Below are positions 1 to 45,366 of a DNA stretch of 45,366 nucleotides, piece by piece. This stretch comes from a virus. The position numbers were made by a program, and so were the translations under genes. The DNA is taken from IMG/VR virus record IMGVR_UViG_3300012002_000052, positions 1 through 45,366 of that record; one strand, 5' to 3'. The notes beneath the pieces are model-generated. The model did no database searches. It was not told the origin of the DNA and saw only the letters and a list, made by a program, of their open reading frames with translations. Position 1 is the first letter of the stretch, and each line of letters begins with the position of its first letter.

Positions 1-55
1 CTCCGACCATGCGTCAAGTATCATAGATTCCCACATCTTCGGTTTAAGCTGAGCA
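1..55. repeat. Left copy of 55-bp end overlap
   Basis: Identical to 45312-45366. Lies inside the portal gene in a frame that continues through it, so it marks circular assembly closure rather than a biological terminal repeat. Confidence 0.95.
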
Positions 56-1335
56 ATGCGTATCATAGTCTGCATTAATTTATCTGAGTATGTCCCCGTA
101 GGCTTCCGACCTTCAAGGATTTCTACGTTACCAAACGTTAGCCCGATAATTTCTTTAACAGTATCAAGCCTCGCTCTTATCGATCCCTGATCTATCAAAT
201 CCGTTTTTTCAAAACTAATCTGCTCGCCGTTAGCAGTGTCTAAAGGGATATATCCACCGGGCTTATTCCCTTCCTCAACTTTCTCCGCCGGAGCATTCCC
301 CACGATGATAGGCTTAATGCTCCGTAGCCAATTATAATCTCCTTCGCTCAAGGTTTTATTATAATCTATCTGTGGCTCAATAGCGTCTATCACAATACTC
401 TGATATGGGGCCCAATTCTTACTTGCTGAAGTTTTAAAAACCACAAACGGCACTCTGGGGTAAACAGGATAATACTTAGTGTTTAAAAAGTTTCCTTTTT
501 TATCTTCTTTGTTTTTAAGCCATACCCCGTATTCTCCGAGAACGTTTAATACCCTCCACTCATTATTTCCGTCAATATTCGTGCGTACCCATATTTTCTT
601 TACTTCAAACTCTTCATCGTCCTCGTGTGTTTCTCCGTTAAGCAACCATCTCTGAATTTTAAAATCATACTTTGAATTAAGTTCGCCGAGTGTCATCATT
701 TTATACTGAATAACATAGTCCGCCTCATCGATATGTGTCGCTTTAGGATCAATACGTATATCACGTGGTGATACCGCTCTTAACTTAATCGGGACTACGT
801 GTCTGGTCTTTTCTTTATCAACCATGACTTGACCGATACTGTAACCGTACTTAATAGCGTCCCTGACTAATTCTTGATATAGCTCTTTCCCTTTATTTTC
901 AACTTGAAATATTTCTTTTAGCAAAAGATTAAGCGGAGTAAGTATCTCTTTATAATCATATAGATTGGAAGCCGGCACCGCCGTAGGAATAGGATTGACC
1001 TCTGTAAACTGAGCAACTAATGATTCGATATAAGTCTTAATAAGATTGACCGTCCGCTTAGGCATCTGATCATTTTCTTCGTTATTGTTAGAATAAAAAG
1101 GATTGTCTACGCCGTCCCACATCGGTTTTCCTGTCCGTGCGTTAATCAGCAACCCCGATTCTGTCGCTGTCGTTATATCTTTAAGCATACTCCAGTGATC
1201 ACCGAAATAAAAATCATCTATAACATCCCATTCCCGGGATATATCAGAATGAAACGCATTCGCTTTCTCTGTAATATGCTCAATATACCCTGTGTCTAAT
1301 TCTGTCTTGCTCTTAAATAAACTTTCGATATTCAT
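1..1335 (-). CDS. Portal protein, N-terminal 445 residues (gene continues at 44619-45366)
   Basis: This is the 5' part of the portal gene. The portal is the dodecameric ring at the capsid vertex through which DNA is packaged and ejected. The ATG at 1335 follows GGAGTTTAA and lies 9 bp after the large terminase stop. Exactly 445 codons run to base 1, and the same frame resumes at 45311 downward, giving a complete protein of about 675 aa. That is longer than T7-type portals and nearer P22-type length. Visible features are an N-terminal helical part (SLFKSKTELDTGYIEHI), a mixed alpha/beta core with several Trp/Tyr-rich strands, and the helix reading through the join (QTMIRIAQLKPKMWESMILD). The call rests on position after terminase and before scaffold/capsid, on size and on overall character. 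I recognise no single diagnostic motif. Confidence 0.82.
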   Translation of the reverse strand, partial: MNIESLFKSKTELDTGYIEHITEKANAFHSDISREWDVIDDFYFGDHWSMLKDITTATESGLLINARTGKPMWDGVDNPFYSNNNEENDQMPKRTVNLIKTYIESLVAQFTEVNPIPTAVPASNLYDYKEILTPLNLLLKEIFQVENKGKELYQELVRDAIKYGYSIGQVMVDKEKTRHVVPIKLRAVSPRDIRIDPKATHIDEADYVIQYKMMTLGELNSKYDFKIQRWLLNGETHEDDEEFEVKKIWVRTNIDGNNEWRVLNVLGEYGVWLKNKEDKKGNFLNTKYYPVYPRVPFVVFKTSASKNWAPYQSIVIDAIEPQIDYNKTLSEGDYNWLRSIKPIIVGNAPAEKVEEGNKPGGYIPLDTANGEQISFEKTDLIDQGSIRARLDTVKEIIGLTFGNVEILEGRKPTGTYSDKLMQTMIRIAQLKPKMWESMILDAWSE

Positions 1336-1344
1336 TTAAACTCC

Positions 1345-3006
1345 TTAATAGGTTGCAAAGCTATTATTTTTACGCCCTAATACTTGAGCTTTCCCACCCC
1401 GAAATAATACCGGAATAGGTTCGCTGTCATCATCCTCTATCATCTTTTCCGCAAGCATACGTTGGTCATTCACTGTCTGCGATCTTTCCCCAACATACCC
1501 ACGTTTTCTAAGTAAAAAATCCGCTAATACCGTACTCATACAATGGTCATCTCCGCCTATAATCATTCCGTCCTGTTCGTTCTCGCCTGTCCCACGATCT
1601 CCGCTCCATCTCAATTTCTTTTTCTCTTTGTATGTGTACTTTCCGTGTTCTCCAATTTCTTTTTTTATAAACCGGTCAAACTGCTCCTTAGTAATCCAAT
1701 AATGCAATCGAATATCCCCGGCAATCATATCATCTAATAATTCCTCAATCATCTTGTTTTTAGAAGTGTCTGACGCTCCCGGGCTTGTTTTAACTCCAAC
1801 CCCTTTTAAATGGGGCTTTCCTTTAGTGTCGATAGAATATTCCGAATACTGTTTAACTCTCAACCGTTTTAAATTATCAATAACAATTCCGCCTGACGAT
1901 CCTTTGTTCTCGCATACAGTTTCGCAATCATTATAATAGCGAGATAGAAAAGCTACTATGTTAGCGACTTTAGCGGGCTTAATTTTGTTACTGTGCCATA
2001 CCGCAACTTGCTCTCCGTCTCTACTGAATATGTTTACAACGGTCTCGTCTCCGCCTCCGCCTTCACCCGGGTCAATAGACAAAACATATTTCATCTTATC
2101 ATCGGGCTTCTTAAACATTCTCAATAACCCCGTCTCTGACACAACTAACTTGTTTCCGGTAACGTCCACATCAAACCTAACCGGCTCTATCTCAAAATAA
2201 TTCTTTTCATTCCAAATATCTTTAAAACAAAACACTTCATCTCGTTTTTGATGAATACCGTCTAACAAAACCATCTGGTCAATCTTATCCATTTCACGGC
2301 GGGCCGCTTCTTTTCCTTCTTCGCTCAAATATTTATTGTCATCAACGGTTAGTCTCCACGCCTTAGCCTCTCCGTTTAAAACTAACATTTCCATATACTC
2401 ATCATCTTCAAACGAGTCTCTCGTAAATATCCCGATACCATCAGTATCAAAAATACGCATTCTTAAATTCCGCATAATGTTTTGATTAGCTATTTTCTCA
2501 TCAGCTATAAACCCGTTGATCTTAGCCGACCTAAACGCTCCCACCCCCTGCTCTTGAGATATAATTTCAAGTTTACTTCCGTTTTTAAAATCAACTCTAA
2601 AACTATCACGTCCGTTATTAGCAATGTTAGCAACCGTATTCCCGGGCAACATCTTATTTATCACCTCATCCCATATCCCGCCGACCTGAGTGATCTTTTT
2701 AAAACTGCTTACCACGTACCACCAATTCGATGGGACGGGCATTCCGTATTCCTTCTGCTTCGGGTGATCTCCTAACAACAACATCATCATATCATACGTA
2801 GCGGTCATTGTCTTTGACGACCTAAGCCCTCCGTGTAATTCACGAAACCGAATAACGGTATTATGAAACTCAATCTGTTTGTCTCCGGCGGGCTCATAAT
2901 TATAATAAAAAGCATCCTTGCGAGACTCCATTTCCTTAGTCAACATTAAAAGTTCCATTGCGTAAAAAAAGCGGGTATCTCTTATCTTGCTCTTGTCATC
3001 AAACAT
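1345..3006 (-). CDS. terL: Terminase large subunit
   Basis: ATPase-nuclease motor that packages DNA into the procapsid. The 553-aa length is typical. A Walker A-like loop GGLRSSKT lies at residues 59-66 and a Walker B FIADE with catalytic acidic pair at D169/E170. The C-terminal RNase H-like nuclease shows VLSIDPGEGG (D312), CENKG (E366) and a late GGDDH acidic motif near residue 515. The start ATG at 3006 overlaps the small terminase end by 8 bp, and the portal follows after 9 bp, the standard packaging order. No truncation is seen. Packaging mode (headful or otherwise) cannot be read from the sequence. Confidence 0.95.
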   Translation of the reverse strand: MFDDKSKIRDTRFFYAMELLMLTKEMESRKDAFYYNYEPAGDKQIEFHNTVIRFRELHGGLRSSKTMTATYDMMMLLLGDHPKQKEYGMPVPSNWWYVVSSFKKITQVGGIWDEVINKMLPGNTVANIANNGRDSFRVDFKNGSKLEIISQEQGVGAFRSAKINGFIADEKIANQNIMRNLRMRIFDTDGIGIFTRDSFEDDEYMEMLVLNGEAKAWRLTVDDNKYLSEEGKEAARREMDKIDQMVLLDGIHQKRDEVFCFKDIWNEKNYFEIEPVRFDVDVTGNKLVVSETGLLRMFKKPDDKMKYVLSIDPGEGGGGDETVVNIFSRDGEQVAVWHSNKIKPAKVANIVAFLSRYYNDCETVCENKGSSGGIVIDNLKRLRVKQYSEYSIDTKGKPHLKGVGVKTSPGASDTSKNKMIEELLDDMIAGDIRLHYWITKEQFDRFIKKEIGEHGKYTYKEKKKLRWSGDRGTGENEQDGMIIGGDDHCMSTVLADFLLRKRGYVGERSQTVNDQRMLAEKMIEDDDSEPIPVLFRGGKAQVLGRKNNSFATY

Positions 3007-3637
3007 CGTTGTTTCCTATATTCATCTGCTTCCGCATTTCACGGACTCTCTTCATCAAAGCCTTAGCCGCTTCCTCTATCTCCGTCAAACTCATCTGCGT
3101 AATCTCTAATTCTCTGTCCGTAACACTCTCCGCCATCTTTTCACGATAACGAATCATCTTATCCAGCGCATCCCTCTTCTCTTTCTTCAAGCGAATAAAC
3201 ACGGTTGTCTTATTCTTAAGCTCATCAACAATCCGCTTCTCCATCTCCTCAAACATTCCCTTGATAACTTCCTTGTCCCACTCCACGCCGCTATAAAAAA
3301 ACTCTTTAAGCTCACGGCTTACAGTATTCTTATAAGCAACAACTAAATCATCCGGTTCAGAAATACTCCGGTATAACCGGGTAATCTCAACAAGCATCCA
3401 CTCCATACTAAAAACCGCTTCCTGAGACATCTCTCTCTCATGCACAAGCGTCCTCGCTTGCTCTATCATATCTTCAGCGATATTTAAATGTATCACTTTA
3501 TTTATCGCCGGAGTACTTATCCCTAACTCAATCCCGGTCTTGCGTGCGTTAAACCCGTTCCGTATGTAACACTCAACAACTTGCTTCTGTCTCGGAGTTA
3601 ATATCCCCGGATTGCTCGCACCGTATGGATTACCCAT
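2999..3637 (-). CDS. terS: Terminase small subunit (HTH DNA-binding)
   Basis: DNA-recognition subunit of the packaging terminase. The N-terminus has a helix-turn-helix resembling sigma-70 region 4/LuxR types (LTPRQKQVVECYIRNGFNAR then GISTPAINKVIH, about residues 12-50). The rest is a long charged helical region suited to oligomerisation. I chose ATG at 3637 because GAGGGG lies just upstream. A TTG at 3649 gives four more residues but has no ribosome binding site. The gene begins 8 bp inside the 3' end of the upstream Cys-rich gene and its end overlaps terL, so the three are translationally coupled. Length is 212 aa. Confidence 0.85.
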   Translation of the reverse strand: MGNPYGASNPGILTPRQKQVVECYIRNGFNARKTGIELGISTPAINKVIHLNIAEDMIEQARTLVHEREMSQEAVFSMEWMLVEITRLYRSISEPDDLVVAYKNTVSRELKEFFYSGVEWDKEVIKGMFEEMEKRIVDELKNKTTVFIRLKKEKRDALDKMIRYREKMAESVTDRELEITQMSLTEIEEAAKALMKRVREMRKQMNIGNNDV

Positions 3638-3944
3638 TGATCCCCTCAAACGGCTTATCCGTAACCCAACCCGGCATCTCTCCCGTCCGGATCAACGTAC
3701 TAACCACAATCTTTACACCCTGTCTCATCTGAGAATCAAACGGCTTCAATCCACAATATCCAAACTTACGACTCTCATCACTAACAGTAGTCCAATTCCA
3801 CAACCCGCAAGCCTCTCTCAAACACTCCCCATCCCGAAACGGACAATATCCAAATAACCCGTATCCCTTCTCAACAACATCCTTCCTAACCACTTCTTCC
3901 TTCCTATCAGCGGTATTTCCCTTTTTCGCTACACTTTCAGCCAT
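3630..3944 (-). CDS. Cys-rich small protein, first gene of the late operon
   Basis: 104-aa protein of unknown function. A basic/acidic N-terminal 25 residues precede a cysteine cluster (GYCPFRDGEC, then C in REACGLW and FGYCGLK), which suggests a structural metal site. It starts at ATG 3944 after GGAGG with 7-nt spacing and is the first gene of the leftward packaging/structural operon, directly downstream of a promoter-like element at 3969-3996. It overlaps the small terminase start. Zinc binding is inferred from the cysteine spacing only. Confidence 0.75.
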   Translation of the reverse strand: MAESVAKKGNTADRKEEVVRKDVVEKGYGLFGYCPFRDGECLREACGLWNWTTVSDESRKFGYCGLKPFDSQMRQGVKIVVSTLIRTGEMPGWVTDKPFEGING

Positions 3945-3968
3945 AACTTTTCCTCCAATGTATGTTTA

Positions 3969-3996
3969 CCTATATGTGCTCTTACTTTGCCTCTAC
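3969..3996 (-). promoter_or_regulatory. Putative leftward promoter for the packaging/late operon (copy 1 of a shared element)
   Basis: Read on the minus strand, GTAGAG (3996-3991), a 16-nt spacer and TATAGG (3974-3969) lie 25 bp upstream of the first late gene's start codon. The same GTAGAG, 16-nt spacer and TATGAT arrangement recurs at 23489-23516 inside a 37-bp block that is 31/37 identical (3984-4020 against 23504-23540). Both copies sit upstream of leftward operons. In this copy CTCT/AGAG arms extend to GCCTCT/AGAGGC around the conserved core ACATACGCC. The -10 match is imperfect, so the site may be an operator or a phage-specific promoter rather than a plain sigma-70 promoter. Confidence 0.5.
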
Positions 3997-4240
3997 ATAC
4001 GCCCACAGAGGCTTTTTTAGCTATCTTTTCCAACGATTCCTTCTGTGTTATAGAACCTTCAATTAATATAAAACGGGAATCAGGTGCGCCATTTTGACTC
4101 ACCCCCGGGTATAATGATACAATTCAGTCAATATGGGGGTTGTACTTGACATAATACATATTATCGGAAATAGGATAATATGTAATCTCACCTTTTGGGA
4201 TCGCTTTTCTGTGCGTGTTGGTTCTATTTGAAAACCTTTC

Positions 4241-4305
4241 ATATCTCTTATAGCATCTATCATTATAATTAATCATATTGTTATATCCTTTTATATCTCT
4301 TATAG
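4241..4305. repeat. Direct repeats of ATATCTCTTATAG
   Basis: Two perfect 13-bp copies at 4241-4253 and 4293-4305. Related degenerate units follow: TATCTATAATAG near 4428 and TATATCTAAT near 4397 and 4494. The repeats could be iterons for an initiator or sites for a regulator. No other function is visible. Confidence 0.55.
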
Positions 4306-4456
4306 AGTTTACTCATAGTTATTCTATCCTTTCATTTATTATTATATCTATTTCCATTTCTATTATTGTTTATATCCATATCCTTGTATGCTCTTATATC
4401 TAATCATAACTAATGTGTTTCTTTGTATCTATAATAGAGTTTATCAATGCTGATAT

Positions 4457-4601
4457 AAGCCCGCTTTAAATTTCAATCTTATATATCTTTTCTTATATCT
4501 AATAAAAGCCCGCTTTAATCTCTCAATCCTTTACGCTCTTACTCTATTATATACCTGTTTTTTAAAATGTCAAGTAAAAAATCAATAAGCCCGCTTTTAA
4601 T
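4457..4601. repeat. Three AAGCCCGCTTT near-palindromes
   Basis: AAGCCCGCTTTAAA (4457), AAAAGCCCGCTTTAAT (4504) and AAGCCCGCTTTTAAT (4587) occur in otherwise AT-rich DNA. The core AAGC-CC-GCTT is an inverted repeat with a 2-bp centre. Further cores occur just after stop codons of early genes (about 5037, 5688 and 7361). They could be operators. The heptamer AGCCCGC is common throughout the genome, including coding DNA, so specificity is uncertain. Confidence 0.5.
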
Positions 4602-4759
4602 TTTCTGCATGATAATAGTGCATTTTGCTTAACTATGTGCAACTTGCATTAATTACTTGCATTCTTTTATCATTCTTATATCGCTTAAATATTACCTGTA
4701 ATTTTTTTATTTCTTTACTATCTATATACTTATAAGTTATTTAATTCTTATTTAATACC

Positions 4760-4776
4760 TTGGCATGGTTGTTGCT
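4760..4776 (+). promoter_or_regulatory. Sigma-54 (RpoN) type -24/-12 promoter for the early operon
   Basis: TTGGCATGGTTGTTGCT matches the RpoN consensus YTGGCACGRNNNTTGCW at every defined position except the first base after TGGCA (T for C). The invariant GG (4762-4763) and GC (4774-4775) are 12 bp apart, as required. Transcription would start near 4787, 34 bp before the first rightward gene, whose site AAGGTGG precedes ATG 4821. Sigma-54 promoters need an ATP-driven activator; no bound-activator site is identified here. Confidence 0.6.
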
Positions 4777-4820
4777 TATACTATACCAGATGAGAGAAAA
4801 ATTTTTTAAGGTGGTATAAG

Positions 4821-5036
4821 ATGGATAAGAACAAACTACGAGACTATTTGAGATTAGAAACTCAGATCGCATCGGTTGCGTGTGATACAAGCGACCGTAT
4901 AGAGTTTTCTAATTGGACTTCTAACTATGGAGCATTGTATAGAACTATGTATAATATATATGGTTCTAACTTGACCGCTGAAATGTTTTATAGGGTTGCT
5001 TACAGGTTGGCAGATAAGGGGGAATTGACAGCATAA
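4821..5036 (+). CDS. Small hypothetical early protein
   Basis: 71 aa, unrecognised. It is a helical soluble protein with aromatic residues in the second half (YGALYRTMYNIYG, EMFYRVAYRLADKG). It starts after TTTTTTAAGGTGG, a leader nearly repeated before the gene at 5764. First gene of the rightward operon, 45 bp downstream of the sigma-54-type promoter. First genes of phage early operons often encode host-takeover proteins, but nothing here shows a specific role. Confidence 0.75.
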   Translation: MDKNKLRDYLRLETQIASVACDTSDRIEFSNWTSNYGALYRTMYNIYGSNLTAEMFYRVAYRLADKGELTA

Positions 5037-5055
5037 AAGCCCGCTAACAGGCCTT

Positions 5056-5080
5056 AATCTTAAGCCTTTGAATTAAGATT
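5056..5080 (+). terminator. Intercistronic hairpin after the first early gene
   Basis: AATCTTAA and TTAAGATT form a perfect 8-bp stem with a 9-nt loop in the 69-bp gap between the first two early genes. It is followed by an A-rich rather than T-rich stretch, so it is more likely a processing or stability hairpin than a strong terminator. Confidence 0.4.
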
Positions 5081-5105
5081 GATTATAAAAAAAGGATGGT
5101 GAAAT

Positions 5106-5357
5106 ATGACAAAGAAAGAAAAAGCAATCGAGGCAATCAAAAAGGATGACACGGTGGTAATTGATGGATACCTTTTCGGGATGGAAGGCGGAGAATGGGA
5201 AAACCCATACTGTAAGAAGTATGACAGTGGGGAATACGTCCAACGATTACACGAGCCTTACAATCCATTTCCGGGGCGCTTAATATCAACGAGAGAAAAC
5301 GCGCGTGATATTTTTGAAGGGATTGACTTTAGAAAAAAAATGAAAATTATTAGCTAA
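5106..5357 (+). CDS. Small hypothetical early protein
   Basis: 83 aa, not recognised. It has a Lys/Glu-rich N-terminal helix (MTKKEKAIEAIKKDD) and then a beta-rich part with several Gly/Tyr/Trp residues (VVIDGYLFGMEGGEWENPY). The ATG follows AAGGATGGTGAAAT. Probably co-transcribed with its neighbours. Confidence 0.7.
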   Translation: MTKKEKAIEAIKKDDTVVIDGYLFGMEGGEWENPYCKKYDSGEYVQRLHEPYNPFPGRLISTRENARDIFEGIDFRKKMKIIS

Positions 5358-5376
5358 AAATAAAAGGTGGTTTAAA

Positions 5377-5688
5377 ATGACAGACACACAAAAAAAGAAT
5401 TTCGAGAGGACACGGGGCCGGATGCAATACTTAGACTTTGATCTAATGAAACGCTTAAATCAAGCGGCGGGCCGCCATTATTTCGATAATGACACTATGA
5501 AGTTTTTTAAAAGCCGGTTGTTAGATTGTAAAGTCAACGGGGTTTTTATTGAATCAATAAAAGCAGGCTTTACAAGCTCAGAAAGGATTTACAAGGTATG
5601 TAAATTTGATATTGAGACCGGCAAAGTTTCAAACTTAAAAAAGTTTGATAGTCTCTATCAAGCAAGAAAGTTTTTCAAAAGTTTATAA
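5377..5688 (+). CDS. Hypothetical early protein
   Basis: 103 aa, basic and unrecognised. A helical first half (FERTRGRMQYLDFDLMKRLNQ) is followed by a basic C-terminus ending KKFDSLYQARKFFKSL. The start follows AAAAGGTGG with good spacing. The stop is followed at once by the AGCCCGCT motif and a strong hairpin (5701-5724). Its high charge suggests nucleic-acid or protein binding, which is inference. Confidence 0.7.
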   Translation: MTDTQKKNFERTRGRMQYLDFDLMKRLNQAAGRHYFDNDTMKFFKSRLLDCKVNGVFIESIKAGFTSSERIYKVCKFDIETGKVSNLKKFDSLYQARKFFKSL

Positions 5689-5700
5689 GCCCGCTATAAG

Positions 5701-5724
5701 CCCGGGCGACCATGAGCGCCCGGG
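5701..5724 (+). terminator. GC-rich hairpin with T-rich tail (partial terminator)
   Basis: CCCGGGCG and CGCCCGGG form a perfect 8-bp stem with loop ACCATGAG. The sequence then runs ATGCTATAATTTTTAAAAT, so T residues begin about 10 nt after the stem. Position between two early genes suggests attenuation rather than full termination. Confidence 0.55.
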
Positions 5725-5763
5725 ATGCTATAATTTTTAAAATAATTTTTTAAGGTGGATATT

Positions 5764-6669
5764 ATGTATTATTACATGACAGATAGTGAGACCGCTTTTA
5801 GCTTGACGCTAAACGCATTCACAAAAAATAAAAGTAAATGGAATGAGTACGATCTAAAATCTGTTAATGAGATTAAAAAGATGGGGTTTATTCCGGGCGG
5901 CAAAAAAGGAAAGTTTGTTGACGCTTTCCATTACAATATTCCTAAGGGTTTAAAATCGTATGATTTAACAATCAATCCTACAATCAAAGATTTTTATATG
6001 TTAGCCCGTCAGGATGGGAAAGGTAAATGGAAACTTGCCTTAAGTATCAACGATAAGATTTACAAGGCTAAAAAATTGTGGACGCTTGAAATGACAGAGG
6101 ATTATAATTTTAAGTTTCGTGTCAACGGTAAGCAGATCACAATTAAATACGAGGACTATGAACATTATATGCGTGATTACTTTTCGGAAATTTACGAAGG
6201 AAAGACCGCCGGAATACCACCATCAAGTATAGTTTCAGCGTATAAACAAGCCTGTATTTGGCGACTAACTGAATTATTATATCACAACGTAGGTATTGAG
6301 AAGGTTATTAGAGAGATTGAAGTTAGCTATAAGAGACATAAGCCCGCTAAAAGCAAGCCCGTTTCTAAGGCTAAAGTTAAGGATATACCAATTAAGCCCG
6401 TAGAAAAGCCCGCAGAGAAGCCCACAGGGGATAATTTAAAGCCCGTCAACGTGGATGGCAGAGAATATTATGGCAAGTGGAAACGTGAAATACTCATGCA
6501 GACTAAAGACAATGGCTTTGATTGTCTCCGGTTCGGCACTTATGCTCAGCTATATAGAGAAGGTTATAGGATTAGAAAGGGAGAGAAGGCAAGCGTTAAG
6601 GTTGACGGGGCTTGTCTATTCCATGTTAGTCAATGCGATGTAAAGAAGCCCGCTTTAAAAGCAGGCTAA
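5764..6669 (+). CDS. Early protein with Lys/Pro linker and ArdC-like C-terminal segment (tentative)
   Basis: 301 aa. I chose ATG 5764 (MYYYMTDSETAF) because AAGGTGG lies at the right distance; a GTG at 5755 would sit inside that site. Residues 1-190 are a globular unknown region. About residues 195-235 form a Lys/Pro/Ala linker built from repeated KP units (KPAKSKP, KPVEKPAEKP). The C-terminal 60 residues (RFGTYAQLYREGYRIRKGEK and on) resemble the conserved stretch of ArdC/DUF1738-type ssDNA-binding antirestriction domains. That resemblance is from memory of the motif and needs a profile search. If correct the protein could protect phage DNA at entry. Much of the linker is the AAGCCCGC motif read as codons. 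Confidence 0.6.
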   Translation: MYYYMTDSETAFSLTLNAFTKNKSKWNEYDLKSVNEIKKMGFIPGGKKGKFVDAFHYNIPKGLKSYDLTINPTIKDFYMLARQDGKGKWKLALSINDKIYKAKKLWTLEMTEDYNFKFRVNGKQITIKYEDYEHYMRDYFSEIYEGKTAGIPPSSIVSAYKQACIWRLTELLYHNVGIEKVIREIEVSYKRHKPAKSKPVSKAKVKDIPIKPVEKPAEKPTGDNLKPVNVDGREYYGKWKREILMQTKDNGFDCLRFGTYAQLYREGYRIRKGEKASVKVDGACLFHVSQCDVKKPALKAG

Positions 6670-6679
6670 GGAGTTTTTT

Positions 6680-6931
6680 ATGAGATATTTTAGAGTAAGA
6701 AAGTATTTTACTTTGTCGAGTGGTGAAAAGATTTATGATGATGCAGGATTTTTAGAATGCAGGACAGGTTTAAATTGGAGAGGACTTGAAATTAAAGTGC
6801 TTATTTCATTACAAAGCGGCGGGATATGGGAATGGAAAAAGGTTAATAGCGGGTCCTGTTATAACGCAATAGGTAAAACAAAAGTATTGAGACAAGCCCG
6901 CAAAGCGGCTAATCAAGGTTTAGTTTGGTAA
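6680..6931 (+). CDS. Small hypothetical early protein
   Basis: 83 aa, basic, unrecognised. It has beta-rich N-terminal segments (RYFRVRKYFTLSSGEKIYDD) and a basic C-terminal helix (GKTKVLRQARKAANQG). It starts 10 bp after the preceding stop behind AAGGAG, so it is in the same operon. Confidence 0.7.
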   Translation: MRYFRVRKYFTLSSGEKIYDDAGFLECRTGLNWRGLEIKVLISLQSGGIWEWKKVNSGSCYNAIGKTKVLRQARKAANQGLVW

Positions 6932-6948
6932 CATAGGGAGTGTAAAAA

Positions 6949-7188
6949 ATGGAACTATTCACGGAGAAGAATTTTGAAAGCGAGCCGGATTTTATGAAGC
7001 AGGAAACTTTGAAGGGGAAGAAAGGATTATACTTGTTGACTTATGTATCTGCATTCGGAAAAGCTCAGCAATATATCAGCGCCGATAATAAGCCGGATGC
7101 TTTTATATCCTTTTATCAGTGGCTTAACCGGTTGAAAATCAAGGTAAGAGAAGTAGAAATATTAAACATAAGGAAGGTAGAAAAATGA
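6949..7188 (+). CDS. Small hypothetical early protein
   Basis: 79 aa, unrecognised. It reads as alternating strands and a helix (GLYLLTYVSAFGKAQQYISA, FYQWLNRLKIKVREVEIL). The start follows GGGAGTG. Its TGA overlaps the ATG of the next small gene (ATGA at 7185), implying translational coupling to the putative ribbon-helix-helix protein. Confidence 0.7.
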   Translation: MELFTEKNFESEPDFMKQETLKGKKGLYLLTYVSAFGKAQQYISADNKPDAFISFYQWLNRLKIKVREVEILNIRKVEK

Positions 7189-7361
7189 ATTTGAAAGAAA
7201 ATCAGGTCCACATAGGTTTTATTGTGGACAAGGAAGTTTTTGAAAGTTTCAAAGACTTAAAATCAAGACTTCCTCTATTACGGGAAGTTACTAACAATGA
7301 AGTATTGACGGAAGGTATCAAGGCGGTTGAAATTAAGTATAAGGATTTACTTAAGAAATAG
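7185..7361 (+). CDS. Putative ribbon-helix-helix (Arc/CopG-like) regulator
   Basis: 58-aa protein, easily missed. ATG 7185 overlaps the previous stop and is preceded by AGGAAGG. The layout fits the RHH fold: a short strand VHIGFIVD, helix A (KEVFESFKDLKSRL), a turn with TNNEV, and helix B (LTEGIKAVEIKYKDLLKK). Arc/CopG proteins dimerise through the strand and bind operators; this would be the only visible small transcription regulator in the genome. The fold is inferred from pattern and size only. The stop runs straight into an AGCCCGCTATAAGCCCGC block, a possible operator. Confidence 0.5.
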   Translation: MNLKENQVHIGFIVDKEVFESFKDLKSRLPLLREVTNNEVLTEGIKAVEIKYKDLLKK

Positions 7362-7374
7362 CCCGCTATAAGCC

Positions 7375-7400
7375 CGCCCGGGATAAGATCGCATTCCGGG
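7375..7400 (+). other. GC-rich hairpin between early genes
   Basis: GCCCGG and CCGGGC form a 6-bp stem with a 14-nt loop in the 77-bp gap between the putative RHH gene and the next gene. No T-run follows, so it is a likely mRNA hairpin rather than a terminator. It overlaps the AGCCCGC repeat block. Confidence 0.4.
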
Positions 7401-7438
7401 CCGGTATGTTAAGGTGATCGTAAACAAGGGAGATAATA

Positions 7439-7774
7439 ATGACATTAAAAGAAAAGATAAAGAATGATTTAATGGATGATATTAATATTGATAACTTTAT
7501 AGAAAAGAATTATCAAGGTAAGAAATTTTATAAGATGAGCAATTACTTTTTATCGACTTATATTATCGGTTCAGAGTTACGGGATGTAAGAGAATTAGGT
7601 ATTGACTTTGAAAACCGTTTAGCGGTAGATAGGGATTATAAAGTGATAGGAATATTTGGCGATGATAGCGATACACGAGGCTATGTGTTTATTGATGATC
7701 TGAATTGCTGGAAGCAAGCGCTTGTATCTTTAGACGCAGGGGAGATCGCTCCGTTTATAATCGATGAAGGGTAA
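7439..7774 (+). CDS. Hypothetical early protein
   Basis: 111 aa, acidic and unrecognised. A charged N-terminal helix (KEKIKNDLMDDINIDNFIEKN) precedes a mixed alpha/beta part with an Asp-rich loop (GDDSDTRGYVFIDDLN). It starts after GGGAGATAAT. Many small acidic early phage proteins inhibit host factors, but there is no specific evidence here. Confidence 0.65.
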   Translation: MTLKEKIKNDLMDDINIDNFIEKNYQGKKFYKMSNYFLSTYIIGSELRDVRELGIDFENRLAVDRDYKVIGIFGDDSDTRGYVFIDDLNCWKQALVSLDAGEIAPFIIDEG

Positions 7775-7807
7775 GATGGAATCAATATTTCAAAAGGAAG
7801 GTAAAGC

Positions 7808-7999
7808 ATGAAAATTTTAGTGAATATCACTATCCCGGTGGGGATAGAATCAAAGCAGATCACGGAGTCCGCTATTAAGAAGATCGAGAAAGGAGACACA
7901 AGCCCGGTTGAGGACGTACTGAATGCGGTTAAATACTACGATGGTTACACTATCGAAAGTATTTATAGTGAGGACGGGAAGAAATTAATGGAGTGGTAA
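7808..7999 (+). CDS. Small hypothetical early protein
   Basis: 63 aa, unrecognised. A first beta strand (MKILVNITIPVGI), a basic helix and a second strand suggest a compact alpha/beta fold. It starts after AAAGGAAGG, and its stop is immediately followed by the start of the membrane protein at 8000. Confidence 0.65.
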   Translation: MKILVNITIPVGIESKQITESAIKKIEKGDTSPVEDVLNAVKYYDGYTIESIYSEDGKKLMEW

Positions 8000-8140
8000 A
8001 TGATATTAATATTAATACTGGTAGTAGTATCGGGGTTCGGGTTGCCTTTTCTGTGTAGTAATATAAAAGGTGCGTTTTGGAATACTCTAATATTCGTATC
8101 ATGGATATTGGGAATTATATATGCCTTTCAGGTGCTTTAA
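8000..8140 (+). CDS. Small two-helix membrane protein
   Basis: 46 aa, last gene of the early operon. ATG 8000 overlaps the previous TAA by one base, with GGAGTGG just upstream. Two hydrophobic segments (ILILILVVVSGFGLPFL and FWNTLIFVSWILGIIYAF) flank a short loop with CSNIKG, predicting a hairpin in the inner membrane. The function is unknown; superinfection exclusion or membrane takeover are options. It ends 8 bp before the shared terminator. Confidence 0.6.
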   Translation: MILILILVVVSGFGLPFLCSNIKGAFWNTLIFVSWILGIIYAFQVL

Positions 8141-8148
8141 AAAAGATT

Positions 8149-8173
8149 ATAAGCCCGCCTCAAGCGGGCTTAT
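8149..8173. terminator. Bidirectional terminator between convergent operons
   Basis: ATAAGCCCGC and GCGGGCTTAT form a perfect 10-bp stem with loop CTCAA. TTTCTTTA follows on the + strand and AATCTTTTTT on the - strand, so it can stop transcription both ways. It sits exactly where the early (+) and replication (-) operons meet, and the stop codon of the leftward gene (8170-8172) lies inside the stem. Confidence 0.85.
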
Positions 8174-8505
8174 TTCTTTATTATATGGCTTGCCTTTTCA
8201 AAATAACTTTTAACAGTCTCAGGAAACTCACCGTAAAGATTAAGTATATCCCGTAACACATGCTCTAAAGTTTTAGCATATACCGGGTGAAGGAATACAG
8301 GCTTCTTGCTTCGTAGCGGTGGTAGCCCGGTAGCCTGCTTATACATAATCCTTAAGTCCGCTAAAGAAAAGGACCCGGAATACTCCATCACTAAATCATC
8401 AATATTGTTTTCATTAGCTTCAAAGTCTTTTTCCATATACGATCCGCTATCATCGGAAAGCGGGATGCCTGTATACTCACGACCTTTATATTTGTTATAT
8501 GACAT
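8170..8505 (-). CDS. Hypothetical protein, last gene of the replication operon
   Basis: 111 aa, unrecognised. I chose ATG 8505 (MSYNKYKGREY), which follows GGACGG with 6-nt spacing; a TTG at 8511 has no site. It has an acidic middle (ENNIDDLVMEYSG), then a part with PPLRSKKP and a C-terminal helical region. The stop lies in the terminator stem. Start and upstream stop are 2 bp apart. Confidence 0.65.
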   Translation of the reverse strand: MSYNKYKGREYTGIPLSDDSGSYMEKDFEANENNIDDLVMEYSGSFSLADLRIMYKQATGLPPLRSKKPVFLHPVYAKTLEHVLRDILNLYGEFPETVKSYFEKASHIIKK

Positions 8506-8507
8506 TA

Positions 8508-8807
8508 TCAACCGTCCGTAGTTAATATTTTTTTGGATAAGTCCGGCTCTATCTTTAACCCGTACTCTTTTAACGCAAACGTAAGGCTCATTGCATACTC
8601 TTTTATAACACTCTCGATCAATTTCTCAACGCTGGTATTAGGATTTTTATGGGCCACGTTTACAATAAACCTTGCTGATAAATCTGTATAAATAGCGTTC
8701 AGTATTGTATACAAAGCGTTACCGCTCATGTTTTCCTTAAGCGATATTTCATTAATGCTCTCCGATATTTTTTTTAGCTGTTCACTTAACACATCTTTTT
8801 CTTTCAT
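8508..8807 (-). CDS. Hypothetical helical protein
   Basis: 99 aa, unrecognised, mostly helical with Lys/Glu heptad-like spacing (LSEQLKKISESINEISLKEN). The start at 8807 lies within the 3' end of the DUF4406-like gene, so the pair overlap by 26 bp. No functional motif seen. Confidence 0.65.
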   Translation of the reverse strand: MKEKDVLSEQLKKISESINEISLKENMSGNALYTILNAIYTDLSARFIVNVAHKNPNTSVEKLIESVIKEYAMSLTFALKEYGLKIEPDLSKKILTTDG

Positions 8808-9126
8808 CTAATTCCTCCTCAAATATTATTTCTAATCCTATTGTCTCCGCAATTTTCTTTTCTACCTTTGCACCCGGGCTATCCTTCCAATTCGTAAGCA
8901 TACATATCATATCACAAAACACAAGCTCTCTTATATCATGCTTCATGTATTCACACCATTCCGGGTTATCTTTGCCGGTCAATAGCTTAACGTCCTCGCC
9001 TATTTCTACCGGGTTAATTACATGACAGCCCGGAAATTTCTTTTCCAATTTTTTATGACACTCATGGAAACGGGAGCGATAGTTTCCGCAATTCCTAATC
9101 TTACCGGATATGTAAATCTTACTCAT
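8782..9126 (-). CDS. DUF4406-like protein (nucleoside deoxyribosyltransferase fold)
   Basis: 114 aa. The opening KIYISGKI, the central FCDMICMLTNWKDSPGAKVE with Trp-x-x-Ser-x-Gly-Ala-x-x-Glu, and a following A.. GLE strand match DUF4406, a phage family with the nucleoside 2-deoxyribosyltransferase fold. Family members may act on nucleotides or nucleotide-derived signals, but activity is unproven. The ATG overlaps the RusA stop (ATGA), placing it in the replication/nucleotide block. Confidence 0.72.
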   Translation of the reverse strand: MSKIYISGKIRNCGNYRSRFHECHKKLEKKFPGCHVINPVEIGEDVKLLTGKDNPEWCEYMKHDIRELVFCDMICMLTNWKDSPGAKVEKKIAETIGLEIIFEEELDERKRCVK

Positions 9127-9548
9127 GGATTTTCCCCCTTTCTTTTCTTTTTACGAGGCGTGTAGGGCACGTCAATAAACCTTTTTAATACAAGCCCGTC
9201 ATCGTCCATCGATTTATTATATACCATTATTATTATCTTGTCTATCTTGTCATCAAGTTTCATGCCCATGTATCGATAATACTTTGGGCTATCATCTGTA
9301 ATATAGCCCGCTTCCCGTAGGCTATCTATAAAAGCCTTAGCAAACGCACTATGATTATCTAAATCCTTTCGGCTTTTCGGGAATCGAAACAATGCGGAGA
9401 ACTCTGTGAACTTATGCCTCGCCTCCCCTGATGATTGAATTGCTTTTGTGATCCGCTTCTTGTATGTGCTATACGCAAGATTCCTCCTGTTTCTAAAAAA
9501 CTCATTGATAGACTTTATATGACAGCTTACAGTAAATTCGATTATCAT
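9123..9548 (-). CDS. rusA: RusA-family Holliday junction resolvase
   Basis: 141 aa. RusA-type endonucleases cut four-way junctions during phage recombination and before packaging. The signature is seen: N-terminal strand with an Arg/Lys-rich patch, then KDLDNHSAFAKAFIDSLREA with the metal-binding Asp-x-Asp-Asn, then GYITDDSPKY with an acidic pair. The basic C-terminus (TPRKKKRKGENP) suits DNA binding. ATG 9548 follows GGAGAGAC. It lies just downstream of the helicase gene. Confidence 0.85.
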   Translation of the reverse strand: MIIEFTVSCHIKSINEFFRNRRNLAYSTYKKRITKAIQSSGEARHKFTEFSALFRFPKSRKDLDNHSAFAKAFIDSLREAGYITDDSPKYYRYMGMKLDDKIDKIIIMVYNKSMDDDGLVLKRFIDVPYTPRKKKRKGENP

Positions 9549-9559
9549 TTTGTCTCTCC

Positions 9560-10912
9560 TTAAAAATCTACAACGGACTTTTCTATATACTCCGTCCCGT
9601 GATCATACTCCATCACCTGCTTATGCGTTTTCAACTTCCTAAACCTTAAAACTTCCGGGTCAAATATAAGTTTAGTCTCCCCTGTCATTCCGTCTCTGTT
9701 CTTCACACAATTTAAATAACAGATACCGGGCTCTTTGCTCTTATCGTAATACTCCGGGCGATACATGGTAAGCACTAAGTCTGCGTCCTGTTCTATCGCC
9801 CCCGATTCTCTTAAGTCTGATAGTATCGGTTGCTTATTATCCCGCTTCTCTACTTGTCTGCTAAGCTGAGACACGACTAATACCGGCACTCCGAACTCTT
9901 TTCCAATAGCCTTAAGCGTTTTGCTTATCTCTGCTAAAGCGTCATTGCGTGTATTGTATTTCCCTACCACATTTAATATTTGTAGGTGGTCTATAATGAT
10001 TAAATCTATTTTCCCATGCTGAATATTAGCCCGCTTTACTCTAAGCCTTATATCTTGTACGGATATTTTAGCGGTCTCATCAATGTATAGCTCCAACCCG
10101 TTAAATATATCCGTCCATTCCTCTATCTGCTTCTTCTCCTCTAAAGACAAGCGTCCGTCTCGAATACGTGAGCTATTAATATCTGTATGATACGCTGTAA
10201 ACCTGCATATATGGCTTGTAATAGTCATCTCAATACTAAAATTCACCACACGGCCGCCCGCATTAGCTATGTTCCACATAATATTGCCGGCTAAAGCAGA
10301 CTTCCCCATTGACGGACGTGCGGCGAGTATGCTTAACTGTCCGGGACGTAGCCCGCCTGTAATATTGTCTATAAAATCTATCCCCGTAGATATTCCGGGC
10401 TTCCCCTCGTTGTCATAGCCTTTCTGTATCATCTCTTTAAACTCACTAACGGCGGACTTAATGTGTACTACCCCTTTCTCGTTCACATCATACATAACTT
10501 TCATTACCGTTTCTTCGATATGCTCTGTTATATCTTTTGTGTTAGCCCCGTCCTGTATCATGTCTGTAATGCTAAGCGATAATCTTAAATACGATCTCAA
10601 TTTCGACTTCTCTTTGACTATCCCGGCATAGTATTTTACACGAGATAATGAAGGCGCGCCCTCCATCAGCTTGCTTATATACCCTATCCCGCCTTTTATT
10701 TTTGAATTATCTAATTTATCCCATAGTGTAACAGCGTCAACCTTCTCATTATTGTATATCATATCTTGAATAACTTTATAGATTACCGTGTTGTCTTTTG
10801 TGTAGAAGTCCGCCGGGGTCAGCTTGTCCACTACCTGATACGCTAAGTTATTGTCTCTAATGATTGCCCCTAATACTGCGTTCTCCGCTTCCTCGCTGTG
10901 CGGTAAGTCCAT
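9560..10912 (-). CDS. dnaB: Replicative DNA helicase (DnaB family)
   Basis: 450 aa, usual length. Hexameric 5'-3' helicase that unwinds DNA at the fork. The N-terminal DnaB domain opens with PHSEEAENAVLGAII. The RecA-like C-terminal domain has Walker A ARPSMGKSA (about 198-206), Walker B DLIIIDHLQ (about 300), the VPVLVVSQLSRQVE stretch and the ESGAIEQDADLVL motif. ATG 10912 follows GGAGGG. It sits between SSB and RusA. No phage primase or polymerase is visible, so it probably loads host replication enzymes. Confidence 0.95.
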   Translation of the reverse strand: MDLPHSEEAENAVLGAIIRDNNLAYQVVDKLTPADFYTKDNTVIYKVIQDMIYNNEKVDAVTLWDKLDNSKIKGGIGYISKLMEGAPSLSRVKYYAGIVKEKSKLRSYLRLSLSITDMIQDGANTKDITEHIEETVMKVMYDVNEKGVVHIKSAVSEFKEMIQKGYDNEGKPGISTGIDFIDNITGGLRPGQLSILAARPSMGKSALAGNIMWNIANAGGRVVNFSIEMTITSHICRFTAYHTDINSSRIRDGRLSLEEKKQIEEWTDIFNGLELYIDETAKISVQDIRLRVKRANIQHGKIDLIIIDHLQILNVVGKYNTRNDALAEISKTLKAIGKEFGVPVLVVSQLSRQVEKRDNKQPILSDLRESGAIEQDADLVLTMYRPEYYDKSKEPGICYLNCVKNRDGMTGETKLIFDPEVLRFRKLKTHKQVMEYDHGTEYIEKSVVDF

Positions 10913-10933
10913 CCTTAACCCTCCCTTATGTCT

Positions 10934-11371
10934 CTAAAACGGTACGTCATCATCTTCGTTTGGGGCATAGCTTCCTAATAGCCCGCCTTCATCTAAGTCT
11001 CCGTAACTATACCCACCGGAATAATCCCCACTGTCCTTTTTCTTAGATGATTTTTGCGGTATAAACGATACGGTTAATGCTATAATCTCTACGCTTGATC
11101 GCTTCTTCCCGTTATCATCAACCCACCGGTTTTGAGTTAGCTTACCTGTTACCCCGGCAGGGTCTCCCTTGTGGAAATACTTGTTCACTGTTTCGGCGGA
11201 CTTCCCGAATACAATGCAATTAAAAAAACTACCTTCGTTTTCTTTTGTCTGTGTATTATAATCATTGACGACTATTGAAAACTTACAATAGGGCTTCCCC
11301 GCTTTCGATTGCTTTAGCTCCGGGTCTTTCGCCATCCGTCCTACTAAATTTACACTGTTTAAATCACTCAT
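10934..11371 (-). CDS. ssb: Single-stranded DNA-binding protein
   Basis: 145 aa. The OB-fold opens NSVNLVGRMAKDPELK, followed by YCKFSIVVND, FFNCIVFGKSAE and VTGKLTQNRW, all typical of bacterial SSB. The linker is Gly/Ser/Tyr-rich and the protein ends in the acidic tip DDDVPF, the conserved tail that recruits partner proteins. It lies next to the helicase. Confidence 0.95.
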   Translation of the reverse strand: MSDLNSVNLVGRMAKDPELKQSKAGKPYCKFSIVVNDYNTQTKENEGSFFNCIVFGKSAETVNKYFHKGDPAGVTGKLTQNRWVDDNGKKRSSVEIIALTVSFIPQKSSKKKDSGDYSGGYSYGDLDEGGLLGSYAPNEDDDVPF

Positions 11372-11383
11372 TCTCCTGTCTCC

Positions 11384-11554
11384 TTATTCTTTGTGTTCTC
11401 TTATTCTCCACTGTCTTTTAGTCTCCGCAAGTGCGTTCGTGTTTTTCTTTAAGTCCGCTTTTAGCTTAAGCTGTTCTCGGACTAATTGTGTCTCATAATT
11501 CTCCAACTCATCCTCTGTCATCTTGCGTATCTCGTTACTGCTTTTATATCTCAT
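11384..11554 (-). CDS. Small charged coiled-coil protein
   Basis: 56 aa, easily missed. ATG 11554 is preceded by AGGAG with 6-nt spacing; two further in-frame ATGs at 11557 and 11560 lie too close to the site. It is almost wholly helical and charged (KMTEDELENYETQLVREQLK then KADLKKNTNALAETKRQ), a short coiled coil. It overlaps the upstream gene's end by 11 bp and precedes SSB. Confidence 0.6.
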   Translation of the reverse strand: MRYKSSNEIRKMTEDELENYETQLVREQLKLKADLKKNTNALAETKRQWRIREHKE

Positions 11555-11711
11555 CATCATCTCCTATCATGTACGGGATTAACTCTTGCGTCTCTCTATA
11601 CCCTTCCTCTATCTCAGCTTGCCGTATTTGGAAATGCCTTTGTTGCTCATCATTCTGAATACGCTTCATAGCCCGAGACTTTGTGTAATTTAATTCACTA
11701 AAACCTATCAT
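11544..11711 (-). CDS. Small hypothetical helical protein
   Basis: 55 aa. ATG 11711 follows GGAGG with 6-nt spacing; an ATG at 11714 is also possible. Longer upstream readings lack a site and run through the overlapping membrane gene. It is charged and helical (AMKRIQNDEQQRHFQIRQAE) and ends in an acidic tail (GDDDEI). It overlaps neighbours on both sides. Confidence 0.6.
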   Translation of the reverse strand: MIGFSELNYTKSRAMKRIQNDEQQRHFQIRQAEIEEGYRETQELIPYMIGDDDEI

Positions 11712-11856
11712 CATCTGCCTCCATATGTTTATTGTATTCTTTTTCCTCAACCCATTTTTTTGACATCTTAAGCTCACGGCGGTCTGATAGATTGAACGCA
11801 AGCAATACTAATACCACCGCTAACACTAAGATTAATAGCCCTATTAATATCCACAT
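11698..11856 (-). CDS. Single-pass membrane protein
   Basis: 52 aa, easily missed. ATG 11856 follows AGGAGTGTAAG. One hydrophobic helix (WILIGLLILVLAVVLVLLAF) is followed by a charged cytoplasmic-type tail (SDRRELKMSKKWVEEKEYNK), giving N-out/C-in by the positive-inside rule. It overlaps the next gene's start. Function unknown. Confidence 0.65.
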   Translation of the reverse strand: MWILIGLLILVLAVVLVLLAFNLSDRRELKMSKKWVEEKEYNKHMEADDDRF

Positions 11857-11868
11857 CTTACACTCCTG

Positions 11869-12237
11869 TTATTCTTCGCTTAATATTTCTAATATCTGTT
11901 TACAGTGCTTCTCTGTATCTTCTAAATTAATATTTTCATCAATAAGTTTCTCCCCTAAATATATATGATACACAATAACTGTCGTTGTATATCCATAAGT
12001 CGGCGTCTCCATTACTTCCTTTTTTATTTCTTCTCTGATTAATTCCAGCCCACCTTTATTTTTTATAGCTTCGTTCTTATTGTAATTATCTATTATCCTG
12101 TAAGAATTTAATAGACTGATTTCTTTTTTAAGCATATCGATTTCTGTGCTAAGTTTCATTGTTTTATTTTCCGCAACCATAAAATCGTTTCTCAAATTAT
12201 AAAACTTCCTGAATAAATCACGTGTGTTTTTAAACAT
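11869..12237 (-). CDS. Hypothetical coiled-coil protein
   Basis: 122 aa, unrecognised. A basic N-terminus (FKNTRDLFRKFYNLRNDF) leads into a helical coiled-coil (TMKLSTEIDMLKKEISLLN) and a C-terminal alpha/beta part. The start follows AGGAGGACAAT. It is in the operon between the 25-aa membrane peptide and the 52-aa membrane protein. Confidence 0.65.
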   Translation of the reverse strand: MFKNTRDLFRKFYNLRNDFMVAENKTMKLSTEIDMLKKEISLLNSYRIIDNYNKNEAIKNKGGLELIREEIKKEVMETPTYGYTTTVIVYHIYLGEKLIDENINLEDTEKHCKQILEILSEE

Positions 12238-12254
12238 ATTGTCCTCCTAATATT

Positions 12255-12332
12255 TTATTGTATCATACCCCAAACCGTTATTCCGATCACTATCACTAAT
12301 AGTATAGCTCCGCATATTTCACCGGCTGTCAT
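12255..12332 (-). CDS. 25-aa hydrophobic peptide
   Basis: Starts at ATG 12332, overlapping the stop of the 13-codon minigene (ATGA), with GGGCGGG upstream. It is one hydrophobic segment (ICGAILLVIVIGITVWGM). Its start context is copied at the PAPS-reductase-like gene start 823 bp upstream in transcription, as part of a 36-bp direct repeat. It may be a genuine small membrane peptide; translation is not proven. Confidence 0.45.
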   Translation of the reverse strand: MTAGEICGAILLVIVIGITVWGMIQ

Positions 12333-12363
12333 CTTACCCGCCCCATAGTGTCGACTTCACCGT
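12328..12363 (-). repeat. 36-bp direct repeat, downstream copy
   Basis: Matches 13151-13186 at 34 of 36 positions, the first 25 being identical. It covers the 3' end of a coding frame ending MGRVR and the following ATGAC start. With the other copy it brackets the PAPS-reductase-like gene, 823 bp apart. Confidence 0.85.
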
Positions 12364-12370
12364 GCGTCAT
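12329..12370 (-). pseudogene. 13-codon minigene, duplicated tail of the zinc-ribbon gene
   Basis: The frame MTHGEVDTMGRVR is read from ATG 12370, which overlaps the stop of the PAPS-reductase-like gene (TGATG). Its last residues repeat the C-terminus of the zinc-ribbon protein (DGEIDTMGRVR) with one conservative change. It is best explained as the leftover 3' end of that gene, copied to the other side of the PAPS-reductase-like gene. Because stop and next start overlap (ATGA), it could still couple translation to the 25-aa peptide. Confidence 0.6.
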
Positions 12371-13155
12371 CACCAACCCCCCTCGAAAAATTCAAGCTCC
12401 ACATCTTCTAATACTTTGTCTACGCCCTTACTCATCCACCAATCATATATATCATTTCCGCTTCGGAAAGTCTTATATGGCTTGCCTCTTTCAAGTCTTT
12501 TTTCATACCCTTTTTGAAGCGCTCTTTTATACGCTTTCACATAGTTCGGGTATCTTTTAGCGTCCTCTAACATACCTTTTCTATTTTTCATTGGACACAT
12601 AACGCAACCTATACGGCTATATCCTTGATCGTATAGTTCGCAATACGGTAAATTTCTATTGTGGATATATCTCCAAACGTCATCATCACCCCAATCAAGT
12701 ATTACATGAATATATTTTTTGTTTGGATTATTGTAATCATTTTCTATCTGTTTTCTTTTAGCCCGCCGTGGTGATTCCGCCGCCCGTATTCCTGTCAAGA
12801 CAACGCCCTCTCCGTATTTTTCTTTTAATTCAGCACAACAAAAACGCATTAATTGCGTAGGCGGGTATCCACGTTCTTCAATCAATTTCCACATAGTTTT
12901 TTCGGGCCTATCCCAAATAACCCCGCTATGATATTTTTTAATGTATTTCAATAACTCCGGTGGATCGACAGTCGTGAAATTAAAATGAGCTTGAAACTTT
13001 ACCCCCGCTTGTATCGCTAAATCTTTAATGACTATTGAATCTTTACCGCCGGAAAACGCAAGCCAATATCCAGTTTTAGGCTCATTGTTTTTTAATATTT
13101 TGATAGCATGATTAATTTTTTCGGGCAATAAATCAAACAATAATTCTTTTGTCAT
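12370..13155 (-). CDS. PP-loop PAPS-reductase-like protein (DndC/CysH superfamily)
   Basis: 261 aa. Adenine-nucleotide alpha-hydrolase fold with the pyrophosphatase loop SGGKDS at residues 35-40. Later it has RFCCAELKEKYG, TGIRAAESPRR and a Cys pair in IGCVMCPMKN. This pattern is common in phage proteins annotated as phosphoadenosine phosphosulfate reductases. It lacks the ECGLH C-terminal motif of true CysH, so assimilatory sulfate reduction is doubtful. A role in sulfur transfer or nucleic-acid modification, as in DndC, is a reasonable alternative. ATG 13155 overlaps the zinc-ribbon gene stop (ATGA). The gene is precisely flanked by 36-bp direct repeats, which suggests insertion. Confidence 0.82.
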   Translation of the reverse strand: MTKELLFDLLPEKINHAIKILKNNEPKTGYWLAFSGGKDSIVIKDLAIQAGVKFQAHFNFTTVDPPELLKYIKKYHSGVIWDRPEKTMWKLIEERGYPPTQLMRFCCAELKEKYGEGVVLTGIRAAESPRRAKRKQIENDYNNPNKKYIHVILDWGDDDVWRYIHNRNLPYCELYDQGYSRIGCVMCPMKNRKGMLEDAKRYPNYVKAYKRALQKGYEKRLERGKPYKTFRSGNDIYDWWMSKGVDKVLEDVELEFFEGGW

Positions 13156-13186
13156 CTTACCCGCCCCATAGTGTCAATTTCACCGT
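13151..13186 (-). repeat. 36-bp direct repeat, upstream copy
   Basis: This copy forms the real C-terminus of the zinc-ribbon gene and the first bases of the PAPS-reductase-like gene. Recombination between the two copies would delete that gene cleanly and restore a zinc-ribbon gene followed by the 25-aa peptide. Confidence 0.85.
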
Positions 13187-13382
13187 CTCTAACCCGTTGC
13201 TCTAATTCATCCTCAGCCGATGGGGGATCGTATATTACAATCTCACACCCGCAAAATGGACAGAATTTAAAGTCTTCTATATCTGCCCGGATATTACCCC
13301 CGCATTCAGCCTCACATACTGATTCATAATAGCCAGTGTAATAAACATCTGTTAATTTCCACTCACAAGTCTTCCCTTTCAT
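13152..13382 (-). CDS. Small zinc-ribbon protein
   Basis: 76 aa from ATG 13382, placed by AGGAGG with 6-nt spacing. Cysteines occur in TCEWKL, ESVCEAECGG and the knuckle CPFCGCEI, giving a probable zinc site common in small phage proteins. The C-terminus ELEQRVRDGEIDTMGRVR is copied at 12329-12370. The stop overlaps the next ATG. Specific function unknown. Confidence 0.7.
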   Translation of the reverse strand: MKGKTCEWKLTDVYYTGYYESVCEAECGGNIRADIEDFKFCPFCGCEIVIYDPPSAEDELEQRVRDGEIDTMGRVR

Positions 13383-13393
13383 TGCTTGCCTCC

Positions 13394-13951
13394 TTATATC
13401 CAACCTTTATTTTTTGCAAATCCTTTTGCTATTTTATACGCTTCATATACAATATCATAATCAAAACATTCCATTTTAAACTTTTCGTCTCCGATATGTT
13501 TTTCCCAATATTTCCATGAATAAGTTTTATGTCCTATTTGAAGATTTGTTCTGTGTGCTATAATAGCATATTCACATATTCCTCTTATAACAAATATCCC
13601 TTTTGTCTTTCGTAAATCTGTCCCATGTAGATTTGCAAATCGTAATTCTGAAAATAGCAAATCTGCAAATCGTAAATCTGTGTCTCGTAAACTTGCGTTC
13701 CATAAGTTTACACCCCGTATATTTGCGCCCCATAAATTTGCGTATCGCAGGTCTGCAAAGCGTAGATTTGCGTTCCACATATCTACAAAACGTAAATTTG
13801 CGTATTGTAAACTTGTATTCTGTAAGTCTACCCCACGTAGATCAACGGAAAAATATTCATTCACATTGAAACAAAACCGCATGTATCGATTCCATTTCGT
13901 TACACTTGATTTTAATAACGCTATTCGTTTCGCTTTTAGGTTACCGCTCAT
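13394..13951 (-). CDS. Pentapeptide-repeat protein
   Basis: 185 aa. From about residue 38 to 118 it has tandem pentapeptides of the A(D/N)LXX kind (VDLQN, ANLRF, ADLRY, ANLWG, ANIRG, ASLRD, TDLRF), predicting a right-handed square beta-helix. Some such proteins mimic DNA and protect gyrase or other DNA enzymes. The repeats give a conspicuous DNA-level periodicity and spurious open frames on the other strand. The C-terminal 65 residues are non-repetitive and contain Trp/Tyr (KTYSWKYWEKHIG). It starts after GGAGGTGGAAGA and overlaps the DUF5131 gene by 4 bp. Confidence 0.88.
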   Translation of the reverse strand: MSGNLKAKRIALLKSSVTKWNRYMRFCFNVNEYFSVDLRGVDLQNTSLQYANLRFVDMWNANLRFADLRYANLWGANIRGVNLWNASLRDTDLRFADLLFSELRFANLHGTDLRKTKGIFVIRGICEYAIIAHRTNLQIGHKTYSWKYWEKHIGDEKFKMECFDYDIVYEAYKIAKGFAKNKGWI

Positions 13952-14646
13952 TCTTCCACCTCCAATTTAAAATTATCTGGTATTTCCCGCAAGAACGGTA
14001 GACTATATACATCAACGTACTGTTTCATCGCGTCTTTCATCCATAGACTGATGCCTAAATCTCTCGTTTGATCAATCAAGCTCTTAATCCACTCGCGCAC
14101 AAGATAAGGAGTTCCTTTTCTACTACCTCTCTGGCCCGTCTCCGGGCCGACAATAATCCATTCTGTTCTTTTATATGGCCCTAAATCGATTGGCCCGAAC
14201 ATTGGTTCTATCGAAAAAAAATAAATACCCTTCGCGCGACTAAGCACAACATCATATTCGCTTTGATTAGTAACAGTATACCCAAAATGGATTTTATCTC
14301 GTTCCGCCATAAATTCTTTTTGATAATAAGGCGCTTTCGTCAAGAATAAATAGTGGTGCCGAGGGTTGTCTCTTATCTTGCTCATAATGTTTTTGATCCA
14401 CCACGGAGCCCAATATTCAGGATCACTTAATGCGCCGACAAAAATCCGAGCGGGCTTTTTAGGAAAATCTTTGTGGAAAAAGTCCTCTACAAATACCGGC
14501 TCTGAAAAATTATCACACTGAAACGCCGGAAACCGGTCAACCAACTTCCGAGCGTAGCAATACCGACATCCACGCCTACACCCGATGACAGGATTCCAGA
14601 CGTGGGTCGCCCAGTCTATAGAGGATCTGCTTATTGTATTACTCAT
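13948..14646 (-). CDS. DUF5131 (phage Gp37/Gp68) family protein, radical-SAM-like
   Basis: 232 aa. Opens WATHVWNPVIGCRRGCRYCYA with C23, C27 and C30 in the CxxxCxxC spacing that binds a radical-SAM 4Fe-4S cluster. It continues with IFVGALSDPEYWAPWW, a HHYLFLTKAP strand and FFSIEPMFGPIDLG, all characteristic of this family, common in phages and mobile DNA. The reaction is unknown. Location between the pentapeptide gene and a set of small genes suggests an accessory modification or anti-host role. ATG 14646 follows AGGAGG. Confidence 0.85.
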   Translation of the reverse strand: MSNTISRSSIDWATHVWNPVIGCRRGCRYCYARKLVDRFPAFQCDNFSEPVFVEDFFHKDFPKKPARIFVGALSDPEYWAPWWIKNIMSKIRDNPRHHYLFLTKAPYYQKEFMAERDKIHFGYTVTNQSEYDVVLSRAKGIYFFSIEPMFGPIDLGPYKRTEWIIVGPETGQRGSRKGTPYLVREWIKSLIDQTRDLGISLWMKDAMKQYVDVYSLPFLREIPDNFKLEVEE

Positions 14647-14697
14647 TATTCTGCCTCCTTATATTTCGGTAACGGGCAAGCACCCCTCGCAATGTGT

Positions 14698-14985
14698 TTA
14701 CAAAATATCATGTATTGTATTAGAATATTTATGTATAACCCAATTGCCGGTTGAAGTTTCTATTTTCATATTGATACAAAAATATTCTGAAATCCACTTC
14801 AAAAAATCATAATATCTATCTGTTTTTTCAGATAGCTTAATATGATTTATTTTCTTACCGCTAAAATCAAAATTAATTTTATCTAAATTAATTTCTTTAG
14901 CAAGGCTTATTCCCTCTTCAGTCACATCATGCTTTTTTAAAATATCGATTGTTATATTCATTCTACGATCCCTATGTTTATCCAT
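14698..14985 (-). CDS. Small hypothetical protein, paralogue of the gene at 16237-16653
   Basis: 95 aa from ATG 14985, chosen for AGGAGG at 6-7 nt; longer frames would start inside the upstream gene. The stretch DRYYDFLKWISEYFCINM and on to NWVI lines up with DKYWQFYVWFTKNFYVNM to EWLV in the protein at 16237, sharing D-Y-F-W-F-N-M-E-W positions. The two are probably diverged copies. Function unknown. Confidence 0.65.
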   Translation of the reverse strand: MDKHRDRRMNITIDILKKHDVTEEGISLAKEINLDKINFDFSGKKINHIKLSEKTDRYYDFLKWISEYFCINMKIETSTGNWVIHKYSNTIHDIL

Positions 14986-14995
14986 TTTACGCCTC

Positions 14996-15184
14996 CTATG
15001 CGTTCTCCTTAATCTGTTTGAAAGGGCCACTATACAACGGGCCTTTAATCTGCTTGTATGCCCTGTCCTTATCTTTCATCAACGGGCTATCATCATCGCT
15101 AACCCATAACCCGTAACACTTGCCACCGTCTTCTTCAGTGTAATATACATGGCCGTTTTTTCTGAAATACTTTTTTGTTTTCAT
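14996..15184 (-). CDS. Small hypothetical protein
   Basis: 62 aa, basic, unrecognised; it begins MKTKKYFRKNGHVYYTEEDG. ATG 15184 follows GGAGATAAAGA and overlaps the DUF551 gene stop. It ends within the leader of the next gene, so the operon is tightly packed. Confidence 0.65.
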   Translation of the reverse strand: MKTKKYFRKNGHVYYTEEDGGKCYGLWVSDDDSPLMKDKDRAYKQIKGPLYSGPFKQIKENA

Positions 15185-15666
15185 TCTTTATCTCCTATAT
15201 GTGTACTTGGCAACGGTTGCCAGTGAGTAATTTTGAAATTTTTATTATGTTTTATTTCACCGTTAAAATTAAAATCATACCATCCTTTATTCCAATTATA
15301 ATACATAATATTGGCATAAGTATATTGGTCATCACGCAATGACTGTAATCTTACTAATACTGCTTTATCACCATGAGGGAGCTTTTCGTTTACATCAATC
15401 CACCCATTCCCATATATTACTTTCTTTTTTACATCACTATTTCCTTTTTCTAATTGATACCTAAGCTGTTCCATAATAACACGCTCGTTTTCCTTTAATA
15501 AGTATCTAACCGCATCACATAATAGGCTTTTATCATTATAACTCAAATCAATTTTTTTATTAAATGGTTGTATTGTAACCGTTGGTGGAAATTCCAATAC
15601 TTCAGATGTCATTTTTACACCAAAATTATCAATTATAGTCGTTATTTTAATTTCTTTAACCCTCAT
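15181..15666 (-). CDS. DUF551-containing protein
   Basis: 161 aa. The C-terminal half shows the DUF551 signature: GWIDVNEKLPHGDKAVLVRL, an aromatic core, and the closing ITHWQPLPS. DUF551 is frequent in phage replication-side regions and has no known activity. The N-terminal 80 residues are a separate, unrecognised part. It starts after GGAGGTGGTAGA. Confidence 0.78.
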   Translation of the reverse strand: MRVKEIKITTIIDNFGVKMTSEVLEFPPTVTIQPFNKKIDLSYNDKSLLCDAVRYLLKENERVIMEQLRYQLEKGNSDVKKKVIYGNGWIDVNEKLPHGDKAVLVRLQSLRDDQYTYANIMYYNWNKGWYDFNFNGEIKHNKNFKITHWQPLPSTHIGDKE

Positions 15667-16145
15667 TCTACCACCTCCTTATTTATACATTCCCAACATC
15701 GATCTTGTCCGTCAAGATGCTCCACCAAACTATACATATCTCCGCAAATATCACATTTTTTATTGCTTATAATCTGATCGTATATCTGCATTACTTCGTA
15801 TACCGCAGAATCCACATCCTCATAATCCCCTGTTTCTACGTTCACTAACTTCGATAAGTCCGGTCTATTCTTAAGTATCTTCTCAAATAACTTAGCCTGC
15901 CTGTCGTTATAATACTCTGTCCCTGTGTTTTTTGTAGCGTGCTTATCTTTTTTAATAAGCTGTAAGTTTATAACAGAGTCCCCGAAATTTTTATAGTTTC
16001 TTTCCCAAATTATCTTTGCTTTTCCCGAGCGGGCTTTAGGAAATCTATGATGAAGCTCAAACCCATAATCGGAATACTTTACATTGTGTTCTGTGTAGCC
16101 CGCTCTATCCAGTAAATAATAAGTTTTTTCATCATGCTTCTTCAT
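15663..16145 (-). CDS. HNH-like nuclease with C-terminal zinc ribbon
   Basis: 160 aa. The segment FELHHRFPKARSG, then DSVINLQLIKKDKHATKN has the His-His, Asn and His positions of HNH endonucleases. The C-terminus carries a CxxC pair twice (CDICGDMY and CWEC), a zinc ribbon. It could be a homing-type nuclease or a packaging/recombination nuclease. It starts at ATG 16145 directly after the stop of a 10-codon leader frame, so translation is probably coupled. Confidence 0.65.
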   Translation of the reverse strand: MKKHDEKTYYLLDRAGYTEHNVKYSDYGFELHHRFPKARSGKAKIIWERNYKNFGDSVINLQLIKKDKHATKNTGTEYYNDRQAKLFEKILKNRPDLSKLVNVETGDYEDVDSAVYEVMQIYDQIISNKKCDICGDMYSLVEHLDGQDRCWECINKEVVE

Positions 16146-16178
16146 TTATACCTCTCTTTTACCTACAAACGCATCCAT
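16146..16178 (-). CDS. 10-codon leader peptide (possible)
   Basis: Frame MDAFVGKREV from ATG 16178 has an excellent site (AAGGAGGAATAGG), and its TAA abuts the HNH-like gene's ATG, which itself has only a weak site. This is the layout of a translational coupling leader. No codon signature suggests attenuation. Confidence 0.35.
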   Translation of the reverse strand: MDAFVGKREV

Positions 16179-16236
16179 CCTATTCCTCCTTTTATAACGG
16201 ATTACGCATAATATACTCCATGATAGTTTTTGCGTA

Positions 16237-16653
16237 TTATGTTTTAGAACCAAATTCTTTGCCATCAGTATTGCGATAGTAAAAAATTTTATGTTTCTTA
16301 TCTAACCACCATTCTTCAATAAAATCAGGATCATTGGGGTATCTTGAACGCGTTACTCTTCTACTTGAAATAGGATCATTATCCATATAACGGGGAGTTA
16401 TTGTTGATACAAGCCACTCCCTATTATATCTTTCAACCATCATATTTACATAAAAGTTTTTAGTAAACCAAACATAAAATTGCCAATATTTATCTTCTTC
16501 TTTAGATAATTCTTCATTAGCCCACCCATAAATTGGAAATTCTCTATTTTCTATGTTTCTTTCTTTAGCTTGCTGGAGAAATCTACCACCACCTTTTTTT
16601 TCAATTTTATCAAGACAATTAGTAATTTTCGTATATTCTTTTCTTTCAGTCAT
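16237..16653 (-). CDS. Hypothetical protein, paralogue of the gene at 14698-14985
   Basis: 138 aa, unrecognised. It is basic and aromatic-rich, and shares the DKYWQFYVWFTKNFYVNM...EW block with the 95-aa protein at 14698. The C-terminal part adds SSRRVTRSRYPNDPDFIEEW. ATG 16653 follows AGGAGG. A weak CATAATA/TATTATG hairpin lies in the 58-bp gap after it. Confidence 0.65.
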   Translation of the reverse strand: MTERKEYTKITNCLDKIEKKGGGRFLQQAKERNIENREFPIYGWANEELSKEEDKYWQFYVWFTKNFYVNMMVERYNREWLVSTITPRYMDNDPISSRRVTRSRYPNDPDFIEEWWLDKKHKIFYYRNTDGKEFGSKT

Positions 16654-16666
16654 TCCTATGCCTCCT

Positions 16667-17140
16667 TTATATAGGCTCTTTCCCCATCATAACACGAACC
16701 GTATTCTGCTCTTCCCGGAAATGATTAATGTCAAATCCATAATCCTTATATAGCTCTAAAGTCTGACTAACAATATCAATGTAACAATCATTGTCCGCTC
16801 CTGATAATGAATAGCCCGCCGTTATCGCTTCGCCGTGTATATCCATTCCTAATTGATCTAACGTCCATTTCTTTAAAACGTTTTTCTGTCCTTCTTTCGT
16901 TTTAAGTTTAGCTATGTCTTTTAGCACATTCACCGGAAGTATACCTAATTCATTTTCAAGTATGTATTTATGAATAGTCCAGTATAAATTGTTTACTTCC
17001 CTTTGTATTATATCTGTTTTTGACATAATCCTTGCTATCCCGAATTTACCGAACTTATTTCTTATATTTTCTGTCGGTAACGGATCGGTTATTACCCGAC
17101 CCTCATGATCAACTTTATAATGAATATCAATATAATTCAC
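16667..17140 (-). CDS. Hypothetical protein
   Basis: 157 aa, unrecognised. It uses a GTG start at 17140 that overlaps the exonuclease stop, behind AGAGG. Mixed alpha/beta; the last third is acidic. Position directly after the exonuclease gene suggests a recombination or replication accessory, which is only inference. Confidence 0.6.
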   Translation of the reverse strand: MNYIDIHYKVDHEGRVITDPLPTENIRNKFGKFGIARIMSKTDIIQREVNNLYWTIHKYILENELGILPVNVLKDIAKLKTKEGQKNVLKKWTLDQLGMDIHGEAITAGYSLSGADNDCYIDIVSQTLELYKDYGFDINHFREEQNTVRVMMGKEPI

Positions 17141-17952
17141 CAGACAAACCTCTCTACTCTCGGATTATTTTTAAGTCTCCGCTTTCGTGTCTTAGTGTCA
17201 TAAGCCTCGTAGTATAGATCAACCATTTTGATAAAAGTCCGTTTGTGATTTTCTATTTTAGAATGAACGGACTCCGCTTTCCATTCCGGTTTGCCTGTCT
17301 CTTTATCAAGTCTCAATATCCCTATCCCGTCAACCCGCCGTCCGTTATTATAGCTTTTCTTAAAAACGGACTTTAGCCCTTCTTGATTAAAAGCAATATT
17401 AACGTCCTTCACTTTCCATTGAGTAAGGTATTCGTAAGCCATAAGATAGCCCGCCACTTGCTCAAAATACCCATTGTAAAACCCTTTACTTGACTTAAAA
17501 TCTATTAAATAAACATCCCCTCCCACTTCTGCAATAGCGTCAAGCGTGCCGGCGTAACAATGATATGGGTGAAATACAATCATCTCCGACTCATACCACT
17601 TCACATTGTTATCTTTCTCCCAATCCCAAAAAGCTATTAATGCTTGCATGACCTCGTCTCTTACATCCTCTACCACGTCTTTACCGTACTTGATATATCC
17701 TTCAATAGCCCGGTGAACCTCACTGCCTATGTCCATCGCTTCGCTTGATACGTTTCTGAATTCTTTTTGTGCTTGCTCAAGGACTTCCGGGCTAACAAGA
17801 AAATCACCATCGTGAAATTTCTCGGACTCATTCTCTATATACTGACAAGCCATTCTCGCCGCCCACCCAGTGAGCGCATCGGACTTATCCATCTGCCCGG
17901 TTATCGTTGTTACTCCGGGTAATGATACCCCGTTAATTAAATATCTATCCAT
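17137..17952 (-). CDS. PD-(D/E)XK exonuclease (RecB/Cas4/RecE-like)
   Basis: 271 aa. Motifs in order: IGSEVHRAIEG (motif I His/Glu), YAGTLDAIAEVGG with the catalytic Asp, YLIDFKSSKG (D-x-K), and the helix QVAGYLMAYEYL with Gln and Tyr. This is the set seen in RecB-type nucleases and phage RecE/lambda-exo-like enzymes, which chew 5' strands to load an annealing protein. The putative annealing gene lies two small genes upstream, so the two likely form a recombination pair. No iron-sulfur cysteine set is seen. Confidence 0.88.
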   Translation of the reverse strand: MDRYLINGVSLPGVTTITGQMDKSDALTGWAARMACQYIENESEKFHDGDFLVSPEVLEQAQKEFRNVSSEAMDIGSEVHRAIEGYIKYGKDVVEDVRDEVMQALIAFWDWEKDNNVKWYESEMIVFHPYHCYAGTLDAIAEVGGDVYLIDFKSSKGFYNGYFEQVAGYLMAYEYLTQWKVKDVNIAFNQEGLKSVFKKSYNNGRRVDGIGILRLDKETGKPEWKAESVHSKIENHKRTFIKMVDLYYEAYDTKTRKRRLKNNPRVERFVW

Positions 17953-17963
17953 TCTCTGCCTCC

Positions 17964-18173
17964 TTATTCAAACAAACCGACAAAATTATCAGCCTTTGAT
18001 CCCCACCAGCCTTTAAAGCCGTTAAGGATATTTTGAGCCCGTGTCTCTCTCATGCCTATATCTGTGTCATTATCACAATCAGATAATAAAGCATGCTCTA
18101 ACAAGTCTTTTGTCGTTAATACACACGCAATCCCAATTACTCCCTCATCGTGTTTTGTAGTAAAATACTCCAT
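17964..18173 (-). CDS. Small acidic hypothetical protein
   Basis: 69 aa from ATG 18173 behind AAGGAGACAGAGTG; a GTG one codon earlier is also possible. Asp/Cys-rich centre (LLSDCDNDTDIG), unrecognised. Lies between the zinc-ribbon and exonuclease genes. Confidence 0.6.
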   Translation of the reverse strand: MEYFTTKHDEGVIGIACVLTTKDLLEHALLSDCDNDTDIGMRETRAQNILNGFKGWWGSKADNFVGLFE

Positions 18174-18373
18174 CACTCTGTCTCCTTATTCTTGTTATAT
18201 TTTCTAACCCTATTATTCCACCGTTTCATCGCCCCGCCCGGCATATAATTTATTCTATTTTCTATCGGCTTAAAACCGCATTTCGGGCAGATACCAAAAT
18301 AAAACATTTTATAATCTATTAACTTAATTCCAATTATCGGTTTACTTCCACAAATAGGGCATTTTTCATTCAT
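18173..18373 (-). CDS. Lar-like zinc-ribbon protein
   Basis: 66 aa from ATG 18373 behind GGAGTTGATA; longer frames would run through the upstream hairpin. It has CPICGSKPIIG, then GICPKCGF, then GGAMKRWNNRVRK. The paired CPxCG/CxxCG knuckles and the closing W-N-x-R match restriction-alleviation Lar-type proteins. Lar modulates type I restriction in some phages; here the role is inferred from family likeness. Confidence 0.72.
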   Translation of the reverse strand: MNEKCPICGSKPIIGIKLIDYKMFYFGICPKCGFKPIENRINYMPGGAMKRWNNRVRKYNKNKETE

Positions 18374-18387
18374 TATCAACTCCAGAA

Positions 18388-18458
18388 ACAGGGCAGGGCA
18401 GTCCATGACTTGCTTTCGCTTTAGGATATAAGCCTGCGTCTATGGACTGTTGCCCTGT
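18388..18458 (-). other. Long intercistronic hairpin with a GNRA loop
   Basis: Two stacked perfect stems, ACAGGGCA/TGCCCTGT (8 bp) and CAGTCCAT/ATGGACTG (8 bp), are separated by a small asymmetric bulge. They enclose 35 nt that, on the - strand, contain GC-GAAA-GC, a classic GNRA tetraloop. It fills the 88-bp gap between the annealing-protein stop and the Lar-like start. No T-run follows, so it is an mRNA structure or small RNA rather than a standard terminator. Confidence 0.6.
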
Positions 18459-18461
18459 TGT

Positions 18462-19484
18462 TTATTCTCCTTTTAGTTTCCCATCGATATAATCAATCAT
18501 TAGCTGTTTCTGCGCGTCATCTAAGTCCGCAAACTTGATTACACCAAATTCTTTTTCCAATACCTTCATCATCTCATCAGAAGATATTACTTTATCCCTA
18601 ATAGCACACTCCGATAATTCTCTCAATCTGTCATCTAAAGTGCCTAAATTTCGCTCTGTGGGCTTCTCTGTGGCTTTATCTTTGAGCATCTTGTAGAATG
18701 CCCGCTTTTCGTCCATAGATAGCTCTGAGAAGTCTTTTGCGCCCGCTTCTTGTAACATCCCCGCAATATCATCGGTTGTCAATATCCCTTTAAAAACCAG
18801 CTCAGATTTTAATTTATTGTATGATTCCAACGCTTTTTGCTCTGCTGTTACTTGCGGGCTTCTGTCTTGTATCATACCCTCTTTAGAAGGATCGTCTTTC
18901 CATTCCTCTATGTCTACATCGAATATATCAGAAGCGGCCGTTACTGTGTTTACGCAATCCACCATAGCCCGCTTTTTCGCCATTTTTAATATGGTATTAT
19001 AAACTTCAGCAATATCGGGATTATCAGTCTTTCTCTGATAAACCCAACCGTTCAGCTTCTTAACCCTAAACCCATTGGCTTTATAATAATCCTTTCTTTC
19101 CTTCCAGTCCGATGGAATGTCCTCATCAATCGTTTCCCACCGGTATCGATATTTCGGCTCTAACGTTGTGCAAGTTCCTACCCCTGATCCTAAGTAAGCC
19201 CCGCTATTCCTATGGCGGGCTTTACAGATTACTTGATACTCCCTATGCCCGTTTTCATGATCCATCCTCTCGACTTCATACTCAAACGCAAACTGAAACA
19301 TCATGCCGATTTTCTCCGCACCGGCTTTCAGTAAGATCGGTTTATTGCTCACACCGGGCAAAGTATCATAGTGCTTCCCCTGCACCATGATAGACTCTAA
19401 CAACTCGTGTATAGCTATGCCATACTCTTTGATTGTATCAATGCTCATAATTGAGCTGTTCGATACCGCTTGAATTTCATTCAT
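18462..19484 (-). CDS. Putative single-strand annealing/recombination protein
   Basis: 340 aa. The N-terminal 200 residues contain KPILLKAGAEKIGMMFQF, then REYQVICKARHRNSG, GSGVGTCTTLEPKYRYRW and ILKMAKKRAMVDCV. This pattern recurs in phage proteins next to RecB-type exonucleases, which I take as an ssDNA-annealing family; I am not certain of the formal family. The C-terminal 120 residues hold two similar helical units (LTTDDIAGMLQEAGAKDFSE and ISSDEMMKVLEKEFGVIKFA). ATG 19484 follows AAAGGAGGATAGT. It is the gene immediately after the structured leader at 19517-19716. Confidence 0.6.
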   Translation of the reverse strand: MNEIQAVSNSSIMSIDTIKEYGIAIHELLESIMVQGKHYDTLPGVSNKPILLKAGAEKIGMMFQFAFEYEVERMDHENGHREYQVICKARHRNSGAYLGSGVGTCTTLEPKYRYRWETIDEDIPSDWKERKDYYKANGFRVKKLNGWVYQRKTDNPDIAEVYNTILKMAKKRAMVDCVNTVTAASDIFDVDIEEWKDDPSKEGMIQDRSPQVTAEQKALESYNKLKSELVFKGILTTDDIAGMLQEAGAKDFSELSMDEKRAFYKMLKDKATEKPTERNLGTLDDRLRELSECAIRDKVISSDEMMKVLEKEFGVIKFADLDDAQKQLMIDYIDGKLKGE

Positions 19485-19516
19485 ACTATCCTCCTTTTGT
19501 TATATCACAAAATAAA

Positions 19517-19716
19517 TCCGCCGGGGGCAGAAGGTTTGTTAAGGAGCGCCCCCTAAGCGGATATTATATTTTCTAACCCTTACCCGCAAATATTTCACGG
19601 CAAAGGGTGATAACAATATTTTGTATGTCATCACCCGCCGCTACCTACACACACTCTCCCAAACATGTATAGGTTTATATCCAAAGATATGGATTATAGC
19701 CTTAGAGTGGGAGAGT
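19517..19716. other. Structured intergenic region with three consecutive hairpins
   Basis: Part of a 439-bp gene-free stretch (19485-19923). Hairpin 1: TCCGC-GGGGGC with GCCCCC-GCGGA (19517-19561). Hairpin 2: GGGTGAT with ATCACCC (19605-19636). Hairpin 3: ACTCTCCCA with TGGGAGAGT (19653-19716), enclosing a second stem AGG..ATCC/GGAT..CCT. This could be the structured leader of the annealing-protein mRNA (- strand), an independent RNA, or an origin structure. The right part of the gap, 19765-19923, is very AT-rich, with a sigma-54-like site. Confidence 0.55.
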
Positions 19717-19728
19717 TTCGCATTCTAA

Positions 19729-19762
19729 TTATATATACAAACAAAGTCCGCTTTTTCCTAAA
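19729..19762 (-). promoter_or_regulatory. Promoter-like element, copy A
   Basis: On the - strand, TTTAGGAAAAAGCGGACTT, four variable bases and TGTATATATAA match 30 of 34 positions with 23625-23658 on the + strand. The AT-rich end resembles a -10 region. Reading direction leads into the hairpin leader and the annealing-protein gene. No consensus -35 is present, so it may depend on a phage or host activator, or be an operator. Confidence 0.5.
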
Positions 19763-19867
19763 TAATTTATAATTATTTTTTTCGCTCTTTGTTCTGAATA
19801 CAGTATATAAGTTTTTAAAATATAATTCAATTATTTATTTTAAATATTTATTTTATCAACTTATTTT

Positions 19868-19884
19868 TTGGCACACTAATTGCT
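19868..19884 (+). promoter_or_regulatory. Second sigma-54 type promoter sequence
   Basis: TTGGCACACTAATTGCT contains TGGCAC, five bases and TTGCT, an exact match to the core -24/-12 consensus, with GG (19870) and GC (19882) 12 bp apart. It points rightward, toward the 3' end of the leftward replication gene at 19924. It would therefore produce antisense RNA unless it acts only as a binding site. It lies in the AT-rich part of an intergenic region. Confidence 0.5.
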
Positions 19885-19923
19885 CTTTAATTAATTAAAT
19901 ATAATATTAGTTTATAATATATA

Positions 19924-20337
19924 TTATGTATTATTATCTGTGTTTATATCTGTGTTTATAATAGGTATAGGTTTAGAGTTTCCTTCAATTCCATTTGTAT
20001 TTTCGTGCAAATCGATTTGCTTTTCCGTTAATACCCATTGTGAGCAATCTTTAAACGCATACCATAATGTTTGATCGTACTTTGCCTTATTATATTTACC
20101 GGAAACTAATACCTCTTTTTTTATCAGCTCTTTCAATACCCGCCGTATAGTCGCCTCTTTTATGTATGGAAATAGATCGTGCCACGCTGTAACACTGTTA
20201 TATACCCACGTCCGCCCATCGTAATAATTTTTATTGTTTGCTTTGTTTTTAGATACCCAAAACTTTAAATTCTCAATAATGATCGCCGCTTCTATGCCAT
20301 GTTTCTCAGCCACTTCAATATCGAAACTATGATTCAT
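19924..20337 (-). CDS. DnaD-like/winged-helix replication initiator (N-terminal domain only)
   Basis: 137 aa. MNHSFDIEVAEKHGIEAAII, NLKFWVSKNKANNKNYYDGR, TWVYNSVTAWHDLFPYIKEA and TIRRVLKELIKKEVL form the winged-helix domain found in many phage replication proteins. The family often has a further C-terminal domain; here the protein ends in a short Asn/Thr/Asp-rich tail. It probably recognises the origin and recruits the helicase. The AT-rich gene-free DNA just after it is a natural origin candidate. ATG 20337 follows AAGGGGG. Confidence 0.75.
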   Translation of the reverse strand: MNHSFDIEVAEKHGIEAAIIIENLKFWVSKNKANNKNYYDGRTWVYNSVTAWHDLFPYIKEATIRRVLKELIKKEVLVSGKYNKAKYDQTLWYAFKDCSQWVLTEKQIDLHENTNGIEGNSKPIPIINTDINTDNNT

Positions 20338-20827
20338 TGTTACCCCCTTCTAACGTCCACTCAGGATTATAATATTTTGTATCAGCTTTTCTATGACAAG
20401 AAGGGCATACGGTTATTAGATTATCAAACGTATCAGGCCCGCCTTCTTTTTTTTTCAAAATATGATGAATATGAAGTTTAGAGGCTTTAGTCTTACCGCA
20501 TAATTGGCAAGTGTTATTGTCTCTTTCCAATATTTTATTTCTAATCCTTGACCAATATTCTATTCTTTTAAACCTCTTTTGCATCTCTAATTCATAATAT
20601 TCTACTTTTAACTTATTTTGTAACCGTTTTTCCATTTTTTCTTCAGGTGATTTACTGCTATAATTCCCGTCAATAGAATACCATAAGTGATCGTCCTCAT
20701 TATAAACCCAACCTAACAATTCGTCTTGATCAATATGGACGCTCTCAGGATCACTCAATATCTTTCCCCTTGCCCAAATAGCCCGCTTTTTCATTATCGC
20801 CGGTATCTCGTTTAATTCTTTTCCCAT
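20327..20827 (-). CDS. HNH endonuclease
   Basis: 166 aa. A helical, basic N-terminal 95 residues precedes the HNH fold: NTCQLCGKTKASKLHIHHIL (C107, C110, H121, H122), DNLITVCPSCH (N136, C141, C144, H145). All catalytic and zinc positions are present. It may be a free-standing homing endonuclease or a replication/recombination nuclease. It overlaps the initiator start by 11 bp, consistent with integration in the operon. ATG 20827 follows AAGGAG. Confidence 0.88.
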   Translation of the reverse strand: MGKELNEIPAIMKKRAIWARGKILSDPESVHIDQDELLGWVYNEDDHLWYSIDGNYSSKSPEEKMEKRLQNKLKVEYYELEMQKRFKRIEYWSRIRNKILERDNNTCQLCGKTKASKLHIHHILKKKEGGPDTFDNLITVCPSCHRKADTKYYNPEWTLEGGNNES

Positions 20828-20886
20828 ACATAACTCCTTTGATTATTTTAAAACATTGACGGCGTAACGTTTTTTAGCCTCTTAAA

Positions 20887-21438
20887 TTATATTTCATTAC
20901 CCCACGCATCCCAACCTTCATGGCGCTGTCTTGCAAATAATTCAATGCGTGGCATATCTCCAACCAGCTCGATAATTTTCTCACGTACTATATCCGGTTT
21001 TTTGCTGTGATATTCAACCGGTGTGTCTATGATCTGATGTACTGAATGAGATAGTATTTGTTTTTTCGCTTTGAATTCGGACCCGACTGCAATCAAACAT
21101 GGCTCCGCGTTAGCTCTTGTGTATGCTCCCATCCCCCAAAAATAACTATCAGACTTACGGTTCTTTTTAACCCACACAAACCCCGCCGATTTATAGACAA
21201 ATCCCCATGCTGAAATAACCTTAAGCGCTTCGCCGACATTTGGGAATGTTGCCCACATAAAAAGTATTGAGTTTGGTAAGCTAATATTTTTTACAGGCAA
21301 TTCGCAAATATCTTGCGTACTCATGGTATCATATTTGTGCTTTGCCATTCCCCTTGATCCTTTTACGGAGCCCGTTTGTTTGTATTCCCACGGTGGATCG
21401 GCGTAGATAATAGAGTATTTCTTGTTTGGAAATATCAT
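20887..21438 (-). CDS. MT-A70-type adenine N6-methyltransferase
   Basis: 183 aa. It has the catalytic DPPW at residues 14-17 (IIYADPPWEYKQTG), then LFMWATFPNVGEALKVI, GFVWVKKN and PCLIAVG, ending IELFARQRHEGWDAWGNE, the usual end of this family. It would methylate adenine in phage DNA, which could block restriction or mark the DNA. No partner nuclease of matching type is adjacent, so it is an orphan enzyme. ATG 21438 overlaps the upstream stop (ATGA) behind GAGGAG. Confidence 0.9.
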   Translation of the reverse strand: MIFPNKKYSIIYADPPWEYKQTGSVKGSRGMAKHKYDTMSTQDICELPVKNISLPNSILFMWATFPNVGEALKVISAWGFVYKSAGFVWVKKNRKSDSYFWGMGAYTRANAEPCLIAVGSEFKAKKQILSHSVHQIIDTPVEYHSKKPDIVREKIIELVGDMPRIELFARQRHEGWDAWGNEI

Positions 21439-21731
21439 TGTAACTCCTCAAACATCCAGTCTTGCCAAAATCCTCCGCAAGCTTCTAAATAATAAAAAGA
21501 ACCATAAATTTCAACTATATTCTGAACAGTACCGCAATATTGTTGCATAGTACGGGATATGTAACCCGACCGATTTGTTGGTAAAGTTGTAATATAATTT
21601 GGGCTATTTACAAATACCCTATAAGCCTCTTCGTTTTCAAAAAAATATTTGTTTTTAGACAAATAATGATTTTGTTTTAATTGCTTCAAAGTTTTTATCT
21701 TTACTCTATCCCCGACTTTATGCTCCATCAT
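21435..21731 (-). CDS. Hypothetical small beta-rich protein
   Basis: 98 aa, unrecognised. VGDRVKIKTL at the N-terminus and GTVQNIVEIYGSFYYLEACG suggest an SH3-like beta-barrel of the kind found in small phage proteins. It starts ATG-ATG behind GGAGG. Neighbour of the methyltransferase. Confidence 0.65.
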   Translation of the reverse strand: MMEHKVGDRVKIKTLKQLKQNHYLSKNKYFFENEEAYRVFVNSPNYITTLPTNRSGYISRTMQQYCGTVQNIVEIYGSFYYLEACGGFWQDWMFEELQ

Positions 21732-22189
21732 TTTACCTCCAGTTTTAATAACCCTTTATCATAAGCCTCAAAAAGCGTTTTTTTACCATCCCAAATATAG
21801 GGCAAAAATGCCTCGTGCGGTGATACCATTTGAAGCGTGATCATCGCCATCTGAGACTGAAGCCATCTGTATACATGCCGCCATGCAACCCGCCTTGCTT
21901 GATCTTCGTTTTTCAATCTCGTGTTATTATTTTCATAGCCATATTTTTGTATAGCTTTCCAATTAGCGGGCATACGGAAGGGTATCTCTTCCCCGGTATT
22001 TTTTAGCTTAATAGAAAATATAACGCCGTCAATATTGCCGGTATTGTCATCGTAAGAAGCCATGAATTTTGATAATTGAAACGGTCGGGCTTCTCTCTCT
22101 TGTGCTGTCTTTCCTCGTAATAATAATTGAATGTCTGTTAGGCTATCTTCCGGTTCCTTTTGCGTTGTCTCCATATAGATACTTGTCAT
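21728..22189 (-). CDS. Hypothetical protein
   Basis: 153 aa, unrecognised. The middle (ASYDDNTGNIDGVIFSIKLK, FRMPANWKAIQKYGYENNNT, ARRVAWRHVYRWLQSQMAMI) resembles a frequent phage protein of unknown function found in replication regions. It starts behind GAGGCAAAGGA; its end overlaps the next gene. Confidence 0.65.
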   Translation of the reverse strand: MTSIYMETTQKEPEDSLTDIQLLLRGKTAQEREARPFQLSKFMASYDDNTGNIDGVIFSIKLKNTGEEIPFRMPANWKAIQKYGYENNNTRLKNEDQARRVAWRHVYRWLQSQMAMITLQMVSPHEAFLPYIWDGKKTLFEAYDKGLLKLEVK

Positions 22190-22386
22190 TCCTTTGCCTC
22201 CTCATGTTCCGGTAGCGGGCAACTCTGAAACATTGTCCCATCATCAAATTCTTGAACTGTGAATCCTTTGCTAATCAACTGGCATCTGTAATAATCGTCA
22301 TACTCAATCCAAGAACCCAACGGGCATCTTGTGCAAGATACAACTACCCTTTTCATAACCCCCGTTATTTCCAATAGCTTACTCAT
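22186..22386 (-). CDS. Small Cys-containing protein
   Basis: 66 aa. Cysteines fall in VVSCTRCPLGSW, YRCQLI and QSCPLPEHEEAKE, giving a possible zinc or redox site resembling other small C-P-L phage proteins. It starts at ATG 22386, overlapping the 37-aa gene by 8 bp, behind GGAGGTG. Confidence 0.65.
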   Translation of the reverse strand: MSKLLEITGVMKRVVVSCTRCPLGSWIEYDDYYRCQLISKGFTVQEFDDGTMFQSCPLPEHEEAKE

Positions 22387-22492
22387 GATCCACCTCCTTT
22401 ATCTCGCTATCAATAACTTTTTTGATAAGCCCTATGCCTTTCGGGTATACATACGGCGTTGATGTAGTGTGTGCGTTGCCTTGATTAATCAT
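22379..22492 (-). CDS. 37-aa hypothetical peptide
   Basis: Easily missed. ATG 22492 has a strong GGAGG at 6 nt and overlaps the stop of the GIY-YIG gene; the stop overlaps the next start. Sequence begins MINQGNAHTTSTPYVYPKGI. Perfect operon packing on both sides argues it is translated. Function unknown. Confidence 0.6.
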   Translation of the reverse strand: MINQGNAHTTSTPYVYPKGIGLIKKVIDSEIKEVDHE

Positions 22493-23171
22493 CTGTCGCC
22501 TCCTTGTCTATTATACTTTTAATTAAAATATCTATTTCTTTTATATCATCATTTGATAAATCAAACCATTCGCCCCTTATGTTTTTATGTTTTAACTTAG
22601 CGTGAATTAATGACTCTATTTTATTTGAGTTTTTACACTCATAAACCTTTATTAATTTTAATTCATAAGGGCTTGAAGTCTGTAATGCTTTTAGCCTATT
22701 TTCAGGATCACTTGAAATTCCAATTTTATAATATTCGCTATTATGTATTATGTATAAATATTCATTTTGATAATTATTATCTGATTTATTAATATAATTT
22801 TTATTTTTTATATCTCTTGCAACATCGCACGCACTCGGCGGTTTGATATTAAAATGTTTAAAACATTTATATATTGGTTTAAAATAATAATCAATATATT
22901 TTCTCGCAATTATTTTTATAAATATCTCTGGAACAGAATTCACAGTTTTTTTGTTTTCAAGACCTTCTAAATTGATAATGCTAAATAAAAAATATTGATG
23001 GACGCTTTCTAAACATTTGTGATTTTCATAATCATCTAACCAATCATAAAAATCTAAATTAATATCACTGTTTTCGTCAAGCGTATTTGAAAATTCAAAA
23101 TACTCATTTAGAATATGCTCAACAGGAACATACTTGACTCCCAAAATCTTATTGCCTACTACTTTTTGCAT
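22485..23171 (-). CDS. GIY-YIG superfamily protein (T5orf172/MUG113-like) with novel N-terminus
   Basis: 228 aa from ATG 23171, placed by GGAGGGATTCA; a TTG at 23186 lies in the upstream terminator. Residues about 135-215 (YLYIIHNSEYYKIGISSDPENRLKALQ to ESLIHAKLKH.NIRGEWFDL) are the T5orf172-type GIY-YIG domain. The N-terminal 130 residues are Asn/Ile/Lys-rich and unrecognised. The gene is distinctly more AT-rich than its neighbours, which suggests recent acquisition. It is first in the leftward operon and lies immediately after the candidate structured RNA. Confidence 0.75.
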   Translation of the reverse strand: MQKVVGNKILGVKYVPVEHILNEYFEFSNTLDENSDINLDFYDWLDDYENHKCLESVHQYFLFSIINLEGLENKKTVNSVPEIFIKIIARKYIDYYFKPIYKCFKHFNIKPPSACDVARDIKNKNYINKSDNNYQNEYLYIIHNSEYYKIGISSDPENRLKALQTSSPYELKLIKVYECKNSNKIESLIHAKLKHKNIRGEWFDLSNDDIKEIDILIKSIIDKEATDD

Positions 23172-23184
23172 TGAATCCCTCCAC

Positions 23185-23400
23185 AAAAAAAAGCCAACCC
23201 CCGCCCGTCGCTATAAGCAACGGAAACACATGCAGGAATTGGCTTTGTAACACAAACCTTAAATACTGTGTTTTGATATTTAAAGTTCTTTTTTCAAAAT
23301 AATATACCGCTGGCTTTCTCAGTGAGCTAACACTGCTTGCAATAGAAACCCAACGGTATTTTTAAAAGGTGGTATTGTAAGCAAGCTCAATACTACCCTC
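23185..23400 (-). ncRNA. Candidate structured RNA with own -10 box and terminator
   Basis: On the - strand a TATAAT (23412-23407) places a start near 23400, right at the first hairpin. Hairpins in order: 23397-23368 (GGUAGUAUUG with CAAUACCACC, one A-C mismatch); 23359-23304 (a 16-bp stem with one G-U, one mismatch, enclosing CAGUG/CACUG); 23272-23249 (AACACA/UGUGUU); 23246-23190 (AAAGCCAA/UUGGCUUU, with inner CCGUUGC/GCGACGG), followed by a run of U. The third-party pairs in the second and last stems are G-U only when read leftward, favouring this strand; the first stem favours the other. It may be a small RNA or a leader controlling the GIY-YIG gene, whose ATG is 14 bp beyond the U-run. Confidence 0.6.
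23190..23246 (-). terminator. Forked Rho-independent terminator
   Basis: The 8-bp stem AAAGCCAA/TTGGCTTT is followed leftward by eight T in total (TTGGCTTTTTTTTG). Its 41-nt loop contains an extra 7-bp hairpin, so the structure is forked. It ends the candidate RNA just before the GIY-YIG gene's ribosome binding site. Confidence 0.65.
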
Positions 23401-23406
23401 AAATAT

Positions 23407-23412
23407 ATTATA
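23407..23412 (-). promoter_or_regulatory. Consensus -10 box (TATAAT) for the candidate RNA
   Basis: A perfect TATAAT lies 7 bp before the first hairpin. The -35 region (GGAAAA at 17-bp spacing) is a poor match, so strength is uncertain. Confidence 0.45.
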
Positions 23413-23488
23413 CACTATTTTCGGAAATTTTCCTAATTTTTTACATAATTTTTTTTAAGCCCGATTTAAACCCCCATGTAGTAAATCT

Positions 23489-23516
23489 ATCATATCACGC
23501 TATACTTTGGCTCTAC
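23489..23516 (-). promoter_or_regulatory. Putative leftward promoter, copy 2 of the shared element
   Basis: GTAGAG (23516-23511), a 16-nt spacer and TATGAT (23494-23489) repeat the arrangement at 3969-3996. The surrounding block 23504-23540 matches 3984-4020 at 31 of 37 positions. It points toward the candidate RNA and the replication operon. Confidence 0.5.
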
Positions 23517-23551
23517 ATACGCCGAGAGAGGGATATTTAGGCATATTAAAT

Positions 23552-23579
23552 CAGCCCCCGAAGCAATTTCCGAGGGCTG
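23552..23579 (-). terminator. Hairpin, possible end of the late transcript
   Basis: CAGCCC-CG pairs with CG-GGGCTG around AAGCAATTTC. Leftward it runs into ATTTAATAT, a weak T-tract, so it may end transcription arriving from the lysis side (gene stop 23768). No run of pure T. Confidence 0.45.
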
Positions 23580-23624
23580 TATTAGAGGATAGTATACGCA
23601 TGGCGAAAACATACGCATATTATT

Positions 23625-23658
23625 TTTAGGAAAAAGCGGACTTACACTGTATATATAA
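23625..23658 (+). promoter_or_regulatory. Promoter-like element, copy B
   Basis: TTTAGGAAAAAGCGGACTT, four bases and TGTATATATAA; 30 of 34 positions equal to copy A at 19729-19762. It lies 14 bp before the start codon of a 26-aa peptide gene and overlaps no coding sequence. If the TATATA block is the -10, the leader is very short. Confidence 0.5.
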
Positions 23659-23672
23659 CTAAGGAGCGTAAT

Positions 23673-23753
23673 ATGTTTTCAGTAATAATCTCCCTTTTAT
23701 GGGTGGGTCTCATGGTCTATATTATGATTAAGGTTGCTAACGCTTTTAGCTAA
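23673..23753 (+). CDS. 26-aa hydrophobic peptide on the + strand
   Basis: Easily missed and isolated among leftward genes. ATG 23673 has a perfect AAGGAG at 7 nt. The peptide is one membrane segment (SVIISLLWVGLMVYIMI) with a short polar end. It is driven, if at all, by element B just upstream, and converges on the late operon's last gene. Function unknown; small phage membrane peptides may affect lysis timing or exclusion. Confidence 0.5.
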   Translation: MFSVIISLLWVGLMVYIMIKVANAFS

Positions 23754-23767
23754 TCTGTTTATATCGG

Positions 23768-24418
23768 CTAATAATAAGAGTGTTCATTTCCTTCATAAGA
23801 TTCTAACCTTGCTAATGCTTCTTTTTTATCTATTGCTTTTCGCATAAGGTTTTGAGACATATTGTCATTAGGCATTGTTTTAAATATTTCAATCGCTTCA
23901 TCGTATTCTCCATTATTATATAATTCCATACCCCTCGCCCTTCTTTCACCCTCCGGTAATTGATCAACGGTTATTTGCCCGGAGTCATATAATCCCTTTA
24001 ATAATTTCTGCGCTTGATCGTACGTCCCTGTGCTATCATAATCATCATCTGCGGGGTAATAACCGATTGTCTCCTCAGGATTGTCTACTATGGAATACGC
24101 TAAATCATAGCTCATATCCGGGTTTGTCGATGGTGTCGGAAGCTCAGGCTCAGGCTCAGGCTCAGCGTTTTCTAATATATCCTGTATTGTCGCATATACT
24201 TTTTGTTCTGTCATTCCGCTACCGGCTATATCCGCTCCTGTCGGTGATTCCCTGTCGCTATACGGATTATCATTATTTTTTAAACCGGACTCAGGGTTAA
24301 GATATATCATATCGCTCAGGCTTCTTATCCCCGCTTCTCCTTTCTGTTCGTAATAATCAGCTAAATTTTCATAGCCATTCATTTTTACATAGTTTGTCAA
24401 CATTGATTTTATTGTCAT
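23768..24418 (-). CDS. Hypothetical protein with TPR-like C-terminus
   Basis: 216 aa, last gene of the late operon. It has a Glu/Pro stretch (PEPEPELPTP) at about residue 90-105. The C-terminus RARGMELYNNGEYDEAIEIF then MRKAIDKKEALARLES reads like one TPR unit plus capping helix. A structural or assembly role is plausible from operon position; not recognised. ATG 24418 follows AGGAGGATAAT. Confidence 0.65.
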   Translation of the reverse strand: MTIKSMLTNYVKMNGYENLADYYEQKGEAGIRSLSDMIYLNPESGLKNNDNPYSDRESPTGADIAGSGMTEQKVYATIQDILENAEPEPEPELPTPSTNPDMSYDLAYSIVDNPEETIGYYPADDDYDSTGTYDQAQKLLKGLYDSGQITVDQLPEGERRARGMELYNNGEYDEAIEIFKTMPNDNMSQNLMRKAIDKKEALARLESYEGNEHSYY

Positions 24419-24419
24419 A

Positions 24420-24731
24420 TTATCCTCCGTTTGTTATCGCATAATTTGTTTGCTCATTAGTTAGATTGACCACTGTAACGTTAGTGAGATTATCAACCTG
24501 TATATTAATAATCTTATTCGTAAACCCGTCCTCAAAAATAATAGTAACATTCCCGTTCATAACGTCAGTAGTTTGGCTTGAGTCTATCGTAGTCCGTTGG
24601 TTAGACTCAACCTCAGTAATGTCTATTATTTCTTTCGGAGAGGCTTTCCAGCCCGCTATAAACACTCCGGTATGAGACAATAATAATCCAATAACTATTA
24701 ATACCGTTACAGGGTCAACTTTTAATTTCAT
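24420..24731 (-). CDS. Single-pass membrane protein of the lysis region
   Basis: 103 aa. An N-terminal hydrophobic helix (VTVLIVIGLLLSHTGVFIAGW) is followed by a Thr/Asn/Val-rich exported domain (TNVTVVNLTNEQTNYAIT). The topology resembles an inner-membrane spanin subunit, but spanins are usually helical and this part looks beta-rich, so the role is open. It overlaps the L,D-transpeptidase-like gene by 4 bp. Confidence 0.6.
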   Translation of the reverse strand: MKLKVDPVTVLIVIGLLLSHTGVFIAGWKASPKEIIDITEVESNQRTTIDSSQTTDVMNGNVTIIFEDGFTNKIINIQVDNLTNVTVVNLTNEQTNYAITNGG

Positions 24732-25264
24732 GCTACACTCCTTTTCTTAGGCTTCACCTCGATCAGCTTTACACGGCAAATCTCGTCCAGTTCAAAGTTC
24801 TCAATAAACCGGTTCCAGTTTTCTTTATAGATCGTAATACAACCGTGCGACCAATCCCACTCTTTCCCGCCCTTGTGAATGTTTACACAGCATATTATAT
24901 TTCTGTCTACATGTTTCGGGTTCGGTATCTCAGACGGAAGCGTCCTCTCTCCCAGCGTCAAGCTAAACTCATTCCGTATTTTCGGTAGTCGCTTAATCGG
25001 TTTCCCGATAAGCCGGAATATTTTCGGAGCTTCATACTTACCCTTGTGCATCCCGATAATAGCGAAGTAATTGCCGGGAGCAAGCTTCCCGCCTTGATAG
25101 TTTACAGTGTGATCTGTGTTGACGTAATCGGAATAGTATATCATTTCAGCGTTATCATGTTCGGAGTCGTATACCTCTATTCGGCTGTCGTATTTATCGC
25201 CGTTGTCAGCTTTGAATAACCATTTTGATAATGATCCGCCTCGAATTATTTTAATCAGTTTCAT
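24728..25264 (-). CDS. L,D-transpeptidase-like (YkuD-type) cell-wall enzyme, candidate endolysin
   Basis: 178 aa. It has the conserved VNIHKGG, nine residues, then SHGCITIY (H130, S139, H140, G141, C142), with C142 the predicted nucleophile of YkuD-type L,D-transpeptidases and related DUF5675 proteins. It sits next to membrane and holin-like genes, where a phage endolysin belongs, and no other lysin (amidase, lysozyme, muramidase) is seen. Using a transpeptidase fold for lysis would be unusual. No signal peptide is apparent, so a holin is needed for export. Confidence 0.72.
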   Translation of the reverse strand: MKLIKIIRGGSLSKWLFKADNGDKYDSRIEVYDSEHDNAEMIYYSDYVNTDHTVNYQGGKLAPGNYFAIIGMHKGKYEAPKIFRLIGKPIKRLPKIRNEFSLTLGERTLPSEIPNPKHVDRNIICCVNIHKGGKEWDWSHGCITIYKENWNRFIENFELDEICRVKLIEVKPKKRSVA

Positions 25265-25336
25265 GCTACCTCCTTATAATCAAATATCCGCAATCTTTAC
25301 TCATATAAAATTAATATGCGTAAATAAACGTGATTT

Positions 25337-25552
25337 TTACTCATTGCCTTTCGTGTCAATCTCTACGCTACCGGCTTTTATCATGATTCCTTTCTCAAGT
25401 AGATTCATAACACCGTATACCACCGCCGAACCGGCAAACAATATCAGAAAGGCGTTTTCGCTCAGCTTACCCCAAATAAATAGCCCGATTGCGGCTGCCA
25501 TGACTACAAGGAATATCCACAATTTTCGGCTCTTAATCCCGTCTCCGTTCAT
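25337..25552 (-). CDS. Holin-like small membrane protein
   Basis: 71 aa from ATG 25552, set by AGGAGG at 7 nt; upstream readings overlap another gene. Two hydrophobic helices (LWIFLVVMAAAIGLFIW and AFLILFAGSAVVYGVM) flank a short turn with GKLSEN, with charged ends, the usual class II holin layout. A 72-bp gap separates it from the YkuD-type gene. Confidence 0.65.
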   Translation of the reverse strand: MNGDGIKSRKLWIFLVVMAAAIGLFIWGKLSENAFLILFAGSAVVYGVMNLLEKGIMIKAGSVEIDTKGNE

Positions 25553-25733
25553 TGATTGCCTCCTTATTGTCTTGAGATAAAACAGCGTCTTTAAGCACAC
25601 AATATTTTGAGATTCCTTTTTTCGGATCAATTTCAATTTCACCGCTAAGCTTACAATAATGAAGAAAGTTAGCGTAATTCATGCCTTTATAATCGGGGCA
25701 TTCGCTACATTTTGTTATAACATTAATTTTCAT
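25533..25733 (-). CDS. Small Cys-rich protein
   Basis: 66 aa. TKCSECPDYKG, HYCKLSG and SKYCVLKD give a C-x2-C...C...C set, a likely zinc ribbon. It starts at ATG 25733, overlapping the 59-aa gene (ATGA), and overlaps the holin-like start by 20 bp. Confidence 0.65.
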   Translation of the reverse strand: MKINVITKCSECPDYKGMNYANFLHYCKLSGEIEIDPKKGISKYCVLKDAVLSQDNKEAINERRRD

Positions 25734-25909
25734 TGATCGCCTCCTCTAAACCAAATTTTATGAAAATCCTTTTTTGCCTTCTCAATAGATTTATCGGAAG
25801 CAACTACCCCGCCCCCGTTGTAAATATAATCATTGAAGTCCTCTATCGTTCCGTCTTGTTTCAGCCATTCCGGTAAATCGTAAAACTCTAAGGTTTTCGT
25901 TATTTTCAT
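25730..25909 (-). CDS. 59-aa hypothetical protein
   Basis: Easily missed. ATG 25909 follows GGAGGCAAGTA; the stop overlaps the next ATG. It begins MKITKTLEFYDLPEWLKQDG and has a Gly triplet followed by a basic helix. Unrecognised. Confidence 0.62.
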   Translation of the reverse strand: MKITKTLEFYDLPEWLKQDGTIEDFNDYIYNGGGVVASDKSIEKAKKDFHKIWFRGGDQ

Positions 25910-25925
25910 TACTTGCCTCCAACCT

Positions 25926-26342
25926 TCAATCGCCCGTCAGGCCCATGCTAAACAGCTTCCAAATCACAAATGCCATCATTCCAAAAAGGGTAAGCGTGCC
26001 GGTGATAAAGCCTACAATAGCACCCGCCTTTTTGATCTTGTCTATCGCTCTATTCTCTTCAGTTGATTTTATCTTATCAAACTGTTTTACGCAATGCTTT
26101 TTTTGATACTCGAAAGAATTCGCTATTGATTCCACTTGTCGGCTTGTCTCCTCTGCTATCGTAGTAAGCACCGCTAAGCCCTTCTCGTTTGAAGCAATCC
26201 GCTCCCCTTGCTTGCGGTCTTTCTCGTAGAGATCGTCAATATCCTTGCGAAAATGACCCTCGACTGATTGAAGCCTGTCGTCAAGCCTTCGATAGTGATC
26301 GTCAAGTTTCTTTTCAAATCGGCTGTATTCGTTATCATTCAT
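25926..26342 (-). CDS. Coiled-coil membrane protein (XhlA/holin-associated type)
   Basis: 138 aa. Charged coiled-coil over residues 1-105 (FEKKLDDHYRRLDDRLQSVE, LTTIAEETSRQVESIANSFE), then one C-terminal membrane helix (GAIVGFITGTLTLFGMMAFVIW). This is the architecture of XhlA/hemolysin-type proteins paired with holins. It overlaps the tail-fibre gene stop by one base. Confidence 0.65.
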   Translation of the reverse strand: MNDNEYSRFEKKLDDHYRRLDDRLQSVEGHFRKDIDDLYEKDRKQGERIASNEKGLAVLTTIAEETSRQVESIANSFEYQKKHCVKQFDKIKSTEENRAIDKIKKAGAIVGFITGTLTLFGMMAFVIWKLFSMGLTGD

Positions 26343-27379
26343 TACGCAATCCTTTTTGCTTTCAATTTTGTCATTCCAGCATGCCCCGAAAAAATTCTAA
26401 GATAATCCGCCGAGCTGTCAAACAACGGCTTAAGATGTAAATAATACGTTGTATTTGATGATATAGAAACTTCAAATTTGCAATACGCTCCAAACCTTGC
26501 AATTTTATTGTTTGAAGTTGCGTCATATAAATACGTTCCAATCTCAGAATCTTGTATAAGATTACCGGAATAATTAGTACGAACGGACGTGTCAATACCA
26601 GTATAAACCCCGCCTTGCGTAGTGTTACCGGAAGTGTCAGCCCTCGCCATTGCCATGTATTCAAACTCCCATATCCCCGGCGTCAACGTAAGCGCAACGG
26701 AAGTTATCCCTTGCCATTGATTTTCTGTCCAGTTTGCCGACCCGTCTACCGATATAGTTGATGTAGTTGTAAATTCTACTACCGTCCCTATTTTATTGTC
26801 AATCACAAGCCAATTACTACCGTCTGAAATTAATTGCACATAATCATACTGTTCTGTAATTCGCCAATCAAAAGCAAGTCCGTTTAATGTTTCACTTCCT
26901 TCAGGAGAAACTAAAACTTCGCCAGTACCGGAATCCACTTTTTGAATTTTTATTATTCTATCTGTATTATCGCTTGCTGTCGGCAAAGTAATTGTTCTGT
27001 CGCTTGCCCCCGTAGTTACTAATATGTGTGAATATGTATCATCGTCTAATATAGTGTAATTTGCGGAGCTAACTGTTTTTACGCTTGAATTATAAGTCCT
27101 CAATAAATCCGTGCCTTCATAGCCGTCTACCGTATCGGCATTGCCTGAAACGTCTCCGGTTACATCTCCGGTTACATTTCCTGTCCACCCATTGAGATTG
27201 AAGCGTCCTATTAAACTGCTTCCGGCTTTTACTTTGCATTCTTTCGCTTGCCCCGGAATAACAATCTCACTATAATCAATCTCTTTATTATTTTTATTCT
27301 GCAATTTGTTTATCTCTTTGACTAATTCTTGTACTGCTTTCGCTGTATTGCGGTCTAAATTTGAAGTATTGATTTTCAC
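26342..27379 (-). CDS. Putative tail fibre/spike or receptor-binding protein
   Basis: 345 aa. Short N-terminal helix (AVQELVKEINKLQNKNNKE), then beta-rich repeats including GNVTGDVTGDVSGNADTVDG, a fibre-type linker, and Ser/Thr-rich strands, ending in a beta-sandwich-like domain of about 130 residues. Uses a GTG start at 27379 behind GGGAGATTAAA. Position after the internal virion genes and before the lysis cassette fits a host-recognition protein. Confidence 0.7.
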   Translation of the reverse strand: MKINTSNLDRNTAKAVQELVKEINKLQNKNNKEIDYSEIVIPGQAKECKVKAGSSLIGRFNLNGWTGNVTGDVTGDVSGNADTVDGYEGTDLLRTYNSSVKTVSSANYTILDDDTYSHILVTTGASDRTITLPTASDNTDRIIKIQKVDSGTGEVLVSPEGSETLNGLAFDWRITEQYDYVQLISDGSNWLVIDNKIGTVVEFTTTSTISVDGSANWTENQWQGITSVALTLTPGIWEFEYMAMARADTSGNTTQGGVYTGIDTSVRTNYSGNLIQDSEIGTYLYDATSNNKIARFGAYCKFEVSISSNTTYYLHLKPLFDSSADYLRIFSGHAGMTKLKAKRIA

Positions 27380-27380
27380 T

Positions 27381-30300
27381 TTAATCTCCCGTAAGCGTGT
27401 CTACTATTCTTTCCATAAACATAGCCCTTTCGTCTCTGCTTAGTATACCGTCTACATAAGCGTCCTGTACGTCCCAAAAGTTATTTGACGCTCTCGTCAT
27501 TATATCCTTAGCGTCTTTTTCTGTCAATTCTGTCCCCGCCATCGCTTTGTCTTTTAAGGCTTGAACCCAATAATCAAAATTAGTAAGCTCATCATATATT
27601 TCCCCTTTAGTTACCGATCTTGATATTGACCGGCTAAACGGAATATCGTATATCTGCGGAGTAATAACAAGGTAGCTCACCAAACCCCGCCTAACATCAG
27701 CCTCCGGTTTAGTAAGTGTCTGTCCGCTAAGGTTTTTAGCAATCCATTCCCCCGCTCCAAACTTTTCAGCGAACGATACCGGACGTAGATTCTGTAACCA
27801 ACGAGTTATAAACGGGCTTAATCTCATCCCCATATACTCTTTTGTCGCATACTTTGACCGTAATAATTCTTTTCTAAAGGTTAAATCTCTATTAGTCGCA
27901 ATCTCAATCGGAGTTTTAATGAGCGGAGTAATATCCCTCGCTATCTCATCTACAAACGCTTGAACCTTGTCATCATCTAACGCAACCCGCAATATTCTAT
28001 TCACATCAAAGAACGGTAAGAAGTTTTCCATCATCACATATCGGGGCTGTCCTACTCTGTTTTCTCCCATTCTTACAGGCGCTCCCTCTGACAACCATCC
28101 GCTCATAAACCTTTCATCAACCGTAGGATCACCAACCCTCGCTTGAGTTCCCTGTAATGTTGACCTAACAGTAATCCGTGTAGGTACGCTAAGCATATGG
28201 CTTATCTGTAATGGCATATTCTTTCGTGTCCACGTAGCGAATGGTACTATCCGTCTTATAGAAGTCCGAAATATATCCGGTATATCCGCATAGTCAAACA
28301 GATACTTAAACGATCTCTTAGCCGCTTCGTCATACGGCAACCCTCTCCGCACCCCGTCTACAAACAACCCAAACTTTGACCAATCTTCCACTGTATCGTT
28401 AGCAACCGCAAGCGGATTTTTCCCTACCGTATCAGTAAACCAATTCGCAAATCTGTTTAATAAGCCTGTGTTATTTGCCCCTTTTCTCCCCTCTGTCAAT
28501 ACTCTGCGTTGCCCTGTTCCAAATATTCCCCGCTTATATCCTTCTTGAAATATTTCCCCTAAGTTTATTCTCCGTCCGTCCGCCGTTGTTATGTCATAAG
28601 CCTTCTTAAGTATTCCGTCATCAAATAGTTTTATCGCTTCATCTGTCTTTCCCATAGCGCTATTAGCAAGCCTCATTGTGATTAATGCGTCTTTATTTGA
28701 CCTTACTAATCCGGGTAGCTGGCTAAGGTCATCTAATGATAAAGCGCTATTCATGAAGTTACCTAACATATTTCTAAATACGGTTGTCGGATATAATGAC
28801 AGTGTAATTGATTTCCATATCCTTTGAAGATCGTCCATTGTGTTTAATAGTTTCCGTGTAGCCTTAGGATCGTTTACAATCCTGTATGTCTTTTCAATAG
28901 CTTGTGCTATGTCCGGGTGAGCGTATTTACCTTTAATCGCTGTCGGCACCCAATCCCCTACCAGCTTTACCGTTGATTGTTGTTGTGGCATATCAAATAT
29001 AAACGGCGTTATTCCTTCATAGAATTTTTGTTGATGAATAGCCCGGGCCGCTCTCGCCCCACGTAGCCCTAATATTTTGTTTACGTCTGTATCAAATATC
29101 TTAATCGGAGTATCGGGATAGCGCTTAGTCCACCATTCCGCTAATCCGTCCCATATCTGGCCGCTCTTAGCCGCTTCATCAATCTCCCCAATCGAACCGG
29201 TCATCCTTCTTTGAATATTGCTTTGACTGCCTGACGATTTTTTATAAATGAAACTTTTTATCGCTTCCTTGAATTGACGTTGCTTTCCCGTAGGAAGTGT
29301 TAATATAAACTCTTTCGCTTCCGGTGTTAATGCGTGTGTAAAATACGCAATGTTATCAAACTCATCAGCAATTTCAGTCCCCATAAGATTCAGCCCGTTG
29401 CTCTCATTAAGCATTTGTCTTAACCGTGATTCAATCACGTCTAATTGTGGATCATATGGGTTGTTTACTTGAAGCTCATGGAATTTTTGAGCTAAACTAT
29501 CCCATTCTTTTGTGGCTATTGATTTACTTGTATTGTATGTAGTTCTTTTATACGCACTCTTTAAAGCGGATAAGTCCGCTTTTTTTATACCATAATCTTT
29601 ATATTTACTCGGATTCTCAAATAAATAATCTATAATTCCGTTTGCTTGATCTGCATCATAATCCGATAAATATTTGTTTATGAAATTAGTGTATTCGTCT
29701 GTGTAGTTCGATAATAACCTCTGATATTCTCTCTGGTCTAATATGCTAAGATTAAGCGGGTTACTCTTTACCCCATACCGAACCTCGTCAATAATAATAT
29801 CATCGAATGCTTTTCTGACCGGAGCTACATCATCTAAAGATAATCCATACTTTGCGAGGAATGAAGGGTTTTCTACTACCTCTGTCAATACATCGTTTAC
29901 TGTCTGTCCATCCGCTAATCTGTTATTCACAATGCCTGAAATATCGTCTACGGCGACCTGTATGGCGTTTTGTTTCTGCGCAACGGTATTATAGTAATAT
30001 CCATCAAACCTACGTGCGTCTCGTAAAGCGTCATTAGGATCAAGCACACGCCCTGCTGTGTCTCTAATAAAATCAGCGGTCTCATCTCCGATTCTCATTA
30101 TATCCCCGTCTCCGCCTGCGATTCTTGCGGGCATATTAGTACCTACCGCTCTCCGTGTTGATTGCCCTAATGAAGTCCCTTCAATAAGCCTGTTTTTAAC
30201 ACGCTCTATCTTCTTCCCCGCTTTTTCAGTAAACTGTAATAATGGCTTAGCCGCTATCTTTTCAGCGTCCTTAGCCCTGTTTACAAAGTCGGTTACGCTG

Positions 30301-31376
30301 TTTGTCATCTTTATAGGATCAACCCCGTTTTCAGCAATCCCTAACCTTTGTGATACGTTTCTCAATAATCCCACGCTATCATCAATATCATCCCAATCTA
30401 CAATTTTCGGTTTTGCTAATAGCTTCCCTAAATCATCTATCGATGAGCGGGCTATATCATCAGTAACATTAAACATGCTCCGTGTTATATCGTCTCCCGT
30501 TCCTAATAATGCGTTCCTTAAAAATCTTGCGTTAGTCTTTATAGAGTCTCCGACTTGCCCCGCTAATCTCGCTTGATTTATTCTTGACGCTTGCCCTGCT
30601 TTATTCAAAGTAAGAGTTTTACCTCCAATCCTTCCAATCGGAGTAAGCCCGATCCATGTTAGCGGGTCAAGCGCAATGTTCAACCCCATCCCTATCCATG
30701 TATTTTTTTTATTCTCATTATCTATTTCGTCTTGTTCTTCTTGAGTTAGCGGTATTCCTTTATTCGATTTATCGATAATGTCTCTTATCGTTTGATTGTT
30801 CTGTTCTCCGAGTTCACCTAAAAACTCCATCCACCCCGTGCCGTTCCACACTTTCCCCCATTTCCCTGTTATCGCTTTTTGAGCTGTGCTTGATATTAGA
30901 TTAGTAGGGATAGATAGTATGTTTGACAGGAAGTTTAAGCCCTTCATTACTACGCTTTGATTGCGTAAGTATTTGTCCGCATTTACCCCTTTGTCTGCTA
31001 AATAGCTTTTAGCCCCGTTCATAATGCTTCTGATCTGTAACTTCTGATCTGTATTATGATCTCCGTAAGCATACTCTGAATAGAGTGTTTTATACAGTTC
31101 CTCCGGCTCTTTGTCCAATAACTCCGTCATCTGCTCCGGCAATGTGGCGGGCTGAAAAGCGTCTATTCTCTCTTGTTCTGTTACATCAAGCCCATCTCTT
31201 AAGTCTTTAAGAGTGTCTGGCCCGCCTATCGATTCAATCATTTCGGTTGCTTCACTGTCCCCGTTCATAGTCTCAATTAATACGGTCAGCTCTTTATACG
31301 CTTTTAACGGGTCTTGATTTAATGTGTCAATTATTTGCTGTCTTTTGTCTTTATCTAATTCAAATAAGTCCGCCAT
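27381..31376 (-). CDS. Large internal virion/ejection protein
   Basis: 1331 aa. Largely helical and soluble, with one apolar stretch near residue 228-250 (NTWIGMGLNIALDPLTWIGL). It lies directly downstream of two coiled-coil virion candidates and upstream of the fibre gene, as internal core proteins do in podoviruses. I see no lytic transglycosylase catalytic motif. The role in forming the ejection conduit is inferred from size and order. Confidence 0.65.
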   Translation of the reverse strand: MADLFELDKDKRQQIIDTLNQDPLKAYKELTVLIETMNGDSEATEMIESIGGPDTLKDLRDGLDVTEQERIDAFQPATLPEQMTELLDKEPEELYKTLYSEYAYGDHNTDQKLQIRSIMNGAKSYLADKGVNADKYLRNQSVVMKGLNFLSNILSIPTNLISSTAQKAITGKWGKVWNGTGWMEFLGELGEQNNQTIRDIIDKSNKGIPLTQEEQDEIDNENKKNTWIGMGLNIALDPLTWIGLTPIGRIGGKTLTLNKAGQASRINQARLAGQVGDSIKTNARFLRNALLGTGDDITRSMFNVTDDIARSSIDDLGKLLAKPKIVDWDDIDDSVGLLRNVSQRLGIAENGVDPIKMTNSVTDFVNRAKDAEKIAAKPLLQFTEKAGKKIERVKNRLIEGTSLGQSTRRAVGTNMPARIAGGDGDIMRIGDETADFIRDTAGRVLDPNDALRDARRFDGYYYNTVAQKQNAIQVAVDDISGIVNNRLADGQTVNDVLTEVVENPSFLAKYGLSLDDVAPVRKAFDDIIIDEVRYGVKSNPLNLSILDQREYQRLLSNYTDEYTNFINKYLSDYDADQANGIIDYLFENPSKYKDYGIKKADLSALKSAYKRTTYNTSKSIATKEWDSLAQKFHELQVNNPYDPQLDVIESRLRQMLNESNGLNLMGTEIADEFDNIAYFTHALTPEAKEFILTLPTGKQRQFKEAIKSFIYKKSSGSQSNIQRRMTGSIGEIDEAAKSGQIWDGLAEWWTKRYPDTPIKIFDTDVNKILGLRGARAARAIHQQKFYEGITPFIFDMPQQQSTVKLVGDWVPTAIKGKYAHPDIAQAIEKTYRIVNDPKATRKLLNTMDDLQRIWKSITLSLYPTTVFRNMLGNFMNSALSLDDLSQLPGLVRSNKDALITMRLANSAMGKTDEAIKLFDDGILKKAYDITTADGRRINLGEIFQEGYKRGIFGTGQRRVLTEGRKGANNTGLLNRFANWFTDTVGKNPLAVANDTVEDWSKFGLFVDGVRRGLPYDEAAKRSFKYLFDYADIPDIFRTSIRRIVPFATWTRKNMPLQISHMLSVPTRITVRSTLQGTQARVGDPTVDERFMSGWLSEGAPVRMGENRVGQPRYVMMENFLPFFDVNRILRVALDDDKVQAFVDEIARDITPLIKTPIEIATNRDLTFRKELLRSKYATKEYMGMRLSPFITRWLQNLRPVSFAEKFGAGEWIAKNLSGQTLTKPEADVRRGLVSYLVITPQIYDIPFSRSISRSVTKGEIYDELTNFDYWVQALKDKAMAGTELTEKDAKDIMTRASNNFWDVQDAYVDGILSRDERAMFMERIVDTLTGD

Positions 31377-31395
31377 ATTCCCGCCTTATTATTTG

Positions 31396-32475
31396 CTATG
31401 AGTCATCATCACTGTCTGTATCTGTGTCATCATCAAACATCCCCACAAGTGCTTGTGCAAATACACTATCGCTTGTTGAGTCATCCCCGCCTAAATATCC
31501 CGCTTCGGATAGCTTATCATACTGCTCAATCATTAATTCAATTTCTTGTAACCCTTCTTGCTGAGCGTATTTTAATGCGGTCTCATAATCTATGTTTTCA
31601 AACGCATTCCCTAATTTCGGATACCCGGTCTTTTCATCAATGATAGGTTCTCCGTTATCGTCTCTTTGTATAAAGTCTACCCCGTATATCATCTCTGCTT
31701 GCGGCACAAGCTGATTATAAAACTTGTTTAAGCCCTGTTTTGCTGTCAACGCTTCCTCTGCTTTATTGAGAAAACCTTCGGAGAACCCCTCCACTATTGC
31801 CCCAACGATAGAAGCCCCTGTCGATCCTTCCCCCGCCGGTGTAGGCGCTGTAAAATCAAAGTCTCCCATTGTTCCTAACGCTAACGTAAGCCCTAACTCT
31901 TTAAGATCATCCGGTAGCCCGTAAACGGTGCTGTTTCTTTCCTCTTCAATTCTATCCGCCGTACTTTGATCTCCTATAACGCTATCCTCTTCCTCTTCTT
32001 CCGGGATATAAAGCCCTATGGCTGTCCCTTCAATCCCCGGTGTTGGATTTTTAGTATAGCCTGCTTGTACCGGATTATCTATGATTGCTTGTTTTTCTTC
32101 TTCTGTCATAGACTGTACCGCTTGTTGATTAGCTATGCTTGATTGTGGCAACGTTTCATAAGCATCTGGGAAACTATACCCCATGTTGTTTTCGTTTTCA
32201 GATCGCACAAATATACCATCGCCCTCCGGATCAAGATAGTTCGTATTGACTATCCCTTGCGCTATCCCCGTCCCCAAATTGCCTGTGCCTGAGCTATCAC
32301 TATTAACCCCGCCGGATATAATGCTGTTTAAAGCTTCTTCGCTAAGCCTTTCATCGTTCCACGCAATTTGTTTTATCCCTTTTGACCATGCGTTATACCC
32401 ATTGTCTATTAACGCCTCTAATATCAAATTCCTTGTCTCTTTATTTTCAAATTGATATGTCCCTCTATTTGACAT
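31396..32475 (-). CDS. Acidic virion-associated protein
   Basis: 359 aa, strongly acidic, ending in an Asp-rich tail (DDDTDTDSDDDS). Contains a Gly-rich segment (VNSDSSGTGNLGTGIAQGIV) and an EEEEED stretch. Located between the coiled-coil proteins and the giant internal protein; likely part of the core or assembly machinery. Not recognised. Confidence 0.6.
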   Translation of the reverse strand: MSNRGTYQFENKETRNLILEALIDNGYNAWSKGIKQIAWNDERLSEEALNSIISGGVNSDSSGTGNLGTGIAQGIVNTNYLDPEGDGIFVRSENENNMGYSFPDAYETLPQSSIANQQAVQSMTEEEKQAIIDNPVQAGYTKNPTPGIEGTAIGLYIPEEEEEDSVIGDQSTADRIEEERNSTVYGLPDDLKELGLTLALGTMGDFDFTAPTPAGEGSTGASIVGAIVEGFSEGFLNKAEEALTAKQGLNKFYNQLVPQAEMIYGVDFIQRDDNGEPIIDEKTGYPKLGNAFENIDYETALKYAQQEGLQEIELMIEQYDKLSEAGYLGGDDSTSDSVFAQALVGMFDDDTDTDSDDDS

Positions 32476-32507
32476 TTTATGCTCTCCTTATATTGTTCTT
32501 TATACGC

Positions 32508-33215
32508 TTATCCGCCACTAAGATTTCCCATTATCCATTGACCCGCAAGCCCGCTTCCAGCAACTAACATCTGCTGTACTAATCCGTCCGGCATACTTTC
32601 TACTTTTGCTTGGAGTGCGTTTATCTCGGCTTCACTAAGCCCTAACTGTGTCGCTTGCTCTTGTAATAATGCTGATAGCTGAAGCTCTAATAAAGCCCGC
32701 TCATCCGCCGCTAAGTTTGTAGCATACTGCTCTCCCCTGCCTAACTCTGACGAACCTTTTGTATAAGCTAAATTCTTTTGATCTAAGTATGCGTCCTGAT
32801 ATTCTTTCTCATCCTCTGCGGATAATGATTCCACGATAGATGATACTTCACCGGGCATAGCGGACGTGTCTCCCTTTAATTGCTGTCTCCTAAGCTCTTG
32901 ATATACCTGTCCTGTGTTTTGTGATAGTGCGTCCGCTTGATTTTCTTTTATCTGATCAAGGTAATCCTGATCAATGTACTCGTCCGCTACGTCTTTTACT
33001 TTTACCAATCTCCCGTCTGCGTCTACTAAGCCTTGCTCTTCATAATAAGCCCTTAGCCCCTCAAGGTTTCTAATTTCTTCTAATATCCTTTCCCTTTCCG
33101 GATCATCTTTTGCGGACTGTAATTCCTGTTGATATCCCTCTATTGCGTCCTCTAACTCACCCATAGTCGCATATTTACCCGTCCCAACTAATACATCGTG
33201 CCATGCGTTTGACAT
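32508..33215 (-). CDS. Coiled-coil internal virion protein (candidate)
   Basis: 235 aa, mostly helical (EDAIEGYQQELQSAKDDPER, AEINALQAKVESMPDG), with an Ala/Leu/Gln-rich C-terminal half and a Gly-rich end (GSGLAGQWIMGNLSGG). The tail end resembles internal proteins that enter membranes during ejection. ATG 33215 follows AGGAGG. Not recognised. Confidence 0.6.
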   Translation of the reverse strand: MSNAWHDVLVGTGKYATMGELEDAIEGYQQELQSAKDDPERERILEEIRNLEGLRAYYEEQGLVDADGRLVKVKDVADEYIDQDYLDQIKENQADALSQNTGQVYQELRRQQLKGDTSAMPGEVSSIVESLSAEDEKEYQDAYLDQKNLAYTKGSSELGRGEQYATNLAADERALLELQLSALLQEQATQLGLSEAEINALQAKVESMPDGLVQQMLVAGSGLAGQWIMGNLSGG

Positions 33216-33225
33216 TTATAACCTC

Positions 33226-33903
33226 CTATAACTCGCTTAAATTTTTGCGGACTGTCCGTCCTTTATCAATAGCGTCTCTCATCGCCCCTTCTCTCTGAAA
33301 CTTTAAACTGTCGAACTGCTTTTTTTCGCTTTTAAGATTACTGCTAATATCGTCTATCTCTATTTCTGTTCCCGATAACCCCTCCGTAGTCTCGCCCAAA
33401 GCTTCCTCGTATCTTTTTAAAGTCTGCTTATACTTTTGAACTTCTTCAAGTTTCTTGTCCAGATTAACCATAGCTTCTTGAAATCTTTGTATATTGCGGG
33501 CTACCGCTTGCGCTTGTGCCGGTGTATAACCCCACGCCTTCCCCGATAAATTGTTTCTTAGTGCTTTTAATGATCCCCATTCTTTTTGAACGTTCGCCGA
33601 TGTTATTGGAGTCGGCTCGCCGGGCTTGCGGTCATCCGGGTTGTGTTTCCATATAGCCGTGTATATCGGTATATTTTTTGCTTCCCCGTACGCGCTTGTC
33701 AACAACGCACTGGCTTCGCTTTCAGCAAGCTCTAATTTTCTGCCTGTGCCACTAAGCCCTTTTTGATAATTAGATTCAAGCTCGGTTAGATTAGAATAGT
33801 CTTGCTCTAAGCCCGATAAACTTTGCTCTAAACCTTGTATATTTTCCGGTGTATCTGTTTGAACGGTTTCTACATCGCTAATCCTTTGTAATATTGAAGC
33901 CAT
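33226..33903 (-). CDS. Coiled-coil virion protein (candidate)
   Basis: 225 aa, helical with long heptad-like regions (GLEQSLSGLEQDYSNLTELE, MVNLDKKLEEVQKYKQTLKR). Immediately follows the giant tail gene. Probably an internal core or tail-associated protein. ATG 33903 follows AGGAGGAGATC. Confidence 0.6.
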   Translation of the reverse strand: MASILQRISDVETVQTDTPENIQGLEQSLSGLEQDYSNLTELESNYQKGLSGTGRKLELAESEASALLTSAYGEAKNIPIYTAIWKHNPDDRKPGEPTPITSANVQKEWGSLKALRNNLSGKAWGYTPAQAQAVARNIQRFQEAMVNLDKKLEEVQKYKQTLKRYEEALGETTEGLSGTEIEIDDISSNLKSEKKQFDSLKFQREGAMRDAIDKGRTVRKNLSEL

Positions 33904-33912
33904 GATCTCCTC

Positions 33913-36900
33913 CTAAGAAGATATTCCTTTCACTTTCTTTTTCTTTTGTATCACATAAAAAGTTACTTCTTCAAGCCCTACATGTGAATAATTAGAGTCC
34001 GCCATACGTCCGAACTCTATCATGTATTCTATCCGTCTAAACTCAAACCTTTCGTAAGGTAAATGAGCGGTCTGTATTCCTTCCGCCGTATCAAAGTTAC
34101 TGTTAGCGGACTGATCATACACTTCATCACAATCTGTATAGGTTGTCTGTCCAAAATCACCATACTTGTAAGCTACATCCGCTTCTCCGTCATTAACAAT
34201 AAGGCGATTCCGCAAATAATCAATCCCATAAGAGTTATGTAATTCAAATTGATTATATGATTCATAAAGCTGTTTCCTCTCAAATGATGAACCCATAGTC
34301 ATCATCTTTGTCCTGAACCGGCATAATGGATTTTCGCTTCCTTCGCTCTTTAAATATTCCGGTATGATTAACGTGTCGTCAACCCTTAAAATTAGATAGT
34401 CATTTATAAATCCAAATACGGGAGTCCAACTGCTCCCCTCTGTCCTCTCATAAGCATACATCCTCCACGCATCGTTTATATAATCATAAACTCCAAAATA
34501 CGCTGTCCACAGTGTCTCGGTTTCACCTTCTGTTACGTCCTGATAATCTCCGCTTGCTGTTACTAATTTCAATTCGTCTATCTGATCTTCGTCAAGCGGG
34601 ACGTATAATAAGTTTCTGTTTACGTCAAGCCCTAAATAATTACCGGAGTCTTGATAATATAAATAGTCTTGTATCTCTTTCCATATATCCTTTTTTACTA
34701 ACCCGTCCTCTGTCGGTGCTATCATAAACAATCCATGCTGATTATGAATAAACGCTCTCTGCCCGTCAGAAACTATCGCTTGATAATTGTCTTTTTCAAG
34801 TCCTAAGTTTTGAGTCAATAAATTCGTTGTTAGCGTGTCTACGCTGTCTCCGGTCATAGTGTATATAGAGTTTTCCGTTGCTATCACCGCACTACCTTGA
34901 TCTACCTGATAAATTCCGGTAGGCTCCGCTCCAAAATTAAATCGGTTATATCTATTCATAAATAAATATCCGTATGAATAATAGCCCGATTTTCGGTTAT
35001 AATCTAAAGCAACCGTCAATTCATCAGGACGGTCAATTAAATCCTGTATAAACATTCTATCGCTTTCAAATTGCGGATCAGTATTCCCCAATATAAAGCG
35101 GTCTCTCGGCGCTGTTTTCGGTAACCATTCAAAACTGTCAGAACTCCAGCCTAAACTTGTACCGGATAGTTTATATTCTCCAGCGGTCTCATCTAATATT
35201 TCCAGTATTTCCTTTACGTCCCAAAAGTAAACTGTCGGTGTCCCCGTTGTAATAGCGTCTTGATCCAACGTAACGGAAGTATTAGTAACAATAGATACTA
35301 CAACCGCCCCCGCCGGTATGCCTGTCCCTGTAACCCTACTTCCTACCACTATGTTAGAAGTGTCCGCTATGTCTGAAATAACGGCGCTGTCTGCGGTAAC
35401 AGTGGCAACTTCGGAGTCCGCAATCACGCTTAGATAGTCTCCTACACGGAATAGCGGATTATCAACTCCGCTAATCGTCGCTGTCGAATAATAGCTTCCG
35501 TCATCTGCGGTAGTAACGGTAGCGGAATTAGTGTCCATCCATTGCTCTTTGCGGTAAAATATTTTATCGTTCACAATGTAAGTCCACAAATCGCTTGTGC
35601 CTATCTGTATGTTTTCAATCCCAATCTGCGGATCATAAAAGGTCTCCGGTAGTCTTACGTCCTCTTGTTGTGTAGTAATAGCGTCTTTAAGCCAAAAATA
35701 TGATTCATATTGATCTGTACCCTCTATCCCTTTTACAACGTTTACGCCTAATTTATAATCTTCCGTAGCTGTTGTTGCGTTACCATAATCAAGTAACCCT
35801 CTCGGAATAAGATAAAACATCCAATATTTCCAGTTATAAGAGTCCCCGTCATCATTAATGAGTACCTGTGAGCCTTCCCCCGCTTGTATTCTTGTTCTAA
35901 ACTTCTGTGTTGAGTTAGCGACCTGAAGCTCAAAAGTTTGGTGCAATTCAAAGTCTTCCTCTATCCCGTCCTCTGTTAAGCTATCATCTGAGTCTGCTGT
36001 AAAGTACGGTCTTACCGGCACTTTTACAGATTTATTTATTTCTGTTAGCACATACCCCTTCGGATTCCCTATGCTTAAAGCGAGGATATTCCCCGCCGGA
36101 TCAACGTATCTTGAAAATTCATAGTTATAAAAGAACTCTTTAGCCCCTAAGTCATCATTGCTCATAACGTTACCGGTTATTTTAAAGCGGTCTACCTTAG
36201 CTCCGTTTACTACATAAAAATAATTTACCCTGCTGTCATCAGCATAAGAAGTCTTTATCGGGCTTACTACGATAGTCTGAGCGGACTGAGTATAGTTTGA
36301 GTCCGTTATTACCGCCCCTTCGTCTTGAAATGACCACTCTAACTCCTCCGTAGCTTCATCAGCACTATCTAAATAAAAATCTATTAAAACAAATCGGTTA
36401 TTAGTCATAGCGGATATTGTTACTGCTCTTTGCCCGCTATCGTTTCTCTCATAATATTCATTGATTGATTTCCCCATCCCGATATATGTAGTTAAATCAT
36501 AGCTTGAATTAATGTTTGGATATGATGGGTTGCCCGATGTCCATACGCCTAAAGCCTCAAGATTAGAAGCAATGTAAGTCGTGTTTCCTTCTAAGTCAAT
36601 GACATATATATCTATTAAGTCTCCACTATCCACGTGTAGTAAATATGATACAACCGCATCGGGATATACAAATTGCATTACTTTACATGATTTCCCGCCT
36701 GTAATAGTGTTACTCGCAAACTGAGTCTCCGTAGCCGTTCCGGCGGTCTCATCAACCGCTATGTAATCTATATGATCCGCTCCCTGATACCATATTTCAT
36801 AGGTGTCGTTGTATATCCCGCTGTAAGTGCTAATATACCCGATAGCACCCGATGTTATCCCTGATATGTATAATATATCGTCTACTGATACCATGCTATA

Positions 36901-38538
36901 TATTGCTTTCCCAACGTCATCGCCGCTACCTTCATCAAGTATTTTGCTCCATCCCGCATTATATAAATATAATTCACCATCAGCTGAGTTTTCAATACCC
37001 GCATATAATTGATCTTTGTGTTCAACCAAACAATGAAGTATCCCCGTTATTGTACCACCGACCTGACTCCATGATGACCCATCATATTCATAAACATACC
37101 CTGTGTTTCCCACGTATAAATCATAAAAACCAATAACTAATTTACTGTCATGTTCAATTAAGGCGGTAACAGGTTTGTTTGAAGAAAACCACGAACTGCC
37201 AATAGAGCCCGTGCTGTTCCACGTTGTCCCTCCTCCATATTCCTTTACAGACGGTCCAAACGGGCCGCTTCCATCGTATGCCATATATAGGCTATTGTCA
37301 AACACACAAAATACGCCCCCCCCGGAATTAGTAGAAACTTCCGTTAATGATACCCCGTCCCATTTTAAAATATAGCTGAGTTGCTGTGATATATAAATAT
37401 CGCCATCAAACGAAACAATATCATTAATATCATATGATGTAGTTGTTTCTGTGCTTAAGCCGTTCTCTGTTAATTTCCATAAATTCTTTCCGCCCGCAAC
37501 GTAAACACTTCCATTGTGAGATATAATAGAATCAAAAGCAGTCCGCTTGTGTTTGATGATAAACCCTTCGCTATTATTCCCGAAATACAACCATCCGTTG
37601 GAAGTAATTAAATAGATATATCCGCTAAACTCTATCATCCCTTTTTGTGATTTTGCTACAACGCCATTAAGCCCGCTATTGATATACTCCGCCTCAATAG
37701 CATAATCATTCTTAATGTCCATGTACTTAGCTGTACTTGCGGAGTCAAATATATCGCTTCCTGTTATTTTGTATCTGCTTTCCCAATACTCCGGCTTAGG
37801 ATCGTCCCACGCTGTCTCGTATACATACGTGTCCGTCCCATCGGAAGCGACTATCACATATCTAAAAGTGTCCGCAACCTGTTCGTACTGAGTCATCAAT
37901 GCGATCTTTTCTCCGGTGTAAGTTACAAGATATTTATTCACGCTATCATCCCACGTACTTGAGTCCTCTGTGGTGTCTGCGTGTAAAGCAAGCCCGCTCC
38001 AAATTGTGTCCTTCGTATTAGAGTCGATAGTGTGCATTATCAGCTCTGTCGATACATCGGTGTCTCCGGTATCGTCTACAATGGACGTAACCCGGTCTGT
38101 GAATTGTAATACATAATTCCTCTCGTTCGTTGTATCAATGAGATAAAACACATTATTGAATTGAGAATTGAAAAACTTAAAATCATACTCGAATGAATAC
38201 TCTTCTAACAGCTTATCCGTAGCGTCATCATCAATAGAGTATACCCGGATTGAACGGTTTATATGAGCATATAGTTTCTCATCAACTACGTATGTCTCAT
38301 AAACAATATCTCCGGCTTCAAGAGACAATACATCTTTTTTACTTGCTCTAATACGCCACCCCGAGCTATCCGGTTGCATATTGATAATCTCTTTTACCGA
38401 ACGTTGTTCTACGCTAAAGTCTTGTACGTCCATCCCGATGATATTGTCTAAATTAAGTTTCCGTTGTTCCAAAATACAACTCCCTAATATAATTATTCCT
38501 AATACAACTATCCCTAATATTAAAAAAAATACTCTCAC
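33913..38538 (-). CDS. Giant tail (nozzle/stabilisation) protein with lipoprotein-like N-terminus
   Basis: 1541 aa. Starts at GTG 38538 behind AGGAGA, overlapping the adaptor stop. The N-terminus FFLILGIVVLGIIILGSC is a hydrophobic signal ending in a lipobox LGSC (C21). An alternative start lacking it (MDVQDF, residue 36) has no ribosome site. The body is beta-rich with many Trp/Tyr-Gly repeats (YVYEYDGSSWSQVGG, LYLYNAGWSK) suggestive of a beta-propeller, and around residues 1049-1103 carries a module VVGSRVTGTGIPAGAVVVSI also present in the adaptor. Large beta-rich proteins in this position form the tail nozzle of short-tailed phages. Confidence 0.7.
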   Translation of the reverse strand: MRVFFLILGIVVLGIIILGSCILEQRKLNLDNIIGMDVQDFSVEQRSVKEIINMQPDSSGWRIRASKKDVLSLEAGDIVYETYVVDEKLYAHINRSIRVYSIDDDATDKLLEEYSFEYDFKFFNSQFNNVFYLIDTTNERNYVLQFTDRVTSIVDDTGDTDVSTELIMHTIDSNTKDTIWSGLALHADTTEDSSTWDDSVNKYLVTYTGEKIALMTQYEQVADTFRYVIVASDGTDTYVYETAWDDPKPEYWESRYKITGSDIFDSASTAKYMDIKNDYAIEAEYINSGLNGVVAKSQKGMIEFSGYIYLITSNGWLYFGNNSEGFIIKHKRTAFDSIISHNGSVYVAGGKNLWKLTENGLSTETTTSYDINDIVSFDGDIYISQQLSYILKWDGVSLTEVSTNSGGGVFCVFDNSLYMAYDGSGPFGPSVKEYGGGTTWNSTGSIGSSWFSSNKPVTALIEHDSKLVIGFYDLYVGNTGYVYEYDGSSWSQVGGTITGILHCLVEHKDQLYAGIENSADGELYLYNAGWSKILDEGSGDDVGKAIYSMVSVDDILYISGITSGAIGYISTYSGIYNDTYEIWYQGADHIDYIAVDETAGTATETQFASNTITGGKSCKVMQFVYPDAVVSYLLHVDSGDLIDIYVIDLEGNTTYIASNLEALGVWTSGNPSYPNINSSYDLTTYIGMGKSINEYYERNDSGQRAVTISAMTNNRFVLIDFYLDSADEATEELEWSFQDEGAVITDSNYTQSAQTIVVSPIKTSYADDSRVNYFYVVNGAKVDRFKITGNVMSNDDLGAKEFFYNYEFSRYVDPAGNILALSIGNPKGYVLTEINKSVKVPVRPYFTADSDDSLTEDGIEEDFELHQTFELQVANSTQKFRTRIQAGEGSQVLINDDGDSYNWKYWMFYLIPRGLLDYGNATTATEDYKLGVNVVKGIEGTDQYESYFWLKDAITTQQEDVRLPETFYDPQIGIENIQIGTSDLWTYIVNDKIFYRKEQWMDTNSATVTTADDGSYYSTATISGVDNPLFRVGDYLSVIADSEVATVTADSAVISDIADTSNIVVGSRVTGTGIPAGAVVVSIVTNTSVTLDQDAITTGTPTVYFWDVKEILEILDETAGEYKLSGTSLGWSSDSFEWLPKTAPRDRFILGNTDPQFESDRMFIQDLIDRPDELTVALDYNRKSGYYSYGYLFMNRYNRFNFGAEPTGIYQVDQGSAVIATENSIYTMTGDSVDTLTTNLLTQNLGLEKDNYQAIVSDGQRAFIHNQHGLFMIAPTEDGLVKKDIWKEIQDYLYYQDSGNYLGLDVNRNLLYVPLDEDQIDELKLVTASGDYQDVTEGETETLWTAYFGVYDYINDAWRMYAYERTEGSSWTPVFGFINDYLILRVDDTLIIPEYLKSEGSENPLCRFRTKMMTMGSSFERKQLYESYNQFELHNSYGIDYLRNRLIVNDGEADVAYKYGDFGQTTYTDCDEVYDQSANSNFDTAEGIQTAHLPYERFEFRRIEYMIEFGRMADSNYSHVGLEEVTFYVIQKKKKVKGISS

Positions 38539-39878
38539 CTATTTCTCCTGTGTAAAGCCCCGAACGATCTCTCGGAAGCCTGATTGCTAAACTTAGCCCG
38601 TTGGTTAGCGTTAAGCGCTTCCTGATCATTCAAGCTTCTCAATACGCCTTTGATTTCAGATTGATACTTTACAAGCATATCGTTCGCGTATGCGCTCAAG
38701 TCTCCGCCATCAGCCATGAACCCCTCGTACGCCGCTCTTATAGGCACTATACGCTGTACTTCAATAGGTAACTCACAAGTATCAGTATCATCGCTTAAAT
38801 CATCCGGGTCTCCTAAATAGTATACTACGTAATGTACGAACTGCAGATTATCTCCATCCTCAAAAGTGATACTCTCTCCGTTGCTCTCTATATCAAGTGA
38901 AGATAAGAATAGTTTATACTCTGTCCCGCTTGTGTCGGTCTTGACTAAAGAAGCCCTCATATACTCCGCCGATGAGCTAAACGTCAAACTGACCGAAGCA
39001 CTTGCTGTCGCCGCTTGAGATAAAGTTACAGACGTATCTGTTACATAAGATTCTACGGTTGTCCCTGACGGTATTCCATCGCCTGTAACCGTTTGCCCTA
39101 CTCTTACTCCGGTAGTATCAGCCATAAGAACGGTTGTTGTGCTATCCGTTGTTCCGTCAAGCGTTACGTCATCAGCCCATACTTTCACGGTAGGCTTTAA
39201 GTCTGTCCAATCTCCTACGTGCGGTAACGTACTGCTTGATGATAAGAATGACCACGTATCACCGCTCCATGCAACAGCAGGGGCGGTCTCCAATTCAAAC
39301 GTGTCCTCGTCTGTAATGCTGGCTATTGTCTCTTGTTCGCTATTAGCGGTTACTAACATCCCCGCCGATAGTCTTGAAGTATCTCCGTCTGTAATAGTTA
39401 CCGTTGTTCCTGAGCTTGTTACTGTCCCGCTTCCGATTGTTCCATCAATCACAATCTTTTTACCGGTGCGTGAAAATGTTTTTATCTCATAAGTAACAGG
39501 TGTTTCCTCCGGTGGCTCTAATAATGTCAATACCCGTCTCCGCTCATCTATGTGGTATAGGTTATCCCACGTATAGTATTGCGTAGGTACGTTATCAACA
39601 TACTTTCGTCTCTCCGGGCTTACCTCTCTCCCATTAACCATATCAAGAATACGAGTAACCGTAATCAGATCGGAATTTAAAGTATACTCATCTACATAAT
39701 ATTCCGGTTGTATGTATTGTCTTTTCTCGTTTACCCGTAATTCTTGATTGATTAAATACCGTGAATAATTAATAAACCGATTCACTTCTGCATCGCTATG
39801 ATGAGTCTGAACGTATTGAGCATTATCATTAAGCAAGCGCCTTGTTTCTGTCCGATAATCGGATAGTGTTTTAGACAT
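38535..39878 (-). CDS. Head-tail adaptor (tail tubular A-like) with inserted beta modules
   Basis: 447 aa, twice the length of typical adaptors. Residues 1-140 are the adaptor-type helical part (SDYRTETRRLLNDNAQYVQT, EVNRFINYSRYLINQE, then TRILDMVNGREVSPERR). Residues about 145-300 are two beta-rich insertions: the second (VRVGQTVTGDGIPSGTTVES) matches a module in the giant tail protein. The C-terminal part (VQRIVPIRAAYEGFMADGGD, YANDMLVKYQSEIKGVLR) resumes the helical adaptor. The insertion explains the extra length. Confidence 0.75.
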   Translation of the reverse strand: MSKTLSDYRTETRRLLNDNAQYVQTHHSDAEVNRFINYSRYLINQELRVNEKRQYIQPEYYVDEYTLNSDLITVTRILDMVNGREVSPERRKYVDNVPTQYYTWDNLYHIDERRRVLTLLEPPEETPVTYEIKTFSRTGKKIVIDGTIGSGTVTSSGTTVTITDGDTSRLSAGMLVTANSEQETIASITDEDTFELETAPAVAWSGDTWSFLSSSSTLPHVGDWTDLKPTVKVWADDVTLDGTTDSTTTVLMADTTGVRVGQTVTGDGIPSGTTVESYVTDTSVTLSQAATASASVSLTFSSSAEYMRASLVKTDTSGTEYKLFLSSLDIESNGESITFEDGDNLQFVHYVVYYLGDPDDLSDDTDTCELPIEVQRIVPIRAAYEGFMADGGDLSAYANDMLVKYQSEIKGVLRSLNDQEALNANQRAKFSNQASERSFGALHRRNR

Positions 39879-40277
39879 TTATTCCTCCGGCATGGTGTCT
39901 CTCGGACTTATACCCTCTTTCTTGCCTCTTAGCTCTAAATATGAGCTGTCAATTTCAACCTCCGGCTCTGCCATACCGCCTCGATCAGTTTGCGCTATCA
40001 AAGTCTTAGCAAAGTCCGATAGACTAATCTGAATATTAGCCTGTGCTACATTCTGTAAAAACGGAATTGCTTGCTCCGGCGCTTCATCAATCAACGTCAT
40101 GGCTTGAGCGAAATCATTCTTAACCTCAACTAAGTTCGGTATAGACGTGGGAGGCCCACCGGCTCCCGGTATTGCTCCCGCACCTTGACCTGTCGGCATC
40201 CCGGGCATCGCTCCCTGACCGGTAGGCATACCACCGCCCTTAGGTGTCATCGGACTTCCCTTCATCATGTTTTCCAT
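39879..40277 (-). CDS. Hypothetical protein with Gly/Pro/Gln-rich N-terminus
   Basis: 132 aa from ATG 40277, set by AAGGAGG; an upstream start overlaps the previous gene's frame. The first 50 residues are low complexity with a tandem MPTGQGA unit. A helical middle (DFAQAMTLIDEAPEQAIPFL) and acidic end follow. The start overlaps the fusion gene's end by 38 bp. A minor virion or assembly protein by position. Confidence 0.62.
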   Translation of the reverse strand: MENMMKGSPMTPKGGGMPTGQGAMPGMPTGQGAGAIPGAGGPPTSIPNLVEVKNDFAQAMTLIDEAPEQAIPFLQNVAQANIQISLSDFAKTLIAQTDRGGMAEPEVEIDSSYLELRGKKEGISPRDTMPEE

Positions 40278-41592
40278 CTTCTTCCTCCTTTTCTCTGTAA
40301 TCATGTATTATTTTAATCTCATCGTTCGCAAGGTTTACGTAATTATCAAACCCTTTGAATACCGCATTCCCACTATGATATGTATTGATAGTTTTGTCAA
40401 CCCATATTTCAAATCCCAATTCTCTCAATACATCACATACATAGTAATCCTCTGATAAATAGATTCCCTCACTATCAATCCGAAGTTTAAATATATCGTA
40501 TACCTCTTTTATGTCCCCGATCTCTTGATACTTCTTTGTGTTCGGATATACGTCTCCGTTTTCCTTAGCGTGATTAACTAACGCCTCAACCGCTTTTCGG
40601 GATAGCATTAACGCTCCGGTTGCAACCCTTTTTACTTTAGCGTATACGTCTCCGTCTTCTTCAATACCCCATATACTAAATGTTTTCTTATCCAATGATT
40701 TAATTCTTACCGGAGCGGCAATCACATCATACTTTGATTTAAGCATTTTTTTCAAACCGTCCGCCGGTAAATATACGTCCGCATCCAACCACAATAAGTG
40801 GCTATGATGAAATTTTAGATAATAGTTTGATATAAGAATATTTCTTGCCCGAGTTATAAGGCTTTCATTTCTAACAGTTATTCTATCAACCGGCACTCCT
40901 ATATTTTGCATTTGAGCTATAGAATCAACCCAATCAAGTGTAACCATAGAATTATATGCGGGCGTGCAAACCATTACTGAATAATTAGGAAAATACTTAT
41001 CTTCTAATTCTTTGTTTGAGTCTTTTATAATCGCATACAGGTCATTATTTATGTAAAACACTTTTACGTCATTCTCTTTAGCAAAATCATTGACTGCCAT
41101 TCTAACGCTATCCCGCTCTATATCGTGTCCGAATATTAACCCCTGCGGTTTTAATAATTCCCACGCCGTCTCGATGTCATTGCTCACTGAATCGTATGTA
41201 TGATCTCCGTCAATATAAAAGAAATCAACACTTTCCTTTTCCATTTTTAAATCATTTATTGTGCCGTTTACAAGATCGGTTCTCTCGCCATATTTTTTTA
41301 AACGGTCTATCGCTGTGTGCATATTAGCAACCGCGTTTTCTTCTGATACATCCCCTCTGTCGTTATAAGCTATGTACGGATCAACCCCGATATATTTTTT
41401 GATATTTGAGCACATATCCAATAAATAGCACATATTTCTCGCTTTCCACACCCCTATCTCTACGCCGATTAAATCATCCCCCATTTTTTTAATAGTGTTA
41501 AATAAAGCCCCCGATGATGGGGTGGGGCGCTTTTTTTCAATCAGATTATCAATATCTTGATAAGTAAATCGCTCTGATTCTTTTTTAGCCAT
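40240..41592 (-). CDS. Methyltransferase-glycosyltransferase fusion
   Basis: 450 aa. Residues 1-175 form a class I SAM methyltransferase of the Methyltransf_24 kind: LIGVEIGVWKARN (motif I), YIGVDPY, FFYIDGDHTYDSV. Residues about 205-420 form a glycosyltransferase with GT-A character: VCTPAYNS, ESLITRARN, LLWLDADVYLP with the metal-binding D-x-D at 270-272, and VATGALMLSRKAVE. A C-terminal Glu/Lys/Asp-rich tail follows. It lies within the structural block, between decoration and adaptor genes, so it probably modifies a virion protein or surface sugar. Substrate unknown. Confidence 0.8.
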   Translation of the reverse strand: MAKKESERFTYQDIDNLIEKKRPTPSSGALFNTIKKMGDDLIGVEIGVWKARNMCYLLDMCSNIKKYIGVDPYIAYNDRGDVSEENAVANMHTAIDRLKKYGERTDLVNGTINDLKMEKESVDFFYIDGDHTYDSVSNDIETAWELLKPQGLIFGHDIERDSVRMAVNDFAKENDVKVFYINNDLYAIIKDSNKELEDKYFPNYSVMVCTPAYNSMVTLDWVDSIAQMQNIGVPVDRITVRNESLITRARNILISNYYLKFHHSHLLWLDADVYLPADGLKKMLKSKYDVIAAPVRIKSLDKKTFSIWGIEEDGDVYAKVKRVATGALMLSRKAVEALVNHAKENGDVYPNTKKYQEIGDIKEVYDIFKLRIDSEGIYLSEDYYVCDVLRELGFEIWVDKTINTYHSGNAVFKGFDNYVNLANDEIKIIHDYREKEEEDGKHDEGKSDDT

Positions 41593-41622
41593 TACATAAC
41601 TCCTCTAATTAAAATTAAGACA

Positions 41623-41641
41623 AGCCCGGCATTGCCGGGCT
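41623..41641 (-). terminator. Terminator after the capsid genes
   Basis: AGCCCGGC/GCCGGGCT, 8-bp stem with a 3-nt loop, then leftward TGTCTTAATTTTAATT. It lies in the 58-bp gap between the decoration and fusion genes. Termination is probably partial, letting capsid genes be expressed at a higher level. Confidence 0.65.
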
Positions 41642-41650
41642 ATATATTCT

Positions 41651-42589
41651 TTACAACAAAAAGGCTGGTACTACTAACTGCTGTACGCTTAAAGTCGACC
41701 CCGATATTTCAGCGTCCGCATTGAATGCCGCATTAGCTTCAAATGAAGTGTTATTAGTTATAGACGCAACGGTTTTTGTTTCAGTGTTTCCTCCGCCATC
41801 AGTTATACTAAATTGATCACCAACTCGAAGCTCAACATCGAATATAGTGTTAGTCCCTGTTACTGTCGCATCACTGTTCGCTAAAGCAACCGTTCCTGTA
41901 AGCGTTTTTGTGTCTGCGTTTTCAGTCTCGCCGTCCGCTAAGAAATCACCTACAATGTCTCTTGTAGGGCTTGTAACAACGGCCGTTTTAGCTGATTCAT
42001 TAGAAGAACCTGCTGTGCAAGCTAAGATCATGGAATTATCATTTGTAACGCTTACCGCAATTCCTATCGCTCCACCGCCATTGATACTAACAATATCGCC
42101 GGACTGAACCTCAGAAGAAAACGCTGTCCCGGCATTCGCTGTAACAATACCGGTATCTACGTCAATACCCATATCTCCTGATAAGGAGATACTCCGTCCC
42201 TCAAGGTTTTCGACCGCCCCGTCTCGGCTTGATTGTATTAACCGTACCTTATCATAATCTGTGTTTACGGCGGGCGAAGCGTTGTCTCTTACAAGCACAA
42301 CCCCGGGATATACAAACCCACGTGATTGTACGAACGCATATTGAGCATCTGAACTGTCGTAATCAACATCACAAGTAGCAACACCCATGACCCTGTTCCC
42401 CTGTGTCGCTAAAGTAGCAACAAAATCCGTGTCATAATAGACCGCTTCCCCTTTTCTGACATAAGTACCGGAAGCGAACTTGACAAAAGTGTATTCCGCA
42501 CCGCTGAATGTTAGCTTAGAACCTATGCGGTTAGCATCCGCATCATCCTTATAAACTCTTCCAACGGCATTATAAGATAATTCTTTCAT
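41651..42589 (-). CDS. Capsid decoration/head fibre-type protein
   Basis: 312 aa from ATG 42589, set by AGGAGGCGTATT. It opens MKELSYNAVGRVYKDDADAN and is Gly/Ser/Thr/Ala/Val-rich and beta-rich throughout. The C-terminal 60 residues (TVTGTNTIFDVELRVGDQFS and on) resemble the beta module of the adaptor and tail proteins. It follows the major capsid gene by 10 bp, the usual site of a decoration or cement protein. Confidence 0.7.
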   Translation of the reverse strand: MKELSYNAVGRVYKDDADANRIGSKLTFSGAEYTFVKFASGTYVRKGEAVYYDTDFVATLATQGNRVMGVATCDVDYDSSDAQYAFVQSRGFVYPGVVLVRDNASPAVNTDYDKVRLIQSSRDGAVENLEGRSISLSGDMGIDVDTGIVTANAGTAFSSEVQSGDIVSINGGGAIGIAVSVTNDNSMILACTAGSSNESAKTAVVTSPTRDIVGDFLADGETENADTKTLTGTVALANSDATVTGTNTIFDVELRVGDQFSITDGGGNTETKTVASITNNTSFEANAAFNADAEISGSTLSVQQLVVPAFLL

Positions 42590-42599
42590 AATACGCCTC

Positions 42600-43880
42600 C
42601 TATACGCTGATAATATCACCGGTGATAGCTTCTAACTCTGCTTTTACTAATGAGTCAAGCTTTAATACACCGTGAGCAAAACGATCTTTTACGTAGAAAC
42701 GGGCTGTAGTTTCTACTGACTTCTGAAACAATGAATAGTGTGTAGGTACTTCTTCCCAATCACTTACCCGGAAATTACGCTCGGCTTTCGCTTCAAAAGT
42801 AATATTTTTCTTATTGATAAAATAAATTCTATCAACAGGAAATACGTAAGCCTGATTATACTTAGCCCATTCCGAATATACCTTAGCCCCACTAACATCA
42901 TATTCACTCCATCTGTCGTAAGGAGTGATAGACGATGATTGTTTATTCCCCCACTTACCGGTGGCAGACACTGTATCTGTGCCACTAAATGACATTGATA
43001 AGCCTTGTACTTTCACGTCCTCAACAGTAGGTAAGAATAAGTATTTGTACGTATAGGGGTGCATCCATATCGAAATATCTGCTGGGTTCTTAGGTTCTAA
43101 TGATTCAACGATACTCTGCAACAAATACGCAAACCGCATTGTCTTACTATTAGATTTTACTGTTAGTAAGTCTGAAATGCTGTCCATATTTGCGGCTGTT
43201 ACCCCAAACATCTTACTATCACAATCGAACTCATGTCCTTTCCACTGGCTCATATCGGACGTAGTAACTCCGGCATACTGATCCGTACTGATTGCAGTCC
43301 GCAATCCTACCGGGCAACGTCTCGTAAGCCCATCGGTATAAGTCGTAACTGTGCCTTCTGTCGCATCACTGTTTGCCGTGCCGTTCTCTAAGTCTTTCAA
43401 TAAACGAGTACACAACATAGTTAAATGCGTTTCCCACGAGTCCTCGACCCAATCGGAAATAGCTTGATTGTAGTCCTCGATATTATCCTTATCTTCCTGA
43501 GTAAACTGCATTGTAAAACCAAACTCAAAAGGTTTCATCACCGCTGTTTTTGTGCTTCTGTTCTGAGCGGCCGCAACCTTTTGATCACCATATTGGATAT
43601 AGTAATCTTTAGTCTCGTCTACATCACTAAATACTCCCATGTCTTTCAACGCCCATCTCTTCTCTCTCCCCTTGCTGTAAGTGTTTTTAAACTTATACAC
43701 TTTCAAGGGTTCCTGGATCCACGGGTTTTTAACGGTTACCTTTTCAAAACTATCCCCCATTAACCATGACAGGAAAGGAGAGTTTGACACTAACCGTTGC
43801 GCTATTGTCTCACCGTTCACGGCCGACACTTTGTTTAATTCTGTTTGCCATGACGATAACGATTCTTTGTTAAAACTCAT
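42600..43880 (-). CDS. Major capsid protein
   Basis: 426 aa. Located after the scaffold-like gene and before the decoration gene. N-terminal helical part (NKESLSSWQTELNKVSAVNG), a long core with E-loop-like strands (FKNTYSKGREKRWALKDMGV), helical spine-like segment (NQAISDWVEDSWETHLTMLC) and a C-terminal beta/alpha part ending KAELEAITGDIISV. The overall length and order fit an HK97-fold coat protein. ATG 43880 follows AAGGAGAAAATT. Confidence 0.85.
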   Translation of the reverse strand: MSFNKESLSSWQTELNKVSAVNGETIAQRLVSNSPFLSWLMGDSFEKVTVKNPWIQEPLKVYKFKNTYSKGREKRWALKDMGVFSDVDETKDYYIQYGDQKVAAAQNRSTKTAVMKPFEFGFTMQFTQEDKDNIEDYNQAISDWVEDSWETHLTMLCTRLLKDLENGTANSDATEGTVTTYTDGLTRRCPVGLRTAISTDQYAGVTTSDMSQWKGHEFDCDSKMFGVTAANMDSISDLLTVKSNSKTMRFAYLLQSIVESLEPKNPADISIWMHPYTYKYLFLPTVEDVKVQGLSMSFSGTDTVSATGKWGNKQSSSITPYDRWSEYDVSGAKVYSEWAKYNQAYVFPVDRIYFINKKNITFEAKAERNFRVSDWEEVPTHYSLFQKSVETTARFYVKDRFAHGVLKLDSLVKAELEAITGDIISV

Positions 43881-43943
43881 AATTTTCTCCTTGTATTATT
43901 TCCTCTTTGGCTTTGGGATAGTTTCACTCTGGATTGACTTCCC

Positions 43944-43952
43944 GTTATAGCA
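43944..43952 (-). promoter_or_regulatory. Possible extended -10 promoter for the capsid gene
   Basis: On the - strand TGCTATAAC fits the extended -10 pattern TGnTATAAT with one mismatch, in the 83-bp gap before the major capsid gene. There is no good -35. A local promoter for the coat gene would be sensible, but evidence is slight. Confidence 0.3.
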
Positions 43953-43963
43953 CACGAGGCTAT

Positions 43964-44626
43964 TTATCTTACTGTTTCTTGCTTCTGCATAAACCTTTTA
44001 ATTTGTTCATCCGTCATCTCTGTAAGGTCTATTGCGTCATCACGCTCATCAACTTCATTGCTAAGCTCACCATCATATAGATTTCTCCGGTGCTTGTCCG
44101 CTTCCATCAATTCATGCGCTTTTTCTAAAATACCGGATCGACCTACGATCTCATAAAACGCTGTCTCCGGCGGAGTGTAAATCCCTTTCTTAGCCGCCGC
44201 TGACATAATCTTCTTAGTGTCATTCATGATCTTATTGATATCATACCCGAATGACTTAGCAACGTCTGCGTACTTCCCCTTAATCCCGTTCAACACATTA
44301 TCAATGTCTGTGCCTAAAGAACGGTTCTCAAGCGTCCTTAATACTTTCTTTTGCTGTTCATATTGTTTCTGCTCTGAAGCCCGAGTTTGTTTTAAGCCCG
44401 CAATTTCCTTCTTGAGCGCTTCAATATCTTCCTTGCTATAAGCGGGTTGTGCGGGTGGCGGTGCCGGATTATTAGTCTCTGGCGCTCTCTGCGGGCTTTC
44501 TTGCCCTGTATTCCGCCGTTGTACCACATCCTTGCTTGTTAGCTCTTTCTCCACGTTTCGCCGTGCTTCATTTTCATCGTAACCTTGATTAACTGTATTG
44601 TTAATCACATCCAATGTATTAGGCAT
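43964..44626 (-). CDS. Scaffolding protein
   Basis: 220 aa. A disordered Asn/Pro/Ala-rich region (RAPETNNPAPPPAQPAYSKE), then coiled coil (EDIEALKKEIAGLKQTRASEQ) and a charged C-terminus (DLTEMTDEQIKRFMQKQE), the common scaffold layout. It lies between portal and major capsid genes and overlaps the portal stop by 8 bp. ATG 44626 follows AGGAGGAGAAA. Confidence 0.75.
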   Translation of the reverse strand: MPNTLDVINNTVNQGYDENEARRNVEKELTSKDVVQRRNTGQESPQRAPETNNPAPPPAQPAYSKEDIEALKKEIAGLKQTRASEQKQYEQQKKVLRTLENRSLGTDIDNVLNGIKGKYADVAKSFGYDINKIMNDTKKIMSAAAKKGIYTPPETAFYEIVGRSGILEKAHELMEADKHRRNLYDGELSNEVDERDDAIDLTEMTDEQIKRFMQKQETVR

Positions 44627-45366
44627 TTTCTCCTCCTATATTGCCGTTAGGCTGATTTCTATACAAAATATTTTTCGATTTATCTGTAAAGTTTTGAAGC
44701 TGCCCGATAATCTCTTCTGTGCTTCTCCCTTCCTCTTCACCCTTTCTCCGTATCTCTTTTATGGGGTCTTTCCCCATCTGGCTGATTAAGCCTTCCCATA
44801 CCCCGATTTCCTCAAGCTGGGCCCGTGCGTCATCTTCCGCTTGATTAAGCTCTGTTTCGCTTACCGAACTTCCCATCTCGTTTTGAGCGGGCTGTCCTTT
44901 AAGCTGTGCTATTTTATTTTCCATTTCAATTTGCTGTTCATTCAATTCAAGCTCTCTATTCTTTCTCTCCAATAAGTATAGTTTTTTAGCCTCTTCTAAT
45001 ACCGCTGTCGGCACTGCTCCCGGTCTTATCTTATTATAAGTCGACCATAAAATATATTCAAATCCCGGGCTTGCTTCCGCCATATTCCCATACTGCAATA
45101 ACTCTTTAAACTCACTCATCAACGCATCGGGAGTACTAAGGTTAGCGTCATTAACCTCTATTTCTATTTTCATTAATTCGTTTCGTACGTCTCTTTCAGT
45201 TACGGTAACCTTTCTCCCCAATACCCCGTTATTAACGTCCATATAATCCGGGTCAAACAATACAACGGGCTCTCTTCTTTCTGCCCATATCTCAATCGCT
45301 TTCCGCCCTAACTCCGACCATGCGTCAAGTATCATAGATTCCCACATCTTCGGTTTAAGCTGAGCA
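44619..45366 (-). CDS. Portal protein, C-terminal part (continues from 1-1335)
   Basis: The frame is open at the window's right edge and joins base 1 of the circle in phase. After the join the protein adds about 230 residues: a helical segment (WSELGRKAIEIWAERREPVV), a small beta part (VLGRKVTVTERDVRNE), and a Glu/Gln-rich coiled-coil end (LELNEQQIEMENKIAQLKGQ, then DKSKNILYRNQPNGNIGGEN), a barrel-like tail as in long portals. An ATG at 45347 falls inside this frame and is not a true start. Bases 45312-45366 duplicate 1-55. Confidence 0.82.
   Translation of the reverse strand, partial: AQLKPKMWESMILDAWSELGRKAIEIWAERREPVVLFDPDYMDVNNGVLGRKVTVTERDVRNELMKIEIEVNDANLSTPDALMSEFKELLQYGNMAEASPGFEYILWSTYNKIRPGAVPTAVLEEAKKLYLLERKNRELELNEQQIEMENKIAQLKGQPAQNEMGSSVSETELNQAEDDARAQLEEIGVWEGLISQMGKDPIKEIRRKGEEEGRSTEEIIGQLQNFTDKSKNILYRNQPNGNIGGENA
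45312..45366. repeat. Right copy of 55-bp end overlap
   Basis: Identical to 1-55. A 55-base overlap is a common assembler word length. Removing one copy gives a 45,311-bp circle. Confidence 0.95.

Follow-up and report, generated by a model that had tools for sequence, protein, structure and literature searches.

A predicted two-module structured RNA with its own promoter and terminator ahead of a phage GIY-YIG operon

From sequence and fold, we predict that the minus strand of a virus record (45,366 bases, 39% G+C; its whole length is called the window here) carries a real, well-organised RNA element with a promoter and a terminator, whose details are new. Its four hairpins form two modules, of 97 and 99 nt, built to a single plan; the first hairpin of either module has a loop complementary to a bulge in the second, and the last hairpin of the element is the terminator itself. 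The element ends directly ahead of the ribosome-binding site of a GIY-YIG nuclease gene, and we put the chance at about even that it is a promoter-proximal attenuator or leader RNA of the GIY-YIG operon, acting by regulated read-through; the terminated product of the leader may also act as a small RNA. Layout and fold support the proposal of the first-pass annotation that this is a discrete, promoter-driven, terminated structured RNA (predicted) on the minus strand, and we note that both the shared plan and the loop-bulge complementarity had been overlooked there. Table 1 lists the features discussed below.

Table 1. Coordinates of the element, its predicted parts and the neighboring features in the window.
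Feature	Coordinates	Strand	Remarks
Upstream promoter box TTAGGAAAA	23428..23436	-	exact match, three window sites
-10 box TATAAT	23407..23412	-	overlapped by TGTATA at 23414-23409
P1 hairpin	23365..23400	-	13 positions per side, 10-nt loop AGCUUGCUUA (23387-23378); MFE and centroid structure
Predicted kissing pair 1, loop half	23381..23386	-	GCUUGC with GCAAGC 23340-23335; duplex -9.2 kcal/mol
P2 hairpin	23304..23359	-	16-position lower stem, 8-nt 5' bulge AUUGCAAG (23343-23336), apical hairpin 23335-23320
A/U-rich linker between modules	23289..23303	-	
P3 hairpin	23254..23288	-	13 bp, 9-nt loop CAAAACACA (23275-23267)
Predicted kissing pair 2, loop half	23267..23273	-	AAACACA with UGUGUUU 23230-23224, 7 bp; duplex -5.9 kcal/mol
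P4 terminator hairpin	23190..23246	-	15-bp lower stem, 8-nt 5' bulge AUGUGUUU (23231-23224), 7-bp apical hairpin 23223-23205
U8 tract, intrinsic terminator	23185..23192	-	sequence
Ribosome-binding site GGAGGG	23177..23182	-	2 nt past U tract, outside P4 stem
GIY-YIG (T5orf172/MUG113) nuclease gene	22485..23171	-	PF13455 E 3.9e-21, PF10544 E 1.8e-15
Second structured leader	19508..19733	-	exact same promoter motif; z -4.5

Fold, strand and the shared plan of the two modules

As had been described from the sequence, TATAAT (23412-23407) is followed by four hairpins that fill 23400-23190 and by T8 at 23192-23185, and no ATG-initiated frame was found inside the element (among frames that touch it, the longest has 43 codons and a TTG start, and lies on the other strand). 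A 246-nt stretch of the minus strand folds to -79.3 kcal/mol, as compared to -56.1 +/- 4.2 kcal/mol for its dinucleotide shuffles (z -5.48, with 0/200 shuffles as good), and the plus strand folds to -59.1 kcal/mol (z -4.71). By this modelling the fold is convincing, for an RNA of roughly 216 nt. The two modules reach z -7.0 and -10.1, among the lowest values in the genome (1,812 windows of 100 nt, mean -0.14, sd 1.3; mononucleotide shuffles, 20 each), although they were scored at hand-picked boundaries and are therefore not strictly comparable with the tiled windows of the genome scan.

Of the 69 stem positions read on the minus strand, 57 hold Watson-Crick pairs and 10 hold G-U pairs; the other 2 are mismatches, one of which (A/C) would make the sole G-U on the plus strand. 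This difference (10 G-U vs 1, with the caution that the minus-strand fold supplied the stems, a choice that alone biases G-U toward that strand), together with the promoter and the U tract, fixes the orientation. The leftward preference had been ascribed to two stems; it is found in all four. What had been called a forked terminator is indeed a terminator, of a different form (a 15-bp stem, an 8-nt 5' bulge, and a 7-bp apical hairpin above).

The shared plan opens with a hairpin that has 13 positions and a loop of 9-10 nt; after a linker of 5-7 nt comes a stem of 15-16 positions, in which an 8-nt 5' bulge lies below the apical hairpin. The matched dimensions of the two modules are 13/13, 10/9, 16/15 and 8/8 nt. 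Module 1 is made of P1 and P2 (5-nt linker) and module 2 of P3 and P4 (7-nt linker). Only the plan is shared, as no significant sequence likeness was found between the modules; automatic alignment of the two ignores structure, and for this reason no two-unit model is given. Each loop can pair with the bulge of its own module (5 and 7 bp), as compared to 1 and 3 bp with the bulge of the other. In predicted kissing pair 1, 5 bp lie strictly inside the bulge and the sixth would recruit C23335 from the apical stem and so requires the first apical pair to open. Judging from helices of 13 and 15-16 pairs joined by 5-7 nt, the helices of each module could run alongside each other, which would bring the loop to the bulge.

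When the plan is written as a strict descriptor, requiring >=9 pairs in the stems, >=4 in the apical stem and a loop-bulge run of >=5, it matches the window exactly twice, at the two modules, and has 0 matches in ten other loci. Dinucleotide-shuffled windows contain 0.21 descriptor matches each (n=300), and 0/300 have a match with stems of at least 12 and at least 13 pairs; the descriptor was devised after the structure was known, and these figures thus tell how rare such matches are and do not amount to a blind test. For the loop-bulge runs, random window segments with the same spacing reach at least 5 bp at 2.5% and at least 7 bp at 0.07% of positions, which gives a joint chance of ~2e-5 for both pairings (window background). 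When only the loop and bulge letters are shuffled, the values are 3.8% and 1.8%, jointly 7e-4. We regard module 2 as well supported and module 1 as moderately so. One further match obtained with relaxed settings (14763-14843, minus strand) was set aside, as it lies inside a coding gene.

Promoter motif, GIY-YIG operon and a second leader

The transcript is predicted from the sequence to start at about 23400. The motif TTAGGAAAA-N13-TGTATA occurs with 0 mismatches and identical spacing at three intergenic sites in the window and nowhere else, the other two sites being 19761-19734 (minus) and 23626-23653 (plus), which also have GCGGACTT-N4-TGTATATATAA in common. An upstream box that replaces a good -35 recalls the T4 middle promoters with their MotA box; a MotA-like activator was not identified in this phage, and the promoter pattern had 0 matches in the viral and genome collections.

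The third motif copy (23626-23753, plus) precedes a 26-codon frame with a strong ribosome-binding site, which encodes the hydrophobic peptide MFSVIISLLWVGLMVYIMIKVANAFS, possibly a small membrane protein or a toxin-like peptide; ahead of this gene there is a possible 9-codon leader frame (MAKTYAYYF, 23594-23623, plus; GAGGA upstream). An 18-nt inverted repeat (89%) has one arm in the GIY-YIG coding region (23069-23086) and the other in the divergent intergenic region (23594-23611). A short repeat, AAGC-SS-(G/A)CTT, has 16 strand matches in place of 0.7 expected, including AAGCSSGCTT palindromes at 4457, 4506, 4587, 6646, 8162 and 32547 and the form AAGCGGACTT at 11451, 19744, 23634 and 29572. 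Two copies are inside the shared promoters, and the repeat could be a regulator site or an iteron.

The GIY-YIG protein, starting with the ATG at 23171, keeps the conserved residues of its family (including R159 and E201). Its gene heads a compact operon that is packed to about 19924; a short frame that has a ribosome-binding site of its own takes up the sole gap (22387-22484) and is followed by small genes of no assigned function, an MT-A70 methyltransferase and an HNH nuclease. No promoter of the motif type was recognised between the RNA and the genes of the operon. This AT-rich region has many weak promoter-like matches all along it, and a cryptic promoter might lie inside the operon. The genes upstream of the element end in their own terminator-like hairpin (23579-23552). 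Most likely, the operon depends on read-through of the terminator of the RNA. A convincing antiterminator was sought within the leader and none was found: the best pairing to the 5' arm of the terminator has -6.5 kcal/mol vs -22.6 kcal/mol for the terminator stem, and blocking the 5' arm costs 18.6 kcal/mol. Because there is no strong antiterminator, the first leader is not a two-state switch of the classical kind, and polymerase would need a trans factor to read through.

A second leader of ~220 nt follows the motif copy at 19761-19734, with a terminator-like hairpin (19562-19516) before the gene at 18462-19484. It has two mutually exclusive pairings (14 bp, 19674-19661:19656-19643, vs 9 bp, 19716-19708:19661-19653), and a possible antiterminator shows up in its nascent fold; for both reasons the second leader looks, in these models, more switch-like than the first. 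No sequence in common was found between the two leaders. Further along the same strand (18387-18460), a stable hairpin (z -3.9) between two genes immediately precedes the ribosome-binding site of the gene at 18173-18406.

Searches for known classes and likeness to other systems

In line with the first-pass annotation, no known RNA class was matched: Rfam 15 at gathering level gave 0 matches in the whole window, and a permissive search gave weak ones (best 19.7 bits vs a cut-off of 94.4). Nucleotide similarity searches of phage and plasmid collections returned nothing credible (short matches, 11-15% coverage). No homologue of the RNA was found in phages, plasmids, exact-match pattern scans of IMG/VR, or GIY-YIG loci, and the element was not found upstream of related GIY-YIG genes (76 viral and 6 genomic loci). 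Applied to the viral GIY-YIG loci, the descriptor gave 16 weak matches vs 7 in shuffles, none with comparable stems. A covariance model of the RNA hit the window alone among 50 sources, with 0 hits in 18 viral records and 3 genomes. The only match of the first loop/bulge pattern in viral contigs (contig L088, 7928-7978) was attributed to chance, since it lies inside a coding gene and misfits the descriptor; the second pattern had 0 matches there. The phage group itself is nearly absent from databases. The window encodes a DnaB-type helicase, an exonuclease, a single-stranded DNA-binding protein and a very divergent large terminase, and contains 0 tRNA genes; queries with the GIY-YIG protein, a tail-region protein, a 340-aa operon protein and the terminase found no real relative of the phage. 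We also observed a DUF5131 / radical SAM mobile-pair-like protein (13948-14646, minus) in the replication-side operon.

In the absence of a matching class, the element can be compared with known systems by its design. Like attenuator and riboswitch leaders, it is a structured, promoter-proximal 5' leader with an intrinsic terminator before the first ribosome-binding site; unlike them, it has no alternative (competing antiterminator) fold that we could find, and no Rfam aptamer was matched. In the pistol ribozyme, the unpaired region of the second hairpin has a 5' strand that pairs with the loop of the first, and a similar loop-to-following-hairpin pairing is predicted in both modules. The modules differ from pistol in their stems of 13-16 positions, their occurrence in two copies and the lack of an Rfam match, and also in that the bulge is one-sided: the apical 3' strand runs straight into the lower stem, and there is no unpaired cleavage-site strand.

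Leaders of T4-type homing endonuclease genes (I-TevI, segB, mobE, seg43(25)) also place a stable RNA directly upstream of the endonuclease ribosome-binding site (PMC2988022). These are single hairpins that mostly cover the site, whereas here there are four hairpins, two predicted pseudoknots, a U8 terminator, and a GGAGGG that stays free, 2 nt beyond both the P4 stem and the U tract, i.e., no sequestering. The closest case is seg43(25), whose ribosome-binding site is left free. In Aeromonas phage 25, the ribosome-binding site of a segD-like endonuclease gene is immediately preceded by a predicted, very stable hairpin that does not cover it (PMC2988022). Several T4 seg/mob genes have no promoters (PMC2988022). 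The putRNA of HK022 has two stem-loops with multiple bulges in ~70 nt, its putL and putR have sequence in common, and the paper on its structure mentions no pseudoknot (PMC9378689). Our element resembles it as a bulged stem-loop phage leader just past an operon promoter, with two leaders per phage, and differs in that the leaders are about 220 nt, have unrelated sequences rather than ~70-nt bulged stem-loops of common sequence, and include the terminator as part of the element. The put class is further defined by attachment to the zinc-binding domain of RNA polymerase, with read-through.

Possible roles of the element

Two of the alternatives would deny the element a special role as RNA. It is improbable in our estimate that we are seeing two ordinary hairpins and an ordinary terminator, with a coincidental match between modules and between loops and bulges: comparative support is absent, the complementarity of loop 1 is weak by itself (2.5% by chance, 3.8% on shuffled letters) and the descriptor was devised after the structure had been seen, yet the joint chance of both pairings is small on either background (~2e-5 or 7e-4), and 0/300 shuffled genomes match at these stem lengths. 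A structure acting in the DNA, as a recombination or replication signal with no RNA, could be imagined from imperfect bulged inverted repeats between operons. We consider it very unlikely, given the G-U count (10 vs 1 on the other strand) and a promoter and U8 tract in matching orientation.

The remaining alternatives accept the RNA and differ in what it does. It is possible, with a probability well short of even, that it is a stand-alone, trans-acting phage small RNA of ~216 nt that binds a protein or another RNA, the GIY-YIG gene having been inserted behind its terminator and living on read-through, like the promoterless homing endonuclease genes of T4-like phages. A very stable fold without an internal switch, a strong U8 terminator, an own promoter, and the precedents of the segD-like hairpin in Aeromonas phage 25 and of the promoterless T4 seg/mob genes (PMC2988022) agree with such a role; however, the entire downstream operon would then rely on leakage, a second operon with the same promoter-leader-terminator layout points to a role in cis, and the best antisense matches in the window (E 0.09-0.3) include no convincing long target. 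Processive antitermination of the HK022 put type, in which the RNA would dock on its own polymerase and help it past its own and later terminators, would account for the passage of a strong terminator, and fits the promoter-proximal position, the paired bulged stem-loops (as in putRNA; PMC9378689) and the second leader heading another operon. By analogy it seems unlikely all the same, as putL and putR are ~70 nt with common sequence, whereas the leaders here are about 220 nt with none in common, and a pseudoknot goes unmentioned in the putRNA structure paper (PMC9378689).

An attenuator with a factor that recognises the modules is favoured because the promoter-leader-terminator layout recurs at the second operon. 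Among the roles suggested in the first-pass annotation, a cis leader for the GIY-YIG gene is thus the preferred one, the terminator adjoining the ribosome-binding site of that gene, and no positive evidence was found for a decoy. An attenuator with a trans factor and a mainly terminated small RNA with leaky read-through are both compatible with the sequence. In the favoured attenuator mechanism, transcription would begin at about 23400 from the phage-type promoter, and the nascent RNA would form two side-by-side modules. In each, the loop of the long hairpin would be docked in the 8-nt bulge of the stem that follows. In module 2 this bulged stem, as the intrinsic terminator, would halt RNA polymerase 2 nt before the ribosome-binding site, so that most transcripts would end as a stable RNA of ~216 nt. 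The GIY-YIG gene and the packed downstream genes (MT-A70 methyltransferase, HNH nuclease) would be made only upon read-through, which a phage or host factor recognising the modules would regulate. More tentatively, the element may represent a new class of RNA in which a loop-into-bulge docking module occurs twice, the second copy being the terminator, and in which docking or factor binding sets the termination efficiency of the operon.

Should docking prove real, this compact RNA would unite a three-dimensional fold and an intrinsic terminator in one object, present as a tandem repeat; the element offers a short, concrete sequence for asking whether tertiary docking tunes termination. For the phage, it probably means that the virus holds back or meters the genes following the RNA, and structured leaders under one promoter type in two operons suggest a phage-wide control scheme.
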